The notes under the pieces were generated by a model. The model saw only the letters and a list, made by a program, of their open reading frames with translations. It was not told the origin of the DNA and ran no database searches. This document shows, piece by piece, positions 1-64,000 of a stretch of DNA of 64,000 nt. This stretch comes from Bacteroidota bacterium (lineage in GTDB: Bacteria; Bacteroidota; Bacteroidia; AKYH767-A; 2013-40CM-41-45). The translations under genes were made by a program, and so were the position numbers. The stretch spans positions 1 through 64,000 of the forward strand of contig JAPLDA010000022.1 of the NCBI GenBank assembly GCA_026391945.1. Direction: 5' to 3'. The first letter of the stretch is position 1, and every line of letters starts with the position of its first letter.

Positions 1-357
1 GGCATTGCCGGTTTTTTCCTCAGTGGTATTTTCTTGTTTTCCTTTTCTAAAAACAAACCGTTGGTTCCTGTAGTTTTTGTTTTTCTTGTCGCTGCAACAG
101 TTTGGCTTTACTTTGGAATGTTGATCAATAAAAAACTGAAATCAAAGAATGAAAAGGATGATTTACCTGGAATAAGAGATGAAAGACTATCGTACAGGCA
201 AATTGATTTTATTCTTACGGTTGCTTTATTCGCGGTGATCTTCCTTGGAATTTCTCATTGGAAGTACATGAATTATTTAGCCATTCCATTCCTCTTGTCG
301 TATTTTTATTGGTTCTATTTACAAATGAAACTCCTGAACAACTATTTCAAAAGTTGA
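1..357 (+). CDS. C-terminal part of a membrane protein (5' end outside window)
   Basis: The reading frame is open from the first base to the stop at 355-357, so the gene begins before the window; the TTG at 34 is only an internal codon. The visible 118 residues are strongly hydrophobic. They hold about four membrane segments: a partial one at the left edge, one around residues 20-40, and two after a charged loop (KLKSKNEKDDLPG). No catalytic motif is visible and I do not recognise the family. Downstream, a 330-bp stretch of hairpins separates it from the next gene. Confidence 0.6.
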   Translation, partial: GIAGFFLSGIFLFSFSKNKPLVPVVFVFLVAATVWLYFGMLINKKLKSKNEKDDLPGIRDERLSYRQIDFILTVALFAVIFLGISHWKYMNYLAIPFLLSYFYWFYLQMKLLNNYFKS

Positions 358-384
358 ATCAAATTTTTCCAGGGTTGTTTTCAT

Positions 385-543
385 AAGCCCATGACTTCAG
401 CCCATGACTTCAGTCATGGGCTTTAATGGGGTTTAATGAATTGATAAAAACCATTTCAATGGTTTTAATTTTCCTTTTTGAAAATGGCTGAAGCCATTGG
501 TTTCGATTTTCCATTACACATATGCAACGATTGAAATCGTTGC
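385..543. repeat. Cluster of four small hairpins sharing a TGAA/TTCA loop
   Basis: Four perfect inverted repeats lie within 145 bp. They are AGCCCATGAC-TTCA-GTCATGGGCT (399-422), AAAACCAT-TTCA-ATGGTTTT (447-466), AATGGC-TGAA-GCCATT (483-498) and GCAACGAT-TGAA-ATCGTTGC (524-543). Each has a four-base loop reading TTCA or its complement TGAA, while the stems are unrelated in sequence. The left arm of the first is duplicated just upstream (from 385). A fifth, imperfect member lies at 59544-59565. The rest of the 358-686 gap shows no gene. Confidence 0.75.
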
Positions 544-686
544 CTCGCTGCTGTTGGCCCGGTTGTTCAAAAAACAATTACCGGTGATGATCGTTTTCAT
601 TCTGCACCCAAAGAATCATAGTATATTGTTCGGGTTAAACCATCGGTTGCGAATCTCATCCAACCGCCTATTCATACTTCTCCACC

Positions 687-2339
687 ATGAACAGAAGAGA
701 TGCACTCACACTCGATTTTCCGAAACAGCAGCGACAGGATTTTTCAAACACAGCACGCACCAACACCGGGCTGACTCCTTATTCCGGTCAGTGGACGCTT
801 TCCGAAGTTCAACATTTGCTGAGAAGAGCGATGTTCGGTTCTTCAAAGACCGATGCCGATTATTTTCTTGCACAGGGAATGACAGCAAGCATCAGCGAAT
901 TGCTTACGGCGCCTGGTTCAGTTCCATCACCGCCGCTCTGGACGTATGCTTCCAACTATGCCGATCCGAATGTTGCACAAGGACAAACATGGGTTACCGC
1001 ACCATACGATGGCCAGGCCAATGGTTACAGGAATAAATCTTATAAAGCGTGGTGGGTCGGACAGATGCTGGATCAGAGCCACAGCATCCTCGAAAAGATG
1101 ACCTTGTTCTGGAGCAATCATTTTTCGACAGAAAGTTATGCGGTGAACGATGCGCGTTACAGTTATTCAACCAATGCATTGTGCCGGCAATATGCGCTGG
1201 GGAATTTCAAAACGTTGACGAAGTTGATTACGCTTGATTCCGGAATGTTGAAGTACCTGAACGGGTACCTGAACACCAACACCGCTCCGGATGAAAATTA
1301 CGGCCGCGAGCTCCAGGAATTATTTACCGTGGGGAAGGATGCAAACGGAGTTCCGTTTTATTCACAGTCGGATGTGATTGCTGCAGCACACGTACTCACC
1401 GGCTACCGGATCAACTCGGCAACCATTGCATCTTACTTCGATTCGACCCGTCATGATACGGCGAATAAAACATTTTCATCATTCTACGGGAACACGGTCA
1501 TCACCGGGCAGAGCGGAGCAAACGGCGCCAATGAACTGGATGATTTGCTTACGATGATTTTCTCCACCAATGAAGTTGCTTTGTTCATCTGCAGGAAACT
1601 TTATCGCTTCTTTGTTTATTATGAAATTGATGCTGCCACCGAAACCAATGTGATACAACCACTGGCAACAATTTTCAGGAACAATAATTACGACATCCTT
1701 CCTGTTCTTTCCGCCTTGCTCAGCAGCGAACATTTTTTTGATCCGCTCAACCGCGGATGCATCATCAAAGCGCCGGTGGATATTCTCATTGCCATGTGCA
1801 GGGATTACAACGTGGTGTTTCCGAATTCATCCAACATCATCGCTCAATATACCATGTGGTTTAAGATGGCTCAGTACCTCGCCATCATCAGCCAGAACGT
1901 CGGCGATCCTCCGAATGTAGCCGGCTGGGCGGCTTATTACCAGGAACCCGGGTACCACGAACTGTGGATCAACTCCGATTCGCTTCCGAAAAGAAATCAG
2001 TTCACCGATGCGATGATTTACACCGGCATCACCGGTTCAGGAAATACCATCATCGTGGACGTGGTGGCATACACGGCTGCATTAACAACTCCGGATGATC
2101 CGGATCTTTTGATACAGGAAGTCATCGACAGGCATTACAGTGAAGATGTTTCAAACACTGTTAAAAGTTATCTGAAAAATATTTTACTATCAGGGCAAGC
2201 TTCTAATTCCTATTGGACCAATGCATGGAATGATTACCTCGGCAGCCCGACCAACATGACCTATTACAACATTGTATTGACGCGGCTCCAGGCGATGTAC
2301 AAGTACATCATGGATCTTTCAGAATACCAACTGTCATAA
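687..2339 (+). CDS. DUF1800 family protein
   Basis: A 550-residue protein of the DUF1800 family, widespread in Bacteroidota and Planctomycetes and of unknown biochemical function. Family hallmarks visible are LLRRAMFG near residue 47, a tryptophan-rich FWSNHF segment, GRELQELFTVG at about 206 and PPNVAGW near 408. No convincing signal peptide is seen at the ATG (MNRRDALTLDF); the export route is unclear. The stop codon directly abuts the ATG of the following DUF1501 gene, so the two are almost certainly co-transcribed and co-translated, the usual arrangement for this pair. Confidence 0.85.
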   Translation: MNRRDALTLDFPKQQRQDFSNTARTNTGLTPYSGQWTLSEVQHLLRRAMFGSSKTDADYFLAQGMTASISELLTAPGSVPSPPLWTYASNYADPNVAQGQTWVTAPYDGQANGYRNKSYKAWWVGQMLDQSHSILEKMTLFWSNHFSTESYAVNDARYSYSTNALCRQYALGNFKTLTKLITLDSGMLKYLNGYLNTNTAPDENYGRELQELFTVGKDANGVPFYSQSDVIAAAHVLTGYRINSATIASYFDSTRHDTANKTFSSFYGNTVITGQSGANGANELDDLLTMIFSTNEVALFICRKLYRFFVYYEIDAATETNVIQPLATIFRNNNYDILPVLSALLSSEHFFDPLNRGCIIKAPVDILIAMCRDYNVVFPNSSNIIAQYTMWFKMAQYLAIISQNVGDPPNVAGWAAYYQEPGYHELWINSDSLPKRNQFTDAMIYTGITGSGNTIIVDVVAYTAALTTPDDPDLLIQEVIDRHYSEDVSNTVKSYLKNILLSGQASNSYWTNAWNDYLGSPTNMTYYNIVLTRLQAMYKYIMDLSEYQLS

Positions 2340-3935
2340 ATGAATCACATGAAAAGAAGAAAATTTATTTCAGCGTTGTCGGCGGCCACTGTTCTTCCTG
2401 CACTGCTCGATGGTTTTTCATTCAAAGCATTTGCAGCTTCGCCGTTGTTACGTGCGCTGGCAAGTTCAGCGGTCAACGATCATGTGCTGGTGTTGATCCA
2501 GCTTAACGGAGGCAATGATGGACTGAACACCGTGATTCCTCTTGATCAGTATTCCAATTTATCTTCCGCTCGAAACAACATCCTGATACCATCTGCACAG
2601 GTGCTTTCACTGAACGGAACGGCGCTGACAGGTTTACATCCATCCATGACCGGGATACAGCAATTGTACAACAGTGGCAAGGTGAACATCGTGCAGGGAG
2701 TGAGTTATCCGTCTCCGAACTTTTCGCATTTCCGTGCAACAGATATCTGGCTTACTGCATCCGACAGTGCGCAGGTGTTGCCTTCCGGATGGGCGGGAAG
2801 ATACCTGGATTATGAATATCCGAATTTCCCGACGGGTTATCCGAATGCCACCATGCCTGATCCGCTGGCTTTGGAAATAGGTTCCATGATTTCACTTGCA
2901 TTCCAGGGTCCAATGGCCGGAATGGGAATGACGATCACCGATCCGACTAATTTTTACAACCTCATCAACGGCATCCAGGATCCGGCGCCGAATACCAATT
3001 ACGGAAAAGAACTGACCTATATCCGCCAGGTTTCACAGCAGTCGCAGGCTTATTCAACAGTTATTACAACAGCAGCCAATAACATTACACAACAATCGCC
3101 ATCATACCCTTCGCCGGGCACCAACTCCCTGGCCGACCAGTTAAAAATTGTTGCGCGACTGGTTGCAGGAGGACTGCAGACAAAAATTTACATGGTGAAC
3201 CTCGGAGGTTTTGATACTCATTCAGCGCAGGTCGATGCCAGCGGAACCACGTCAGGAAAACATGCGAACCTTCTTTCACAGTTGTCGGAAGCGATTGCAG
3301 CATTCATGGATGATCTGACCTTTTTGAATGTGGCGAACAGGGTGGTCGGAATGACTTTTTCTGAATTCGGAAGAAGGATTATTTCCAATGCAAGTACCGG
3401 TACCGATCATGGTGCAGGTGCCCCAATGATTTTATTTGGTGACCAGGTTCAGAGCGGACTGGTCGGTACCAACCCGGTGATTCCTTCCGTTGCAACAGTG
3501 AGTGATAACGTAGCCATGCAATATGATTTTCGTTCGGTGTATGCATCGGTGCTCAATGAATGGTTTTGTGTTCCGCAGCCCGACCTGAACCAGATCATGC
3601 TGCAGAACTTCCAGTTGTTGCCGTTGATCCAGAGCAATGCCTGCGTAACCGGTATTCATGAGTTGAATCAAAAGGCGGGAGAAAATTTAGTATGGAATGA
3701 TCCGAATCCGTTTACTTCATCAACATACATTACTTTCAAGTCGAAAGGTGGTCATGTTTTGCTGCAGGTGTTTAACGCAGAAGGAAGACTGATAAAAACA
3801 ATTGTTGACGGTGAGTATGCAGCCGGAACTCACAAAATATGGTATGAGAACGAAGGTCATCCTGCCGGTTTATATTACCTGCGCTTACAGAATGAGGCGT
3901 TGCAACAGGTTAAAAACATGATAGTTGTAAGATGA
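2340..3935 (+). CDS. DUF1501 family protein with Tat-like signal and T9SS sorting domain
   Basis: A 531-residue DUF1501 protein, a family related to sulfatase/alkaline-phosphatase folds. The first ATG touches the stop of the DUF1800 gene; a second ATG at 2349 gives MKRRKFISAL and is equally plausible. Either way the N-terminus carries a twin-arginine-like motif (RRKFI) before a hydrophobic stretch ending near KAFAAS. Conserved elements are QLNGGNDGLN (about residue 55), GGFDTHSAQ, FSEFGRR and DHGAGAPM. Residues from about 455 form a T9SS type A C-terminal domain (DPNPF...GLYYLRLQ...MIVVR). Tat export followed by T9SS secretion would be an unusual combination. The substrate is unknown. Confidence 0.85.
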   Translation: MNHMKRRKFISALSAATVLPALLDGFSFKAFAASPLLRALASSAVNDHVLVLIQLNGGNDGLNTVIPLDQYSNLSSARNNILIPSAQVLSLNGTALTGLHPSMTGIQQLYNSGKVNIVQGVSYPSPNFSHFRATDIWLTASDSAQVLPSGWAGRYLDYEYPNFPTGYPNATMPDPLALEIGSMISLAFQGPMAGMGMTITDPTNFYNLINGIQDPAPNTNYGKELTYIRQVSQQSQAYSTVITTAANNITQQSPSYPSPGTNSLADQLKIVARLVAGGLQTKIYMVNLGGFDTHSAQVDASGTTSGKHANLLSQLSEAIAAFMDDLTFLNVANRVVGMTFSEFGRRIISNASTGTDHGAGAPMILFGDQVQSGLVGTNPVIPSVATVSDNVAMQYDFRSVYASVLNEWFCVPQPDLNQIMLQNFQLLPLIQSNACVTGIHELNQKAGENLVWNDPNPFTSSTYITFKSKGGHVLLQVFNAEGRLIKTIVDGEYAAGTHKIWYENEGHPAGLYYLRLQNEALQQVKNMIVVR

Positions 3936-3968
3936 ATTGTTAAATTTCATGTTACCTCTTTTCATACT

Positions 3969-3999
3969 CTTTAAAATTATTGTAATAATTATACATTTG
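3969..3999 (+). promoter_or_regulatory. Probable Bacteroidota-type promoter of the 4056 gene
   Basis: TACATTTG at 3992-3999 matches the -7 consensus TAnnTTTG. A CTTT at 3969-3972, 19 bases upstream, is a weak -33 element. This leaves a 5' leader of roughly 50 bases before the ATG at 4056. Confidence 0.5.
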
Positions 4000-4055
4000 C
4001 AGTCCGAATTAAATTAACTAATCCATTTATTTAAACACAAACTAATCCATCACAC

Positions 4056-5825
4056 ATGAAAAAAATTACTTTATTGATGGCTGCTTTGTTTGTAACATCG
4101 GCTTTGTTTGCCGGTGAAGCTTCAGACAATGCAATGCATCATGGAAAAACGAAAAACAATTTTCACCCGGCGGCTTCACCATCATTGAGAGGCTCATCTC
4201 ATTCCGCTAATTCAATTGCAACGCTTCCTTTCTATCTCCAGGATTTCAGTGCAGGAACTGTTCCTGCAGGATGGAGCAATGTATCAACCCTTGGTACGAT
4301 GCTCTGGACATGGACCAATACCGGAGCTGCCGGCGTTTATACCGGTGGAGTAGATTCATTAAGCCTGACGTTGAGCTCATCAGCCAATGGCTACATGAAA
4401 TTCGACAGTGATTCTTCAGGCGCAAGCATCGGCGGGGAACATGGCGTTCTTACTTCTTCAGCAATCAGTTGTACCGGTCATTCAGCCGTTCACCTTACGC
4501 TCAATGAATTTTTCCTTCAGTTTGCTGTCAGCACGGGAATCATTTATGTAAGTAACGACAGTGTTACCTGGACCCCGGTTCATCATGCGGAAACTGGTCT
4601 TGGCCAGAATCAATTTACGGCCAACCCGTTGGTGCCGGATATCAACATCAGCAGCATCGCCGCCAACCAGGCAACTGTTTATGTTCGCTTTGAATATGTC
4701 GGTGACTGGGATTACTTCTGGTTTATTGATGACATCGCACTGTTTGAACCGGTTCCTGTGGATGGTTCCATTGATGCTGTTGGCGTAAACTTCAACGGGT
4801 GCAATCTTTCAGCTACTGAAACGATCCGTGCTCATGTGAAAAACAACGGCGGTAGCCCGATCACAGGATTCCCTGTTTCTTATACTGTGAACGGCGGAAC
4901 ACCTGTAACGGAAACCTACACCGGCACTCTGAACGGTGGCGACACAGCCACATTTGTATTTGCCCAAACTGCTGACCTGTCTGCCAATGCCGTTTACACC
5001 ATCCAGGCTTACTCAGCTGTAGCTGGCGACACGATTCATGGAAATGATACTGCTGTTGCGGTCACTGCATCTTATGCTCACATCGATCCTTCCGTATCTG
5101 CTTATACCATGGGTTTCGAAAGCACGGATGATTTTTCAGCATGGACAACTCAGGACGTAGATGGTGACGGGATAACTTTTGATATTTCATCGGCCTATGT
5201 CCATGGCGGAACACAGTGTATCAGAAAACCTGCTAGTAGTTTGCCTGATAACAACTGGTTGTTTTCACAGTGTATCGATATCAATTCTGGCGGTACCTAT
5301 TCTCTTTCATACTGGTATAAAAATTTCGACTTAACTTTTATGTGCAACCTTGAGGTTTACATGGGCATTCATAATGATAGTGCATCAATGACTCAGCTGA
5401 TTGTTCAAAGTCCGCTTCCAACAGATACAACCTATCATCAGACTACTGCGGCTATTTCTGTTTCACCCGGTACTTATTATATTGGTTTCCATTTTTATGC
5501 TTCTGCTTCAACCAGTTCCCTTCGTCTGGATGACATCAACATTGATTTCACCACCGGTGTGAAAGAAAATGCAGCAGTATCTGCCATCAACATTTTCCCG
5601 AATCCTTCCAATGGAAAAATCAACATCACCAACGGAAACAAAATGGAAAAGGAATTCGTCGTGAATGTGTACAATTCAGTTGGTCAGAATGTATTCTCTA
5701 AAAAATACACCGATCTCATCAGCGAACAAATTGATCTGACTGAGCAGCCGAACGGAATTTATTCTGTTCAGTTGAAATCAGAAAAGAATACCATCAACAA
5801 ATCGATTGTGATTTCGAACAAGTAA
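4056..5825 (+). CDS. Secreted T9SS cargo with choice-of-anchor J-type domain
   Basis: A 589-residue secreted protein. A Sec signal peptide (MKKITLLMAALFVTSALFA) is followed by a region resembling the choice-of-anchor J domain (LYLQDFSAG-type opening LPFYLQDFSAG...PAGW, with WFIDDI). Next come a CARDB-like beta segment around residues 235-330 and a second jelly-roll-like segment (MGFESTDDFSAW...LRLDDINI). The last ~80 residues are a T9SS type A sorting domain (IFPNPSNGK...NGIYSVQL...SIVISNK). No catalytic site is visible, so an adhesive or surface-coat role is only inference. A strong terminator follows directly. Confidence 0.85.
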   Translation: MKKITLLMAALFVTSALFAGEASDNAMHHGKTKNNFHPAASPSLRGSSHSANSIATLPFYLQDFSAGTVPAGWSNVSTLGTMLWTWTNTGAAGVYTGGVDSLSLTLSSSANGYMKFDSDSSGASIGGEHGVLTSSAISCTGHSAVHLTLNEFFLQFAVSTGIIYVSNDSVTWTPVHHAETGLGQNQFTANPLVPDINISSIAANQATVYVRFEYVGDWDYFWFIDDIALFEPVPVDGSIDAVGVNFNGCNLSATETIRAHVKNNGGSPITGFPVSYTVNGGTPVTETYTGTLNGGDTATFVFAQTADLSANAVYTIQAYSAVAGDTIHGNDTAVAVTASYAHIDPSVSAYTMGFESTDDFSAWTTQDVDGDGITFDISSAYVHGGTQCIRKPASSLPDNNWLFSQCIDINSGGTYSLSYWYKNFDLTFMCNLEVYMGIHNDSASMTQLIVQSPLPTDTTYHQTTAAISVSPGTYYIGFHFYASASTSSLRLDDINIDFTTGVKENAAVSAINIFPNPSNGKINITNGNKMEKEFVVNVYNSVGQNVFSKKYTDLISEQIDLTEQPNGIYSVQLKSEKNTINKSIVISNK

Positions 5826-5850
5826 TTCAATCTTTTTTGAAAAAGAAAAA

Positions 5851-5880
5851 AACCTCCCGTTCATCACGGGAGGTTTTTTT
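5851..5880. terminator. Bidirectional intrinsic terminator
   Basis: A perfect 10-bp stem AACCTCCCGT / ACGGGAGGTT with loop TCATC. It is flanked by an A-run on the left and a T-run on the right, so it can stop both the T9SS gene (plus) and the convergent mlaF-like operon (minus). Confidence 0.9.
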
Positions 5881-5901
5881 ATTGCTAAAATTTTTCGATT
5901 C

Positions 5902-6654
5902 TTAACTTTGCTTCTTCAATGCCTTCGCCAGTTTGGAAGCGAAGATGAAATCATTGAGTTCTCGGTGTTCGGTTTTCAGAATGTCATCGGCCGTTCCTTC
6001 CCATTCTTTTTTTCCCTGGAACAGGAAAACAATTTTATCACCGATCTCAATCACCGAGTTCATGTCGTGCGTATTCACAATCGTGGTGATGTTGTATTCT
6101 TCCGTGATCTCTTTGATGAGGTTGTCAATCACAATGGAAGTCTTCGGATCAAGTCCTGAATTCGGTTCATCGCAGAAAAGATATTTCGGGTTCGGAGCAA
6201 TCGCACGCGCAATGGCCACTCTTTTTTTCATTCCCCCGCTGATTTCAGAAGGAGTGAGCTGGTTTACGTTTACCAGGTTCACACGCTGCAGGCAGAAATT
6301 CACACGTTCCCTTTTTTCTTCGAGGGTCATGTTGGTGAACATGTTCAGCGGGAACATGATGTTTTTTTCCACGTTCAGCGAATCAAATAAAGCTCCTCCC
6401 TGGAAAAGCATCCCGATGTCCTGGCGAAATGGTTTTCTTTCTTTGAAGCTCAGCGATGAAAAATTATTTCCGTCGTAAACGATTTCACCCGCATCCACTT
6501 CGAGCAGGCCCACCATGCATTTCATGAGTACCGTTTTACCGGAACCGCTGCCGCCGATCACGAGGTTTGTTTTGCCTTTGTCGAACTGCATGGAAATATT
6601 TTCCAACACCGGCCGCCCATTGAAACTCTTGGATATATTTTTTACTTCGATCAT
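5902..6654 (-). CDS. ABC transporter ATP-binding protein, MlaF type
   Basis: A 250-residue ABC ATPase that powers phospholipid transport between outer and inner membranes in Mla-type systems. Visible motifs are Walker A GGSGSGKT (about residue 34), the Q-loop segment MLFQGGALFDSL typical of MlaF/Ttg2A, signature SGGMKKR (about 139) and Walker B YLFCDEP followed by NSGLDP. It overlaps the upstream permease by four bases (ATGA), indicating translational coupling. The usual third partner, an MCE-domain substrate-binding protein (MlaD), does not follow; the operon ends here at a terminator. Confidence 0.88.
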   Translation of the reverse strand: MIEVKNISKSFNGRPVLENISMQFDKGKTNLVIGGSGSGKTVLMKCMVGLLEVDAGEIVYDGNNFSSLSFKERKPFRQDIGMLFQGGALFDSLNVEKNIMFPLNMFTNMTLEEKRERVNFCLQRVNLVNVNQLTPSEISGGMKKRVAIARAIAPNPKYLFCDEPNSGLDPKTSIVIDNLIKEITEEYNITTIVNTHDMNSVIEIGDKIVFLFQGKKEWEGTADDILKTEHRELNDFIFASKLAKALKKQS

Positions 6655-7391
6655 GTGAGCAAAAGCTGGGTGAGGATGTAATCAAAAACGAGGATCAGGA
6701 TGCTGCTGTACACAACGGCTTTCGTACTCGACTGTCCGACTTCCAGCGCTCCGCCTTCCGTATAATATCCATAAAACGACGACACCGTCGTGATGATGTA
6801 AGCAAAGGTGACGGTTTTGATCAGCGCAAAGGTGACGTTGTACGGAACAAATGAATCCTGTATGCCACGGATGTAAATTTCAGAACTGATGACACCGGCG
6901 CCTACACCGGCAATCCATCCGCCTGCAATGCCGAGGAACATGCTGATGATGACAACAAAAGGAAAGATCAGCATGGCAGCGACAATTTTCGGAAGCACGA
7001 GATACGCGGATGAATTGATTCCCATGATTTCCAGCGCGTCGATTTGTTCGGTGACACGCATGGTTCCTATCTCAGAAGCAATGCTGGAGCCGATTTTACC
7101 GGCGAGAACGAGCGACATCATGGTCGGTGAAAATTCGAGGATGATGGAATCCCGCGCTACAATGCCAACAGCCGTCATCGGAACCAGCGGACTCACGAGG
7201 TTATACACAGTTTGGATGGTGATAACCGCTCCCATGAAAACGGAAGTGAGCGCCACAATTCCCATGGATCCATAACCGAAATTGTCGAGTTCGCGAACGA
7301 GCTGTTTCCAGTAAATGGAAAATTTCTCCGGCCTCGCCACCAACTGCTTCATAAAGAGCCAGTACCTGCCGATGTTGAAAATATAATTCAT
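6651..7391 (-). CDS. MlaE-family ABC transporter permease
   Basis: A 246-residue inner-membrane permease of the MlaE family (former DUF140). It has about five hydrophobic segments and conserved stretches typical of the family: ELDNFGYGSMGIVALTS, a GKIGSSIASEIGTMRVTEQIDALE cytoplasmic motif (around residues 115-140) and PKIVAAMLIFPFV. It is the first gene of a two-gene operon with the ATPase downstream. Together they should form the inner-membrane core of a lipid transporter keeping outer-membrane asymmetry. The gene is divergent from the small lipoprotein at 7494. Confidence 0.88.
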   Translation of the reverse strand: MNYIFNIGRYWLFMKQLVARPEKFSIYWKQLVRELDNFGYGSMGIVALTSVFMGAVITIQTVYNLVSPLVPMTAVGIVARDSIILEFSPTMMSLVLAGKIGSSIASEIGTMRVTEQIDALEIMGINSSAYLVLPKIVAAMLIFPFVVIISMFLGIAGGWIAGVGAGVISSEIYIRGIQDSFVPYNVTFALIKTVTFAYIITTVSSFYGYYTEGGALEVGQSSTKAVVYSSILILVFDYILTQLLLT

Positions 7392-7447
7392 ATTGCGCGA
7401 TAAAAATACAAATTAATCGCCGTGTAAGCTCCCTTGAAATATTTCGA

Positions 7448-7476
7448 TTTGAACATAGGATAAACCATTAACTTTG
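7448..7476 (+). promoter_or_regulatory. Promoter of the small lipoprotein gene at 7494
   Basis: TTTG at 7448-7451 and TAACTTTG at 7469-7476, a perfect TAnnTTTG element with a 17-base spacer, slightly shorter than the usual 19. The ATG at 7494 lies 18 bases downstream of the -7 element. Confidence 0.55.
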
Positions 7477-7493
7477 CATCATCACCTCAGGCC

Positions 7494-7637
7494 ATGGCAA
7501 AGAAAAAAAATCTTTGGTTCATTCTTTCCGTTTTCATCGCGTCATTCTTTTTTTCAGGATGTTTCCTGACGAAGAAAAAATGCGATTGCCCGAAATTCAG
7601 TAAATCAAAAGCTTCCACAAAGGAAATTCGTTCCTGA
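7494..7637 (+). CDS. Very short lipoprotein (47 aa)
   Basis: Too short for most gene callers, but supported by a promoter-like element just upstream. It translates to a lysine-start signal peptide with hydrophobic core (LWFILSVFIASFFF) ending in a lipobox, FSGC, with the lipidated Cys at residue 23. The mature part is only 25 residues, with KKKCDCPKF and a charged tail. Such tiny lipoproteins with a Cys-Pro motif are common in Bacteroidota and of unknown function; a similar one lies at 42880. It precedes feoAB by 69 bases but need not be functionally linked. Confidence 0.6.
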   Translation: MAKKKNLWFILSVFIASFFFSGCFLTKKKCDCPKFSKSKASTKEIRS

Positions 7638-7705
7638 AATACGGAATGAGTTTCGTCATCGTCAGGATTTGAAAAATTAAAATACTTTTGAATCCCGGTT
7701 CAGCC

Positions 7706-7948
7706 ATGGTCAAAGAAACTACATGCTTGTTATCAGAATTAAAACGCGGACAGGAAGCCGTGATCGATTCCTTTACCGATCATGAGCTTTCCCTGAAACT
7801 GCTGGAGATGGGCTGCATTCCAGGGGAGCAGATTCATGTTACGCGAATCGCTCCTCTCGGTGATCCGATTGCCATCTGGGTTTCGGGGTATCAACTGAGT
7901 TTACGCAAAGATGAAGCGGCAACGGTAAGGGTGAGGATAGTCGAATGA
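7706..7948 (+). CDS. feoA: FeoA family ferrous iron transport protein
   Basis: An 80-residue FeoA (SH3-like) domain protein, a cytoplasmic accessory to the ferrous iron transporter FeoB. Family features are LSELKRGQEAVIDSF, LLEMGCIPGE (the 'L..GL.PG' turn) and a C-terminal strand set ending TVRVRIVE. ATG 7706 is chosen over a TTG at 7688 because it starts right at the domain. FeoB follows after 28 bases, so the two form an operon. FeoA is thought to stabilise or regulate the FeoB complex. Confidence 0.9.
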   Translation: MVKETTCLLSELKRGQEAVIDSFTDHELSLKLLEMGCIPGEQIHVTRIAPLGDPIAIWVSGYQLSLRKDEAATVRVRIVE

Positions 7949-7976
7949 TGCGAGGATCAGTATTTGAAAAAATAAT

Positions 7977-10112
7977 TTGAATTCATTGAACAGGAAACTG
8001 AGAATAGCTTTAGTAGGAAATCCCAACAGCGGTAAATCAACGGTGTTCAACGCACTCACGGGTTTGAACCAGAAGGTGGCGAATTTTCCGGGCGTGACGG
8101 TCGACAAGCACATCGGCTTCACTACTTTTGTTTCTGAAAACGGCGAAAACGTGGATGCCGAAATCATCGACCTTCCCGGCATCTATTCCCTGTATCCGAA
8201 GTCGCCGGATGAACAGATTCCTTTTCATATTCTCTGTGATCCGAATAATGAACTGCATCCTGACCTCACCATCATCATCGCCGACGGAACCAACCTCAAA
8301 CGAAATCTTTTTCTCTGTTCCCAGGTGGTGGACTTGAAAATCCCCGTCATCCTTTGCATCAACATGATCGACATCGTGAAGATCAGGGGAGCGGAAATTG
8401 ATTTCGCAAAACTCTCTGAAAAGCTTGGCGTTCCTGTGATACCGATGACGGCAAGAAAATCAGAAGGGATGGATGATCTCCGGAAAGCCATCCTGCAGCC
8501 GTATTCAAAACCGAAAAATTATTTTCTTGATTTCCGGTCGTTTGCTCCCGGCGTGGTCGACAGCATCCGGCAGGTAATCCATGTGAACAGCGACTACAAC
8601 GCATTTCTCGTTGCCAACAACCTCGAACTCATTTCCAATTTTGATCTTCCTGAAAATAAAAAACAACAGATCCTTCGCATCGATGAAGAAGCCGGTTTCG
8701 ATACCAAACAGATGCAGGCGAAAGAAACACTGGAACGTTACAAAGTGATTTCTGAGTTGATGAAAGAATGTGTGACCGACAAGAGTGAAGAAAAAAAATC
8801 GAACTCCTATAAAATTGATAACATCCTCACTCATCGTTTCTGGGGTTACATCATTTTTCTTCTCGTACTGTTTCTTGTTTTCCAGGCCATCTTCTCCTGG
8901 GCCGCTTACCCGATGAATGCCGTTGATTCCGCTTTCCGGTGGATGAATGAAAGCATCAGTCATGCGCTGCCTGCCGGAATTTTGAATGACCTCATCGTAA
9001 ACGGAATTCTTGCGGGATTAAATGGTGTTGTCATTTTCATTCCGCAGATTGCCTTGTTGTTTTTCTTCATCGCCATCCTCGAAGACACCGGTTACATGGC
9101 ACGCGTCAGTTTCATCATGGATAAACTCATGCGCAAGTTCGGGCTGAACGGCAAATCCGTAATTCCGCTGATGAGCGGTGTAGCCTGTGCTGTTCCTGCC
9201 ATCATGTCGACACGAACGATACAGAACAGGAAGGAAAGGATCATCACCATTCTTGTTACACCGCTGATGAGTTGTTCGGCGCGGCTTCCTGTCTATACGT
9301 TGCTGATCGCACTGGTGATTCCGGATCATAAACTTTTTGGACTTAACCAGCAGGGATTGGTGTTGATGGGATTGTATCTCATCGGGTTTCTGGCTGCCAT
9401 CAGTGCCGCATGGGTTTTAAAAACCATCATCAAAGCAAAGGAGCGGAGTTACTTCATGCTCGAACTGCCTTTGTACCGTGTGCCGCGATGGAGTACAATT
9501 GGGTTGCACATCATCGAGAAGGTGAAAATATTTTTGTTTGATGCCGGAAAAATAATCATTGCCATTTCGATTGTGCTTTGGGTACTCGCCTCATTTGCGC
9601 CGGGGAAAACATTTCAGCACATTGAAGAAAAATACAGGCAACCGGAGATGGTCAAAAGTTTTTCGCAGGATGAAATCGACAAAAAAATCAAATCTGAAAA
9701 ACTGGAGTCGTCGTATGCCGGTGTGATGGGAAGGGTGATTGAACCGGTCATCAAACCACTCGGTTACGACTGGAAAATCGGGATCGCCCTCATCACCTCC
9801 TTTGCCGCGCGTGAAGTTTTTGTCGGGACGATGAGTACGATTTACAGCGTGGGCGATAATGCTGCCTCCAAACTGACCGTGAAAGACAAGATGCTGGCGG
9901 AAATCAATCCTTCCACCGGTTTGCCGCAATACTCTTTTGCTGTTGGTTTCTCACTCATGCTTTTTTATGCCTTCGCCATGCAATGCGTAAGTACCATTGC
10001 TGTCGTATACCGTGAAACGAAAGGAATCAAATGGGCGCTCATCCAGATTTTTTTCATGAGCGGCCTCGCCTACCTCGCCAGCATGATTGCTTACCAGATC
10101 CTGAAACCGTAA
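7977..10112 (+). CDS. feoB: Ferrous iron transporter FeoB
   Basis: A 711-residue FeoB, the GTPase-coupled Fe(II) permease of the inner membrane. The N-terminal G domain shows G1 GNPNSGKST (from residue 14), G3 DLPG (followed by IYS) and G4 NMID. A helical linker rich in charged residues leads to the membrane part, with two Gate-type repeats including GVACAVPAIMSTRTI and ITSFAAREVFVGTMST, the conserved Cys in GVACAVPA, and SCSARLPVYTLL. No ATG precedes the G1 motif in frame, so translation must start at TTG 7977 (or TTG 7986). It is in an operon with feoA. Confidence 0.95.
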   Translation: MNSLNRKLRIALVGNPNSGKSTVFNALTGLNQKVANFPGVTVDKHIGFTTFVSENGENVDAEIIDLPGIYSLYPKSPDEQIPFHILCDPNNELHPDLTIIIADGTNLKRNLFLCSQVVDLKIPVILCINMIDIVKIRGAEIDFAKLSEKLGVPVIPMTARKSEGMDDLRKAILQPYSKPKNYFLDFRSFAPGVVDSIRQVIHVNSDYNAFLVANNLELISNFDLPENKKQQILRIDEEAGFDTKQMQAKETLERYKVISELMKECVTDKSEEKKSNSYKIDNILTHRFWGYIIFLLVLFLVFQAIFSWAAYPMNAVDSAFRWMNESISHALPAGILNDLIVNGILAGLNGVVIFIPQIALLFFFIAILEDTGYMARVSFIMDKLMRKFGLNGKSVIPLMSGVACAVPAIMSTRTIQNRKERIITILVTPLMSCSARLPVYTLLIALVIPDHKLFGLNQQGLVLMGLYLIGFLAAISAAWVLKTIIKAKERSYFMLELPLYRVPRWSTIGLHIIEKVKIFLFDAGKIIIAISIVLWVLASFAPGKTFQHIEEKYRQPEMVKSFSQDEIDKKIKSEKLESSYAGVMGRVIEPVIKPLGYDWKIGIALITSFAAREVFVGTMSTIYSVGDNAASKLTVKDKMLAEINPSTGLPQYSFAVGFSLMLFYAFAMQCVSTIAVVYRETKGIKWALIQIFFMSGLAYLASMIAYQILKP

Positions 10113-10169
10113 ACGCATGGCGGATGAATTTTCAAATCCTGTATTTCTTTTTTTAACAAGGCTGATTCA

Positions 10170-11279
10170 ATGCTGGTAAACGATCAACACTATCAAACGA
10201 TCTGGCTGAAAGAAGGCAACGATAAGATCGTGCAGATCATCGACCAGCGATTTTTACCTCACCGGTTTGTGATGGAAGATCTTTCTTCTGTTCATGATTT
10301 TGAAAGGGCCATCTGCGAGATGCATGTGCGTGGAGCAGGATTGATTGGCGCCGCAGCCGGGTTCGCCATGTATGTGGCAACGATGGAAGCTGCTTCAAAG
10401 ACTTCATTTGATGAATCTGTTTTTCAATCTTCGGTACTGTTAAAAAAAACAAGGCCGACAGCCGTCAACCTCGAATGGGCCATCAACAGGCAACTGGAAG
10501 CGATTGCAACCGGGAAAGAAATCAATGAGAAAATTTCGCTCGCCAAAAAAACGGCACTTGCCATCGCTACGGAAGATGCTGCAGGTTGTCATCGCATCGG
10601 TTTGCACGGAATTGATATCATCGAAGAAATCAGCAGGAAAAAAAATGGCGACACCGTCAACATCCTTACGCACTGCAATGCAGGATGGCTTGCTTTTGTT
10701 GATTACGGAACCGCTACAGCTCCCATCTACGAAGCACACAAGCGCGGAATAAACATTCATGTGTGGGTGGATGAAACCAGACCGCGGAACCAGGGCGCCA
10801 ACCTGACGTCGTGGGAGTTGTTGAATGAACAGGTTCCGCATACCGTCATCGCTGACAATACCGGCGGACATTTGATGCAACATGGTTTAGTGGATATGGT
10901 AATCACCGGCGCTGATCGATTAACACGAAACTGTGATGCCGCCAATAAAATCGGTACTTACCTGAAAGCGCTGGCGGCTAAAGACAACAACATTCCTTTC
11001 TACATCGCATTGCCATCATCTACCATCGACTGGTCGATGCGCGACGGAATAAAAGAAATCAATATCGAAGAAAGAGATCCCGATGAAGTAAAATATGTTC
11101 ATGGTTTGTGCGATGGTGAATGGAAGAAAGTATTGATTACTCCTGCTGAAGCGAAGGCGGCGAATTATGGTTTCGATGTAACTCCTGCACGTTTGATTTC
11201 AGGAATTATCACAGAGCGCGGCATCTGTGCTGCAAGTGATAAAGGGTTGCTTGAATTGTATCCTGAAATGAAATTGTGA
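10170..11279 (+). CDS. mtnA: S-methyl-5-thioribose-1-phosphate isomerase
   Basis: A 369-residue member of the eIF2B-like aldose-ketose isomerases. It converts 5-methylthioribose-1-phosphate (or 5-deoxyribose-1-phosphate) to the ribulose form in methionine or 5'-deoxyadenosine salvage. Signature segments are RGAGLIGAAAGF, NILTHCNAGW with the catalytic Cys, VWVDETRPRNQGANLTSWEL and VITGADR with the catalytic Asp. The stop codon overlaps the ATG of the next gene, a class II aldolase. No mtnC, mtnD or mtnK is nearby. Confidence 0.93.
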   Translation: MLVNDQHYQTIWLKEGNDKIVQIIDQRFLPHRFVMEDLSSVHDFERAICEMHVRGAGLIGAAAGFAMYVATMEAASKTSFDESVFQSSVLLKKTRPTAVNLEWAINRQLEAIATGKEINEKISLAKKTALAIATEDAAGCHRIGLHGIDIIEEISRKKNGDTVNILTHCNAGWLAFVDYGTATAPIYEAHKRGINIHVWVDETRPRNQGANLTSWELLNEQVPHTVIADNTGGHLMQHGLVDMVITGADRLTRNCDAANKIGTYLKALAAKDNNIPFYIALPSSTIDWSMRDGIKEINIEERDPDEVKYVHGLCDGEWKKVLITPAEAKAANYGFDVTPARLISGIITERGICAASDKGLLELYPEMKL

Positions 11280-11875
11280 TGACCGATGAAAAAGGATACA
11301 TAAAATTCAATTGTCTCTGGAATAAAAGCGATGCCGTTCCTGGAGAAGTGATTCATGAAATTAATTGGTGGCGAAGTAAATTATTTGAACTCGGTCTTAT
11401 CGGTGTGTATCCCGGCAACATCGGTTTTGGTAACCTGAGCATTCGTCTCCATGAAAATATTTTTCTGATCACTGGAAATTCAACCGGACATTTGCCTGAA
11501 CTCACGGCTCAGCATTTTTCTAAAGTCACATCATTTAACATCACTGAAAATTCAGTCACCTGTGATGGGCCGGTAAAAGCATCGTCCGAATCCCTTACCC
11601 ATGCAGCGATTTATTTGGCCAGCCCGGATGTCAACGCCATTGTGCATGTTCACTCCAGGCCATTGTGGAATAAACTGATGAACGTGGTTCCGACTTCTTC
11701 ACCTGTCGTTGAGTATGGTACTCCCGAAATGGCGCTTGAAATAGAAAGACTTTTTCACGAAACCGATTTGAATGAAAAAAAAATACTCGTCATGGCCGGG
11801 CATGAAGAAGGGTTGATTTCATTTGGGAAAAATATGGAGGAGGCGGGGAATATCATGTTGAGTCATCTCAGGTGA
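11279..11875 (+). CDS. Class II aldolase/adducin family protein (MtnB or aldolase-type)
   Basis: A 198-residue class II aldolase/adducin domain protein. Metal-ligand candidates are the HVH pair in IVHVHSRP and the His of MAGHEEG; GNIGFGNLSIR and the glutamate of SSESLTHAAIY match the family phosphate-binding and catalytic regions. ATG 11279 overlaps the mtnA stop (TGATG); a GTG one codon earlier is possible. Coupling to mtnA suggests it acts on 5-methylthioribulose-1-phosphate or 5-deoxyribulose-1-phosphate. It could be a dehydratase (MtnB) or an aldolase yielding dihydroxyacetone phosphate (DHAP shunt). Sequence alone does not decide. Confidence 0.82.
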   Translation: MTDEKGYIKFNCLWNKSDAVPGEVIHEINWWRSKLFELGLIGVYPGNIGFGNLSIRLHENIFLITGNSTGHLPELTAQHFSKVTSFNITENSVTCDGPVKASSESLTHAAIYLASPDVNAIVHVHSRPLWNKLMNVVPTSSPVVEYGTPEMALEIERLFHETDLNEKKILVMAGHEEGLISFGKNMEEAGNIMLSHLR

Positions 11876-12002
11876 TCATGAATCTTCGGCATGGATCACC
11901 ACTGTAAAAATAAATACAGGTTTCGTTAGTTCTGTTTTCATTTTAGTATTTCTTGGATAACCATTGGATCATGATTATCTTGTGCTGCCCGGGACATCAT
12001 GC

Positions 12003-12215
12003 ATGCGCAACACCACCAAACTAAAAACTCTTTTAATCAAATACACCGTGTCGTTCGACATGGGCGATGACGAACTTTTCAAACTGATGCTCACCGATAA
12101 ACAAACAAATGACGGGCAGTTGTTTGAAGGAAAATCATACAGCATCGTACTCAGCAAGGCATACAGTTATTTGCTGCAGCAACTGAAAAAAACCGATAGC
12201 AAAAACATGGAGTAG
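12003..12215 (+). CDS. Small conserved-type hypothetical protein
   Basis: A 70-residue protein from ATG 12003; a TTG start at 11964 would add 13 residues of non-conserved look. It is a charged, soluble protein (LIKYTVSFDMGDDELFKLMLTDK) with a beta-alpha feel, no signal peptide, and an 'SYSIVLSKAYSYLLQQLKK' helix near the end. I do not recognise it. It lies alone between the aldolase and a T9SS cargo gene. Confidence 0.45.
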   Translation: MRNTTKLKTLLIKYTVSFDMGDDELFKLMLTDKQTNDGQLFEGKSYSIVLSKAYSYLLQQLKKTDSKNME

Positions 12216-12293
12216 AATATCATGTAAACCAGGAAAAAATTTCGTAGATTTATTTCCTCATATGAACTGTAACAGGAAAAACAGGAGGCGTAA

Positions 12294-13151
12294 ATGAAAA
12301 AAATAATTTACATCAGCATTTTTCTTTTCTCTTTTACGATAAAGACCAATGCCCAGTCGCTGGTGGATACGAACAAACTCTGGAGTGTTGTGGAAGGTGT
12401 GTTTGGTGGCAACAGCATGACGTTCTTTTGCAAATTCCAGGGAGATACGGTGCTGGGAAGCCATTTCTACAGGAAGTTATACAACTCGTCTGATTCCTCT
12501 ATGTTATACTGGTATTATGCCGGAGCCATGAGGGAAGACTCGGCGAAAAAGGTTTTCTACATTACCTATCAGAATGAATATTTGTATTATGATTTCGGGC
12601 TGAATCAAAACGATACGTTTATTTCAGTGCTGGATCAATGCCCGGTTCAGTTGGTAGTGGATTCCGTTGACTCCGTTCCTTTGCTGAATGGCGAAATGAG
12701 AAAGCGGATGTTTCTTTCCAACTCTGAAATATGGGTTGACGGAATGGGCAGCTTGTTCGGGCTTACACATGTGGCCATTTATAATTGTATGTTTGACGCG
12801 ATGGCCGACCTGAACTGTTTGACGGAAGACCAGGTTTTGAAATATGATAATCCTGCCTATCCTGCATGTTATTACACGACGGTCGGAATTGAAAAAATAA
12901 ATTCATCCCCGTCGTGGTCGTTGAGTCCGAATCCTTTCAAGGATTTTGCGACCATCACATTTCATAATTCAGGAAGTGAACCAGGTACGTTAAAAATATT
13001 TGATGAACAAGGACGATTGATAAAGAGTATTTTCAATATCACAACGAATCATGTTGTGATCGACCGTGCCGGGCTTCAAAACGGTTTTTACTTTTTTCAA
13101 TTGACCAATGAGAAGCATTTGGTTGCGAATGGAAAATTAATCATTCAATAA
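12294..13151 (+). CDS. T9SS cargo protein of unknown function
   Basis: A 285-residue secreted protein. The signal peptide MKKIIYISIFLFSFTIKTNA ends at AQ; a central region of about 180 residues is rich in Tyr, Asp and aromatic strands without a recognisable domain; a T9SS type A sorting domain starts near residue 205 (LSPNPFKDFATI...NGFYFFQL...GKLIIQ). Unusually for this phylum, AGGAGG lies at 12283-12288, five bases before the ATG. The function is unknown; similar proteins are single-copy cargos of the outer-membrane T9SS. Confidence 0.82.
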   Translation: MKKIIYISIFLFSFTIKTNAQSLVDTNKLWSVVEGVFGGNSMTFFCKFQGDTVLGSHFYRKLYNSSDSSMLYWYYAGAMREDSAKKVFYITYQNEYLYYDFGLNQNDTFISVLDQCPVQLVVDSVDSVPLLNGEMRKRMFLSNSEIWVDGMGSLFGLTHVAIYNCMFDAMADLNCLTEDQVLKYDNPAYPACYYTTVGIEKINSSPSWSLSPNPFKDFATITFHNSGSEPGTLKIFDEQGRLIKSIFNITTNHVVIDRAGLQNGFYFFQLTNEKHLVANGKLIIQ

Positions 13152-13274
13152 CAGGTTTCTTTCGTACTTCAGTTTGTTTACAAAACAGTTCACCACAGAA
13201 ATTTCTCAGGGAACCTCCATGCCGCTTCGTGAAACATTTTAAAAAAAATTCATTGCTGCGAACAAATTTATTTT

Positions 13275-13485
13275 TCACGCAGAGGCCGCTGAGGAGCAGG
13301 GGTCGCAGGGTAAAATCATTCAACTATTCTCTTCTCCGCGTTCTCTGCATCTCTGCCCCCTGCGTGAAATATTTTTTAAAAATTTATTTCTACTAACAAC
13401 GTTGTTTTTCGCGCTAAGGCCGCTGAGGAGCAGGGGTCGCAGGGTAAAATCATTCAACTATTCTCTTCTCCGCGTTCTCTGCATC
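13275..13485. repeat. Tandem duplication with 69-bp identical core
   Basis: Two identical 69-bp blocks at 13283-13351 and 13417-13485 (both begin AGGCCGCTGAGGAGCAGG and end TTCTCTGCATC) repeat with a period of 134 bp. The flanking parts are related but diverged (TTTTTCACGCAG versus TTTTTCGCGCTA). TTTCACGCAG at 13275 and CTGCGTGAAA at 13360 are inverted to each other. The text resembles the 'TCTCTGCG...GCGTGAAA' interspersed words found in many genomes; related words recur at 58391-58529. The whole 13152-13546 gap lies between convergent genes and contains no gene. Confidence 0.8.
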
Positions 13486-13546
13486 CTATGCCCTCTGTGT
13501 CTCCGTAGTAAAATAAAATCCATGATGAAAGAAGCCTGTTGAAATT

Positions 13547-14455
13547 TCAAAGTGCTGTTGCAATCCTCGCTCCGAGCAGAGCGTTGTTCTTCACCAACGC
13601 AATGTTTGCCTCAAGACTTTCTCCTCCTGTTTTTTCTGAGATGTATTGAAGCAGGAATGGCGTCAGCTTTTTTCCGCTGATGTTATTTTTCTTAGCTGAT
13701 GAAAGAGCATCGTGTATAAAAATTTCCATTTTTGAAAAAGGAATTTCCGATTTTGCAGGTACAGGATTGGCAACCAAAACCGCTCCGATTAACCCGAGTT
13801 GCCATTTCACACGAATCAAGTCAGCAATTTTTCCAGGATCATCGATGCGGAGCGGTGAAGTGAAGCCGCTTTCACGCGAATAAAAACTTGGGAAAGTATC
13901 CTGTCCAACCGTGACGACAGGAATTCCTTTTGTCTCGAGGTATTCAAGCGTTAAGCCGATGTCGAGAATGGATTTCACTCCGGCGGAAATGACCGCTACG
14001 GATGTCTGCGACATTTCGGTGAGATCAGCCGATACATCCATACTGGTTTCCGCTCCGCGATGCACGCCGCCGATACCACCGGTGACAAAAATCCTGATAC
14101 CGGCCATGTGTGCGATGCGCATGGTTGCCGCTACGGTCGTAGCTCCCGGGAGTTTGTTACTGATTACATAAGGAATGTCACGCAAGCTTACCTTCCATAC
14201 CTCTTTTGATTTTCCGAGCGCGGTCAGTTGTTCTTCATTCAGTCCCACACAACATTTTCCATCGAGGATCGCAATGGTAGCAGGCACTGCTCCGTTATTT
14301 TTAATCATCGATTCCACTTCAAGAGCCGTCTGTATATTTTTCGGATACGGCATCCCGTGGGCAATGATGGTGGATTCCAACGCCACCACCGGTTTGCCGG
14401 AAACCAATGCATCACGTACTTCAGTGCTAATGTTCAGGAAAGTTTGTTCGTTCAT
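13547..14455 (-). CDS. psuG: Pseudouridine-5'-phosphate glycosidase
   Basis: A 302-residue PsuG (IndA-like) enzyme. It splits pseudouridine 5'-phosphate to uracil and ribose 5-phosphate, breaking a C-C glycosidic bond. Family signatures are ALESTIIAHGMPYP near residue 27, the 'VWKVSLRDIP' region, GATTVAATMRIAHMAGIRIFVTGGIGGVHRG (about 105-135) with metal and phosphate contacts, and SAGVKSILDIG. The length is normal. Its ATG overlaps the stop of the kinase gene by four bases, so kinase and glycosidase are translated together and act in sequence in pseudouridine catabolism. Confidence 0.93.
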   Translation of the reverse strand: MNEQTFLNISTEVRDALVSGKPVVALESTIIAHGMPYPKNIQTALEVESMIKNNGAVPATIAILDGKCCVGLNEEQLTALGKSKEVWKVSLRDIPYVISNKLPGATTVAATMRIAHMAGIRIFVTGGIGGVHRGAETSMDVSADLTEMSQTSVAVISAGVKSILDIGLTLEYLETKGIPVVTVGQDTFPSFYSRESGFTSPLRIDDPGKIADLIRVKWQLGLIGAVLVANPVPAKSEIPFSKMEIFIHDALSSAKKNNISGKKLTPFLLQYISEKTGGESLEANIALVKNNALLGARIATAL

Positions 14456-15381
14456 TTTTCTTTTTGTTCGCTGACTTTTTTTTCAAGCATGTCATGGTTC
14501 AACTCATCAGAATTCGCTCCTTTGATTTGTAAAATTATTTCCGCCATCGCATGCCCGTACCTCAGACATTCTTTTGCATTTTTATTTTGCAGCCAGGCAT
14601 GCATCCAACCGGCCAATGCTGCATCGCCAGCACCTGTTGTATCTACAACATGCGTAACCGGTGCAGGGAGATGAATGGTTGTTTCACTTGTAAATAACTC
14701 CGAACCCTTGTCTCCTTTTCTCATCCAGATATTCTGAACGCCTTTTTTCAGAAGCGACTGAATTGCTGCTGCTGAATTTTCTCCTGTTGCATGATCGAAT
14801 AAAACCGCCAGTTCTGCAATGTTCGGAGTGATGAGCAATACATTTTCAAGGTTGACATGTTTAAGCCGCTTCGCTTTTGCCACCGATACCGGCTCAATCA
14901 CACATGGAATGGAATGTGACCGGCAAAAATCAAGAAGCCATTCCAGGCATTCTGAGCTGATGTTGCAATCGAATTGAATGAGTGATGCCGATTTCAGCAA
15001 CGAATTTTTTTCTTCGAGGAAACGCACCGTGACCTCTTTTTCAAAATGAGTGAATGCCGCTCCTGTAAACAATTCTCCTCCCGGTGCAACAATGGCAGTG
15101 AATCGTCCGGTTCCTGCTTCGTTTATGAGAGAATGAGAAAGCCCGGTTCCCGCTGCAGAACATTTTTCCATCAGCCATTTTCCTTCCAGGTCATTTCCGA
15201 AATGAGAAATCAGCTCAACGGAATTTCCAAGCTGGGCAAGGTGATGGGCAATATTCCGGGCCACACCGCCCGCTGATCTCTTGAAGGCTGCCGGATTGGA
15301 AGTTCCCTGCAGTGGTTCTTCCATGCAAAAAAAAGTTTCATCCAGTAAGGATGCGCCAATACAGACAACCGGTTTTTTCAT
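14452..15381 (-). CDS. psuK: PfkB-family kinase, probable pseudouridine kinase
   Basis: A 309-residue ribokinase/PfkB-fold sugar kinase. It has the N-terminal glycine motif (KRSAGGVARNIAHHLAQLG, about residues 34-52), a substrate lid region, and the C-terminal ATP/anion-hole motif DTTGAGDAALAGW with the catalytic Asp. The substrate is inferred from the four-base overlap with psuG: phosphorylation of pseudouridine to pseudouridine 5'-phosphate. It is first in a two-gene operon; no transporter or regulator is adjacent. The upstream 15382-15655 region shows no further gene. Confidence 0.9.
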   Translation of the reverse strand: MKKPVVCIGASLLDETFFCMEEPLQGTSNPAAFKRSAGGVARNIAHHLAQLGNSVELISHFGNDLEGKWLMEKCSAAGTGLSHSLINEAGTGRFTAIVAPGGELFTGAAFTHFEKEVTVRFLEEKNSLLKSASLIQFDCNISSECLEWLLDFCRSHSIPCVIEPVSVAKAKRLKHVNLENVLLITPNIAELAVLFDHATGENSAAAIQSLLKKGVQNIWMRKGDKGSELFTSETTIHLPAPVTHVVDTTGAGDAALAGWMHAWLQNKNAKECLRYGHAMAEIILQIKGANSDELNHDMLEKKVSEQKEK

Positions 15382-15640
15382 CGCGGCGCTAAAAGTAGAA
15401 ATTTCATTTTACAATTACTTTTTCCTGCAAATCCCGGTTGTGTTTCAGTGTAAATAGATCATGTTTTATACGAATACGAATGGGTTTGAATCTACGAATC
15501 CGGTCGACTCAAATTCAGCGATTCGCATTCAATATTTCAAAACAAAATATCCGCTCAATTTTGAAGAATTGATTTGTTAATCAGAATCCAACCCATTCTG
15601 CAACCTGCGAAAACACATGTTCTGATGAACGTATATTTTT

Positions 15641-15648
15641 TATCTTTG
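15641..15648 (+). promoter_or_regulatory. -7 element for the 15656 gene
   Basis: TATCTTTG at 15641-15648 is a perfect TAnnTTTG. It lies only seven bases from the ATG at 15656, implying a very short or leaderless transcript. No good -33 element is visible. Confidence 0.4.
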
Positions 15649-15655
15649 CCCTTCC

Positions 15656-15994
15656 ATGAAACTCTTTGCAGCATTTTTTAGTTTTTACATTTTGTTCCTG
15701 ACGGTTTCTCCTTCTTTCTTAATTATGAAAGTAGAGAAGAAAGAACATTGCCGGAAGGAACGTTGCCATGCTTCTAAACCCTGCGAAAAAAAATCAGATC
15801 ATAAAAAAGAAAAAAGTTGTCCCAAAGGACAATGCACACCGTTTTTCGGTTGCGTAAAAGTCCAGGTGGTGATACCATCTTTTGTTGTTCTGAGTGATAA
15901 GCAACCGGTGCAAAAGAAAACATTTGCATTTTTTGTTGAGTCCTATTCATCGGCTTCACTGGCTTCTATCTGGCATCCGCCCCAGGTTTCCTGA
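15656..15994 (+). CDS. Small secreted Cys/His/Lys-rich protein (DUF6660-like)
   Basis: A 112-residue protein with an N-terminal hydrophobic segment (FFSFYILFLTVSPSFLIM). A Lys-rich stretch follows with spaced cysteines and histidines (EHC, RC, PC, SC, QC and FFGC; six Cys in residues ~30-70), then a second moderately hydrophobic region ending IWHPPQVS. The layout resembles the small DUF6660-type proteins of Bacteroidota that often sit beside metal-handling genes; this is a recollection, not a search. It is followed 125 bases later by another Cys-rich secreted protein, which suggests a metal-related pair. Confidence 0.6.
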   Translation: MKLFAAFFSFYILFLTVSPSFLIMKVEKKEHCRKERCHASKPCEKKSDHKKEKSCPKGQCTPFFGCVKVQVVIPSFVVLSDKQPVQKKTFAFFVESYSSASLASIWHPPQVS

Positions 15995-16119
15995 TTTTTT
16001 ATCTTTTATTTTTCAGCATTGCATTTTTAGTTCAGAGTCGTCAGCAAAAAAAATTGCCGAATGATACATGGATGAACTGCTGCTGCATTCTTATTAATCA
16101 CAAATAAAAAACAACTAAA

Positions 16120-16461
16120 ATGAAAAAATATATTTCAATCGTAGTGATTGCTTTGATGGCAATGACTACCAGCCTGTATGCTCAAAGTACGAATTCGAAA
16201 AAGTGCGGGGAATCAAGTCAGTCCTGTTGCAAAAAGGGTGATAAGAGTTCCTGTAAAACGGATGCCGATAAATGCAAGACCGCAACAGGTGATCAGAAAA
16301 GCGGGAGTAAAAATTCTTCCTGCCTGAAAGACGGCAAGGCGGCGTGTAAAGATCATTCTGCGATGTGTGCGAATTCCACCATGGCAAAATGTGACACCAC
16401 TTTATGCAAAAAGAGTATGGCCGATTGCAAGGACATGAAAAACTGCCCGATGCATAAATAA
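16120..16461 (+). CDS. Secreted Cys-rich metallothionein-like protein
   Basis: A 113-residue protein with a clear signal peptide (MKKYISIVVIALMAMTTSLYA, cut before QS). The mature part of about 92 residues contains 12 cysteines, many lysines and few hydrophobic residues (KKCGESSQSCCKKG, DTTLCKKSMADC, NCPMHK at the end). No standard fold is recognised. The spacing is compatible with binding soft metals such as Cu, Zn or Cd, but disulfide-rich structural roles are possible. A strong terminator follows. It probably shares regulation with the 15656 gene. Confidence 0.7.
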   Translation: MKKYISIVVIALMAMTTSLYAQSTNSKKCGESSQSCCKKGDKSSCKTDADKCKTATGDQKSGSKNSSCLKDGKAACKDHSAMCANSTMAKCDTTLCKKSMADCKDMKNCPMHK

Positions 16462-16477
16462 ATGGTTTGGGTTAATG

Positions 16478-16516
16478 ACAGGACGCTTCATTGAGTTGAA
16501 GCGTCCTGTTTTTTTT
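16478..16516 (+). terminator. Intrinsic terminator after the Cys-rich gene
   Basis: Stem ACAGGACGCTTC / GAAGCGTCCTGT (12 bp, perfect) with loop ATTGAGTT, followed by a run of eight T. Confidence 0.92.
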
Positions 16517-16609
16517 GGCAGGTTTCCTTGTTAAGCAGATAGTCAAGCGGAGAAATAAACCGCCAACATCTTTTTGAAATAGTATCCTGCAAGGGATCTT
16601 CAAAGAAAA

Positions 16610-16906
16610 TTATTCGAAGATGGTAAATATCTCCCGGTAGGAACTTTCAATCAGCGGGATGAATTTCTGATACCACTCGCCCCATTCTTTTTTGGACATG
16701 GATTTACCGAGTGACTCTTCCAGCTCGGCCAGGTTCTGATAAGTGAACTCAAGAACCATCGTGTAAGAAGGCCCGATGAGGTCGAAAAGGACCCGGCTGT
16801 TTTTCATTTCATCCGGTTCCATCAGTTTACTGAATTCACGCATCAGCGCTTTCACATCTTTTGCTTTTCCGAATTTCATACGGAATACATCGCGGACTAC
16901 AATCAT
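16610..16906 (-). CDS. Small dimeric alpha/beta-barrel-like protein
   Basis: A 98-residue soluble protein without signal peptide. The pattern (MIVVRDVFRMKFGKAKDV, then ALMREFSKLM helix, RVLFDLIGPSYTMVLEFTY strands, LAELEESLGKSM helix and a final EWYQKFIPLIES) fits the ferredoxin-like dimeric alpha-beta barrel fold of NIPSNAP/ABM-type proteins. No active-site residues can be named, so the function is unknown. It faces the terminator of the Cys-rich gene and has repeat DNA upstream. Confidence 0.55.
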   Translation of the reverse strand: MIVVRDVFRMKFGKAKDVKALMREFSKLMEPDEMKNSRVLFDLIGPSYTMVLEFTYQNLAELEESLGKSMSKKEWGEWYQKFIPLIESSYREIFTIFE

Positions 16907-16956
16907 GGCGTTAAGATTTTAGAGGTTAGACTGAATTGATTTTACAAGATCAAAAG

Positions 16957-17082
16957 TAATAACATTACTCAAAATAAAATAATCCAATCCGCCTTGGCGG
17001 AAGCATGATGCCGATAGAGTAGCTGTAATAGTCCAAAAGCCGATAGGCGTATTGGACTATTACAGATACCGTATCGGTGTAA
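16957..17082 (-). repeat. Interspersed repeat A, full copy with hairpin core
   Basis: About 126 bp. A GC-rich shoulder (CCGCCTTGGCGG) is followed by a long hairpin: outer CCGATA / TATCGG, inner CTGTAATAGTCCAA (17023-17036) pairing perfectly with TTGGACTATTACAG (17052-17065), and a loop holding the small stem GCC-GATA-GGC. A second full copy lies in reverse orientation at 39553-39673 and a hairpin-less copy at 43075-43143. All share the outer end TAATGAGTAATGGTATTA or its close variant. Confidence 0.8.
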
Positions 17083-17112
17083 CAACAAAAAAATGAATTT
17101 GGCAACTGTTCT

Positions 17113-17187
17113 TTATTAATGGGACTATGATTTCAGAAGTCGCCGAAGGTGGCGTACTGAAATCATTAAGTCGAACCTGTCCCGGGC
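17113..17187 (+). repeat. Interspersed repeat B, first copy
   Basis: About 75 bp shared with 50904-50978 with few differences. It contains GATTTCAG ... CTGAAATC as outer arms around CGCC-GAA-GG(T/C)G, then AAGTCGAAC(C/T)TGTCCCG. It resembles fold-back intergenic repeats. Together with repeat A it fills most of the 16907-17313 gap, which has no gene. Confidence 0.7.
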
Positions 17188-17263
17188 AATGCATATAGAT
17201 CTGTACATCCCGTCACCATTCGTAAATAGCGGTCGTGTCAGTTCTCCATCCGGTTAAAGTTCT

Positions 17264-17271
17264 TACATTTG
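17264..17271 (+). promoter_or_regulatory. -7 element for the methyltransferase gene
   Basis: TACATTTG (17264-17271) is a perfect TAnnTTTG. It overlaps the alternative TTG start at 17269, which argues for the ATG at 17314. Confidence 0.4.
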
Positions 17272-17313
17272 TTATCGTTCAGGGCGGCGTATGCGACAGT
17301 TAATGCACAGGAA

Positions 17314-18111
17314 ATGATGAACCTTTTAAGAGCAGGTAAACGGATTGCCAGGAAGGCAATGCTGAAATCCTCACAAATCTATTTTAACATCGCAGGCAGT
17401 GAGGTTGAATGCAATGTCTGTCACTACAAGACCAATAAATTCGGCAGCGACGGCTGGCACCAGTTCAGTGAGTGTCCATCTTGTTTTTCCAGTGTTCGCC
17501 AGCGGTTGCTGGTTGCCTCATTATCCCTGCTCGATGCATTCAGTTTCGATCGGTTAATACGGAATAAAAAAGTGTTGCATTTTGCACCCGAAAAATCGTT
17601 GGGCAAAATGATACAGGATGCTGCCAGCGTGTACCGGACGGCGGATTTTCTCACCGGGAATTATTCATACAGTCATATTGATTACCGTATCGACATTTCC
17701 GGCATGAATGAAATTCCCGATGCCTCGTTCGACTGTGTGATTGCCTGTGATGTGCTGGAACATGTGCCAGATCACAGGGGCGCCATGAAAGAAGTTCACA
17801 GGATATTAACCGCCGGCGGGTACTGCATCTTCACGGTACCGCAAAAAGACAACCTCGAAACTACCCTGGAAGATCTTTCCATCACGAGCGGGAAGGAAAG
17901 GGAAAGGATGTTCGGTCAGCACGATCACCTGCGGATTTACGGGAATGATTTTGTTTCCATGTTGCAGGACTCCGGGTTTGAAGTCACTGCCGTGAATGAA
18001 AGTTTCTTTAATAGTAAAACCGTTGAACGCTTTGTTCTTTTCCCGCCGGTTTTATCCACGCATCCGCTGGCGACGAATTACAGGAAAATATTTTTCGGGA
18101 AGAAGAAATAA
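17314..18111 (+). CDS. SAM-dependent methyltransferase with N-terminal Cys pairs
   Basis: A 265-residue class I methyltransferase. The N-terminal part contains CNVC (about residue 34) and CPSC (about 57), a zinc-ribbon-like arrangement. The Rossmann domain follows: motif I region VLHFAPEKSLGK, acidic YRIDISGMNEIPDASFD, and DCVIACDVLEHVPDH (motif for Methyltransf_11 proteins). ATG 17314 is chosen because a promoter element overlaps the upstream TTG. The substrate is unknown; relatives often sit in glycan or surface-polysaccharide loci, but no such genes are beside it here. Confidence 0.8.
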   Translation: MMNLLRAGKRIARKAMLKSSQIYFNIAGSEVECNVCHYKTNKFGSDGWHQFSECPSCFSSVRQRLLVASLSLLDAFSFDRLIRNKKVLHFAPEKSLGKMIQDAASVYRTADFLTGNYSYSHIDYRIDISGMNEIPDASFDCVIACDVLEHVPDHRGAMKEVHRILTAGGYCIFTVPQKDNLETTLEDLSITSGKERERMFGQHDHLRIYGNDFVSMLQDSGFEVTAVNESFFNSKTVERFVLFPPVLSTHPLATNYRKIFFGKKK

Positions 18112-18300
18112 CGGCAATCTTTACGGAAAGATATTTTTTTCAGGATGAAAACCCATTCCGGTCGCGTCGCCTGTTTTTGTTTTTCGCAGCATGGTTGAAA
18201 GAGCAAAAGATTTTGTAAGTTTAGTTCGGGAAAACGGAATGTGATTCACGAACGATCGCGATATACCAGGCCATACGTTAATAGTTTTAAAAACATTCAT

Positions 18301-18762
18301 ATGAAAAATTTATTAATCATTATCCTTCTCACCCTTGCAGTGCATGTTTCCGCACAGGAACAAAAGCAAATTGATTCATTGAGTTTTTGTAAACACAAAT
18401 ACCTGTTACCGGCAGGATGCAAAGCGGAATCAGAATACCAGTTGGAGTGTGATGAGTATTCGATGCAATGGTTATACATGAATGATGCGATGCTGAAAAC
18501 GATGCCCGACCATGTAGTTGCGCAGTTACAGGAGCAAATGAGAAACTTTACGAAAGAACCGATCACGCCATCTTTGCTCGACAACAAAGTGATGGGGTAT
18601 AAAGTAAGTTACCGGGTTAACAACGTAACGCTTTATCAGATCATCGCCTACGGTGTGGTGAACGCACAGCCGGTATTGCTTCAGCTTACACTCAAAAAAG
18701 ATCCATTGACTAACAACAGCCTTCCGGAATTTGTGAGGCAGATTGTGAAGTTGGGGAAGTGA
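18301..18762 (+). CDS. Small secreted hypothetical protein
   Basis: A 153-residue protein starting at ATG 18301 with a good signal peptide (MKNLLIIILLTLAVHVSA, then QEQ). An in-frame ATG at 18241 would put 20 polar residues before the signal and is rejected. The mature protein has three cysteines early (SFCKHKY, PAGCKAES, LECDEY) and a soluble alpha/beta pattern with no domain I recognise. TAAGTTTA at 18216-18223 with TTG 18 bases upstream is a plausible promoter. Confidence 0.6.
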   Translation: MKNLLIIILLTLAVHVSAQEQKQIDSLSFCKHKYLLPAGCKAESEYQLECDEYSMQWLYMNDAMLKTMPDHVVAQLQEQMRNFTKEPITPSLLDNKVMGYKVSYRVNNVTLYQIIAYGVVNAQPVLLQLTLKKDPLTNNSLPEFVRQIVKLGK

Positions 18763-18827
18763 GGGGAGGAATAGTATTTTCTGGAATAACAATATATTAG
18801 GATCGCGTCTATTAAAAATATATTGAC

Positions 18828-19145
18828 ATGATGAATCAACTATTGTTAAATAAAAGAATGAAAAGGTGGGAAAGGATAAGAAAACCAGGGAGGGTGAAAT
18901 ATTCATTTTTTTATGGAATGTTATCGGGTTTTGTTTTTGCCATAGTACATCCCCTTGTCAATAAGTTATTGCATATTGAATCCCCAGGGCATTTAAGTTT
19001 AGTCGGACAATATTTTTCTTATCCGACTTTATTTAAGTTTCTCTTCTTTGGATTGGTCATGTCATCGTATTATTTTTACCAATGGCAGAAAACAGAAAAA
19101 AATTACAGAGATTGGCTCTTGCAAAAGAAGAGAGAAAAACCATAG
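18828..19145 (+). CDS. Small membrane protein of unknown function
   Basis: A 105-residue protein with a strongly basic N-terminus (LNKRMKRWERIRKPGRVKY), two membrane segments (FFYGMLSGFVFAIVHPLV and YPTLFKFLFFGLVMSSYYFY) and a basic C-terminus, predicting both ends in the cytoplasm. It resembles the small DUF-type two-helix proteins common in Bacteroidota. No motif is seen. Base composition is more A/T-rich than in neighbouring genes. Confidence 0.5.
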   Translation: MMNQLLLNKRMKRWERIRKPGRVKYSFFYGMLSGFVFAIVHPLVNKLLHIESPGHLSLVGQYFSYPTLFKFLFFGLVMSSYYFYQWQKTEKNYRDWLLQKKREKP

Positions 19146-19309
19146 AGTGGAGATAAGGATCCTGTGCAGTCGGGTTTCCCAACCCGACTGTTGCGCCACA
19201 ATCTTTCCCCGATGCCCGAAACTTCATGTGAACGCATGTGTGTAAGCCAACTTCGGCTTTGGGAATATGAATCGATGAATGATATACATAAATTTAAAAA
19301 CAGAAAATA

Positions 19310-19654
19310 ATGTCAAACGAAAAACAAACAATGAATGAGAATTATTTAGCAGAGGCAAGCAATCTGGAGAACTTAATAGATTACCAGAACGATTCTGTGG
19401 TAAGCAAGACTATCATCGGGAAAAAGACAGGCACGGTAACGCTGTTCTCTTTTGATAAAGGACAAGGTTTGAGTGAACATACAGCGCCTTTTGATGCCAT
19501 GGTTTACATGGTGGATGGTGAAGCTGAAATTACCATTGCCGGTAACCCGGTGATAGCGAAAAAAGGTGAGATGGTCATCCTGCCTGCCGATAAATCGCAT
19601 GCACTGAAAGCCATCAGCCCGTATAAAATGCTTTTGGTGATGATCAAATCTTAA
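19310..19654 (+). CDS. Cupin domain protein
   Basis: A 114-residue single-domain cupin. The two cupin motifs are partially present: GLSEHTAPFDAMVYMVDGEAEI (about residues 61-82; His and Glu-type ligand positions) and the second around PADKSHALKAI, with one His. It is probably a small metal-binding or sensor-like cupin of the cupin_2 group; the substrate is unknown. The start at 19310 gives MSNEKQTMNENY; a second Met eight residues on is also possible. It precedes a T9SS gene by a few bases, perhaps only by chance. Confidence 0.75.
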   Translation: MSNEKQTMNENYLAEASNLENLIDYQNDSVVSKTIIGKKTGTVTLFSFDKGQGLSEHTAPFDAMVYMVDGEAEITIAGNPVIAKKGEMVILPADKSHALKAISPYKMLLVMIKS

Positions 19655-19687
19655 AAAAACATGCTCAGAAAATTAATGCTAACAAAA

Positions 19688-20461
19688 ATGAAAATGATAA
19701 AAATTACATTCTTTACGATTGCACTTTTCACCTTAACAGGATGGAATACTTTGGTGAATGCACAATGTACACTCGACCAAAATCAACCATTGACTAACGG
19801 TGGCACTAGTGAGCGCAACCTGCCCGGTTATTACGACGGACAAACCTTTACGGCCGGCGCCACCGGGGAGTTGTGCGAAGTGGATATCATGATGTTTAAT
19901 ACGATGAGCGGCACCGGTATATTGAACATCTATTCCGGAAGTGGCGTCAGCGGTACGTTGCTGGCTACACAAGGAGTAAATGTGAATGTTCCAACCGGAC
20001 AGGTCTGGCAAAACTGGACCATTGCATCACCTCCTTTGGTTACACAAAATGCGGTTTATACGTTCCAGTTTATTCCCATTCAGGGTGGCGGCTTACCCGA
20101 TCCTTACGGTGTAAATGTGTATGGCGCTGATGTGTACCCGGGCGGCTATGATATTACGTTTACCGGTTTTGACCTGACGTTCAGAACATACGTGGATATG
20201 AGTACTGGTGTGAATGATGTGCCTGAAGGAAATAATTTCCGGATTTATCCAAACCCAACAGCAGGGAAATTTGTGATCGATGCCGGCCGGAATATCGATG
20301 CCATAAAAATTTACAATTGCATTGGAGAAAATGTTCATTCAGCCATTATAAAACAACAAGCACCGGTTGAAATAGACATCTCCGTTTTCCCGAAAGGAAT
20401 TTATGTTGTTCATATTTATTCCGGGGAAACTGTGCGTAGGGAAAAACTGGTGGTGGAGTAG
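19688..20461 (+). CDS. T9SS cargo protein with beta-sandwich-like domain
   Basis: About 257 residues from ATG 19688 (MKMIKITFFTIALF); ATG 19661 would add nine residues before the signal peptide. The signal ends near VNAQ. The mature part (CTLDQNQPLT...GQTFTAGATGELCEVDIMMF...TVVTQNAVYTFQF-like strands) has the look of a beta-sandwich, with one or two Cys pairs. The T9SS type A sorting domain starts near residue 185 (FRIYPNPTAGKFVI...KGIYVVHIYSGE). Function unknown. Confidence 0.8.
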   Translation: MKMIKITFFTIALFTLTGWNTLVNAQCTLDQNQPLTNGGTSERNLPGYYDGQTFTAGATGELCEVDIMMFNTMSGTGILNIYSGSGVSGTLLATQGVNVNVPTGQVWQNWTIASPPLVTQNAVYTFQFIPIQGGGLPDPYGVNVYGADVYPGGYDITFTGFDLTFRTYVDMSTGVNDVPEGNNFRIYPNPTAGKFVIDAGRNIDAIKIYNCIGENVHSAIIKQQAPVEIDISVFPKGIYVVHIYSGETVRREKLVVE

Positions 20462-20464
20462 GGG

Positions 20465-20661
20465 GTATTGAGTATTGAGTATTGGGTATTGAGAGGAACG
20501 GGTTCCTTAATCTCTCAAATCCGAAATCTAAAAGAGACGATCAGACCACAGACGATGAGACGAGAAGTGAGCCGGAAGAAGTGTCTTAATCTACCTAACC
20601 ACCCAATCCCTCAAATCCAAAATGGTAAAAGGACGATTGGACCACGGACGATGAGACGAGA
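20465..20661. repeat. Heptamer tandem and degenerate word repeats
   Basis: Four tandem TATTGAG-type heptamers occupy 20466-20493. Two 30-bp near-identical blocks, 20536-20565 and 20632-20661 (GACGAT..GACCAC, then GACGATGAGACGAGA), follow, and repeated CTTAATCTACCTAATC words continue to about 20710. The 20462-20843 gap contains only these repeats and the rpsU promoter; I see no gene. Confidence 0.7.
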
Positions 20662-20792
20662 GCCGGCAGCAGAGCCTTAATCACCTTAATCTACCTAATC
20701 TACTTAATCAACTCTATTCCCAAATCCCGAAATCCCACCCAATCCCGGCCTCATCGCCATTTGACGCCGAATTTGTCGCTCCAAAATCATTT

Positions 20793-20823
20793 TTTGCTCG
20801 TTTCAAAAAAAGCTCTATTTTTG
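20793..20823 (+). promoter_or_regulatory. Promoter of rpsU
   Basis: TTTG at 20793-20796, exactly 19 bases, then TATTTTTG at 20816-20823, a full match to the Bacteroidota consensus. The ATG of rpsU is 21 bases downstream. No Shine-Dalgarno sequence precedes it. Confidence 0.8.
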
Positions 20824-20843
20824 CGTTCCCAAATTCGAAACTG

Positions 20844-21038
20844 ATGATTATTGTACCTATCAAAGAAAATGAGCCGATTGACAAGGCTTTAAAGAAATTC
20901 AAGAAGAAATTTGAGCGTACGGGCGTTGTCCGCGAGCTTCGCAGGCGCCAGTCGTTTGAAAAACCTTCCGTGGAACGCCGCCAGGAGATCATCCATGCGC
21001 GTTACCTCGAGGAATTGAGACGCGACGGAACCCTTTAA
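20844..21038 (+). CDS. rpsU: 30S ribosomal protein bS21
   Basis: A 64-residue bS21. The sequence MIIVPIKENEPIDKALKKFK, the KFERTGVVRELRRRQ helix and the basic YLEELRRDG tail are typical of the family, and the length is normal for Bacteroidota. In this phylum bS21 helps hide the 16S anti-Shine-Dalgarno tail on the ribosome platform. Gene order rpsU-xerC-hpf is a common Bacteroidota arrangement. It has its own consensus promoter, and another promoter follows within eight bases of the stop. Confidence 0.97.
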   Translation: MIIVPIKENEPIDKALKKFKKKFERTGVVRELRRRQSFEKPSVERRQEIIHARYLEELRRDGTL

Positions 21039-21045
21039 GATTTTC

Positions 21046-21076
21046 TTTGTAACAGGAAGAACTTATTGTATCTTTA
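21046..21076 (+). promoter_or_regulatory. Promoter of the xerC leader
   Basis: TTTG at 21046-21049, exactly 19 bases, then TATCTTTA at 21069-21076. It starts eight bases after the rpsU stop, so transcription of the leader/xerC can be independent of rpsU. The likely start site is around 21083. Confidence 0.7.
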
Positions 21077-21102
21077 CGCGTACCATCGATAACTTAGTTA
21101 TC

Positions 21103-21159
21103 ATGAAAATGTTGGTAAAGAAATTAGCAGGGAGAGAATTAAATAGAGCATCTATTTAG
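21103..21159 (+). CDS. Putative 18-residue leader peptide upstream of xerC
   Basis: ATG 21103 to TAG 21157-21159 encodes MKMLVKKLAGRELNRASI. It is immediately preceded by a perfect palindrome GATAAC-TTA-GTTATC (21088-21102). Its last codons and stop lie inside a strong terminator hairpin (21132-21166), so a ribosome finishing this ORF would cover the right arm. That geometry fits a translated attenuator; a ~95-nt small RNA from the same promoter is the main alternative. There is no run of one codon type. Confidence 0.4.
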   Translation: MKMLVKKLAGRELNRASI

Positions 21160-21175
21160 TTCTCTCTTTCTTTTT
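21132..21175 (+). terminator. Terminator/attenuator between rpsU and xerC
   Basis: A 16-bp stem GAGAGAATTAAATAGA / TCTATTTAGTTCTCTC with one G-U pair and loop GCA, followed by TTTCTTTTTG. It ends nine bases before the xerC ATG, so readthrough or a further start is needed for xerC expression. Confidence 0.8.
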
Positions 21176-21184
21176 GTCTGTAAC

Positions 21185-22066
21185 ATGAACGTAGAACGTT
21201 TTCTTCAATACATCCGGTTCGAAAAACGGTTTTCACCTCACACCGTATTGGCTTACGAGAGCGACCTCGGGCAGTTTTTTGCCTATGAGGAAGCAACGTA
21301 TGAAGTGAAAGAGGTGCAGGAAATCAACCATTCCATGATCCGCTCCTGGATCGTAAGCATGATGGAAGCGAAGATCTCCACGCGTTCCATCAACAGGAAA
21401 ATCACCACGCTGAAAACATTCTATAAATTCCTGCTCAGGAACCAAACGGTTTCGGTGAACCCGATGCTGAAAATCCAGTCGCCCAAAACTTCCAAACGCC
21501 TCCCGGTATTCGTGGATCAGCATAAAATGGATTTGCTGTTCGACCAGGTTGATTTTGGCGAAGGGTACGAAGCATCCCGCGATAAGCTGATTCTCGAAAT
21601 GTTTTATGCCACCGGCATGCGTTTGTCGGAACTCGTGAACCTGAAGGATTCTGATATCGACCTGGGCAACTGCCAGGTAAAAGTATTGGGAAAAAGAAAC
21701 AAAGAACGCATCATTCCGTTTACCTTTGCACTCAGGAATGTGATTACTGAGTATCTTGAAAAGAAAAAGGAAAGTTTTTCGGAGAATAATGACCTGCTTT
21801 TTGTGACTGACAAAGGAAAGCCCATTTACCAGAAACTCGTTTACCGGATCGTAACACAACGCCTCGGCGAAGTGACTACGCTGGAAAAGAAAAGTCCGCA
21901 TGTGCTACGGCATACCTTTGCCACGCACATGCTCAACCACGGAGCTGACATCAACAGCATCAAGGAAATTCTTGGCCATGCCAACCTGAGCGCTACGCAG
22001 GTTTACACGCATAACACCATTGAAAAATTAAAACAGGTTTATAAACAAGCTCACCCGAGAGCATAA
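21185..22066 (+). CDS. xerC: Tyrosine recombinase XerC/XerD type
   Basis: A 293-residue tyrosine recombinase. An N-terminal SAM-like DNA-binding domain (residues 1-85) precedes the catalytic domain with Arg146 (TGMRLSEL), H239-xx-R242 (HVLRHTF), LGHANLS and the nucleophilic Tyr in TQVYTH. Xer proteins resolve chromosome dimers at dif. The position between rpsU and hpf is a conserved Bacteroidota locus usually labelled xerC; assignment as C or D from sequence alone is uncertain. A promoter, a short ORF and a terminator lie directly upstream and probably control its expression. Confidence 0.93.
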   Translation: MNVERFLQYIRFEKRFSPHTVLAYESDLGQFFAYEEATYEVKEVQEINHSMIRSWIVSMMEAKISTRSINRKITTLKTFYKFLLRNQTVSVNPMLKIQSPKTSKRLPVFVDQHKMDLLFDQVDFGEGYEASRDKLILEMFYATGMRLSELVNLKDSDIDLGNCQVKVLGKRNKERIIPFTFALRNVITEYLEKKKESFSENNDLLFVTDKGKPIYQKLVYRIVTQRLGEVTTLEKKSPHVLRHTFATHMLNHGADINSIKEILGHANLSATQVYTHNTIEKLKQVYKQAHPRA

Positions 22067-22074
22067 TCATTTAA

Positions 22075-22092
22075 AAAGGAGGAAATCATATG
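22075..22092 (+). promoter_or_regulatory. Strong Shine-Dalgarno sequence of hpf
   Basis: AAAGGAGG at 22075-22082, seven bases before ATG 22090, is a near-perfect anti-Shine-Dalgarno complement. Most genes in the window, including rpsU, have none. Confidence 0.75.
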
Positions 22093-22389
22093 AGAGTTAG
22101 TATTCAATCCATTCATTTTAATGCAGACAAAAAACTGCTTGACTTCATCCAGGAAAAAGTCAGCAAGCTTGTTCACTTTTACGATCACATACTGAGCAGC
22201 GAGGTTTTCCTGAAACTTGATAAATCAGACAACACAGAAAATAAAATTGTTCAGATCAAAATCGAAATCCCAGGCGGTGATGTAATGGCCAAAGAACAAT
22301 GTAAAACTTTTGAAGAGGCCACCGATTTATGCGTGGCCACGCTAACACGCCAGATCAAAAGGCATAAGGAAAAAGTCCGCGGGATGTAA
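22090..22389 (+). CDS. hpf: Ribosome hibernation promoting factor
   Basis: A 99-residue short-type HPF/RaiA (sigma-54 modulation family). It has the expected MRVSIQSIHFNADKKLLDFIQEKV opening, a beta strand set with EVFLKLDKSDN and VQIKIEIPGGD, and a basic C-terminal helix (ATLTRQIKRHKEKVRG) that binds 16S rRNA at the decoding centre. It should inactivate ribosomes under slow growth. It follows xerC by 23 bases and carries a strong Shine-Dalgarno sequence. The tRNA genes and tuf that usually follow in Bacteroidota are absent here. Confidence 0.95.
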   Translation: MRVSIQSIHFNADKKLLDFIQEKVSKLVHFYDHILSSEVFLKLDKSDNTENKIVQIKIEIPGGDVMAKEQCKTFEEATDLCVATLTRQIKRHKEKVRGM

Positions 22390-22584
22390 GCGTTACCCAT
22401 TTTGGTTTTTTACGATGACTCCTGTTTGAACCGCAGCATCCTCTTTTGGTTACCGGCACACAAGGCCGTGAAGGATGCAAGGTGCTTCAAACTGTAAGGA
22501 GTACAATATTTTTTCATAAACATCGTACATGCTGATGCGTACCTATACAGGAATCGAATTCTATTGCAATTGTAAAACCAGGTT

Positions 22585-23988
22585 ATGAGAAGATTTCTTT
22601 TCAGTGTGTTGTTATTGTTTGGTGCCGGCGTTTCTTTTTCGCAACCCGTATATAAAAACCAGGTGGTGGAGAAGGTGGTGGTTTCATTCAACGATACATC
22701 TACGCTGAGCTTCCTCGTGGATTCTTCTCTTTACAAAGAAGGCTGGGATACGCTTGCACAGGCGAAGTTCTGGAAGGATGTGATCTGCATGTCAAGTGAC
22801 ACCTGCATCATCAATGTCGCTTCCTGCCGTAAACCACTCGATAAAGTTTCCCGTTCGATCTGGATGAACCAGTCGGATCCTGAAAAGACGAAGTTCAAAG
22901 ACAGCATCTGCGGCGCGAATTGTTATGATGAAGGAACTAATTTGTTTGTGACTTCAGGGAAGGCGGAATTTTATGAACTGAAAAAAGTTCTGCCTGATAT
23001 CAGCAAAGCAATTCGTGTGTTCAGCCAGAACAACTGCGACCCGTTTTTTGCACAGGCTATTCTCCTGATCGAAAGCCCCGGAAAGAACAAAGCGAAATCT
23101 TCTGTAGGTGCCAACGGCCCTTTTCAGCTCATGCGTTCGGTGGCAAGAAAATACGGATTGAAAGTTTCAAAAGGAAGGGATGACAGAACGGATCTTGAAA
23201 AATCGGCAAAGGTTGCCGCCAGGCTGATCAACTCTTCCTGTGTTCCTTATGTAAAAAGTTTTTTGAATGAGCGTTCCATTGCTTTCAATGAAACGGATTT
23301 GTGGTTTCGCCTGCTCGTGCTGCATGCCTATCATGCAGGAGCCGGCAGCGTGCATTGCGTGATCAACTCGCTGAATCCGTCGAAAGGTGGCGTTGACCTG
23401 TTCAGGCAGATCTGGCAAACGGAATGCGGACGATTTAAAAATGAATCCCAGAATTACTCGCAGATTGCGTTGGCATCATTGGTAAGTTTCTATGAAATCA
23501 TCAACCATGATGGTGATACCATTTATCTTGTGCAGGGTGATAAATACCTGAAGTCCTACAACCGGAAAAATTTCAAACCATGGGAAGCGTATGCGTATCT
23601 CGACAACTGTCTTTTTCATTATGAAAATGACCTGGCTGATGCCATGATTCCTTATGAGAATTTCATGCGCAGGATTAATTTCATCCGTAAAGAATTTTTA
23701 TACATCGCCCAGCATGTCACCGGGGATGCCGATAAGATTTCGCTGAACCTGTATCCCGGCACCGAAGAGCATCTCGACAGCCTGGCTTCACGGCTGCTGA
23801 AACGCCAGCGTTTTGATTCAGCGATCAGACTTTTGAAACTGAATATTGACATTCATCCGAACTCTTCCGTTGCCTACGACAGGCTTGCTTATGCCTGCCA
23901 GCTTTCCGGCGATAAAAAAATGGCGGCTGTTTACAGCAACCGTTCGGTGGTGCTGAGTAAGAAGGAAATGATTAAAGGAAGAGAGTAA
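22585..23988 (+). CDS. Lytic transglycosylase (SLT domain) with TPR-like tail
   Basis: A 467-residue exported protein: signal peptide MRRFLFSVLLLFGAGVSFS, an N-terminal region with Cys pairs, then an SLT/MltD-like catalytic domain. The likely catalytic Glu is in AQAILLIESPG (about residue 160), followed by KSSVGANGPFQLM and VARKYGLKVSKGRDDR (the 'GxxGLxQ/PQLM' and 'D..' motifs) and LHAYHAGAGSV. The last ~60 residues resemble a TPR pair (RFDSAIRLLKLNIDIHPNSSVAYDRLAYA). It should cleave peptidoglycan glycan strands in the periplasm. No LysM is seen. Confidence 0.85.
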   Translation: MRRFLFSVLLLFGAGVSFSQPVYKNQVVEKVVVSFNDTSTLSFLVDSSLYKEGWDTLAQAKFWKDVICMSSDTCIINVASCRKPLDKVSRSIWMNQSDPEKTKFKDSICGANCYDEGTNLFVTSGKAEFYELKKVLPDISKAIRVFSQNNCDPFFAQAILLIESPGKNKAKSSVGANGPFQLMRSVARKYGLKVSKGRDDRTDLEKSAKVAARLINSSCVPYVKSFLNERSIAFNETDLWFRLLVLHAYHAGAGSVHCVINSLNPSKGGVDLFRQIWQTECGRFKNESQNYSQIALASLVSFYEIINHDGDTIYLVQGDKYLKSYNRKNFKPWEAYAYLDNCLFHYENDLADAMIPYENFMRRINFIRKEFLYIAQHVTGDADKISLNLYPGTEEHLDSLASRLLKRQRFDSAIRLLKLNIDIHPNSSVAYDRLAYACQLSGDKKMAAVYSNRSVVLSKKEMIKGRE

Positions 23989-24056
23989 TTTTTAATTTCG
24001 GATTAATTCGAAATCTAAAATCCGCAATTGTTTAACCAGAGAAGTATGGTTAAAAT

Positions 24057-24806
24057 TTACGTGAAATATTTCAGCTCCACTTTCTCTCCGTCAAACACCG
24101 CATACGAGTTGTATTTAATCCAGTCGCCGAGGTTGATGTAACGGCTTGTTCCGTTGATCGGAATATCCAATGGTAAATGACGATGGCCGAAAATCAAAAA
24201 GTCGTAATGTTTTTTTGAAAGAAGTTCTTTGGAGTGAATCACCAGCCATTCTTTTTCTTCACCGAGAAATTTTTCATCCACTATACCGGTGGCCATCCTG
24301 CTTTTACGGCTCCAGTAATTCCCCGTTCCCACGCCAAGGTTTGGATGCAGCCTTGCAAACAGCCATTGGCAGACTTTACTTGCAAAAACTTTTTTGATGA
24401 ACTTGTATCCATGATCACCGGGACCTAACCCGTCGCCATGACCGATGTAAAACGTTTTCCCGTTGTATGTTTTTTCAATGGGCGTCCTGTACAGTTTCAC
24501 GTTGATTTCTTTCACGAGGTAATCGAACGTCCACATGTCGTGGTTGCCGGTGAAATAATGAATGGGAATGCCGCGGTCAGAAAGTTCCGCCAGTTTGCCG
24601 AGCAGCCTCACGTATCCTCTTGGCACAACAGTTTTGTATTCAAACCAGAAGTCAAAGACATCTCCGAGCAGATAGAGTTCTTCGCAATCGGCCTCAATGC
24701 TTTCAAGCCAGCGAACGATTCGCTTTTCGCGCTCCAGGCTTTTTTGAGCATCGGGAACACCGAGGTGAAAGTCGGATGCGAAGTATATTTTTTTTTCTTT
24801 TTCCAA
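24057..24806 (-). CDS. lpxH: UDP-2,3-diacylglucosamine diphosphatase
   Basis: A 249-residue calcineurin-like metallophosphatase of the LpxH type, removing UMP from UDP-2,3-diacylglucosamine in lipid A synthesis on the cytoplasmic membrane face. The metal motifs are complete: DFHLG (D-x-H), GDVFDFW, GNHD, GHGDGLGPGD and GHRH. The conserved YRTPIEKTYNG and WLFARLHPNLG region is also typical of Bacteroidota LpxH. It follows the M1 peptidase gene by two bases on the same strand and is probably co-transcribed. Confidence 0.93.
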   Translation of the reverse strand: MEKEKKIYFASDFHLGVPDAQKSLEREKRIVRWLESIEADCEELYLLGDVFDFWFEYKTVVPRGYVRLLGKLAELSDRGIPIHYFTGNHDMWTFDYLVKEINVKLYRTPIEKTYNGKTFYIGHGDGLGPGDHGYKFIKKVFASKVCQWLFARLHPNLGVGTGNYWSRKSRMATGIVDEKFLGEEKEWLVIHSKELLSKKHYDFLIFGHRHLPLDIPINGTSRYINLGDWIKYNSYAVFDGEKVELKYFT

Positions 24807-24808
24807 AA

Positions 24809-27800
24809 TCAGAATTGAATTTTCTTTAACAACGTAAACGGGTTCAGTTTATTCAGGTGAAGTTCGAAGCGAACCAGTTTGCCGTAATCCAGTTTTTCAT
24901 TGTCAACTATGTATTGGATGTCGTCGGAATAAGTGAACGGAAAATAAATGGTAAAAATATCTTTTATCACGTCCAGTTCGGCGCCTGCTTCAAAAGAAAT
25001 GGCCGATCCGCCTGTTAATTCAGAAGCGCGATCGAATGTACCGAAGTCAGCGAAAAGTCTTACCGGTAAAATTCCGGGCAGCGAAGTCTTCAGGTTTACG
25101 GCAATCATCCATTTATTTGCCTGTCGGTAAAAATAAGTGGGCACGGCAAAACCGCCGTCCCTGGCCACGAACTGCTGTGCAAGCATTCCTGTGTTGTCGG
25201 TTCTGCCTAAAAAAACTTCATCAAACAGGTAATCATTGTCTCCTGAATAGCCACCCAGCTGGAAACGGTAATCTTCTCCCTGCAGCGTTGTGTTGCGGTA
25301 AAAAATATTTCCGGCAAACAAGCGGATGTCAAATCCTTTATCGATTTCTTTATATGTGATTCTGAATTTTTCTTCGAAAGTAGCGAGGAATAAATTTTGG
25401 TTTCCTCTCACGAGCAATTCCTGCCTCGATGGATTGATCGGGTTGTACCGGTCCCTGCAAAAGCTGAGTTCAAAAAGTGAAATGTTTTTGGAAGCAGGCT
25501 TTCCATTGTAATTGTATGGAAGATCCTTGCGGATAAAAATATTTCTCAGTTCCGCATCGTAAGATATTTTTTCACGTCGGTCGGAAGGCAGCATATACAG
25601 ATGTATCCGCGAATCAATCTTTCCGAACTTCAGCATCGAAGAAAGGAGCGTGGTGTCCCTCTCCCAATGTTCATCTTTCCCGAAAGAATAAGATTGTACT
25701 CCCACGCTGAATTGTATTTTCCTGACAGGCGACTGGTAAGGATACATACTGTATGCCACGTTTCCTCCGCCGGTAAGATCTTTTGTTCCGAAAGCGTACA
25801 TCGGCATCAGAACATATTCAAATTTCTTTTCCGGGATAAACATCGTGTAGAAAGCCGCACCAGCCATGAATTGGTTGTAGTGATTCCAGCCGGCAACGGG
25901 CGTGAAAAAAATCTGCGTATGATCCGGATTTTCCAGTCCGCCTAAAAACTGAAACCGGATGGGCTCTGTCTTCTTGAAAATTCCTTTGGTGCGGATGGTG
26001 TTGTTCGTTCTGTACAACTCCGGCATTTTTTCTTCCGCATCAATCCTGAAAGCATCAGCACCGGTATCGTTCAGTGTGATGTTTTTTGTATCGGGAAAAC
26101 CCTCCAGCCAGTGAGTCCGGAGGACTTTACCGTCTTTCATGCTGCTGACGGATAGCGGAGCGGCAATTCCAGCGTTGTTTGAAAGTGTTAAGGCGTAATT
26201 TTTATTCTCTTTGGAAAATTTCAATGACGAAAATTTATAATCCAGTTTTTTGTTTGTGCTGATGAGATCTTCAAAAAACCAGTCGAGGTTTTTTCCTGTT
26301 GTTGAAGTGAAAATTGTTTTCAAATCTTCCGGTTGCGGATGTTTGAATTTCCAGTTTTCAAAATAGCGGTGCATGCAGGCATCGAAAAGAGAATCGCCGA
26401 GATACGATTTGAGGTAATCGAGGCTGACCGATGTTTTAAAATAGACATCTCCATGCAGATTCGCTCTCATCACTTTTTCGGCAGTGGTTGCAGGCGGCTG
26501 GTCGGAGTTTCTTCTTGCGCCCCACAGGTAATCAATGTATTGAATGTTCCGGTGATTCAGCCTGTCTAAACCAAAATGTTTTGAAGTGTTCCCGAGTTTT
26601 CCAAATTGCTCCATCTGCTTTTCTTTATCCCCGGAATATTTCTCCATCACATACCGTGTTTCGAGGAAGTTGGTAAGTCCTTCGTCCATCCACGGATGAA
26701 TACGTTCGTTGCTTCCGAGAATTCCATAGAACCAGTTGTGGCCGATTTCATGGGCGATGGTTACTTCCGTTTCAAAAAGATCGCCGTAACTTCCGATGGT
26801 GGTGATCGTTGGGTATTCCATTCCATCACCGGCGGCTTCCGTCACATCCACAGCTGAAATGGTATGATAGGGATACTCGCCAATCCATTTCGAAAAAAAC
26901 AGGATGGATGATTTTACATACGCCGGGGCTTTCATCCAGTAGTCCGCTTCGGCATTGGTGAACATCATCCATCCTGTCACTTTTCTTTTTGAAACCGGCA
27001 TTTCAATTTCTTCTTTCAGCACATGCCAGCGTTTGTCGGCAAACCAGGCAAAGTCATGTACGTTCTCCTGGTGGTAATGCAACGTTTTAGTTTTGTCGGA
27101 CGAGGTCGGAAAACTCATGTCTTTCGGAAACGTGGTGATGGACTGAGTTTCTTTTACTTTTTCATCGAGCCAGTGCAGTTCTTTTTCTCCGTCGGTGAGG
27201 TCGCCGGTTGCATTCACAACATAATTTTCAGGGAGGGTGATGTACACATCAAAAGTTCCGAACTCAGAATAGAACTCTCCGCGGTTGAGGTAGGAAAAAT
27301 AATTCCATCCGTTCTGATCGTAAACAGCAGGTTTCGGAAACCACTGGGTGATAAAATAAGCCTGTCCGAGATGGCCCAGTCTTGAAATCATCGCAGAAGG
27401 AATTTTGACATGGAAAGGAGTGGTGATGGTGATTTTTTCACCCGGTAAAAGAGGCTTCTCTAAAAAGAGTTGACCAATGTCGATGGTGTCGGTCAACAGG
27501 TTCCAGCGTATTTTGTTTCCGTCAATTTTAAAATCGAGCGAATCGATAAGTCCTTTTTCATTCTCCTTCAGGTTGATGATTTTCGGATCTCCGTCTTTAT
27601 AAAACTCATTGGCCAATGCCGTTGTTTCATCCTTGTATGCATTCGGCCAGAGATGAAAATACAGTACGCTTAACACATCTTTTGAATGATTGGTGTATTC
27701 GATGCTTTCGGATGCACTGAGTTCATGGGTTACGTCATTCAATGACACATGGATGTTGTAACGGACTTCCTGCTGAAAATAATTTTGAGCGAACGACTGA

Positions 27801-28030
27801 TTAAAGAATAAGGAGTAAAGAGTCAGGGGTAAGATAATTCGCAGATGTGCAAATCTGCAGATGTGATGATTAGCGGATGAGTTAATTAGCGGATGAGCTG
27901 ATTGGCTGATGCACTGATTTGAGAATTTGAGAATTTGAGAATTTGATGATGAGCGGAAGCGTAAATTAATTCTCCGTTTCATCTGCATATCTTCACATCT
28001 ATTCATGTTCACATCTTCTGATTTTTTCAT
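24809..28030 (-). CDS. M1 family metallopeptidase with C-terminal barrel-like domain
   Basis: Up to 1073 residues. A zinc aminopeptidase of the M1 family: HEIGH at about residue 427 and the third ligand Glu450 (HExxH-x18-E), preceded by GDGMEYPTI, the M1 exopeptidase-type motif. The last ~380 residues lack peptidase motifs. They look like amphipathic beta strands (FEYVLMPMYAFG, KIQFSVGVQSYSFG, RLFADFGTFDRAS), consistent with an outer-membrane barrel. The first ~62 residues are translated repeat words with no signal features. The real signal (ILPLTLYSLFFNQSFA) begins near residue 66 with no ATG, so the true start is uncertain. Confidence 0.85.
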   Translation of the reverse strand: MKKSEDVNMNRCEDMQMKRRINLRFRSSSNSQILKFSNQCISQSAHPLINSSANHHICRFAHLRIILPLTLYSLFFNQSFAQNYFQQEVRYNIHVSLNDVTHELSASESIEYTNHSKDVLSVLYFHLWPNAYKDETTALANEFYKDGDPKIINLKENEKGLIDSLDFKIDGNKIRWNLLTDTIDIGQLFLEKPLLPGEKITITTPFHVKIPSAMISRLGHLGQAYFITQWFPKPAVYDQNGWNYFSYLNRGEFYSEFGTFDVYITLPENYVVNATGDLTDGEKELHWLDEKVKETQSITTFPKDMSFPTSSDKTKTLHYHQENVHDFAWFADKRWHVLKEEIEMPVSKRKVTGWMMFTNAEADYWMKAPAYVKSSILFFSKWIGEYPYHTISAVDVTEAAGDGMEYPTITTIGSYGDLFETEVTIAHEIGHNWFYGILGSNERIHPWMDEGLTNFLETRYVMEKYSGDKEKQMEQFGKLGNTSKHFGLDRLNHRNIQYIDYLWGARRNSDQPPATTAEKVMRANLHGDVYFKTSVSLDYLKSYLGDSLFDACMHRYFENWKFKHPQPEDLKTIFTSTTGKNLDWFFEDLISTNKKLDYKFSSLKFSKENKNYALTLSNNAGIAAPLSVSSMKDGKVLRTHWLEGFPDTKNITLNDTGADAFRIDAEEKMPELYRTNNTIRTKGIFKKTEPIRFQFLGGLENPDHTQIFFTPVAGWNHYNQFMAGAAFYTMFIPEKKFEYVLMPMYAFGTKDLTGGGNVAYSMYPYQSPVRKIQFSVGVQSYSFGKDEHWERDTTLLSSMLKFGKIDSRIHLYMLPSDRREKISYDAELRNIFIRKDLPYNYNGKPASKNISLFELSFCRDRYNPINPSRQELLVRGNQNLFLATFEEKFRITYKEIDKGFDIRLFAGNIFYRNTTLQGEDYRFQLGGYSGDNDYLFDEVFLGRTDNTGMLAQQFVARDGGFAVPTYFYRQANKWMIAVNLKTSLPGILPVRLFADFGTFDRASELTGGSAISFEAGAELDVIKDIFTIYFPFTYSDDIQYIVDNEKLDYGKLVRFELHLNKLNPFTLLKKIQF

Positions 28031-28075
28031 TCGCTAATTGGCTAATCAACTCATCAGCTAATTAACTGATCAGTT
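27842..28075. repeat. Word-repeat block covering the 5' end of the M1 peptidase gene
   Basis: A/T-rich short words repeat with variation: AATTTGAG x3 (around 27917-27942), TTAGCGGATGAG, GCAGATGTGCAAATCTGCAGATGTG, and CTAATTGGCTAATCAACTCATC. The same style occurs at 36893-36945. The block overlaps the first ~60 codons of the M1 gene and the intergenic region to 28069. Confidence 0.6.
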
Positions 28076-29179
28076 TAAAATTTCAACCAGCTTTTGTTCC
28101 AGTTCAGCACCGACCAATCCTTTGGCAATTACTTTTCCTTCTTTATCAAGCAACACGGTATAAGGAATTGCTTCCACCTGGTAAAGTTTCACGACCTGTG
28201 ATTCCCATCTCTTCAACTCACTCACCTGTGGCCAGGTGATGCCGTCTTTTTTGATCGCTTCTTTCCAGGCCGAAACGTTTTCGTCCAGCGACACTCCGAA
28301 GATTTCAAAATTTTTGTTTTTGAATTTTTTATACATCTCCACGATGTGAGGATTTTCGCGCCGGCACGGGCCGCACCAGCTTGCCCAGAAATCAAGGAGG
28401 ATAATTTTCCCTTTGAAAGATGAAAGCGACAACTCTTTTCCTTCCGGGGTGTTCAGTCGTATCTCAGGTGCCTGGCTGCCTGCAGGTAGTTTTTTTAAAT
28501 TGGCAACCATGACTTCAAAGTCCTTCACAAATTTACTCGAAGGATATTCTCCCTGCAGAGAAATCAGCAGGTTCTCATAAACCTGAATGTCTTTTTGCTG
28601 GTCGAGGTACCTTATGGTAGAAAGTGCAACCAGTGATTTTGGATGAGCGGAAATAAATTCCTTCGCAAATTTCTCCGTCACGGTAGCATAATATTTTTGA
28701 AGAACCGGCCCGACAGAATCTTTTTTAGAAGGATCAGTTTCACGTCGGGTAGAGTAAACGACATTTAAGGAATCGGTTAAGTGGCCATCAAAATCCTTAA
28801 TGACCCTGATAAGCTCGCAGTCCTCGGAACCTTTCACGGTGTAAGTCTTTTCCATTTTTTTTCCGTCACCGGTAATTTGGATATTTTCTTTTCCGTCCAG
28901 TAATAAAAAAACCATGTTGCTTTTGTCGGTGCGGATCACGTAATAATCTTTTTCCGTCGCCTTGTTGCCGAGTGTGAAATTTCCCTCCGCATCTGTTTTC
29001 GAGGAATCAAGAATATATTCTCCTTTGTCATCAAACCGTTCGAGGTACACCATGGTGTTTCCTGAATTGGTGAGTTTGCCGCTGATGGTTCCCTGTTTGT
29101 CATCTCCTTTTTGTTTGCAGGAAAATAACAGGATCACTGTCCCGGAAAGGAGAAGTCCTATAGTGGATAGTATTTTCAT
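28070..29179 (-). CDS. TlpA-like thioredoxin-family lipoprotein (DUF4369 + redoxin)
   Basis: A 369-residue envelope lipoprotein. The N-terminal signal ends in a lipobox (VILLFSC, lipidated Cys about residue 21). A DUF4369-like beta domain (GTISGKLTNSGNTMVYLERFDDKGEYILDSSKTDAEGNF-type text, about 32-130) precedes a helical linker and a TlpA/redoxin domain with LLDFWASWCGPCRREN, the CGPC active site, and cis-Pro region EAIPYTVLLDKEGKV. Such proteins act in periplasmic thiol-disulfide exchange; the partner is unknown. The gene ends 39 bases from the M1 peptidase gene, with repeat words between. Confidence 0.88.
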   Translation of the reverse strand: MKILSTIGLLLSGTVILLFSCKQKGDDKQGTISGKLTNSGNTMVYLERFDDKGEYILDSSKTDAEGNFTLGNKATEKDYYVIRTDKSNMVFLLLDGKENIQITGDGKKMEKTYTVKGSEDCELIRVIKDFDGHLTDSLNVVYSTRRETDPSKKDSVGPVLQKYYATVTEKFAKEFISAHPKSLVALSTIRYLDQQKDIQVYENLLISLQGEYPSSKFVKDFEVMVANLKKLPAGSQAPEIRLNTPEGKELSLSSFKGKIILLDFWASWCGPCRRENPHIVEMYKKFKNKNFEIFGVSLDENVSAWKEAIKKDGITWPQVSELKRWESQVVKLYQVEAIPYTVLLDKEGKVIAKGLVGAELEQKLVEILN

Positions 29180-29317
29180 AAGTTGATGAATGATGGCGCA
29201 AGTTAAGTAAATCCGGAAAGCGGAATTCTGTGGTTCCTCTTCATTTATTTACTAGGATTGTTTATATATATTGTGGCCGTTTACCAGTCTCCCGAACCCC
29301 TTAACCCATTCACCTCA

Positions 29318-32300
29318 ATGAAAAAAATTGTCTTTATCAATTTGTTATTTATGATCGCCGCGAATGCCATGTTCGCCCGCGAATTCACCGGCCCGGATGC
29401 GCAGAAAATCATTCCGGGAGCGGAAAAGATCATCACGGGAACACAAAGCGCTGTTCCGGAATTTGTTCAGTTCAGGAAAGAGTCATGCATTGAATTGGCC
29501 GGTTTTAAGATGTGGGCACGCCAGTCGTTTTCACTTTCTGCTGACTATGATTTCAGGTTGCTGAATTCGGATAAAGATCAGATCGGGATCACTCATTACC
29601 GCTACCAGCAAACGTACAGGGGAGTTCCGCTGGAGGGCACGATGTACATCGTACATGCAAAGAACAACCAGATCATTTCTTTAAACGGAACCTTGTTTAA
29701 CAAGTTGAATGTTTCATCGGTTCCTGCTATGAGTGAATCGGCTGCTTTGAACTCAGCATTGAATTACATGGGAGCTTCTGTTTACCGCTGGCAGGTGAAG
29801 GAAATGGAAGAGCAGTTGAAAAGAACAAGCGGCAATCCGTCTGCATCCTGGTTTCCGAAAGGAGAGTTGATGCTCGCGCCGGTGAAAGGAAATATCAGCG
29901 CTCAGTATTACCGGCTCGCTTATCGCTTTGATGTATATGCCGAGAAACCGCTGAGGAGAGAATATGTTTTTGTGGATGCATCCAGTGGAGAAATAATTTA
30001 TACGAAGAACAGGATTCAGTCGTCTGATGTGCTGGCAACGGCGATCACGGCTTACAGCGGAAGCCGGGAAATCATCACCGACAGTGTGAGTGCGACGAAC
30101 TTCAGGCTGAGGGAAACGGGCAGGGGAAATGGAATCGAAACGTATAACCTGCAAACAGGAACAACTTACGTGAATACGGATTTTACAGATGCCGATAATT
30201 ACTGGAACAACGTCAATGCCCAGCAGGATCAATATGCCACCGATGCGCACTGGGGATCAGAGATGACGTACGATTTTTATTGGAATAAATTCAGCCGCAA
30301 CAGCATTGATAATTCAGGATTTAAACTGCTGAACTATGTTCATTACAACACAAATTATCTCAATGCATTTTGGGATGGGACAGAAATGACGTATGGCGAC
30401 GGCAGCGGCGCTTACAACCCACTGACTCCGCTCGATGTGATTGGCCATGAAATATCGCATGGTTTAACTGAACAAACTTCCAACCTGAATTACGCAAATG
30501 AACCTGGTGCCATGAATGAAGGCTTCAGCGATTGCATGGGCAATTCCATCCGTCATTACGGAAAACAATCTGCTACCATCGATTGGCTGATTGGCGATGA
30601 AATGGGCGGAACTCCGTTTCGCAGCATGTCGGACCCGAATGCCTATGGCAACCCGGATACCTACCAGGGAACCTACTGGGATTTTGCCACGCAGGAAGTC
30701 CACCAGAACAGCACTGTTTTAAGTCATTGGTTTTATCTTTTAGCGGAAGGCGGAAGCGGTACCAACGATAACGGTGATGCTTATACGGTTGCCGGTATCG
30801 GCATTGAAAAAGCGCAGGCCATTTGCTTCCGGATGAACACCGTTTATTTTGTTCCGACATCGCAGTATGCTGATGCAAGAACGTATGCCATCCAGTCTGC
30901 TATTGATTTGTATGGTGCCTGTACCAATGAAGTGATGCAAACTGCCAACGCCATGCATGCGGTAGGAATCGGCGGTGTATTCACCACCGGTGTCACCAGC
31001 GATTTCAGCACACCTGTCATTTTGTTTTGCAGTGCACCGGCTTCTGCTATATTTACTAACCTGAGTTCAAATGCAGGAACCTTTACCTGGGATTTCGGAG
31101 ATGGAACGGCGTTGGTTCATACCAACAGCCCGACTCATGTGTATAACAGCTATGGCCAGTTTACGGTGTCGCTGATTGCGGATGGTGGTTCATGCGGAAT
31201 TGATACGATGATAAAAGCCTTGTATGTCAGCGTTGATTCTGCTAATCCATGCATCGTCAACCTGCCACTCACCGGAACCGGTGCCACGCAAACAGCCTGT
31301 GCCGGACAACTCTATGATAATGGCGGGCCGTCTGCCAACTATACGGATCAAACCGACGTCTCCATCACCATTGCTCCTGTGGGTGCGGCAACAGTTACTC
31401 TTACCTTCTCTTCTTTCAACCTGGAAAGCACGTATGATTTTCTGTACATCTATGATGGCCCTACTACTGCCAGCACGCTCATCGGCTCATACACCGGAAC
31501 AGCATTGCCAAACGGGGGAACCATCACTTCTACAAACGGAGCGATTACAATTCGCCAGACTTCCGACCAGGCGCTGAATTTTTCCGGCTTTGCATTAACA
31601 TGGCAATGCTCCATTGCGAACACGTCTCCTCATGCGGTATTCACCGCAGATGCAACAACCAGTTGTGCAGGGTTCATTCATTTCATGGATCAGAGTACCA
31701 ATGGCCCGACGTCGTGGCATTGGGATTTTGGTGACGGGGATACATCCAACATTCAAAATCCTTCTCATGCGTATGCGGCAAACGGAACGTATACTGTAGT
31801 GCTCACGGTTTCCAATGTTCATGGTACGGATGTTTCGACGCAGGTGAATTACATCACCATCAACCGGCCATCGGCTCCTGTTTCTTCCAACATCAGTATT
31901 TGTCCGGGTGATGCTGCCGCTCTTACCGCAACCGGATCATCGGTTCTCAACTGGTACGCTTCAGCTTCCGGAGGATCGGCGGTCGGAACAGGAAGCCCGT
32001 TCATCGTTTCTCCTGTTCCAAATCCTGTTACCTATTGGGTGGAATCGGATATCTACCCCGCCACTCAACATGTATTACCTGTTGATAATTCCATTGGCGG
32101 CGGCGGTTATTTCACCGGGAGCAATTACCATGATTTGATGTTTGATGTGCTCAACCCGGTAAAACTTGTATCGGTTAAAGTGTACGCTCAGAATTCAGGC
32201 AATAGAACCATTACACTTATCCAGGCAGGTGTGACATTGCAATCATTGACGGTGAATATTCCAAACGGACAAAGTCGTGTGACGCTGAACTGGGATCTTC

Positions 32301-33037
32301 CTGCAGGAGTGAATTTCGAACTGGGATGCCAGGGCACCACCGGTTTGTATCGAAATAACGGCGGCGCTGTTTTCCCATATATACTGAGCGGCATGGTTTC
32401 CATCACCGGCACCAACGCAGGCAATCCCGCATATTACTATTACTTCTATGATTGGGAATTACAGGGGCCGCCATGCATCAGCCCGCGAACGGCTGTCCAG
32501 ATCAACGTGAACACGCCTCCTGTGGCGGCTTATACATCAAGTATTTTTAATGACAGTGTTTCTTTTGCTGATAACTCCGTGAATGCAACCGGCTGGGCAT
32601 GGGATTTCGGTGATCCAACTTCCGGTGCGAATAATTCTTCATCCCTGCCTAACCCGTCGCATGTATTTTATTCACCGGGAACATTCAATGTATGCCTGCG
32701 CATCACCGATTCAAACGGTTGCCAGGATTCCATTTGCCAGTCATTCTTAGTGACGGGACTCGACCAGCCAGGGATGCTCTCCAATTCATCATTCGGAATT
32801 TATCCGAATCCCGTGAACGATCTGATGACCATCCGTTTCAGTAATTCATGGCCAGCTGGTACATACCACCTGAAGTTGATAGATGTGTTGGGAAAGGTTG
32901 TCTTTGAAAACACAATCCGGAACAGGCAGTTGAATGGAACAGTCCATTGGGATGTTTCATCATTGGCTCCCGGTGCCTACATGATACAGGTGGAAGGAGA
33001 AAATCAAAAGATGATGAAACGTTTCATCAGGCAATAA
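29318..33037 (+). CDS. Multidomain secreted M4 metallopeptidase, T9SS cargo
   Basis: About 1239 residues from ATG 29318 (signal MKKIVFINLLFMIAANAMFA); upstream in-frame ATG 29258 is rejected because it precedes the signal. Order: FTP/PepSY-type propeptide (about 30-220), thermolysin-like M4 catalytic domain with HEISH at 377-381 and GAMNEGFSDCMGN (third ligand Glu), first PKD (WDFGDGT, about 590), CUB-like domain (ACAGQLYDNGG...YDFLYIYDG), second PKD (WDFGDGD), an Ig-like segment (ISICPGDAAAL), third PKD (WAWDFGDPT) and a T9SS type A tail (IYPNPVNDL...APGAYMIQV). Likely degrades extracellular protein. Confidence 0.92.
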   Translation: MKKIVFINLLFMIAANAMFAREFTGPDAQKIIPGAEKIITGTQSAVPEFVQFRKESCIELAGFKMWARQSFSLSADYDFRLLNSDKDQIGITHYRYQQTYRGVPLEGTMYIVHAKNNQIISLNGTLFNKLNVSSVPAMSESAALNSALNYMGASVYRWQVKEMEEQLKRTSGNPSASWFPKGELMLAPVKGNISAQYYRLAYRFDVYAEKPLRREYVFVDASSGEIIYTKNRIQSSDVLATAITAYSGSREIITDSVSATNFRLRETGRGNGIETYNLQTGTTYVNTDFTDADNYWNNVNAQQDQYATDAHWGSEMTYDFYWNKFSRNSIDNSGFKLLNYVHYNTNYLNAFWDGTEMTYGDGSGAYNPLTPLDVIGHEISHGLTEQTSNLNYANEPGAMNEGFSDCMGNSIRHYGKQSATIDWLIGDEMGGTPFRSMSDPNAYGNPDTYQGTYWDFATQEVHQNSTVLSHWFYLLAEGGSGTNDNGDAYTVAGIGIEKAQAICFRMNTVYFVPTSQYADARTYAIQSAIDLYGACTNEVMQTANAMHAVGIGGVFTTGVTSDFSTPVILFCSAPASAIFTNLSSNAGTFTWDFGDGTALVHTNSPTHVYNSYGQFTVSLIADGGSCGIDTMIKALYVSVDSANPCIVNLPLTGTGATQTACAGQLYDNGGPSANYTDQTDVSITIAPVGAATVTLTFSSFNLESTYDFLYIYDGPTTASTLIGSYTGTALPNGGTITSTNGAITIRQTSDQALNFSGFALTWQCSIANTSPHAVFTADATTSCAGFIHFMDQSTNGPTSWHWDFGDGDTSNIQNPSHAYAANGTYTVVLTVSNVHGTDVSTQVNYITINRPSAPVSSNISICPGDAAALTATGSSVLNWYASASGGSAVGTGSPFIVSPVPNPVTYWVESDIYPATQHVLPVDNSIGGGGYFTGSNYHDLMFDVLNPVKLVSVKVYAQNSGNRTITLIQAGVTLQSLTVNIPNGQSRVTLNWDLPAGVNFELGCQGTTGLYRNNGGAVFPYILSGMVSITGTNAGNPAYYYYFYDWELQGPPCISPRTAVQINVNTPPVAAYTSSIFNDSVSFADNSVNATGWAWDFGDPTSGANNSSSLPNPSHVFYSPGTFNVCLRITDSNGCQDSICQSFLVTGLDQPGMLSNSSFGIYPNPVNDLMTIRFSNSWPAGTYHLKLIDVLGKVVFENTIRNRQLNGTVHWDVSSLAPGAYMIQVEGENQKMMKRFIRQ

Positions 33038-33054
33038 TAGAGATTGTAAAAATC

Positions 33055-33089
33055 AAAAATCCCGTGCAAAACTGCACGGGATTTTTTTT
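33055..33089. terminator. Terminator after the M4 peptidase gene
   Basis: Stem AAATCCCGTGCA / TGCACGGGATTT with loop AAAC followed by a T-run; flanking A-run on the left makes it potentially bidirectional for the convergent gene. Confidence 0.9.
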
Positions 33090-33091
33090 AT

Positions 33092-33147
33092 ACCAAATCA
33101 ACGCAGGTTTCCGAAAAAAATAAAATGAAACCTGCGTTAGATTTGGT
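33092..33147. repeat. Inverted repeat with 19-20 bp arms
   Basis: ACCAAATCAACGCAGGTTT (33092-33110) faces AAACCTGCGTTAGATTTGGT (33128-33147) across a 17-base A-rich spacer; a single unpaired A interrupts the stem. It lies between convergent genes, just after a terminator, so it may be a second terminator for the minus-strand gene or a small fold-back element. Confidence 0.7.
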
Positions 33148-33191
33148 TATGCCGAAGTACTTTTTCGTAAAATCAAATGAAAGAGGTATGA

Positions 33192-34871
33192 CTATAACTT
33201 GATGAATTTCTGAAAGCGGGAACTGTTTCCGTTTTCAATTTTCAAAAAATAAATTCCCCGTGGCAGTTTTGAAACATCAAGCGTATGCGAATGGCCGTTG
33301 CTGAAAAAAGTTTCCTTGTAAAGCATCGAGCCTAACGAATTGGATAATTCAGCCTGGGTATTTCCATGTAAACGGGAATTGATCACGATGGATTGGTTAG
33401 CAGGATTCGGATAGATCGTGAAAATATTTTCTTCAGTTTCCTGGATGCCGCTGTAGAGGGAATCGTTGGCCAATACAGGAACTGAAACAATCGTTGAAGC
33501 GGGAACATCGGTCTGAAAGTTCAGAAATTCATGCACAGGATTTGAATTGCTGACGAGCAACCTGATGTCGATTCCTAATGCATCACCGGCAGCAATCGTG
33601 GTGTCATTTCCGCCGGACTGAAAACTAAGCACGCCCGGATTCGACATGGAGAATGCTGAAAAATGCACAGGAGTGTTTCCATTGTTTACCACTACATAAT
33701 GAAAAATAGTGGAGGCACTTTGCGGAACAAAACCATACTGAATGGTGTCCTGTGTAAGATCAATGGAAGGTGTTGATGGAGCGGAGGAGTATGCCGAGAT
33801 GGAATGAATGCGATCGATGAACTGCGGGTAGTCAACAAACGGATTCCTGTTGTGCTGGATGAGGTTGATGTCATCGTTTCGCTTCCATTCAACCAGTGAA
33901 GGAGGAAAATTGTGATGCCATGTTCTGAGGATGTTCTCCTGAGAAGTGAAGTAGTTGGAATAATTCTGATAGCGCAGAACAAAATAAATCATGGCTCTTG
34001 CAGTGGCACCTTTTTGCAGGTCGCGCGGTTCAAACATCGAGGAATTTCCTTTCGAACCTCCTGACGTCCATGCCGGGCTGGGAACCATACCAAAAGGTTT
34101 GTTGCTCCTGTAATGATTCGAGGCATCATCCGTCGGGAACAAATGATGCAGATCGGATACCATCGGTTCCTGCGATGAGAATAGGGATTGAGGAAATGTA
34201 TGTTCTGTATTGAAAGTGTCTGCAGTTTGGCAATTGGTGCGGCTGGTATACCCCACAGCAAGGATGCCGGTATAAACTCCTTCCAGTGTATTCTGCGAAG
34301 CACCCTGTCCGTTTACACGTTGATTATCCAGCCACATGAACATGCTGTCGCGCGCGGTTGTTGGGTTGCTGTAGCCAAGCGTATCGTACCCGATTCCTGT
34401 AATGGTGTGAAGCATATTCTTCAGCGGTTCTTCGGCAAGGTTTTCCGTTAAGTCATAATAGGTATTGGAATATTTTCCATGCCCCGTGAGATCCACACTC
34501 ACATACCCGCGCAAGGCATCGTTTTCAATCACGAGTTCGGAGTTATGATCCATGTTGTGAAGAGGAGAAAATTTTATCCAAACGATGTTGGAAGAAGAAG
34601 AAGGTATATTGAAACCGGATGTATTCACGGAAAAAGCAGGACTTCCATAGGTGTCATAGAATCTGATACCGGTGACATTAACGGGATGAGAAAGATTGTT
34701 GTAGATGGTTAATGGCAGGCTGTCGGGTGCATTTTCATAAGCGTTTCCGAAATTCAGATGAGCGTTGCTCACCGTTAGTCCCTGTGCGGAGGAATTTAGT
34801 TGAATAAGTAACAGGCAGGAAATGGTATAAAGTGTCCTTGTTAAACGTATTCTATAGGTTTGACTATTCAT
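33192..34871 (-). CDS. Secreted endonuclease I family protein, T9SS cargo
   Basis: A 559-residue secreted nuclease. The signal ends near NSSAQG; residues ~30-135 resemble a choice-of-anchor D/ASH beta domain (LNFGNAYENAPDSLPLTIYN). Residues ~145-365 form an endonuclease I (Ecl/NucM-like) domain with FNTEHTFPQSLF, SDLHHLFPTDDASNHYRSNKPFG and a C-terminal FEPRDLQKGATARAMIYF. A second anchor-D-like segment and a T9SS type A domain (IYPNPANQSIVI...RGIYFLKI) finish it. It should cut extracellular DNA or RNA for nutrient scavenging. It is convergent with the M4 gene. Confidence 0.92.
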   Translation of the reverse strand: MNSQTYRIRLTRTLYTISCLLLIQLNSSAQGLTVSNAHLNFGNAYENAPDSLPLTIYNNLSHPVNVTGIRFYDTYGSPAFSVNTSGFNIPSSSSNIVWIKFSPLHNMDHNSELVIENDALRGYVSVDLTGHGKYSNTYYDLTENLAEEPLKNMLHTITGIGYDTLGYSNPTTARDSMFMWLDNQRVNGQGASQNTLEGVYTGILAVGYTSRTNCQTADTFNTEHTFPQSLFSSQEPMVSDLHHLFPTDDASNHYRSNKPFGMVPSPAWTSGGSKGNSSMFEPRDLQKGATARAMIYFVLRYQNYSNYFTSQENILRTWHHNFPPSLVEWKRNDDINLIQHNRNPFVDYPQFIDRIHSISAYSSAPSTPSIDLTQDTIQYGFVPQSASTIFHYVVVNNGNTPVHFSAFSMSNPGVLSFQSGGNDTTIAAGDALGIDIRLLVSNSNPVHEFLNFQTDVPASTIVSVPVLANDSLYSGIQETEENIFTIYPNPANQSIVINSRLHGNTQAELSNSLGSMLYKETFFSNGHSHTLDVSKLPRGIYFLKIENGNSSRFQKFIKL

Positions 34872-35040
34872 TTTTCAAAGATAGTGGTTCCCTGCATAAC
34901 TTGACAATAGCAGCATTGGTTTGTTGATCCGTGTTTTTGTAATCCGGTCTGATTGAATGTGTGATTACATATTATCAACGTTGAGTACTGTCATTTTTTT
35001 GAAACGCCATCCGGTCTACTTTTAGGCAAATTTCGAAACC

Positions 35041-36108
35041 ATGAAAAATATTATAGTCACCATCTTAACCGGGTTTATTCTGGCATCCTGCCAGGAGCCG
35101 GCATCACAGAAGGATCAGGCAGCATCTCAGAATACAACATCATCCAATTCAAATGATGATTCACTTTTGCTGAAAGCACAGAATTTTTTTAAAGTCTTGC
35201 CAGTTGTGGCAGAAAAAAATGGACTTATCATTACTCCTGAAAAAATCAGTTTAGGGAAAAGGTTATTCTATGATACGCATCTTTCCAAAACCGGAAAGAA
35301 CAGTTGCAACTCCTGTCATAACCTTTCAACTTATGGTGTGGATAATAAGGCCACATCAACGGGTGATGCAGGAAAAAACGGGGAGCGAAATTCTCCGACG
35401 GTGTTGAATGCTGCTTTGCATGGAATGCAATTCTGGGATGGTCGTGCAAAAGATGTGGAAGAGCAAGCCGGGATGCCGATCCTGAACCCTGTTGAAATGG
35501 CTATTCCACATAAGGATTTTTTAGTGAGCCGGTTAAAAGGAATTGCTGAGTATAAGGAACTTTTCGCAATCGCTTTTCCGGGTGATAAGAATCCTGTTTC
35601 TTATGATCATCTTCAGCAGGCAATCGGTGCTTTTGAACGTACGTTAATGACTCCATCAAGGTTTGATCAATTTCTCCAGGGTGATGTGGCTTCTCTTTCA
35701 GCGGATGAAAAAAGCGGACTCATGATTTTCATGGAAACCGGTTGTACCAATTGTCATAATGGGGCTGTCATAGGAGGAAATATGTTGCAAAAATTCGGAG
35801 TAGCTGAGAATTACAGGACATTTACAGGAAGCAAAACAAATGATGAAGGCTTGAAAAATATAACAAGACAGGAATCAGATAAGGATATTTTTAAAGTGGC
35901 TTCCCTTCGTAATATTGCAAAAACGTTTCCGTATTTTCATGACGGAAGTGTAGCTGAACTGAATGAAGCAGTAAAGGTGATGGCTAAAGTACAACTGAAT
36001 AAAACTCTTTCCGATGATCAGTTAAAGTTGGTGGTCACTTTCTTAAACTCATTGACAGGAGAAGTGCCCTCTGATGCCATGAAAAATCCGATTGCATCTG
36101 TCAACTAA
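35041..36108 (+). CDS. Di-haem cytochrome c peroxidase / MauG family lipoprotein
   Basis: A 355-residue periplasmic di-haem protein. A lipoprotein signal ends LASC (Cys about residue 17), followed by a Ser/Asn-rich linker. Two CxxCH haem sites are CNSCH at residue 89 and CTNCH at 235, with the family segments NGERNSPTVLNAALHGMQFWDGRA and ASLRNIAKTFPYFHDGSV. It is a bacterial cytochrome c peroxidase/MauG-like enzyme, reducing H2O2 or oxidising an unknown substrate; the electron donor is not encoded nearby. Confidence 0.92.
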   Translation: MKNIIVTILTGFILASCQEPASQKDQAASQNTTSSNSNDDSLLLKAQNFFKVLPVVAEKNGLIITPEKISLGKRLFYDTHLSKTGKNSCNSCHNLSTYGVDNKATSTGDAGKNGERNSPTVLNAALHGMQFWDGRAKDVEEQAGMPILNPVEMAIPHKDFLVSRLKGIAEYKELFAIAFPGDKNPVSYDHLQQAIGAFERTLMTPSRFDQFLQGDVASLSADEKSGLMIFMETGCTNCHNGAVIGGNMLQKFGVAENYRTFTGSKTNDEGLKNITRQESDKDIFKVASLRNIAKTFPYFHDGSVAELNEAVKVMAKVQLNKTLSDDQLKLVVTFLNSLTGEVPSDAMKNPIASVN

Positions 36109-36170
36109 TGGAAGTGATGGAACTGGTTTTGCAGAAGGTCTGATTTCCTGTACCAGCTATAGCTTTGATG

Positions 36171-36890
36171 TTACCAGCCACTTGCCAGCACATCAGCAAG
36201 ATGCATGACCTTCATTTGCTTGCTGTTTTTATTCATGTAACTCTCCAGGTGCATGAGGCAGGAAAGATCGGTGGAGATAAGAAAATCCGCTTGTGTGGCT
36301 TCGGCATTTTTTATTTTCTGTTCCGCCATTCCCACGGCAATGGGTTCGTACTTCACCGAAAAAGTTCCGCCGAACCCGCAGCAGGTTTCCACATCCTGCA
36401 TCTCCCGTAATTCAAGTCCTTTTACTTTGCTCAGCAATTTTCTCGGACCGGCTTTGATATTCAGTTCTCTCAACGCAGCACATGAATCATGGTACGTGGC
36501 CACACCTTCCAGGCTGGCGCCGACATCCGTTACATTTAAAACATTCACAAGAAAATCACTGAACTCAATGATGTTTTTCTGAACTACTTTATACTCGTTA
36601 TGCAAAACAGAATTGTGAAACATTTCCGGGTAATAATTTTTTACCATGCCTGCACAGGAAGCAGAAGGGGAAACAATGTAACGGTCGTTCGGAAAATCAC
36701 GGATGAATTTTTCACCTACTTCCTTGCTCTGGTCCCAGAAACCCGCATTGAAGGCCGGCTGCCCGCAGCAGGTTTGTTCCGGGTTGTAATTCACCCCGAC
36801 ACCGAGGCGTTCCAGGACTTTCACCATGTTCATGGCAGCATCCGGGTACATCTGGTCAACGAAACAGGGGATGAAAATGTCGACGATCAT
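36171..36890 (-). CDS. (Fe-S)-binding CCG-domain protein, LutA/YkgE-like
   Basis: A 239-residue protein with two Cys-rich CCG domains (TCCGQPAFN near residue 41 and TCCGFGGTFS near 171, plus isolated Cys in IPCFVDQMYPD, SASCAGMV, HDSCAAL and DLSCLMHL). It matches the LutA/YkgE subunit of L-lactate utilisation complexes, where LutA works with LutB and LutC. Neither partner is adjacent here. It is therefore annotated by family only; the substrate is not certain. Confidence 0.88.
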   Translation of the reverse strand: MIVDIFIPCFVDQMYPDAAMNMVKVLERLGVGVNYNPEQTCCGQPAFNAGFWDQSKEVGEKFIRDFPNDRYIVSPSASCAGMVKNYYPEMFHNSVLHNEYKVVQKNIIEFSDFLVNVLNVTDVGASLEGVATYHDSCAALRELNIKAGPRKLLSKVKGLELREMQDVETCCGFGGTFSVKYEPIAVGMAEQKIKNAEATQADFLISTDLSCLMHLESYMNKNSKQMKVMHLADVLASGW

Positions 36891-36892
36891 TT

Positions 36893-36945
36893 GCTAATTT
36901 GAAAATGTGATGATTTGAAAATGTGCAAATGTGAAGAAGGAGGAT
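36893..36945. repeat. Short word repeat between lutA-like and MFS genes
   Basis: TTTGCTAATTTGAAAATGTGATGATTTGAAAATG and TGCAAATGTG repeat the same A/T-rich words seen at the M1 peptidase 5' end (27842-28075). It fills most of the 78-bp gap. Confidence 0.5.
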
Positions 36946-36968
36946 TTGATAAAATCATATATCCGCAT

Positions 36969-38366
36969 TTAAGCATCTTCCGGTTTGCGCATTGAATTAC
37001 CAACGCGAAGTAACAAAAAGATACCGATAAGGAAAAAACTGCCAAGCATTAAAATAGAGTTTCGCATGCTGCCGGTTAGTTCGTTGATAAATCCGAAAGC
37101 AAATGTGCCGAGTACAGTTCCGGTTTTGTCACATACATCATAGAAGCTGAAGTAAGAAGCGTGGTCAATGGTTTCCGGCAGCAGTTTGGAATACGTGGAT
37201 CTTGACAGCGATTGCAAACCTCCCATCACAAGACCGACAATTACCGCAATCAATATAAACATCGCCTGTTCATCTACGCCGAATCTTTTATCATCGAAAT
37301 ACGCGCATATGGCAACCAGGATCCAGATAAAAATTGAAATGGTGAGTGCCCGGATGTTTCCAAATCTTTTTGACAGGGATGAAAAAAGATAAGCGCCGCC
37401 AATCGCAACAAACTGGATGATCAGGATCACCATGATCAACACAGAAGTTTTCAGTTTCAGCTCGCTGTTGCCGAACAAGGCCGCAACATACATCACCGTT
37501 TGCGCTCCCATGTTATAAAAGAAAAATGAAAGCAGGAACCTCGTGAGTTTTGAATTCTGTTGCAACTCAAACCATACTTTTTTCAATTCAAGATAGCCGT
37601 TGAAAATATACCGGCCATGTGGTTTGACGTTGTACACGTTATTGGGCAAATAGGCAAACGTATATTGGGCAAATGAAAACCACCAGATCCCGACCGAGAG
37701 AAATGAGATTCTCGAAGCCGGTCCTGAATAAAAGTCTTTCGCCATTTGGGCGGCGGATTCATGCGTCAGGGACGGAGTGGCAACCATCAGTTCATTTATT
37801 TTTCCTGTCACATCAAAAAATAATTGCGGAAACTGGATCATCACCAGGTTGAAGATGAGCAGGAGAGAACTTCCTATGTAACCCATGGCAAAACCTTTGG
37901 CGCTTACTCTGTCCTGGTCGACGGGTTCTGCAATTTCAGGAAGGAAGGCATTGTAGAAAACGATGCTGCCTGCGTAACCGATTGCCGCGAACATGGCGCC
38001 GAAAACACCAACAGCGATGGAGCCGGTTCCCTTGAAGAAAAATAGCGATGCGCACGATATGGCTCCAAGCGTGCTGAAGAAGTACATGAATTTTTTCTTG
38101 TTCCCGCTGTAATCGGCGATGGAAGAAAGCAACGGGTTGATTGCGGCAATCACTAAAAATGCAAGGGAGATGGCATACGTCTGCAGCGAATCCGCATTGA
38201 ATGTTCGTCCCAGGAAGAGAACGTTCCTGGAACCATTTGATGTGGTTACGGCAGTAAAATAAATCGGGAAAATAGCGGAAGTAATGGTGAGTGAGTAAGC
38301 GGAATTCGCCCAATCATACATGGCCCACGCATTGATGACTTTTTTATTTCCCTTGATGATCATCAA
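36969..38366 (-). CDS. MFS transporter, Atg22/UMF1-like
   Basis: A 465-residue major facilitator with about 12 membrane segments. The opening NKKVINAWAMYDWANSAYSLTITSAIFPIYF and the loop SLSRSTYSKLLPETIDHASYFSFYDVCDKTGTVLG are characteristic of the UMF1 family (Atg22-like). The yeast homologue exports amino acids from the vacuole; the bacterial substrate is unknown. It is transcribed in the same direction as the downstream LutA-like gene, with word repeats between them. Confidence 0.88.
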   Translation of the reverse strand: MMIIKGNKKVINAWAMYDWANSAYSLTITSAIFPIYFTAVTTSNGSRNVLFLGRTFNADSLQTYAISLAFLVIAAINPLLSSIADYSGNKKKFMYFFSTLGAISCASLFFFKGTGSIAVGVFGAMFAAIGYAGSIVFYNAFLPEIAEPVDQDRVSAKGFAMGYIGSSLLLIFNLVMIQFPQLFFDVTGKINELMVATPSLTHESAAQMAKDFYSGPASRISFLSVGIWWFSFAQYTFAYLPNNVYNVKPHGRYIFNGYLELKKVWFELQQNSKLTRFLLSFFFYNMGAQTVMYVAALFGNSELKLKTSVLIMVILIIQFVAIGGAYLFSSLSKRFGNIRALTISIFIWILVAICAYFDDKRFGVDEQAMFILIAVIVGLVMGGLQSLSRSTYSKLLPETIDHASYFSFYDVCDKTGTVLGTFAFGFINELTGSMRNSILMLGSFFLIGIFLLLRVGNSMRKPEDA

Positions 38367-38448
38367 AAAATTTCCTGCTTACGGAATGAGATGTCATTCC
38401 AAGCGGCAAGGCAAGTATAAAGAATTTGAATGAATTATTCTGATCCTG

Positions 38449-39501
38449 TTAACTTTTGAAACGGAAATTTTGGATGGTGTCAACAAGGCACTTTACGTTG
38501 TCCTTTTCGATATCGGGATAAAGTCCGTGGCCGAGGTTGGCAATGTGTTTAAGTGGCCCAAATTCACGCAGCATTTTTTCTGCTTCCTTTTTGATCGTCG
38601 GAAGATCAGCATACAACAGGCAGGGATCCATGTTTCCCTGGAGTGTCTTGCTTGTCCCGATCAGTTTCCTGGATTCTGTAATGTCCATGTTCCAGTCGAG
38701 GCCGATGGCATCGCAATTGAGTTTTCCCATTTCTTCGCGAGCGAAGAATGCACCTTTGGCAAAAACGATGATGGGTTTCTTCCCGGTGGTTTCTTTTTTT
38801 GCTTTCAATGCATCGCAGATTTTTGCAATGTACCGGAGTGAAAATTCATTGTACTGTTCAGGAGAAAGTATCCCGGCCCATGAATCGAAAATTTGTACAA
38901 GGTCAGCTCCGGCATTCATCTGTCCTTCCAGGTAGTGGATGGTGCTTTGTGTTATTTTTTCAAGAAGCTGATGCGCTAAATGAGGTTGGGTGTAAAGGAA
39001 TTTTTTTGCTTTCGAAAAGGTCTTGCTTCCATGTCCTTCCACCATGTAAGAAAAGATGGTCCATGGAGCACCGGCAAAACCAATGAGTGGCACTCTTCCG
39101 TTCAACTCTTTTTTTGTGAGTTTGATGGCATCGATCACGTAGTGAAGGTCACCGGCGTCAGCAGTATGCAAATTCCTGATGTCCTCTTCGGTGGCAACTG
39201 TTTTTTCAAACCAGGGTCCGCGGCTTTCAATCATATCATAGGGAAGTCCCATCGCTTCCGGGATCACGAGGATGTCAGAGAAAATAATGGCAGCATCCAC
39301 TCCGAGAATATCCACCGGCTGTATGGTTACTTCCGTTGCCAGCTCAGGAGTTTTTATCATGTTGATAAAACTTCCCGCTTGTTTTCTCACTTCGCGGTAT
39401 TCCGGCAATACGCGCCCGGCTTGCCGCATCAGCCATACCGGTGTACGCTCCACTTGTTCTCCGCGGGCTGCGCGGATGATCAGGTCATTTTTCAGATTCA
39501 T
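38449..39501 (-). CDS. hemE: Uroporphyrinogen decarboxylase
   Basis: A 350-residue HemE, which decarboxylates uroporphyrinogen III to coproporphyrinogen III in haem synthesis. Signatures are [17 protein letters not shown] (about residues 21-37, with the catalytic-site Arg), the [13 protein letters not shown] region with the active-site Asp/Tyr neighbourhood, and GLDWNMDI...LQGNMDP near the C-terminus. Length is normal. It is the only haem-biosynthesis gene in the window. No partner of the pathway is adjacent; the gene runs in the same direction as the MFS gene 83 bases downstream. Confidence 0.96.
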
Positions 39502-39552
39502 GGTGCGAAGGTAGGATGTAAATTGTAAATTCTTTATGGATGATTGAATATT

Positions 39553-39673
39553 TTATACCGATACGGTATCTGTAATAGCCCAATACGCCTATCGGCTTTT
39601 GGACTATAACAGCTACTCTATCGGCATCATACCGCCACCAAGGCGAATGGATTAATAATGAGTAATGGTATTA
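39553..39673 (+). repeat. Interspersed repeat A, second full copy (reverse orientation)
   Basis: About 121 bp matching 16957-17082 on the opposite strand: CCGATACGGTATCTGTAATAG, the hairpin, then GCCACCAAGGCGAATGG and TAATGAGTAATGGTATTA. The inner stem has two differences relative to the first copy (GTTATAG against GTAATAG and TTGGGC against TTGGAC) that are not compensated, so the hairpin is slightly decayed. The repeat ends inside the region just upstream of the GNAT gene. Confidence 0.8.
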
Positions 39674-39678
39674 AAAGC

Positions 39679-39686
39679 TAAATTTG
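39679..39686 (+). promoter_or_regulatory. -7 element for the GNAT gene
   Basis: TAAATTTG (39679-39686) matches TAnnTTTG, nine bases before ATG 39695. The position where a -33 element would lie is inside the end of repeat A, so the repeat could affect this promoter. Confidence 0.4.
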
Positions 39687-39694
39687 TTGGCTCT

Positions 39695-40123
39695 ATGATT
39701 AAAGTCATTTCATTTTTGTTCTCCGATAAAGCGCATGCCGCTCTTGCCTCTGAAATCAGGAGGAACGTGTTCGTGGAAGAACAACGCGTTTCACCCGATG
39801 AAGAATATGATGAGCATGAAAACGAGAGCACTCATTACCTCGTTTACCTCGATGACAAAGCGATCGGAACCGCGCGATGGAGAAAAACGGAAAAGGGAAT
39901 CAAGCTCGAACGCTTTGCTGTTTTAAAAGAACACAGGAATTCCGGTGCCGGATCAGCAGTGCTGACAAAAGTTCTGAGTGATGTCATTCCTTTGAATGAA
40001 AAAATCTATCTCCATTCCCAGGTTGCTGCTCTGAATTTTTACCTGAAGGCGGGCTTCGTTACCGAAGGCGATGAATTTGTTGAAGCCAACATCCGCCATT
40101 ATAAAATGACATGGAAGAAATGA
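39695..40123 (+). CDS. GNAT family N-acetyltransferase
   Basis: A 142-residue GNAT acetyltransferase. It has the typical start (RRNVFVEEQRVSPDEEYDEHE), strand AIGTARWRK, motif A (RFAVLKEHRNSGAGSAVLTKVL, with the pyrophosphate-binding HRNSGAGS) and a final LHSQVAALNFYLKAGF. ATG 39695 is chosen because an earlier in-frame ATG at 39665 is part of repeat A. The substrate is unknown; its sequence resembles the ElaA-type subgroup. It converges on the BamA-like gene. Confidence 0.85.
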   Translation: MIKVISFLFSDKAHAALASEIRRNVFVEEQRVSPDEEYDEHENESTHYLVYLDDKAIGTARWRKTEKGIKLERFAVLKEHRNSGAGSAVLTKVLSDVIPLNEKIYLHSQVAALNFYLKAGFVTEGDEFVEANIRHYKMTWKK

Positions 40124-40129
40124 TTTTTC

Positions 40130-40159
40130 ACCGGTAGAAATTCAACCGGTACTTTTTTT
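40130..40159. terminator. Possible terminator between GNAT and BamA-like genes
   Basis: Two ACCGGT hexamers (40130-40135 and 40145-40150) can pair across nine bases, followed by a T-run. The stem is short, so this is a weak call; it lies between convergent stop codons. Confidence 0.4.
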
Positions 40160-40177
40160 CTCTCAGGTTTTCATGGT

Positions 40178-41980
40178 TCAGAAATAATTGAGAATCCCGA
40201 AATGTATTTTCCCGTTCCGGAAATAAACAGGGTTGTCGAACTCCTTGCCCAAAGCATAACTCACACTCATGATGCCGAGTTTTGTTTCGAAGGTGATCCC
40301 GCTGCCGAAACCATAAGGAGTGTCATGGATATTCCTGTTCCGGCTTTTGTTTTCATAATAGGATTCATTGAAAAAAGCAAAGAGATAAGAGTTCTGTTCG
40401 AGGAGGTAACGGTATTCTATTTTTCCAACGGTAAACAGGGATGCTAACAGGCTCTCTTCATCAAAACCACGCAGCGTTTTCAATCCTCCGAACCGGTAAA
40501 GTTCATTCACAAAAATATCAGGACTGTTTAACAAGGCTCCGGATATTCCGAAATCAATGACGTGCCTGTTCTGAACCGGAATAAAATAATCGAACTTCAG
40601 TTGTGCATGATACTCCGTTGTCGTTAACCTGATGGATGAATAAAGATCAGGGTTGATGTGCCTGTTTTTGCTGATGGTCCGGGTTCCTGTGCTACCGGTG
40701 GTTTCCAATGAAAATCCGGTTCTTGGATTCAGCCTGTAATCCAGTTTCTCATAATGAAAACTCAAACCGTAGGATGTGCTGCTCACATCAGCATAATCTG
40801 GCAGCACGGTTGCATATTGCAAACCAAATGTCGACTCCAGCGTACTTTGTTTTACATGGATGAATCCTTTGATGTAATTGTTTCCCGTAAACTGGAATTG
40901 AATTCCAATATCCTTTGCCACATCCACATACGTTGTATCTTTTTTGAACAACGCAAGCCCGGCATCGAGGCCGAAAGGAGTGTTCATCAAAAACGGGTAA
41001 AGAAAATGCAGCTTCAGGTCTTGTGTCTGCACCGGGAGTTGTTTCCAGTTCAGTTCCATCACTTCACCTCGGGCAAGAGCGTTTTGTAATTTGAGGTGAG
41101 CCTCTCCAGTCAGCGAATATTTTCCGGGGTTTTGAATATCGGGCATCAATCCAATCACTCCATCGAACTGGCTGGCTTTTTTATTCTCAAGATAAATTTC
41201 CAGTTTGGTTTCTTTTTCTGTGAAGAGAACCCGTTCAGGACTGCTTTGTTTCACAAAGGGAAGTTCACGAATCCGGCTCGGAATTTTTGTAATCATCGCT
41301 TCATTATAAACGGAACCGGGTTTAATCCCAATGTAATGATACATGTAAACCGGGGCGATCGTGGCACTTCCCTTCACCACTACGCTGTCGAACCGGATGA
41401 ATTTGTTTTTGACCAGGTTGAGTTTTGCAGAAATAGCAGAACCTGAAAACGTGATACTGTCGAGTTTGACGGAAGCAAATGGATAACCCGCATTTTGGCA
41501 ATTGACAAGAATTTTTTCTTCGAGTTTCCGAACCTGGACGTCACTGAAAGTTTTTCCCTCATACAACTTTTGCCTGAACCCGCTGCCGGTAAGTAAACTT
41601 TCATCCACGTTGCCTTTGGTGAGCACCATCCATTCGTATCGGTTGCCGAGAAATAACCTGGCATGGCATGAAACGGAATCGTATTTCACATCATCGAAAC
41701 CGGCAGCAAGAAATCCGTTGTTATGAAGTTTCAACAGGATGGATTGCAATTCAGCGTTGCAGGCATTCGAATCACTGAACGTTTTATTGCTTTCAATTTG
41801 TTTTTGAATATCCATAAAACCGGAATGGTGAATGCTGTCGGTCAACTGGATTTTAATCGCCATTTTCTTTTGAGTAAAACCAATGGATGGAAATGAAAAG
41901 GCACCGGTGAAGGATGACAACGCCAGTAAAAGGAATAACCCGCTTTTATTTTTTTTCACAGTCAACGAATAACGTTTCAT
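40178..41980 (-). CDS. BamA/TamA-like outer-membrane protein (POTRA + barrel)
   Basis: A 600-residue Omp85-superfamily protein. Residues ~40-270 contain POTRA-like repeats (GNVDESLLTGSGFRQ..., VVKGSATIAPVYMYHYIGIKPGSVYNEAMITKI), and the remainder forms a 16-stranded barrel candidate with a FGGLKTLRGFDEESL segment resembling the conserved VRGF/RGF motif, and FGSGITFETKLGIMSVSYALG near the end. It should help insert or translocate proteins across the outer membrane. It lacks the lipobox of some Bacteroidota versions. It ends nine bases after ung on the same strand, so they form an operon. Confidence 0.85.
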   Translation of the reverse strand: MKRYSLTVKKNKSGLFLLLALSSFTGAFSFPSIGFTQKKMAIKIQLTDSIHHSGFMDIQKQIESNKTFSDSNACNAELQSILLKLHNNGFLAAGFDDVKYDSVSCHARLFLGNRYEWMVLTKGNVDESLLTGSGFRQKLYEGKTFSDVQVRKLEEKILVNCQNAGYPFASVKLDSITFSGSAISAKLNLVKNKFIRFDSVVVKGSATIAPVYMYHYIGIKPGSVYNEAMITKIPSRIRELPFVKQSSPERVLFTEKETKLEIYLENKKASQFDGVIGLMPDIQNPGKYSLTGEAHLKLQNALARGEVMELNWKQLPVQTQDLKLHFLYPFLMNTPFGLDAGLALFKKDTTYVDVAKDIGIQFQFTGNNYIKGFIHVKQSTLESTFGLQYATVLPDYADVSSTSYGLSFHYEKLDYRLNPRTGFSLETTGSTGTRTISKNRHINPDLYSSIRLTTTEYHAQLKFDYFIPVQNRHVIDFGISGALLNSPDIFVNELYRFGGLKTLRGFDEESLLASLFTVGKIEYRYLLEQNSYLFAFFNESYYENKSRNRNIHDTPYGFGSGITFETKLGIMSVSYALGKEFDNPVYFRNGKIHFGILNYF

Positions 41981-41988
41981 GGATTATT

Positions 41989-42672
41989 TTATTCCAGGGC
42001 CCAGTCAATCGGTTCCATGCCTTGCTTTTTCAATAACTCATTGGTCTTTGAAAAATGTTTGCATCCGAAAAATCCCCTGTCGGCAGAAAACGGTGACGGA
42101 TGCGGCGCCTGGAGAATAAAGTGTTTCGATGAATCGACCAATGGTTCTTTTGCCTGCGCATATCTTCCCCATAAAAGAAAAACGACGCCTTTTTTTTCAG
42201 CCGAAATTTTCCGGATCACAGTATCCGTAAACTGTTCCCATCCTTTTCCCTGGTGAGAGCCGGCTGTATTTGCCTGTACCGTGAGGGTGGCATTCAATAG
42301 CAGCACCCCCTGTTCAGCCCACTTTTCAAGATTGCCTTTTTTAGGGATGGGAATACCGAGGTCTGATTTCAGTTCTTTAAAAATGTTACCGAGCGATGGC
42401 GGTGGCGGCATTCCTTCGGGGACAGAAAAGGATAGTCCGTGCGCCTGTCCTGTTCCATGGTAAGGATCCTGGCCGAGGATCACCACTTTTACTTTTTCGA
42501 AAGGGGTGAAGTCGAAGGCGGAAAAAATTTTATTCCCCGGAGGATAAATCAATTTTCCTTTTTTCTTTTCTCCTTTCAGAAAAGATTTCAGTTCTGCGAA
42601 ATAAGGCGATGCGAATTCATCAGCGAGATGTTCCTTCCAGCTGGCTTCAATTACAGGATTTACTTCTGCCAT
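41989..42672 (-). CDS. ung: Uracil-DNA glycosylase, family 1
   Basis: A 227-residue UNG. The catalytic water-activating motif GQDPYHG (about residue 66, with the Asp), the uracil-binding PSLGNIFKELKSD region, the LLLNATLTVQ strand and the DNA-intercalating HPSPFSADRGFFG loop are all present. It removes uracil from DNA for base-excision repair. The downstream gene on the same strand is the BamA-like protein. No lipoprotein or signal features are present. Confidence 0.97.
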   Translation of the reverse strand: MAEVNPVIEASWKEHLADEFASPYFAELKSFLKGEKKKGKLIYPPGNKIFSAFDFTPFEKVKVVILGQDPYHGTGQAHGLSFSVPEGMPPPPSLGNIFKELKSDLGIPIPKKGNLEKWAEQGVLLLNATLTVQANTAGSHQGKGWEQFTDTVIRKISAEKKGVVFLLWGRYAQAKEPLVDSSKHFILQAPHPSPFSADRGFFGCKHFSKTNELLKKQGMEPIDWALE

Positions 42673-42850
42673 GGCGTGAAATTAATCATACGATTTTAAT
42701 GGATGACCATTTGAGATCCTGTTCAGGTAAAAAATGTTCGAACATCCGTATCGGTCGGTTTGTTGAAAACTTATTCCTTGCAGAATCAAACAATATTGTA
42801 GTTTTGCAAGGCTTTTTAAGAAATTAAAAACATTTCCTGAAAAGATTCGT

Positions 42851-42858
42851 TAACTTTA
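42851..42858 (+). promoter_or_regulatory. -7 element for the short lipoprotein gene
   Basis: TAACTTTA at 42851-42858, one base from consensus, 22 bases before ATG 42880. Compare the arrangement at 7469 for the other short lipoprotein. Confidence 0.35.
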
Positions 42859-42879
42859 GAAATCAATTCCTGAAAAGAA

Positions 42880-43005
42880 ATGAAAAAGATCCTGAGCTTC
42901 GTTGCTTTGATGGCTGTTGTTGCAATAACAGTCAGTTCGTGTAAAACACATGAGAAATGCCCGGCTTACGGCCTGGCAAAAACTCAGAAAACAGCGAGGG
43001 GATAA
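42880..43005 (+). CDS. Very short lipoprotein (41 aa)
   Basis: ATG 42880 to TAA gives a 41-residue protein with signal MKKILSFVALMAVVAITVSSC (lipobox VSSC, Cys 21). The mature peptide of 21 residues contains the KCPAYG motif. Many Bacteroidota have single-copy short lipoproteins of this kind of unknown function. It lies alone, divergent from ung and followed by repeat DNA. Compare the 47-residue lipoprotein at 7494, which also has a Cys-Pro in its mature part. Confidence 0.65.
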   Translation: MKKILSFVALMAVVAITVSSCKTHEKCPAYGLAKTQKTARG

Positions 43006-43074
43006 TTCTTCAACTCAACAGTTTCATCAGCGAATCGGCTACCCGGTTCGCTTTCTTTATTTCTACCCATTCTT

Positions 43075-43143
43075 TTATACTGTATCGGCATAATGCCACC
43101 GCCAAGGCGGATTGGATTATTTTATAATGAGTAATGGTATTAG
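43075..43143 (+). repeat. Interspersed repeat A, copy without hairpin core
   Basis: About 69 bp: TTATACTGTATCGGCATAATGCC, ACCGCCAAGGCGG and GGATTATTTTATAATGAGTAATGGTATTA. It keeps both ends and the GC-rich shoulder of the family but lacks roughly 55 bp of hairpin, so it is either a precise deletion or the empty form. Confidence 0.75.
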
Positions 43144-43215
43144 AACCCATCTTAAAATCAGATGGTAGGGATTTTCCGGGTAATGCAATTCTGAAAAAAC
43201 TGCAACTAAAGAAAA

Positions 43216-44706
43216 TTACTCCTTGATTATTTTCGCAGCCAGGAATTTTTTCTTCTCAGTTTGCACATGCACGAAATACAGTCCGGGTGAAAAAGTTTTC
43301 AGATCAATGTCTGTAATTGTTTTGAGTAGGGCCGTTGTTTTGAACACCATTTTCCCAAGCACATCTTCTACTCGAACATTAATGACCTGATCATTCGTAT
43401 CTTTCAGTTTTAAGAAAAATTTACCTGAAGTTGGATTCGGAAAAACCTCCAATCCGTTTTGCTCAGTATTCAGTTCATTGATTCCTATACGAAGCGAATC
43501 GCAGATACTGCCGGTTTCGGCGCCTAAACCATAGTAAGGCATGTTCGGCAAACAAGCTGCTGCATAATGACCGCCAAGATAAAATGCCTGTCGTGTATAT
43601 TGGCAAGCAAGCCCAACAGAATCTGGGTATTCAATTACATCAAGGTACTGAGTTGTGATGTTGTTGGAATTTGGTGTTTGATAATTGCCAACAATCGGTA
43701 TGTAAATTTTGCCATCAGGACCAAGGTTGTGCCAGTTATAGGTATTCCATTGCGTTAAGCCTGTGTCTGGATAGGAATTCAGTAAAACTTTGGATGTGGT
43801 TATGTTAGGAGCGTTCAAGTCAAATTGATAAAATTCTTTTACTAAATTCCAAGGTGAAATGTAAATTAAATTTCCGTCAGGTGAAAATGACGCACTAAAA
43901 TATTGATACGGCAGTGAACTAAGATGTTCACCAATATCACGATAGTTACTTAATAATCCCGTGCATCTGTCAAAATTAAAAACATCAATGTGCCCATAAA
44001 TTCCAACAGCGAGCATTTTTGTTCCATCATTTGAAAAAATCAGTTTCCCATAATAAATGTCACTTGCATGGGATCCAATATTCTGCATCCCTTGATAAAA
44101 CACTCCGTTTGGAGTCAATAGAAAATAAATGTAATACCCGCTACTGTAATTATATGAAAAAATCCACCAATCCCTTCCGTTGGCGTGTTTAACTGCGGTT
44201 AATTTGAAACCACAAATTGTTCCATAGTAAATCAAGCTATCTCTTAAAACAACATCGCCAAACCCACTATTGAGGTTTTTATTTATTCTGGAAAGATACA
44301 AACCATAAAAATTGGAATTCGATGGATCAACACATGTATACAAAAGGCAAATCAAAGAATCTATACCAGGATGGGGCAAGAGAAGCGATGTGAAATTTGG
44401 ATGTCCTTTTAGATTACTACCATTAGGCATTGCATTATTATTTCTGTCAAAAATGTACAATGAATGAGGTGTAAAATCTAACGCAGAGGCGTAACAAAAT
44501 AAATTTCCACTACTATCAGCTATGGTACATTGATTCACATTTGCATGTACACCAATTGAAGAAGTAAATATTACAGGATTACCGGTATTGTTAAAATCAA
44601 TACCTAAACTGTCGGGGAAACACCAAACGTTACCTTCTTTTTGCCCCATTACAACCGACTTCCAGAAGCATAGGACAAAAAGAAAGGCACCGAACTTTTT
44701 TACCAT
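43216..44706 (-). CDS. T9SS cargo with beta-propeller-like core
   Basis: A 496-residue secreted protein. Signal MVKKFGAFLFVLCFWKSVVMGQ; a core of ~380 residues with repeated beta motifs (LYIFDRNNNAMPNGSNL, KLIFSNDGTKMLAVG, YFSASFSPDGNLIYISPW, HNLGPDGKIYIPI) similar to PD40/WD40-type propellers; and a T9SS type A tail (VFPNPTSGKFFLKL...PGLYFVHVQTEKKKFLAAKIIKE). The 'SPDG/GPDG' loops are the best guide to the fold. No enzyme site is seen. The base composition is more A/T-rich than average. It starts directly after a relic sorting domain. Confidence 0.8.
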   Translation of the reverse strand: MVKKFGAFLFVLCFWKSVVMGQKEGNVWCFPDSLGIDFNNTGNPVIFTSSIGVHANVNQCTIADSSGNLFCYASALDFTPHSLYIFDRNNNAMPNGSNLKGHPNFTSLLLPHPGIDSLICLLYTCVDPSNSNFYGLYLSRINKNLNSGFGDVVLRDSLIYYGTICGFKLTAVKHANGRDWWIFSYNYSSGYYIYFLLTPNGVFYQGMQNIGSHASDIYYGKLIFSNDGTKMLAVGIYGHIDVFNFDRCTGLLSNYRDIGEHLSSLPYQYFSASFSPDGNLIYISPWNLVKEFYQFDLNAPNITTSKVLLNSYPDTGLTQWNTYNWHNLGPDGKIYIPIVGNYQTPNSNNITTQYLDVIEYPDSVGLACQYTRQAFYLGGHYAAACLPNMPYYGLGAETGSICDSLRIGINELNTEQNGLEVFPNPTSGKFFLKLKDTNDQVINVRVEDVLGKMVFKTTALLKTITDIDLKTFSPGLYFVHVQTEKKKFLAAKIIKE

Positions 44707-44874
44707 TTACTTTTCTATAACGACTTTAGTACTCAAGATAATTTGATTATTTACCGTAAACCTACAAAAATAAATGCCACAATTTGCACTGCTCATGTCG
44801 ATTTCCTGAGAGTTCGAATCAATTTGCAACTCAAAAGATTTCAGTTGTTGTCCTTTAACTTGTGGCGAGGTTAT
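44707..44874 (-). pseudogene. Relic of a T9SS C-terminal domain after the osmC stop
   Basis: Directly after the osmC stop and in the same frame, 55 codons continue to a TAA at 44707-44709 that abuts the ATG of the 43216-44706 gene. The peptide includes GQQLKSFELQID, a SSANCGIYFCRF segment and ends LSTKVVIEK, which is the second half of a type A sorting domain. It has no start, no PNP motif and no cargo part, so it is a gene remnant unless the osmC stop is read through. Confidence 0.65.
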
Positions 44875-45279
44875 TTAATAATTAAATTTTATCTCCTGTT
44901 TCATTTCCGGATGTAAACTCAGTGCCACAGGACATGTTCTTGCTGCATGGTCGAGGATGGCTTTTTCCTTCTCTGTGAATTTGACCGGAGGCATATCGAA
45001 TTCCACCTGTATTTCACTCACTCTTCTTGGATCAGATGCCATCACTTTTGTAATTCGAATGATGGTTCCATCCATGTTGATCCCGTGGGTTCGTGCTGCG
45101 ATTCCCATGATGGTAAGCATGCAACTGCCGAGGGAAGCGGCCAGCAGGTCGGTGGGTGAAAACGATTCTCCTTTTCCCTGGTTGTCAGGCGGTGCGTCAG
45201 TCATAATCGTAACTCCTGATTTTACATGCGTGGCGATGGTTCTGAGATCACCGGTATAAATGGTATTGATGGTTTCCAT
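44875..45279 (-). CDS. OsmC family peroxiredoxin-like protein
   Basis: A 134-residue OsmC/Ohr-superfamily protein, likely reducing organic hydroperoxides. Conserved parts are FSPTDLLAASLGSCMLTIMG with the first active-site Cys, an alpha helix carrying it, and DHAARTCPVALSLHPE with the second Cys near the C-terminus. The N-terminal strand part is short. It starts at ATG 45279 and is divergent from the 45335 gene. The reading frame continues past its stop into a sorting-domain relic. Confidence 0.9.
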   Translation of the reverse strand: METINTIYTGDLRTIATHVKSGVTIMTDAPPDNQGKGESFSPTDLLAASLGSCMLTIMGIAARTHGINMDGTIIRITKVMASDPRRVSEIQVEFDMPPVKFTEKEKAILDHAARTCPVALSLHPEMKQEIKFNY

Positions 45280-45323
45280 GAGAACAAAGGTACGAACGGT
45301 TGATGATCTTCAGATTTTAATTG

Positions 45324-45331
45324 TAGTTTTG
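45324..45331 (+). promoter_or_regulatory. -7 element for the 45335 gene
   Basis: TAGTTTTG (45324-45331) matches TAnnTTTG; TTG at 45300-45302 lies 21 bases upstream. The ATG at 45335/45341 is within 10 bases, so the transcript would be nearly leaderless. Confidence 0.4.
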
Positions 45332-45334
45332 CGG

Positions 45335-46117
45335 ATGATTATGCGGGTATATTTTCTGTTCATGGCCTGTGTGGCGGCATCCTGTGTTGTGAATGCCCAG
45401 GATACCCTGAAAGCTGCACCAGTAGTTCCTTTGGAGAGCAACGAAGAAGTCAATATTTTGTACAGGCATGAAGCATGCGGCGGACTCACTTTTCATTCGA
45501 ACGGATGGGGTGTTACATTCAAATCAGGGAAGCATGTCACCGGTTTCATTAAACGCATTCTCGATTTCGAATTCATCTCGATGAGCCATCCGAAAGAATA
45601 CCGGATTACCAATCCATACGAAGGTTCCAATTCATTTATCTATGGTAAAATGAACAGCGTGTTCCTGCTGCGTGCCGGGTGGGGTTACCAGCATATGTTA
45701 TTCGGAAAAGGGGAACGTAGTGGAGTTGAAATCAGGTATAATTATTATGCAGGCTTGGATCTTGGACTTGCCAAACCTGTTTTCCTCGATATCCTTGAAA
45801 ATGATCCCCACAATGATTCGCTGCGGATCGTGGTGACCAAACAATATGACCCGGCCGATCCCGGCCAGACGGTGGATAACATTTATGGAAGTTCTTCTTT
45901 CTTTACGGGCTTCGACAAGATGAAAATTTACCCTGGTGTGTATGGAAAATTTGCCGTCAGTTTTGAATATGCCGGCTGGCAAAAAAGAATTGCAGCGATT
46001 GAAACCGGTGTGATGGCTGATTTTTTCCCAGATGCCATTCCCATGATGGCTTTCAACAAAGCAGAAAATTTTTATTTTAATTTTTACATTTCAATTTTAT
46101 GGGGCGGCAAATGGTAA
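45335..46117 (+). CDS. Exported protein with beta-barrel-like features
   Basis: About 260 residues from ATG 45335 (or 45341, MRVYFLFMACVAASCVVNAQ as signal). The mature protein shows alternating strands with aromatic ends (GGLTFHSNGWGVTFKSG, VFLLRAGWGYQHMLFG, VEIRYNYYAGLDLGLAKP, FYFNFYISILWGGKW at the C-terminus with terminal aromatic Trp), typical for an outer-membrane barrel of 8-10 strands. It is not a recognised family. An ATG upstream at 45260 would place the signal 27 residues in, so it is rejected. Confidence 0.65.
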   Translation: MIMRVYFLFMACVAASCVVNAQDTLKAAPVVPLESNEEVNILYRHEACGGLTFHSNGWGVTFKSGKHVTGFIKRILDFEFISMSHPKEYRITNPYEGSNSFIYGKMNSVFLLRAGWGYQHMLFGKGERSGVEIRYNYYAGLDLGLAKPVFLDILENDPHNDSLRIVVTKQYDPADPGQTVDNIYGSSSFFTGFDKMKIYPGVYGKFAVSFEYAGWQKRIAAIETGVMADFFPDAIPMMAFNKAENFYFNFYISILWGGKW

Positions 46118-46188
46118 ACGGATCTTTTCAATTTTTTCTGCTGATCGGAATTTGAATGTTTGATCAGCCGCAAATCAATTTTCATCCA

Positions 46189-47049
46189 ATGGAAATAAAC
46201 GAAATATCAAAGAGCAGGAAACCGGATTGGTTGCGGGTGAAACTTCCCTCAGGGGACAGTTATTCGAAAGTCAGGGAGATTGTAACGGAGCATAAGCTTC
46301 ACACGATTTGCCAAAGTGGTAATTGTCCGAATATGGGAGAATGCTGGGGAGCAGGCACTGCCACGTTTATGATCCTTGGCAATACCTGTACACGCTCCTG
46401 CGGTTTCTGCAATGTCGCAACCGGGAAACCGGAACCAGTCGATCCTTTTGAGCCGTTGCGCATTGCTAAATCAGTTCAGCTGATGAAAGTAAAACATTGT
46501 GTGATCACCTGTGTCGATCGCGATGACCTGGAAGATGGCGGTGCTGAGATATGGGTTCAGACGATCCGAAAAATCCGTGAGCTAAGCCCTGGTACCACGA
46601 TGGAAACACTCATCGGTGATTTCCAGGGGAACTGGGAAAACCTGTACAAGGTAATGGATGAAACTCCGGAAGTGCTTTCTCACAACCTGGAAACCGTGAG
46701 AAGGCTTACGAAGGAAGTTCGTGTGCAGGCAAAATACGACCGCAGTCTTGAACTGCTGAAGAAAGCGAACGAACATGGTTTAAGAGTCAAGTCAGGCATC
46801 ATGCTCGGCTTAGGAGAAAGCTATGAAGAAATTATTGAGTCGATGCATGACCTTGCAGAAGCCGGTGTTCATATACTGACTCTTGGCCAATACCTTCAAC
46901 CTACAAAAGAACATTTACCTGTTCGTGAATATGTGACTCCGGAGACGTTTGCCGGGTATAAAGAAATCGGGATGCAGATGGGTTTCCGGTATGTTGAAAG
47001 CGGGCCGCTGGTCAGGTCAAGTTATCATGCAGAACGGCATCTCATTTAA
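46189..47049 (+). CDS. lipA: Lipoyl synthase
   Basis: A 286-residue radical-SAM enzyme inserting two sulfurs into octanoyl groups. It has the auxiliary cluster CxxxxCxxxxxC ([12 protein letters not shown]) and the radical-SAM CTRSCGFC motif (CxxxCxxC), and the conserved C-terminal RSSYHAE. ATG 46189 ([14 protein letters not shown]) is preferred; ATG 46156 would add 11 residues lacking family similarity. The enzyme is usually partnered with LipB, which is not next to it here. Confidence 0.96.
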
Positions 47050-47171
47050 GGTTTGGTTGATGACCGGGTTTTAATTTTGAAGTCATCGGATTCTACATCA
47101 TTGCTTCATCCGCATTCTCATTTCAAAGTAGATCTTTGCACAACATTCAATAATAATCATTCCATACACCA

Positions 47172-47444
47172 ATGAACCATTTTCTTTTTATGAACGTCGG
47201 CGGATCTGAGTTGATCCTGATTGTTCTTGTCGTGCTGCTTTTTTTCGGAGCCAAAGGTGTTCCTGAAATTGCAAAGAGCCTTGGTAAAGCGAGCCGTGAA
47301 TTCAAAGATGCGATGAGCGGACTGGAACGGGAAATCCGCGATGTTTCCAATCCCGATGTTCCCGCTGCAAAAAAAGAAGAGCCCCTAAAGACAGAGGAGC
47401 CGGTTCACAAACCCGGCGACGGAGTTCAGAAACACGATGTGTGA
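47172..47444 (+). CDS. tatA: Twin-arginine translocase subunit TatA
   Basis: A 90-residue TatA/TatB-family protein. It has the single N-terminal membrane helix (ELILIVLVVLLFFGAKGVPEIAKSLGKASREFK, with the FGAK-type hinge) followed by an amphipathic helix and a charged, disordered C-terminus rich in Glu, Pro and Lys. The start may also be ATG 47190 (MNVGGSEL). No TatC is in the window. It could serve the twin-arginine-like proteins at 2340 and 58672. Confidence 0.9.
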   Translation: MNHFLFMNVGGSELILIVLVVLLFFGAKGVPEIAKSLGKASREFKDAMSGLEREIRDVSNPDVPAAKKEEPLKTEEPVHKPGDGVQKHDV

Positions 47445-47496
47445 ACACATGAAATTGATTTTCTGATTTTGGTTTGAGTTTCACCTTCCGCTTACC

Positions 47497-47527
47497 ATTG
47501 CCCTTCCATTTTTTAAGTGTACCTTTG
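47497..47527 (+). promoter_or_regulatory. Promoter of the DEAD-box helicase gene
   Basis: ATTG at 47497-47500, 19 bases, then TACCTTTG at 47520-47527; a good match. ATG 47550 is 22 bases downstream. Confidence 0.7.
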
Positions 47528-47549
47528 CCCTTCATTTTAAAATTACTAC

Positions 47550-49289
47550 ATGCGTTCATTCAACGAATTAGGGGTTGGCGAGAAGGCTTTGAAAGCAATC
47601 GCAGAACTTGGATTCGAGCAGCCGACACCTATTCAGGAACAAGCTATTCCCGTTTTACTTACTGATGAAAAAGATTTTGTTGGCCTGGCTCAGACCGGAA
47701 CCGGCAAAACAGCTGCCTTCGGACTGCCTCTCATAGAATTAGTCGATTTTCACAAGCCGATTACCCAGGCTTTGGTGCTTGCTCCCACGCGGGAACTCTG
47801 TGTTCAGATTTCGAAAGATATGATGAACTACAGTAAATATCATCAGAGCGCCAACATCGTGGCCGTATATGGCGGAGCAAGTATCGATACTCAAATCCGG
47901 CAGATCAGGAAAGGAGCACAGATTATTGCCGCAACCCCCGGCAGGTTGATTGATCTTATTCACAGGAAAGCCATCAGGCTGGAGACCATTCGTTACGTCG
48001 TGCTCGATGAAGCAGATGAAATGCTGAACATGGGTTTCCAGGAGGACATAGATGAAATACTCAGTCATACTCCGAAAGATAAAAAAGTGTGGCTGTTCTC
48101 GGCTACCATGCCTGCCGAAGTACGGAGCATTGCCAGTAATTACATGACGAATCCTTTTGAGCTTACCGTTGGAAGGAAAAATGAAGGTGCTGAGAATATC
48201 GAACATCATTATTATGTGGTGCATGAACGCGACCGGTATGCTTCACTCAAAAGAATACTGGACGCTGAGCCGGAAATTTTCGGAATCATTTTCTGCAGAA
48301 CCAAAATTGATACGCAACGGATTGCGGAGAACCTGATCAAAGACGGATACAATGCGGATTCACTGCATGGCGACCTCAGTCAGCAGCAGCGCGATAAAGT
48401 GATGGCCCGTTACAGGAGCCGCACGCTCCAGATGCTGGTTGCTACCGATGTGGCAGCGAGGGGGATCGATGTGAATGATGTTACCCACGTGATTCATTAC
48501 AACCTGCCGGATGAAGCGGAGAATTATTTACACCGGAGCGGCCGTACAGCCCGCGCGGGCAAATCAGGAGTTTCTGTCGCACTGGTGAATGTAAGAGAAC
48601 TGGATAAGATCCGCCAGGTTGAAAAGAGAGTCAATAAGAAGTTTCACCTGTCGAAAATTCCGACTGCTGTGGATGTCTGCGAACAGCAGCTGATGAAGCT
48701 GATGAAAAAAATACACGATGTGGAGGTGAACGAAAAAGGCATTGCAAAATATCTTCCTTCTATTTTTGAGGAACTGCACGACATCAGCAAAGAAGATCTC
48801 ATTCAAAGAGTCGTTAGCATTGAGTTCAACCGGTTCCTCGATTATTACCGTAACGCTCCCGACCTGAATGTGGACATTGCTCACCAGGGCAGATCAAGAA
48901 GTTCACAAAACGGGGAAAGCTACCGATCGTCGGCTCCGAGAATGTTCATCAACCTCGGATCGGTTGATGGATTTGACCGCGGAAACATGTTGGATTACGT
49001 GATGGAAATGACTGGGGCGACTAAGAACCAGGTTGGAAAAATTGACATCAAGGGTGTTTATTCATTTATTGAAATGGAAGAGCAGGCCCTTCCTAAAGCA
49101 ATGGAATCTTTCAGGGGAGAAGTCTTCAACGGAAGAAAAGTGCGCGTGGAAATTTCCGGCGATGGAGAACGCAAAAGTTTCGACGGGAAAAAATCAAAAG
49201 AGAAAAGAGGCTGGGGCGAAAAATCTTACAAGAGAAATGAAAGTTTTTCCGGCGACAAAAAAAGAAAACGCAAGTACGCAGGAAGGTAA
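47550..49289 (+). CDS. DEAD-box ATP-dependent RNA helicase
   Basis: A 579-residue DEAD-box helicase of the DeaD/CsdA type. Motifs: Q motif GFEQPTPIQEQA (residue ~24), motif I AQTGTGKT, GG/PTRELC, DEAD in VLDEADEML, SAT, and the second RecA domain with HRSGRTARAG. A DbpA-type RNA-binding domain follows (MFINLGSVDGFDRGNMLDYVMEMTG, about residues 468-545), and the tail is Lys/Arg-rich (KKSKEKRGWGEKSYKRN). It probably acts in ribosome assembly or cold-shock RNA remodelling. It has its own consensus promoter. Confidence 0.95.
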   Translation: MRSFNELGVGEKALKAIAELGFEQPTPIQEQAIPVLLTDEKDFVGLAQTGTGKTAAFGLPLIELVDFHKPITQALVLAPTRELCVQISKDMMNYSKYHQSANIVAVYGGASIDTQIRQIRKGAQIIAATPGRLIDLIHRKAIRLETIRYVVLDEADEMLNMGFQEDIDEILSHTPKDKKVWLFSATMPAEVRSIASNYMTNPFELTVGRKNEGAENIEHHYYVVHERDRYASLKRILDAEPEIFGIIFCRTKIDTQRIAENLIKDGYNADSLHGDLSQQQRDKVMARYRSRTLQMLVATDVAARGIDVNDVTHVIHYNLPDEAENYLHRSGRTARAGKSGVSVALVNVRELDKIRQVEKRVNKKFHLSKIPTAVDVCEQQLMKLMKKIHDVEVNEKGIAKYLPSIFEELHDISKEDLIQRVVSIEFNRFLDYYRNAPDLNVDIAHQGRSRSSQNGESYRSSAPRMFINLGSVDGFDRGNMLDYVMEMTGATKNQVGKIDIKGVYSFIEMEEQALPKAMESFRGEVFNGRKVRVEISGDGERKSFDGKKSKEKRGWGEKSYKRNESFSGDKKRKRKYAGR

Positions 49290-49396
49290 TCCGGCACTGA
49301 AGTTTTCAACAAACATCAATGGAATAGTAACTGCGCATGCCGGTTTCGGTGACCAGTATCCGTTTACTTTTGTTCTTTATAGTTAATTGACTCGTA

Positions 49397-49702
49397 TTGA
49401 AACTCGATCCGTACGATAAAGATTATCAGGAGAAGGTTTTCTATCGAATCCTTAGAAGACTGGGATTAACCTTGCTGGTCTTGATAGCGTTATACATCTG
49501 CGGAATGATAAGTTTGAAGAACGATGAGTTAAGAAATCACCAGGCTGTCTTAGATGCCCAGGAATCCTGGAGGAAAGGATCTTATCTGTTAGAAAGTAAA
49601 CCCGATACCGGATATAAAAAGGTTTTCCCCGAGGATACAGTTTCTGATCCTTTGCAAGGACAGATTGAGGATGCAGTGGATGATGCCATCAATCGAAAAT
49701 AG
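49397..49702 (+). CDS. Small single-pass membrane protein (TTG start)
   Basis: A 101-residue protein starting with TTG 49397; no in-frame ATG exists before the stop at 49388 other than internal ones. An N-terminal positive region (KVFYRILRRLG) is followed by one membrane helix (LTLLVLIALYICGMISL) and a soluble, charged C-terminus with DKDYQEK-like N-terminus. Unknown function. The start codon assignment is uncertain. Confidence 0.45.
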   Translation: MKLDPYDKDYQEKVFYRILRRLGLTLLVLIALYICGMISLKNDELRNHQAVLDAQESWRKGSYLLESKPDTGYKKVFPEDTVSDPLQGQIEDAVDDAINRK

Positions 49703-49776
49703 AGATTTTAAAAATTTGAATTGCTTATTGTGTAACCAGGAATATACCAGTTAAATCGTCATAAATAATCATTGTT

Positions 49777-50838
49777 TTGAGCCACGTAAAATTCAATCAC
49801 CAGTCAGCATTTTACGCTGATCTGAAAAACAGGGTGAACCAGTATTTCACCGAACATAAAATCGATCAGCACGGAGATGCCAGGCTGCATGTCAAAGCCG
49901 GACTTTTGCTTTCGGTATTTGTGGCAGTATATGTCCTCCTTGTTTTTTTTACTCCGACAGCCTTGTGGAGTGTTTTGCTTTGTGTTTTACTCGGACTTGC
50001 CACTGCTGGTATCGGGTTTAACATCATGCACGACGGAAGCCACGGAAGTTTTTCCAATAGTAAAACCGTCAATCGTTTCGCCGCGTTAACATTGAATTTA
50101 TTGGGAGGCAGCGCATTTTTCTGGAACATCAAACACAACATGGTTCATCATACTTATACCAATATCGACGGGCATGATGATGACATCCAGAACGAACCGT
50201 TTCTCCGGATGTGTGCAACGCAGCGTAAACGGAAGATGCATAAATACCAGCACCTCTATTGGTTCCTGATTTATGGTTTCATGTACATCTCATGGGTTTT
50301 CCTTCTTGATTTTCAGAAGTATTTTTCCAGGCATGTCGGAGCGAAAGATCATATCCAGATTGATTTGAAAACACACATCGGTTTCTGGCTTACAAAGATT
50401 CTGTATGTGTTCACTTTTATTATCCTGCCGCTGATGTTCGTGAGCACCTTGCAATTGGTGATTGGCTACCTTGTTTTTTCTTTCACCACAGGAATTGTGA
50501 TCAGTGTTGTATTCCAACTGGCACATGCCGTGGAGCATGTTGAATTCATTGAAGATAAAAAGGAAGACATGGTGCTTGAAAATGACTGGGCAGTTCACCA
50601 GATGTTTACCACGGCAAATTTTGCAACGAAGAATAAAATAGTTGCTTTTTTTACCGGCGGATTGAACCACCAGATCGAGCATCATTTGTTTCCGAAAATA
50701 TCTCACATCTATTACCCTGAACTCAGCAAAATCGTCAGGAAGGTTTCTGCGGAATACGGAATCAACTATGTGGAACAGCCCACCGTGATTCAAGCCATCG
50801 CTTCTCATGTGAGGTTCCTCAAAAGGATGGGACGATAA
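49777..50838 (+). CDS. Fatty acid desaturase (front-end type)
   Basis: A 353-residue membrane-bound desaturase with the three His boxes: HDGSH (about residue 85), HNMVHH (about 120) and the third box HQIEHH (about 300; the QxxHH form typical of front-end desaturases). About four membrane segments surround them. No N-terminal cytochrome b5 domain is present, so an external electron donor is needed. Start is TTG 49777 (MSHVKFNHQ); no nearby ATG fits. It could add a double bond near the carboxyl end of acyl chains; position specificity cannot be read. A terminator follows. Confidence 0.9.
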   Translation: MSHVKFNHQSAFYADLKNRVNQYFTEHKIDQHGDARLHVKAGLLLSVFVAVYVLLVFFTPTALWSVLLCVLLGLATAGIGFNIMHDGSHGSFSNSKTVNRFAALTLNLLGGSAFFWNIKHNMVHHTYTNIDGHDDDIQNEPFLRMCATQRKRKMHKYQHLYWFLIYGFMYISWVFLLDFQKYFSRHVGAKDHIQIDLKTHIGFWLTKILYVFTFIILPLMFVSTLQLVIGYLVFSFTTGIVISVVFQLAHAVEHVEFIEDKKEDMVLENDWAVHQMFTTANFATKNKIVAFFTGGLNHQIEHHLFPKISHIYYPELSKIVRKVSAEYGINYVEQPTVIQAIASHVRFLKRMGR

Positions 50839-50874
50839 AACTTCGGTTTCCCAATAACAATCATTGATCAAAGG

Positions 50875-50907
50875 AAGTCCCCGTGAAAACGGGGACTTTT
50901 GTTTTTA
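50875..50907 (+). terminator. Terminator after the desaturase gene
   Basis: Stem AAGTCCCCGT / ACGGGGACTT with GAAA tetraloop, followed by TTGTTTTT. Confidence 0.85.
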
Positions 50908-50978
50908 TTAAGGAGACTATGATTTCAGAAGTCGCCGAAGGCGGCGCACTGAAATTATTAAGTCGAACTTGTCCCGAG
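50904..50978 (+). repeat. Interspersed repeat B, second copy
   Basis: Matches 17113-17187 with few differences; after the shared part it continues GACGTCGAGGG, a common genomic word. Outer arms GATTTCAG / CTGAAAT and inner CGCC-GAA-GGCG are perfect here. The 50839-51155 gap also holds a terminator (50875) and the glnN promoter. Confidence 0.7.
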
Positions 50979-51071
50979 CGACGTCGAGGGATTTGTCCTT
51001 CCGATGAAAATTGATTTTTTTCAAAATTGTATTGAAATTAACAGGGTGTTAGTAAAAAAAAGTAACATTTT

Positions 51072-51104
51072 TTTGGAATGACCCCCATAAATAATGTATG
51101 TTTG
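51072..51104 (+). promoter_or_regulatory. Probable promoter of the GSIII gene
   Basis: TTTG 51072-51075 and TATGTTTG 51097-51104, a perfect TAnnTTTG with a 21-base spacer. The ATG is at 51156, about 50 bases beyond. Confidence 0.5.
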
Positions 51105-51155
51105 TCAAAATAATTGTAAAAATATTAGGTATCACAAAAAAAATCAATAAATAAC

Positions 51156-53348
51156 ATGTCAAACATCCGTTTCAGAGCGCTTGAACACACGGTGAATCGT
51201 CAGCCGGTAAAAGTGATTCCTCCGTCAAACAAGGTTTCCGATTATTTTGGAATCAACGTTTTTAATAAAGATGCCATGCATAAGTTTCTTCCGAGGGATG
51301 CCTATCAGGCAGTGATGGCAGCCATCGATCTTGGAGAACGGATCGACCGTAAAATTGCCGACCAGGTTGCTTTGGGCATGAAAGAATGGGCAACCTCAAA
51401 AGGCGCTTCACATTACACGCACTGGTTTCAGCCTCTCACAGGAACAACCGCCGAAAAGCACGATTCTTTTTTCGAAGTTTCTTTCGACGGAAAAGCGCTT
51501 GAACATTTTTCCGGCGGCGCACTGGCTCAGCAGGAACCGGATGCATCCAGTTTTCCCAGCGGAGGAATCCGGAATACGTTTGAAGCCCGCGGCTATACGG
51601 CCTGGGATCCAAGTTCCCCGGCATTCATCATGGAAAGCGCAAACGGAAAAACGCTTTGCATCCCCACTATTTTTGTTTCCTACACCGGCGAAACACTCGA
51701 CTACAAAGCTCCCTTGCTGAAAGCGCTGCATGCACTTGATAAAGCTGCCGTGGAAGTGTGCCAATACTTTGATAAGAATGTGACCAAGGTTTTCGCTACG
51801 CTCGGCGTTGAACAGGAATATTTCCTCGTGGATACTGCATTGTTCAACTCGCGTCCTGACCTCTCCACTACCGGCCGTACCGTTTTCGGTCACTCGCCTG
51901 CGAAAGGTCAACAGCTGGAAGATCATTATTTCGGTTCCATTCCGGAACGTGTGTATGCTTTCATGCATGACTTCGAAATCGAAGCGTTCAAACTTGGAAT
52001 TCCATTGAAGACAAGGCATAATGAAGTGGCGCCATCGCAATTTGAATGTGCTCCTGTCTTTGAAGAAATCAACCTCGCCGTTGATCACAATGCGTTGCTC
52101 ATGGATGTGATGGATAAAGTAGCCCGCCGGCATAACTTCAAAGTATTGTTTCATGAAAAGCCGTATGCCGGGATCAACGGAAGCGGGAAACATAACAACT
52201 GGAGTTTGGGTACGAACACCGGGAAAAACCTGCTTTCACCTGGAGGAAATCCGAAGTCGAACCTGATGTTTCTTACCTTCTTTGTGAATACCATCAAGGC
52301 AGTATATGAACATGCTGATCTGTTGCGCGCCAGCATTGCATCGGCCGGAAACGATCACCGCTTAGGTGCCAATGAAGCACCGCCTGCCATCATGAGTATT
52401 TTCCTGGGATTGCAGCTCAGTAAAGTTTTGGATGAAATAGAAAAAAGTGTGAAGGACAAAAAAATGAGTCCGGAAGAGAAGACAGCTTTGAAACTGAACA
52501 TCGGTAAAATCCCGGAAATACTTCTGGATAATACCGACAGGAACCGCACATCACCGTTTGCATTTACCGGGAATAAATTTGAATTCAGGGCAGTCGGTTC
52601 TTCCGCCAATTCATCCAATGCCATGATGGTACTAAATACCATTGTTGCGAATCAACTCAATGATTTTAAAAATGAAGTCAATGGCTTGATTAATAAAGGT
52701 GTAAAAAAAGACGAAGCCATCCTGAAAGTGTTGCGTCAGTACATCGTTGATTCCAAACACATCCGGTTTGAAGGAAATGGCTATGGTGATGAATGGGTAA
52801 GAGAAGCGAAGAAACGCGGGCTGAATAACATCACCACCACACCTCCGGCACTTGATGCATTCGTTTCAAAAAAGTCGGTTAAATTGTTTGAAGAAAACGG
52901 AATTTTCTCTCACAGGGAAATTGAAGCACGTCATGAAATCATGTTGGAGACCTACATCAAAAAAATTCAGATCGAATCACGTGTCATCGGCGACCTGGCC
53001 ATCAACCATGTTATACCGGTGGCTGTCAGTTACCAGACGAAACTGGCTGAGAATGCAGTGGCACTTAGGGAGATCGGGATGAAGCCGGAAGTTTTTTCGG
53101 TGCAGTCGGAAACGATCAGGGAAATATCTGACCATATTTCGGTGATCAAAACCAACGTGGAGGCTATGATTGAAGAGCGAAAGAAGGCGAATAAAATCGT
53201 GGATGCCAGGGAAAAGGCTGTAGCCTATTGCGATGCAGTACGGACACATTTTGATGTCATCCGCAAACATGTTGATAAACTTGAAATGCTGGTGGACGAT
53301 GAGATGTGGCCGATGGCAAAATACCGTGAGTTGGTCACAATTCGCTGA
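51156..53348 (+). CDS. glnN: Glutamine synthetase type III
   Basis: A 730-residue GSIII, the large glutamine synthetase of Bacteroidota and others; it condenses glutamate and ammonia using ATP. Recognisable motifs are VEQEYFLVD, KTRHNEVAPSQFE, GINGSGKHNNWSLGTN and AGNDHRLGANEAPPAI, and FEFRAVGSSANSSNAM. The C-terminal ~150 residues include a long helical region. The length is normal for GSIII and much greater than GSI. No ammonium transporter or PII protein lies next to it. A promoter-like element lies upstream and a terminator after the stop. Confidence 0.96.
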   Translation: MSNIRFRALEHTVNRQPVKVIPPSNKVSDYFGINVFNKDAMHKFLPRDAYQAVMAAIDLGERIDRKIADQVALGMKEWATSKGASHYTHWFQPLTGTTAEKHDSFFEVSFDGKALEHFSGGALAQQEPDASSFPSGGIRNTFEARGYTAWDPSSPAFIMESANGKTLCIPTIFVSYTGETLDYKAPLLKALHALDKAAVEVCQYFDKNVTKVFATLGVEQEYFLVDTALFNSRPDLSTTGRTVFGHSPAKGQQLEDHYFGSIPERVYAFMHDFEIEAFKLGIPLKTRHNEVAPSQFECAPVFEEINLAVDHNALLMDVMDKVARRHNFKVLFHEKPYAGINGSGKHNNWSLGTNTGKNLLSPGGNPKSNLMFLTFFVNTIKAVYEHADLLRASIASAGNDHRLGANEAPPAIMSIFLGLQLSKVLDEIEKSVKDKKMSPEEKTALKLNIGKIPEILLDNTDRNRTSPFAFTGNKFEFRAVGSSANSSNAMMVLNTIVANQLNDFKNEVNGLINKGVKKDEAILKVLRQYIVDSKHIRFEGNGYGDEWVREAKKRGLNNITTTPPALDAFVSKKSVKLFEENGIFSHREIEARHEIMLETYIKKIQIESRVIGDLAINHVIPVAVSYQTKLAENAVALREIGMKPEVFSVQSETIREISDHISVIKTNVEAMIEERKKANKIVDAREKAVAYCDAVRTHFDVIRKHVDKLEMLVDDEMWPMAKYRELVTIR

Positions 53349-53370
53349 ATATTCTATTGGTTTAATGAAG

Positions 53371-53402
53371 AAAACCGGTGAACAATCATCACCGGTTTTT
53401 TG
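53371..53402 (+). terminator. Terminator after the GSIII gene
   Basis: Stem AAACCGGTGA / TCACCGGTTT with loop ACAATCA, ending in a T-run. Confidence 0.85.
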
Positions 53403-53439
53403 ATTTTCTGATAATTATGTTGCACCTGTGTTTTTTTTC

Positions 53440-53447
53440 TATATTCG
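53440..53447 (+). promoter_or_regulatory. -7 element for the OmpA/LysM gene
   Basis: TATATTCG (53440-53447), one base from the consensus, about 95 bases before ATG 53543; TTG is 17 bases upstream of it. Confidence 0.35.
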
Positions 53448-53542
53448 CAACCATTATTCATATTTGATTTAATTAAAATTATTTTTTTCTTTGCCTGATA
53501 AAGAATTTTCCTAACCCGCTCAATTGCATAATAAACATTGAT

Positions 53543-55987
53543 ATGAAAATTTATAAATCGGTTGCTTGTTTCTTCATCGGCCTGGTAATGGTCATTTCGG
53601 CAAGTGCTCAAAAAACATCGACCTCTTCTGCTGATGCAGCGTATACCAAAGGCGATTATTACGACGCTGTTCCCCTTTACAAAAAGGCTTTTAACAAGGA
53701 AAAAAACAAAGCAAAAAAAGCAGAGATTCTTTTTAAAACGGCAGAATCATACCGGATGGTCAACGACTTCAAAAACCAGGAAGTATGGTACGACAAGGCT
53801 ATCAAAGGCGGGTACAAAGAACCTGTCGTTTTTCTCAGGCTCGCTGAAGCCCTTCAGTTCAATGGCAAATACGATGAGGCAATCGTCCAGTTTACTACTT
53901 TTAAAAATGCAGCGGTAAATGATCCCCGCGGCGAAGATGGAATCAAAGCCTGCACACAGGCGCAAAAATGGAAAGACAAACCAACCCGGTACAGGATTGA
54001 TAACGCTTCAGCGCTGAACTCCAAGTACAGCGATTTCGGCGTGTCTTATTCCAACAAAGATCATCGAGCTGTGATTTTTACTTCTGCCCGCGAGGAATCA
54101 ATTGGTAAAAACAATGACGGCGGCACCGGTGAAAAGTTCCAGGATCTCTACGAAGCCAGCGTCGATAAAAAAGGAAAATGGAGTACGCCGAAACCACTCC
54201 TTGAACCCATCAATTCAGGTGGCAACGATGGCGGAGCTGCTCTGGATAAAAAAGGCAACGAAATGTTTTTCACCCGCTGCGATTTTGAAAAAGGAAAAGT
54301 GGGTATCTGTGAAATTTATTTTACGAAAAGAAAAGGACAAACCTGGGATGAACCGAAACTCATTCCTCTGTCACCCGACAGTGCTACAGTCGGCCAGCCA
54401 TGTTTATCTCCTGACGAACAGACTTTATATTTTGTTTCTGACATGCCGGGCGGACAAGGCGGAAAAGACATTTGGATGAGTGCCTATGATAGGAAAGCAA
54501 AAGCTTGGGGAAAGCCTGTGAACCTTGGAAATAAAGTGAACACCGCAGAAGATGACATGTTCCCTTTTGTTGCTCCTGACAACACGCTTTACTTCGCTTC
54601 TAAAGGACATCCCGGCATGGGCGGTTTGGATATCTTCAAAACAAAAATGAGTACAGGTGGTGCCTGGGAAGAGCCGGTTAACATGAGATACCCGATCAAT
54701 ACGCCTGCTGATGATTTTGCATTTTTAATAGACGAAGGCAACGACAAAGGTTACCTGAGTTCGAACCGTGAAGGTGGTAAAGGCGGGGATGATATTTACA
54801 CTTGGGTTTTGCCGCCATTGGTTTTCACCGTGTCAGGAAAAGTATTTGATGCCGATTCAAAAGCAAACATCGAAGGCGTCAGCATTGAACTTTTTGGAAG
54901 CGACGGAACATCTGTGCCATACAAAACAGACAAGACCGGTGCTTACAAATTCGACCTGAAGCCGGAAACCAGTTACAAGGTTTCTGCTACGATGAAAGAC
55001 TACCTGAATAAATACATTGAAGTTTCAACGGTTGGTCTCGAGATATCAAAAGATTTTATCGGTGATTTCGATTTCGCCATGAAGTCAACCAAGAAACCGA
55101 TCGAACTTCCGAACATTTTATATGATCTCGCTAAATGGGATCTGAGGCCTGAATCAAAAATTGCTTTGGATGGCCTTGTGAAAACAATGGATGAGAATCC
55201 TACCATCGTGATTGAATTGGGATCTCACACCGACTCACGCCCGATTCCAATGACTAACGATACACTGTCACAACGACGCGCCCAATCGGTCGTGGATTAC
55301 CTCATCGAAAAAGGCGTGGATGCTGATCGTCTCCATGCAAAGGGTTATGGTGAAAAAGAACCGCGGACTTTAAATGTAAACATGGGCCATTTCAAAGCGG
55401 GTGATGTTTTGACGGATGCTTTTATCACCGGCTTAAAAAATACTGCCCTAAAAGAAGAAGCGCACCAGTTGAACCGCCGCACAGAATTTAAAGTGCTGCG
55501 TACGAATTATGTGAAAGGTCAGAAGGCTACGGAAAATGCGCCAGCACCGGGAACAGTGATTGATTCAGTAGCCGGCAAAGCGGTGCCTAAAGAAGATGTT
55601 GCAAACCCGGTAAAGGTTGAGCTGACTGAAAAACCAAAAGAAGAAATCCCTGCACCTGCAGCGAAGGAGCCGGGTAAAATTTATGTATGCGAAAAGAAAG
55701 ATACCTATATGTCGGTGGCGAAGAAATTCGGAATGACTATGAAGGATCTGAAGACGTTGAATGGCTTAAAGACTGAACAGATCGCAGAAGGCATGGAATT
55801 GAAAGTTGAAAAAACCGGAGACTATACTGAGTTCGACAGCAAATTCTACACACTGGAAAAAGGCGATGAAAGCTATTCTAAAATTGCCAAGAAGATTAAT
55901 ATGAAAACCGGCGACCTGAAAAAACTGAACAAAGGTGTGGATGAAGATACATTCCACCCTGGCAAGAAGATCAGGATCGCAAAGTAG
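53543..55987 (+). CDS. OmpA-family protein with TPR, PD40, CRD and two LysM domains (PorE-like)
   Basis: An 814-residue envelope protein. Order: signal MKIYKSVACFFIGLVMVISASA; TPR-like repeats (about 30-130); PD40/WD40-type propeller strands (about 150-410; 'LSPDEQTLYFVSD', 'APDNTLYFASKG'); carboxypeptidase regulatory-like domain (VSGKVFDADSKANIEGVSIELFG, about 425-510); OmpA-C domain (DLAKWDLRPESKIALDG...IELGSHTDSRP...RRAQSVVDYL, about 530-645); and two LysM segments (about 705-755 and 765-813). The first four modules match PorE, a T9SS component tying the machinery to peptidoglycan; the LysM pair would add more anchoring. Exact identity needs comparison. Confidence 0.85.
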   Translation: MKIYKSVACFFIGLVMVISASAQKTSTSSADAAYTKGDYYDAVPLYKKAFNKEKNKAKKAEILFKTAESYRMVNDFKNQEVWYDKAIKGGYKEPVVFLRLAEALQFNGKYDEAIVQFTTFKNAAVNDPRGEDGIKACTQAQKWKDKPTRYRIDNASALNSKYSDFGVSYSNKDHRAVIFTSAREESIGKNNDGGTGEKFQDLYEASVDKKGKWSTPKPLLEPINSGGNDGGAALDKKGNEMFFTRCDFEKGKVGICEIYFTKRKGQTWDEPKLIPLSPDSATVGQPCLSPDEQTLYFVSDMPGGQGGKDIWMSAYDRKAKAWGKPVNLGNKVNTAEDDMFPFVAPDNTLYFASKGHPGMGGLDIFKTKMSTGGAWEEPVNMRYPINTPADDFAFLIDEGNDKGYLSSNREGGKGGDDIYTWVLPPLVFTVSGKVFDADSKANIEGVSIELFGSDGTSVPYKTDKTGAYKFDLKPETSYKVSATMKDYLNKYIEVSTVGLEISKDFIGDFDFAMKSTKKPIELPNILYDLAKWDLRPESKIALDGLVKTMDENPTIVIELGSHTDSRPIPMTNDTLSQRRAQSVVDYLIEKGVDADRLHAKGYGEKEPRTLNVNMGHFKAGDVLTDAFITGLKNTALKEEAHQLNRRTEFKVLRTNYVKGQKATENAPAPGTVIDSVAGKAVPKEDVANPVKVELTEKPKEEIPAPAAKEPGKIYVCEKKDTYMSVAKKFGMTMKDLKTLNGLKTEQIAEGMELKVEKTGDYTEFDSKFYTLEKGDESYSKIAKKINMKTGDLKKLNKGVDEDTFHPGKKIRIAK

Positions 55988-56054
55988 CGATGAATATATT
56001 TTTGAAAGCGTTCTGCCGGGTAATGGTGGAACGCTTTTCATTTTTACAAGTGTG

Positions 56055-57227
56055 ATGAGCGATAAAACAAAATATGAATCGCGCGGCGTGAGCGCTTCGA
56101 AAGAAGACGTACACCGGGCTATCAGCAACATCGACAAAGGAATTTTCCCCAAAGCATTTTGCAAAATTGTTCCTGATTTTCTTGGGAATGATGATGCGTA
56201 TTGTGTGGTCATGCATGCCGATGGTGCCGGAACCAAATCGTCACTGGCGTATGCATATTGGAAGGAAACCGGCGATGCAGGCGTATGGAAGGGAATTGCA
56301 CAGGATGCAGTGATCATGAATACCGATGATCTCCTTTGTGTCGGTGCCACTGAAAACATTTTGCTGTCATCAACGATTGGAAGAAACAAACATCTCGTTC
56401 CGGGAGAAGTGATTTCCGCTGTGATCAACGGAACAGAACAGGTACTTGAGATGCTTCGCTCTCATGGTATCAGCATTCATTCAACCGGCGGCGAAACAGC
56501 CGATGTCGGTGACCTCGTGAGAACCATCATCGTTGATTCCACGGTCGTGTGCAGGATGAAAAAAAGCGAGGTCATCAACAATGCAAACATCCAGGCAGGA
56601 GATGTCATCATTGGATTTGCATCGTCAGGAAAAACAAATTACGAAGATGATTACAACAGCGGTATCGGGAGCAATGGATTGACTTCAGCCCGGCACGATG
56701 TTTTTAATAAAACCGTTGCAGAAAAATACCCGGAGACATACGATCCTGCAACAGGAGAGAAATTCATTTACTCCGGAACAAAAAATCTCACCGATCAATA
56801 TTCAATATTCAATAGTCAATATTCAATTGCTAAATTGATTCTTTCGCCAACGAGAACGTATGCTCCGGTGATGATAAAAATCTTTGCTCAGCACAGGAAT
56901 AAAATTCATGGCATGATTCACTGCAGTGGAGGCGGACAAACCAAGGTCATGCATTTCGTCGATCAGTTGCATGTGATCAAAGACCATTTGTTCCCGTTGC
57001 CTCCTGTATTCAGTTTGATCAGGGATGAGAGTAAGACTCCATGGCAGGAGATGTACAGAGTCTTTAACATGGGTCACCGGATGGAAATCTATTGCGAAGA
57101 AAAAGATGCCGCTGCGATGATGGATGTCGCAAAGGAATTCAACCTGGAAGCAAAGATCGTCGGCAGGGTAGAAGCGGGAGAAAAAAAACTGACGATCTGT
57201 TCGGAGTTCGGAGAATTTATTTACTGA
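56055..57227 (+). CDS. purM: Phosphoribosylformylglycinamidine cyclo-ligase (AIR synthase)
   Basis: A 390-residue PurM, making aminoimidazole ribonucleotide in purine synthesis. ATG 56055 (MSDKTKYESRGVSASKEDVH) is chosen; an upstream in-frame ATG 55935 overlaps the OmpA gene. Family segments: the GAGTKSSLAYAYW ATP-binding loop, IAQDAVIMNTDDLLCVGA, STGGETADVGDL, GFASSGKTNYEDDYNSG and HGMIHCSGGGQTKVMHF. Residues ~247-258 (QYSIFNSQYSIA) are encoded by five TCAATAT-like heptamers (56795-56829) in place of the usual segment. The rest is normal. Confidence 0.93.
   Translation: MSDKTKYESRGVSASKEDVHRAISNIDKGIFPKAFCKIVPDFLGNDDAYCVVMHADGAGTKSSLAYAYWKETGDAGVWKGIAQDAVIMNTDDLLCVGATENILLSSTIGRNKHLVPGEVISAVINGTEQVLEMLRSHGISIHSTGGETADVGDLVRTIIVDSTVVCRMKKSEVINNANIQAGDVIIGFASSGKTNYEDDYNSGIGSNGLTSARHDVFNKTVAEKYPETYDPATGEKFIYSGTKNLTDQYSIFNSQYSIAKLILSPTRTYAPVMIKIFAQHRNKIHGMIHCSGGGQTKVMHFVDQLHVIKDHLFPLPPVFSLIRDESKTPWQEMYRVFNMGHRMEIYCEEKDAAAMMDVAKEFNLEAKIVGRVEAGEKKLTICSEFGEFIY
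56795..56829 (+). repeat. In-frame heptamer repeat inside purM
   Basis: TCAATAT, TCAATAT, TCAATAG, TCAATAT, TCAATTG: five tandem heptamers. The same heptamer on the opposite strand resembles TATTGAG at 20466-20493. Thirty-five bases (five units of seven) span the codons for QYSIFNSQYSI without breaking the frame. Confidence 0.7.
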
Positions 57228-57250
57228 GATTATTAAACGAAAAGTAAAAG

Positions 57251-58324
57251 ATGCTTTTAGAAAAATTAGAAGCCATTAAACGACGCTTCCAGGAAGTGGA
57301 ACTGGAACTCAGCGGATCGGAGGCGATGAAGGATATGAAACGGTTTGCCCAGTTGAATCGTGAGTATAAAGAACTTCAGAGAATTGTTGAAATCTATCAT
57401 GTCTATAAAAATGTTCAGAGCAACCTCGAACATTCAAAAAGCGTGGTAGCCAATGAAAAGGATGATGAGTTCCGCGAGATGGCAAAAATTGAAATGGATG
57501 AGCTCACCAGGCAAAGTGAAACACTGGAGGAAGAAATCCGTGTCATGCTCATTCCTGCTGATCCCGAAGACGCCAAAGATGCCATCATGGAAATCCGTGC
57601 TGGTACGGGCGGTGACGAAGCCAGCATTTTTGCCGGCGACCTGTACCGGATGTACACGCGGTTCTGTGAACGCAAAGGATGGAAGATTGAACTCGTCGAC
57701 TACACGCAGGGAACTGCAGGCGGTTTTAAGGAAGTCATCATCGAAGTTCATGGAGATGGCGCGTATGGAATCCTGAAATATGAAAGTGGTGTTCACCGTG
57801 TGCAGCGCGTTCCGCAAACAGAAACACAGGGACGGGTTCATACTTCTGCGGCTTCCGTGGTAGTGCTTCCTGAAGTGGATGAATTTGATGTCGACATCAA
57901 ACCAAATGAAATCCGGAAAGATCTTTTTTGCTCACAAGGTCCCGGCGGACAGTCGGTGAATACTACTTATTCTGCCGTGCGGTTGACGCACATTCCTACC
58001 GGCATTGTGGCGCAATGCCAGGATGAAAAATCACAGATTAAAAATTACGCCAAAGCATTGCAGGTTTTGCGCGCCCGGATTTATGAAGTCGAGTTGAATA
58101 AAAGAATGGAAGAGCGTTCGAAGAAACGCAAGACCATGGTTTCAACCGGCGACCGTTCAGCAAAAATTCGTACGTACAATTATCCACAGAGCCGTATCAC
58201 CGATCATCGCATCGGCATGACGACACACAACCTTCCGACATTTGTGGATGGCGACATTGAAGACATGATTGAAGCATTGCAGTTGGCAGAGAATGCCGAA
58301 CGGCTGAAAGAGGGAGTGGTGTAA
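57251..58324 (+). CDS. prfA: Peptide chain release factor 1
   Basis: A 357-residue class I release factor. The PxT-type anticodon tripeptide is PQT (RVPQTETQGRVHTSA, about residue 193), marking RF1 rather than RF2, and the GGQ motif is at 232-234 (GPGGQSVNTTYSAVRL). No frameshift site is present, as expected for RF1. It follows purM by 23 bases. RF1 terminates at UAA and UAG. Downstream is a gap of 347 bases with repeats. Confidence 0.96.
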   Translation: MLLEKLEAIKRRFQEVELELSGSEAMKDMKRFAQLNREYKELQRIVEIYHVYKNVQSNLEHSKSVVANEKDDEFREMAKIEMDELTRQSETLEEEIRVMLIPADPEDAKDAIMEIRAGTGGDEASIFAGDLYRMYTRFCERKGWKIELVDYTQGTAGGFKEVIIEVHGDGAYGILKYESGVHRVQRVPQTETQGRVHTSAASVVVLPEVDEFDVDIKPNEIRKDLFCSQGPGGQSVNTTYSAVRLTHIPTGIVAQCQDEKSQIKNYAKALQVLRARIYEVELNKRMEERSKKRKTMVSTGDRSAKIRTYNYPQSRITDHRIGMTTHNLPTFVDGDIEDMIEALQLAENAERLKEGVV

Positions 58325-58390
58325 GCGATGGCATTGAATAGTGGATATAGCCCGCTTGTCACATTCTCCGCTTCTCCATTTCCCTGCACC

Positions 58391-58529
58391 CTCTGCTTCT
58401 CAGCGTCCTCCGAGCAAAATTATCTTCCCTGAAATTTTTTCACGCAGGGCTCGCAGGGGAGCGGAGAACGCAGAGTCGAAATTGATTTTGTGTGATCCCT
58501 CAGCGCACTCTGCTTCTCAGCGTCCTCCG
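58391..58529. repeat. Duplicated short word in the prfA-dioxygenase gap
   Basis: CTCTGCTTCTCAGCGTCCTCCG occurs at 58391-58412 and 58508-58529. Between the two copies, TTTTCACGCAGGGCTCGCAGGGG and GAGAACGCAGAG are in the style of the 13275-13485 repeat. The 58325-58671 gap shows no gene. Confidence 0.6.
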
Positions 58530-58671
58530 CCTGAATTTTTTTTAAATAAAATGATGAAATAGGTGTATTGAATATTTCCTGCTTCTTCCATTCACCGTTT
58601 CCCCTCCTCCGATATAAAAGATTTTCCGATTGTAAAACCCCGTTCCATTTTTTTTGTAATTTTATCTTTCA

Positions 58672-59535
58672 ATGAAACGAAGAAACTTCATTCAACTTGT
58701 TGCTACTTCCATCGCTATGACTTCACTGACTTCATTTAAAAAAGTTACAGACGGGTTGGAAACAACAGGCTCCCGGATGCCTGTGTTATTCGTTGGCCAT
58801 GGCAACCCGATGAATGCCATCGAAGAAAATGAATTCAGCCGTGCCTGGAATAAAATCGGAAAAGAACTTCCGCTTCCCAAAGCCATCTTATGTGTGAGTG
58901 CGCATTGGCAAACAAAGGGAACAAAAGTCACCGCCATGGCGAAGCCGAAAACCATTCATGATTTCTCCGGCTTTCCGCAGGAGTTATTTGACAAACAGTA
59001 TCCGGCTCCCGGTTCACCGGAATTTGCCGGCGAGACAAAAAAAATAATCAGGAGCACAACAGTCGAACTCAATGACGACTGGGGACTCGATCATGGCTGC
59101 TGGAGCGTTTTAGCAAGGATGTTCCCCGATGCAACGGTTCCGGTTTTTCAGTTGTCGCTCGATTATTCTCAGCCACCGGAATATCATTACCAACTTGCAA
59201 AAGAACTCACCGGCCTCAGGAAAAAAGGAGTGTTGATTGTAGGAAGCGGCAACATCGTTCACAACCTCGGTATGCTGCAATGGAATGATTCGGTGTACGA
59301 CTGGGCAACAGAATTTGATGAGCGGATTAAAAAACTGATTCTTTCCGGAGATCACCAACCCATTATTCATTATGAAAAATTCGGTGCGGCAGCGAAACTC
59401 GCCGTTCCTACCAACGAACATTTCCTGCCTTTGTTATATGCTCTTGCCTTGCAGGAAAAAAATGAACCGGTCAGTTTCTACGCGGAGAAAACCATGATGG
59501 GTTCCATCTCGATGCGGAGTGTGAAGATGGGTTGA
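58672..59535 (+). CDS. DODA-type extradiol dioxygenase (YgiD family) with Tat-like N-terminus
   Basis: A 287-residue class III extradiol dioxygenase of the 4,5-DOPA-dioxygenase/YgiD family. Metal-ligand candidates are His in VLFVGHGNPM (about residue 42), His in CVSAHWQ and the His/Glu around NDDWGLDHGCWSVL, plus a late HFLPLLYAL segment. The N-terminus (MKRRNFIQLVATSIAMTSLTSFKK) contains RRNFI followed by a hydrophobic core, resembling a twin-arginine signal, which is unusual for a YgiD protein. Substrate unknown; the ring-cleaving chemistry is inferred from family. It converges on sppA. Confidence 0.85.
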   Translation: MKRRNFIQLVATSIAMTSLTSFKKVTDGLETTGSRMPVLFVGHGNPMNAIEENEFSRAWNKIGKELPLPKAILCVSAHWQTKGTKVTAMAKPKTIHDFSGFPQELFDKQYPAPGSPEFAGETKKIIRSTTVELNDDWGLDHGCWSVLARMFPDATVPVFQLSLDYSQPPEYHYQLAKELTGLRKKGVLIVGSGNIVHNLGMLQWNDSVYDWATEFDERIKKLILSGDHQPIIHYEKFGAAAKLAVPTNEHFLPLLYALALQEKNEPVSFYAEKTMMGSISMRSVKMG

Positions 59536-59543
59536 ATTTTATT

Positions 59544-59565
59544 ACCCATGACTGAAGTCAGGGGT
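59544..59565. repeat. Fifth hairpin with TGAA loop (imperfect)
   Basis: ACCCATGAC-TGAA-GTCAGGGGT (59544-59565): same arm text as the 399-422 hairpin, in the opposite loop orientation, but one arm has lost a T. It lies between the convergent dioxygenase and sppA genes. Confidence 0.6.
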
Positions 59566-59566
59566 T

Positions 59567-61333
59567 TCAATACATCTCAATCTCAAACGGCAGCCGCGCC
59601 TGTATTCCCTGCATCTTCAGCATCGACTGAATGCGGTTGTAATATTTATAGGATTCTCCCAGTTGTTTTTTAGCAACCGATTCACTGACATCAGTGGAAT
59701 AATCTTCCAACAGTTTTTGTAAAAAATCTTTTTGTTCAGGCAACGAGATCACACGGTACTGGCCGAGCTTCGCCATTCTCGCGGCAATGTCAAGCGCCGT
59801 GTTGATTCCGCCTAATGCATCTACCAGTCCGAGTTGTTTAGCATCGGTGCCGCTCCATACTCTTCCCTGCCCGATGCTGTCGACATCAGCCTTGTTCATT
59901 TTTCTTCCTTCGGCAACATGGGTGATGAACGTATCATAAATGCGTTCCACTTCGAGTTGAATGATTTCTTTTTCCTGTGCAGTCATTGGCCGGGTCATGC
60001 TGCCGATGCCGGAGAACTTTCCGGTCTTCACCGTATCGAAGGTGATTCCGAGTTTGTTGTTGAACATTTTTTGTGCGTTGAAGAGCAACCCGAACACGCC
60101 GATGGAACCGGTAATCGTTCCCGGTTCTGCAACGATGCTATCGGCAGCACAGGAAATATAATAACCTCCGGAAGCGGCGAGGTCGCCCATGGAAACGACC
60201 ACCGGTTTTGCTTTTTTTGCCAGCAACACTTCGCGCCAGATCACATCGGAAGCCAGCGCGCTTCCGCCGGGAGAATTGACACGGAGCACAATTGCTTTGA
60301 TCGAGGAATCCAGTCTTGCTTTCCGTATCGTCTCTGATAATCCGCCGGATCCGATCACATCGTCATTTCCTTCGCCGCCCATGATATCACCGACTGCATA
60401 AATGATAGCAATCTTCTTCGCTGAAAATGCTTTGGAAGACCCGGGAACCTTGTCGTATTTTTTCATCGATATCAAACGCAGTTTATTTTTTTCAGTGAGT
60501 CCTGAAATTTTTCTGAGTTCCGATTGCACTTCATCGAAATAAGCAAGTTGATCCACCATCTTCAGGCGCAATGCATCTTCCGGATTCCGCACTTCCATTT
60601 CATTGGCAATTCCCATCAATTTTTCGCTGGTGATGTTTCGTGATGTTGAAATGTCACCGATGAATTTTTTCCAGATAGACTGCTGCAACTCTTTAACCTG
60701 TGCGCGGTTTTCAGGGCTCATCTTGTCGTTGATGAAAGGCTCCACGGCACTTTTAAATTTCCCGTGACGGATGATTTCCGGCTCGACTTCCAGTTTTTCC
60801 AATGCTCCTTTGAAAAATGTAAGCTCTGTATTCAACCCGTGAAAAATCAATTCTCCCTGCGGATTCAGGAAAATCCTGTCGGCGACAGAAGCGAGGTAAT
60901 ACGTTCCCTGTGAATAATATTCACTGTATGCATAAATGAACTTGTGTGTGTTTTTAAAATCGATCAACGCATTCCTGATTTCTTCGGCTGTTGATATTCC
61001 CCCCTGGAAGGTTGAAAGGTTCAGGAAAATTCCTTTGATGCGGGAATCGTTTTTTGCTTTGTCGATATTTTTCAGAATGTCGTTCAGCCCGAGATCCTGT
61101 TCCGATTTAAAAGAATTGAAGTTCATTCCTTCAAAAGGATTTTTAGAGGTCCGTTCCTTGACCGGGTGATCCAGCGTAATTTCAAGAATCGAATTGTTGT
61201 CAACCGAAGGTGCCCCGTCTTTCGCCATCGATAAGATACCGAACAGGATGAAAAGGGAAATGAAAAATAAAATGATGAGTGAAAGAAATACACCCAGCAT
61301 GGATGCAAACATGAATTTGAAGAACTGTTTCAT
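59567..61333 (-). CDS. sppA: Signal peptide peptidase SppA, 67K type
   Basis: A 588-residue serine protease of the inner membrane from ATG 61333 (MKQFFKFMFASMLGVFLSLI); a longer in-frame start at 61465 adds 44 unlikely residues. The N-terminal half holds the catalytic Lys region (RHGKFKSAVEPF, Lys about 192) and the C-terminal half the nucleophile Ser388 (GDLAASGGYYISC), as in the tandem-domain SppA. It digests cleaved signal peptides. It is convergent with the dioxygenase gene. Confidence 0.93.
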   Translation of the reverse strand: MKQFFKFMFASMLGVFLSLIILFFISLFILFGILSMAKDGAPSVDNNSILEITLDHPVKERTSKNPFEGMNFNSFKSEQDLGLNDILKNIDKAKNDSRIKGIFLNLSTFQGGISTAEEIRNALIDFKNTHKFIYAYSEYYSQGTYYLASVADRIFLNPQGELIFHGLNTELTFFKGALEKLEVEPEIIRHGKFKSAVEPFINDKMSPENRAQVKELQQSIWKKFIGDISTSRNITSEKLMGIANEMEVRNPEDALRLKMVDQLAYFDEVQSELRKISGLTEKNKLRLISMKKYDKVPGSSKAFSAKKIAIIYAVGDIMGGEGNDDVIGSGGLSETIRKARLDSSIKAIVLRVNSPGGSALASDVIWREVLLAKKAKPVVVSMGDLAASGGYYISCAADSIVAEPGTITGSIGVFGLLFNAQKMFNNKLGITFDTVKTGKFSGIGSMTRPMTAQEKEIIQLEVERIYDTFITHVAEGRKMNKADVDSIGQGRVWSGTDAKQLGLVDALGGINTALDIAARMAKLGQYRVISLPEQKDFLQKLLEDYSTDVSESVAKKQLGESYKYYNRIQSMLKMQGIQARLPFEIEMY

Positions 61334-61517
61334 AGGTTTATTACGTTGGTTTTCGTTGGGATAATATGCAATATTAAGGATTGCAAATGAGATGCGATGA
61401 TGACACTGTGATTTGTTTTTAAAGGCCGGTATTTTGGATGGATTTGGTTCAAAAAAATCGAGCATTTTTTGTCTTCAATTCAGGATTGGATCATGTATAT
61501 TTGAAAAAAATTGTTTT

Positions 61518-62012
61518 GTGAATCGGATTTGTCTTTCTCTTGGTTCCAATGTAGGCGACCGGGTTCAGCACCTGAAGAATGCCGCTGCTGAAATCCATAA
61601 AGAACTCGGGCTTGTTGCTGCACAATCTTCCGTGTATGAGACCGAACCTTGGGGAAATTCCCGGCAGGAGAATTTTTTAAACCAGGTGATTCTTATTGAA
61701 TCATCTTTACTGGCAGATGAAGTCATGTACAGGATATTGATGATAGAAGAAAAAATGGGCAGGAGAAGAACCGTTAAATGGGAACCGAGAATCATCGACA
61801 TTGATATTTTATTTTTTAATGATGAAATTATTTCAAAGGAAAATCTTCGGGTTCCGCATCCCAGCCTGCATGATAGAAAATTTGTTTTGACTCCATTGGC
61901 TGAATTGATTCCGGAGTACATCCATCCCGTTTTAAAAAAATCAATTTTAGCATTGCTTTCTGATGTGAATGATCCGCTTGAAGTAAAAAAAGTTTCAACT
62001 CAAACAGCCTGA
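61518..62012 (+). CDS. folK: 2-amino-4-hydroxy-6-hydroxymethyldihydropteridine pyrophosphokinase
   Basis: A 164-residue HPPK. GTG 61518 gives MNRICLSLGSNVGDR; no ATG fits. Motifs are SLGSNVGDR, the VYETEPWG region, and RRTVKWEPRIIDIDILFF followed by VPHPSLHDRKFVLTPLAEL. It transfers pyrophosphate from ATP to the pterin in folate synthesis. Its stop overlaps the ATG of the kinase gene by one base, so the two are coupled. TATATTTG at 61496-61503 is a perfect -7 element. Confidence 0.94.
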   Translation: MNRICLSLGSNVGDRVQHLKNAAAEIHKELGLVAAQSSVYETEPWGNSRQENFLNQVILIESSLLADEVMYRILMIEEKMGRRRTVKWEPRIIDIDILFFNDEIISKENLRVPHPSLHDRKFVLTPLAELIPEYIHPVLKKSILALLSDVNDPLEVKKVSTQTA

Positions 62013-62659
62013 TGCCAGCCCTGAGATACGACTACATAGTGATTGAAGGCAACATCGGAACCGGCAAGACTTCCCTGGCTACGAAGATTTCGTCTGACTT
62101 TAACACACGGCTCATCCTCGAACGGTTTGCTGACAACCCTTTTCTTCCCAGGTTTTATGAAAACCGCCAGCGGTACGCTTTTCCGCTGGAGCTTTCCTTT
62201 CTCGCCGATCGTTACCAGCAGTTGAAGGATGAACTCACGAACCAGGAATTGTTTCAGCCAAAAACAGTATCGGATTATCTTTTGAGCAAGTCACTCATTT
62301 TTGCATCCATCACGCTCAAGGATGTTGAACGGGATTTGTACCAACGTCTTTTCCAGATCATCAATCCTCATCTTCCCAAACCTGATTTGCTTGTTTATCT
62401 TCACAAAGACATTCCGAAACTTCAGTCGAACATTCAAAAGAGGGGAAGGGACTATGAACTGAACATCGAGGATAATTATTTACTCCAGCTTGAAAAAGGA
62501 TATTGGGAGTTTTTCAAGCAGCAAAGCAACCTGAGAATCCTCGTACTCGACACCAATCATGTTGATTTTGTATCGAATAAAATGCATTATGAATCGATAT
62601 TGGAATTGATAAATTCGGAATACCAACCCGGTATACACCGCGTAATTATTGATGTTTAG
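62012..62659 (+). CDS. Deoxynucleoside kinase (dGK/dCK type)
   Basis: A 215-residue deoxynucleoside kinase. P-loop IEGNIGTGKTSLA (residues ~11-23), the ERFADNPFLPRFYENRQRYAF substrate loop (with an Arg-Glu-type pair DRY of FLADRYQQL), and an LID-like QKRGRDYE near residue 148. It phosphorylates a deoxynucleoside such as deoxyadenosine or deoxyguanosine for salvage; the exact substrate is not decided by sequence. It is translationally coupled to folK; in Bacteroidota this pair is a common neighbour. Not related to thymidylate kinase. Confidence 0.9.
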   Translation: MPALRYDYIVIEGNIGTGKTSLATKISSDFNTRLILERFADNPFLPRFYENRQRYAFPLELSFLADRYQQLKDELTNQELFQPKTVSDYLLSKSLIFASITLKDVERDLYQRLFQIINPHLPKPDLLVYLHKDIPKLQSNIQKRGRDYELNIEDNYLLQLEKGYWEFFKQQSNLRILVLDTNHVDFVSNKMHYESILELINSEYQPGIHRVIIDV

Positions 62660-62689
62660 AGGGTATTAGAGGATGTTTCACCCTTATTT

Positions 62690-62720
62690 CTTGACTAATA
62701 TCAAAAGATTCTTATTTTTG
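62690..62720 (+). promoter_or_regulatory. Promoter of the OmpA-family gene at 62769
   Basis: CTTG at 62690-62693, exactly 19 bases, then TATTTTTG at 62713-62720; a close match. The ATG follows 49 bases later. Confidence 0.7.
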
Positions 62721-62768
62721 TCGAAAATTAAGACGCAAAAGTAAAACAAAGCGTCAAAGACAATAACC

Positions 62769-64000
62769 ATGAGGATTTCTACACTTCCTGGAGTTTTGCT
62801 TTTATTATTCATTACAAGTAACTCCTTCGGCCAGGTTGATACCTTGCATGTCACCAAACGATATGACATGCCAAGGGCCCGCACATTCCGTACGCTCGAT
62901 ATTGGTGTTCATTTCGGTATGACGTATCCGAATACCGACATTGCCGCCAGTGATTTATTCAGCAGTGGTGTGGAAACGAAACTTGCTTACGGGTTGACAT
63001 TGACCAAATTCCTGTCTCATAATTTCGGGTTGCAGGCACAATTCATTACCGGGAAGATGAGCGGGAAAGACAAAGAGAAGCCGAATCAATATTTTTTTAC
63101 GACCAAGGTTAAATACGATGTATCACTGAATGCTGTTTTCCAGGTTGGGAACATCGCATTCCTGAAACGTTCTCCTGATCTTGCGATCTATGGGTATGTT
63201 GGTGTGGGAAGAATTAATTTTGATCCAAGCAGGTCCATTTATGTTCAGAATAATTTTATCGATTCAACAACGGTTAATTATCACAATACAACTGAAATAA
63301 TTTTTCCATTCGGTTTAGGTGCCAAGTACCGCATCAACAAAAATTTTTCGATCAATGCTGAATATTCTTTACGTCACCTGAACTCGGATAAACTGGATGG
63401 TTACTTCCGCCTGCTCTCGGAGAATGATGATTATTCTTACCTCAATGTCGGTCTTATTTATCATTTAGGTACGAAAGAAAAAGTGCTGGAATGGAATAAC
63501 CCGATCGGTGACATGTACGCTGACCTTGCTGTTGTAAAGGATAAAATTGACCTCGTTACAAAAGATTCAGACAAAGACGGAGTGGCCGATATGTTCGATC
63601 GTGAACCGGATACTCCTGAGGGAGTGAAAGTTTACGGTGACGGAACTTCTGTTGACAGCGACGGTGACGGCGTTCCGGATTTCAAGGATGTTGAACCGTA
63701 TTCTTCAAAAGGTGCCAAGGTGGATGGTAGTGGAAAAGAAATTGATGCCGATGGCGATGGAATTCCTGACAGCCGTGACCTGGAACCGAATACTCCGAAG
63801 GGAACGCTTGTCAGCAACCAGGGAATTACGATTCCGGTTGGCAAACAACAAAATGAACAGGGAGGAAATTCTGCTCTCAATGTTGGTTCAGGTTATCTTC
63901 CATCTGTTTTCTTTGAATTGGATAAAGCCGTCATCCAGAAAAAGTACAATGAAACACTGGCCTCCATCGGAATGGTAATGAAAAATTATCCTGACCTGAA
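62769..64000 (+). CDS. OmpA-family protein with calcium-binding repeats (3' end outside window)
   Basis: The frame from ATG 62769 is open to the end of the window (about 410 codons), so the gene continues beyond. Signal MRISTLPGVLLLLFITSNSFG (then QV), an OmpW/OprF-like beta-barrel part with strands such as DIGVHFGMTYPN, KYRINKNFSINAEYSLRH and YSYLNVGLIYHLG, and several thrombospondin type 3-like Asp-rich repeats (DSDKDGVADMFD, DSDGDGVPDFKD, DADGDGIPDSRD). The start of an OmpA-C peptidoglycan-binding domain follows (YLPSVFFELDKAVIQKKY). It links the outer membrane to peptidoglycan. Confidence 0.85.
   Translation, partial: MRISTLPGVLLLLFITSNSFGQVDTLHVTKRYDMPRARTFRTLDIGVHFGMTYPNTDIAASDLFSSGVETKLAYGLTLTKFLSHNFGLQAQFITGKMSGKDKEKPNQYFFTTKVKYDVSLNAVFQVGNIAFLKRSPDLAIYGYVGVGRINFDPSRSIYVQNNFIDSTTVNYHNTTEIIFPFGLGAKYRINKNFSINAEYSLRHLNSDKLDGYFRLLSENDDYSYLNVGLIYHLGTKEKVLEWNNPIGDMYADLAVVKDKIDLVTKDSDKDGVADMFDREPDTPEGVKVYGDGTSVDSDGDGVPDFKDVEPYSSKGAKVDGSGKEIDADGDGIPDSRDLEPNTPKGTLVSNQGITIPVGKQQNEQGGNSALNVGSGYLPSVFFELDKAVIQKKYNETLASIGMVMKNYPDL

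Follow-up and report, generated by a model that had tools for sequence, protein, structure and literature searches.

A terminator-bearing leader between rpsU and xerC in an uncultured Bacteroidota family and its possible role as a translation-responsive attenuator

How a gene is expressed when the one recognisable promoter ahead of it is followed by an intrinsic terminator is the question raised by the junction between rpsU and xerC examined here. The window, a stretch of 64,000 nucleotides, comes from a 3.1-Mb Bacteroidota genome assembled as 114 contigs. Its sequence and Pfam matches give the order rpsU, xerC, hpf, all on the plus strand, with a leader between rpsU and xerC. The rpsU gene (20844-21038), encoding ribosomal protein bS21 (PF01165, E 3e-19), has its stop at 21038, and no separate terminator follows it ahead of 21129. 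The first gene past the terminator, xerC (21185-22066), encodes a tyrosine recombinase of the type used in chromosome-dimer resolution (PF00589 and PF02899), and hpf (22090-22389) encodes a ribosome hibernation factor of the hpf/raiA type (PF02482). Since hpf starts 23 nt past xerC, the two are probably carried on one transcript. Between rpsU and the gene upstream of it (20470-20730) lie imperfect repeats (TCTACCTAA, GACGATGAGACGAGA, CCCAAATCC and others) that resemble degenerate intergenic repeats.

The leader contains a promoter, a palindrome, a short open reading frame (ORF) and a terminator, in that order. The promoter (21046-21077), recognised by its sequence and its conservation in the family, consists of a -33 TTTG (21046-21049), a spacer of 19 nt and a -7 element, TATCTTTAC (21069-21077). 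The Bacteroidota promoter consensus is TTTG/TAnnTTTG (PMC7366714), and the TTTG-N19-TATCTTTAC of the window is of this type, with an A instead of a G at the last position. Thus, the consensus promoter that the earlier note placed after rpsU stands, with one change, as a Bacteroidota promoter but not as an E. coli one, a sigma-70 scan giving no match at 21046-21077. Transcription would start at about 21082-21084 (~21083). The palindrome, GATAAC-TTA-GTTATC (21088-21102), is predicted to fold as a 5' hairpin and abuts the start codon of an 18-codon ORF (MKMLVKKLAGRELNRASI, 21103-21159). This ORF begins with ATG at 21103 and ends with TAG at 21157-21159, within the 3' arm of the terminator; the earlier note had placed this stop inside the stem. 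The terminator (21129-21175) has arms at 21129-21147 and 21151-21169, a loop at 21148-21150 and a T-rich tail to about 21175, and is the sole terminator following rpsU. Each part named earlier (promoter, palindrome, 18-codon ORF, T-rich tract and downstream xerC) is present in the sequence; the stem, first given as 16 bp, measures 19 bp, including 3 G-U pairs, with a 3-nt loop (21129-21169). It is the longest T-tailed hairpin (loop 3-8) within the window, the next longest having 15 bp, and the leader fold has a z of about -4.9 relative to 200 dinucleotide shuffles, none of which (0/200) is equally stable.

Is this arrangement particular to one genome? The window belongs to an uncultured Bacteroidota family of which the searched set contains 11 genomes. 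In ten of them, the window included, there is a xerC orthologue and a comparable junction (in one, G005, rpsU is cut off at a contig end); the xerC orthologues of the other nine are 60-73% identical. All ten carry TAYYTTTAC at the equivalent place, the distance from this -7 element to the 5' arm of the downstream terminator being 49-70 nt, and in all ten a T-tailed hairpin ends 9-21 nt ahead of xerC. Such a gap leaves no room for a second promoter, and no other recognisable xerC promoter was found in the family junctions; judged by sequence, xerC-hpf would be reachable only through the leader's intrinsic terminator in 10/10 members. Leader folds have z values from -1.6 to -5.1, below -2 in nine of the ten. 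An alignment of the ten leaders with MAFFT, followed by RNAalifold, yielded no common fold, the stems having been aligned out of register, and pairs were therefore compared in codon register. In a gap-free ORF alignment of six leaders, 13 stem columns vary in pair type through changes in both arms, so selection maintains the stem even as its sequence drifts. Drift also marks the rest of the leader outside the promoter and a purine-rich stretch. A separate 5' hairpin is predicted between promoter and stem in most leaders; it is weaker, and its sequence differs between relatives. In one relative (L006), about 90 nt ahead of xerC, the 5' hairpin is the palindrome CCTGATAGCTATCGGG, probably a dispersed repeat in Bacteroidota.

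The ORF ends inside the stem in five members: the window genome (G000, MKMLVKKLAGRELNRASI), G009 (MIMLVKKSGGRKINTEV), G010 (MNLTDKKSKGRKISRHY), G002 (MTMVEKKSEGKKLSAAMH) and G005 (MLKVMKPNGREFVK). Three more have ORFs of 4-8 codons that stop 1-13 nt before it (MIIAKGKT in G004, MMVKKA in G006 and MIVN in G008), and the remaining two, G003 and G001, are without an ATG-ORF. Thus, an ATG-ORF ending between 13 nt before the stem and its interior occurs in 8/10 leaders versus about 3.65 expected from shuffling the sequence upstream of the stem (P about 0.002, a value that is generous, like all the ORF P values here, since they ignore shared ancestry and ten related genomes are not independent). In the window sequence alone such an ORF is unremarkable (P about 0.5); it gains meaning only because it recurs in relatives. 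Column permutation finds amino-acid similarity in the leader-ORF frame only, with similarly generous P values of 0.0065 (4 sequences) and 0.025 (6), and protein-like similarity in the other frames is not significant. The first 13 leader codons of G000 and G009 are 79% identical, the xerC genes 70%, and a peptide motif, KK-x-x-G-(R/K)-(K/E), is present in several relatives; an excess of third-position changes between the leader ORFs is not clear. Conservation of the peptide thus appears modest (P 0.007-0.025), and together these observations suggest that the leader ORF is translated and kept, not that its peptide has a function. The earlier note had proposed comparing ORF frame, stem compensation and promoter in related genomes, and within the family the comparison bears it out for the promoter (10/10), for the terminator with its compensatory changes (10/10) and for an ATG-ORF ending at the stem (8/10).

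The reading favoured here, tentatively, is that the leader is a cis-acting, translation-responsive attenuator of xerC-hpf. Sequence and comparison provide its frame: the order of promoter, ORF and terminator, the conservation of that order in the family, the covariation of the stem and the lack of another recognisable xerC promoter. On this frame, RNA polymerase would start at about 21083 and meet the terminator at 21129-21175. Termination in vivo would be partial, so that many transcripts would stop as an RNA of roughly 93 nt and those that read through would express xerC and hpf; the same terminator would end the rpsU mRNA. A ribosome translating the leader ORF close behind the polymerase would, by its footprint at the stop codon, block closure of the stem and increase readthrough. 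This stop lies within the stem or as much as 13 nt ahead of it. The simplest candidate for the signal sensed would be the general capacity to start translation; beyond a KK in some relatives, the leader ORFs contain no series of codons for a regulating amino acid. If this is correct, the leader would be a conserved Bacteroidota attenuator through which a dimer-resolution recombinase and a hibernation factor respond to translation.

What speaks most strongly against coincidence is the same junction in other lineages. Elsewhere in the order, families have a terminator and then a promoter at this junction, or a promoter only. A wider comparison used 80 named loci from other lineages, nearly all Bacteroidota, among the matches listed. 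A T-tailed hairpin lies no more than 35 nt from xerC in 33/80 of these listed loci, and in 21 of the 33 the -7 motif falls either in the loop or in the 3' arm of that hairpin, versus 3.8 expected (P 9e-14). Loci at which a promoter is seen nested in the rpsU terminator, just upstream of xerC, include L064, L066, L069, L070, L075, L091, L107, L109, L125 and L138, among others. When the promoter is inside the hairpin, the xerC RNA lacks the 5' arm and would escape, while the rpsU RNA would terminate. In the family, however, the promoter precedes the whole hairpin; therefore, rpsU and xerC transcripts would both meet the terminator, and xerC would depend on readthrough. This would make a clear case in which a shift of the promoter relative to the terminator turns an escape design into a readthrough design; a literature search for rpsU-xerC leaders found no paper. 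The attenuator proposed in the earlier note is favoured over coincidence by this layout, which forces readthrough into xerC, but its simplest version is weakened by the three relatives in which the stop comes shortly before the stem and by the short distance from AUG to stem.

That distance matters because of what is known about ribosomes and terminators. In E. coli, a ribosome represses terminators close to a stop codon, yet those located in the first 100 bp of a coding region remain effective, as no ribosome has caught up by then (PMC4824070). Bacteroidota are absent from the phyla listed with runaway transcription (PMC13323073). All 8/8 recognisable terminators of ordinary genes in the window genome begin 15-34 nt downstream of a stop codon, and the distance in G009 is at least 13 nt in 15/20 cases, as would be expected if ribosomes disturb nearby terminators; the other 5/20, at 11 nt or less, count against attenuation. 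The leader AUG is 26 nt ahead of the stem, so a ribosome would catch the polymerase only if the polymerase pauses. The place of the stop codon, inside the stem or close to it, thus speaks for control by the ribosome, and the 26-nt spacing speaks against it unless the polymerase pauses. Because the two lines of evidence are opposed, attenuation is put forward with less than even confidence, and the main rival is held to be possible, if less probable. In this rival, the hairpin is an rpsU terminator of fixed partial efficiency, the added promoter would give a constant low leakage into xerC-hpf, and the ORF would be passive or stabilise the leader. The 26-nt spacing fits it well, since termination would then be independent of the ribosome (PMC4824070); however, it does not account for ORFs that end at the stem more commonly than by chance, or for protein-like conservation in one reading frame.

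A functional, trans-acting small RNA of ~93 nt, with a 5' hairpin, a purine-rich single-stranded part and a terminator, is unlikely. Under this explanation xerC would be expressed by leakage. The presence in all ten leaders of a dedicated promoter and terminator, recognised by sequence only, would suit such an RNA, as would the 5' hairpin predicted in most of them and the conserved purine-rich stretch around GTAAAGAAA. Outside the promoter and this stretch, however, the sequence drifts, and Rfam gives no match in the window at the gathering score (the best permissive match has 19.4 bits versus a cut-off of 70). The leader also always lies directly upstream of xerC and, as a DNA query against its own genome, is found in a single copy.

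Little credence is given to the ORF as a tiny gene, with promoter and terminator both serving an 18-aa peptide, or as a reinitiation device feeding ribosomes to xerC 25 nt downstream. The shared peptide motif speaks for a tiny gene, but in three relatives the peptide has no more than 4-8 residues and two relatives lack it altogether, and terminated transcripts cannot feed xerC.

Another thought concerns the translation of hpf. A strong Shine-Dalgarno (SD) sequence (AAGGAGGAA, 22076-22084, within 22076-22090) precedes hpf in the window; it is conserved in about 8/10 family members (L005-L012), and a strong one is present in 22/30 other Bacteroidota loci read (L062-L123). Bacteroidia ribosomes normally ignore SDs, since bS21 hides the 16S tail (PMC9976891), and hpf could be favoured by ribosomes lacking bS21. 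The purine-rich 5' arm of the stem (GGGAGAG, AGGAGG, AGAGGAG etc.) might then serve as an SD-like landing site for such ribosomes, opening the terminator and favouring the SD-bearing hpf, so that the leader would sense, on behalf of hibernation, the status of bS21, which the neighbouring rpsU encodes. The arms are predicted to pair more strongly with the anti-SD than other hairpins in these genomes do (mean -7.7 versus -4.0 kcal/mol, P 0.0025), but a terminator whose 3' arm is rich in pyrimidines will have a purine-rich 5' arm in any case, and the anti-SD pairing is far less stable than the stem. Such a sensor is highly improbable. Amino-acid attenuation is rejected, as the leader is without regulatory codons and without an antiterminator.

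Among known systems, the leader-peptide attenuators of the trp/his type share the order of promoter, short ORF, terminator and genes, but the window leader has no regulatory codon run and no competing antiterminator hairpin was seen, the 5' hairpin and the terminator coexisting in the predicted folds. For amino-acid operons of Flavobacterium psychrophilum, such attenuators have been reported to be likely (PMC9723704). The uORF attenuators of resistance genes (vmlR, msrD, hflXr) also place a short ORF upstream of a terminator; however, they sense drug-stalled ribosomes, typically via an alternative fold, and the functions of xerC-hpf are unrelated to resistance. The promoter-in-terminator junction of other Bacteroidota has the same genes, one hairpin terminator and one promoter, and differs in the -7 element, which there is part of the loop or of the 3' arm, letting the xerC RNA escape, and in the family lies before the whole hairpin. 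In the pyrBI leader of E. coli, the ORF has 44 codons, versus 18 here; the window leader also lacks a recognised U-rich pause tract tied to UTP, its genes are xerC-hpf, and an effect of translation is a prediction. The design nevertheless resembles the pyrBI type: the leader ORF runs into the terminator, where a ribosome close behind the polymerase would keep the stem from forming and so increase transcription of the genes beyond it. The ORF ends in the stem in the window and in five members in all, or within 13 nt of it in eight of the ten, and the genes appear reachable only through the leader terminator in every one. If the xerC leader works as an attenuator at all, it would do so in the manner of the pyrBI type, to which it is likened rather than assigned.
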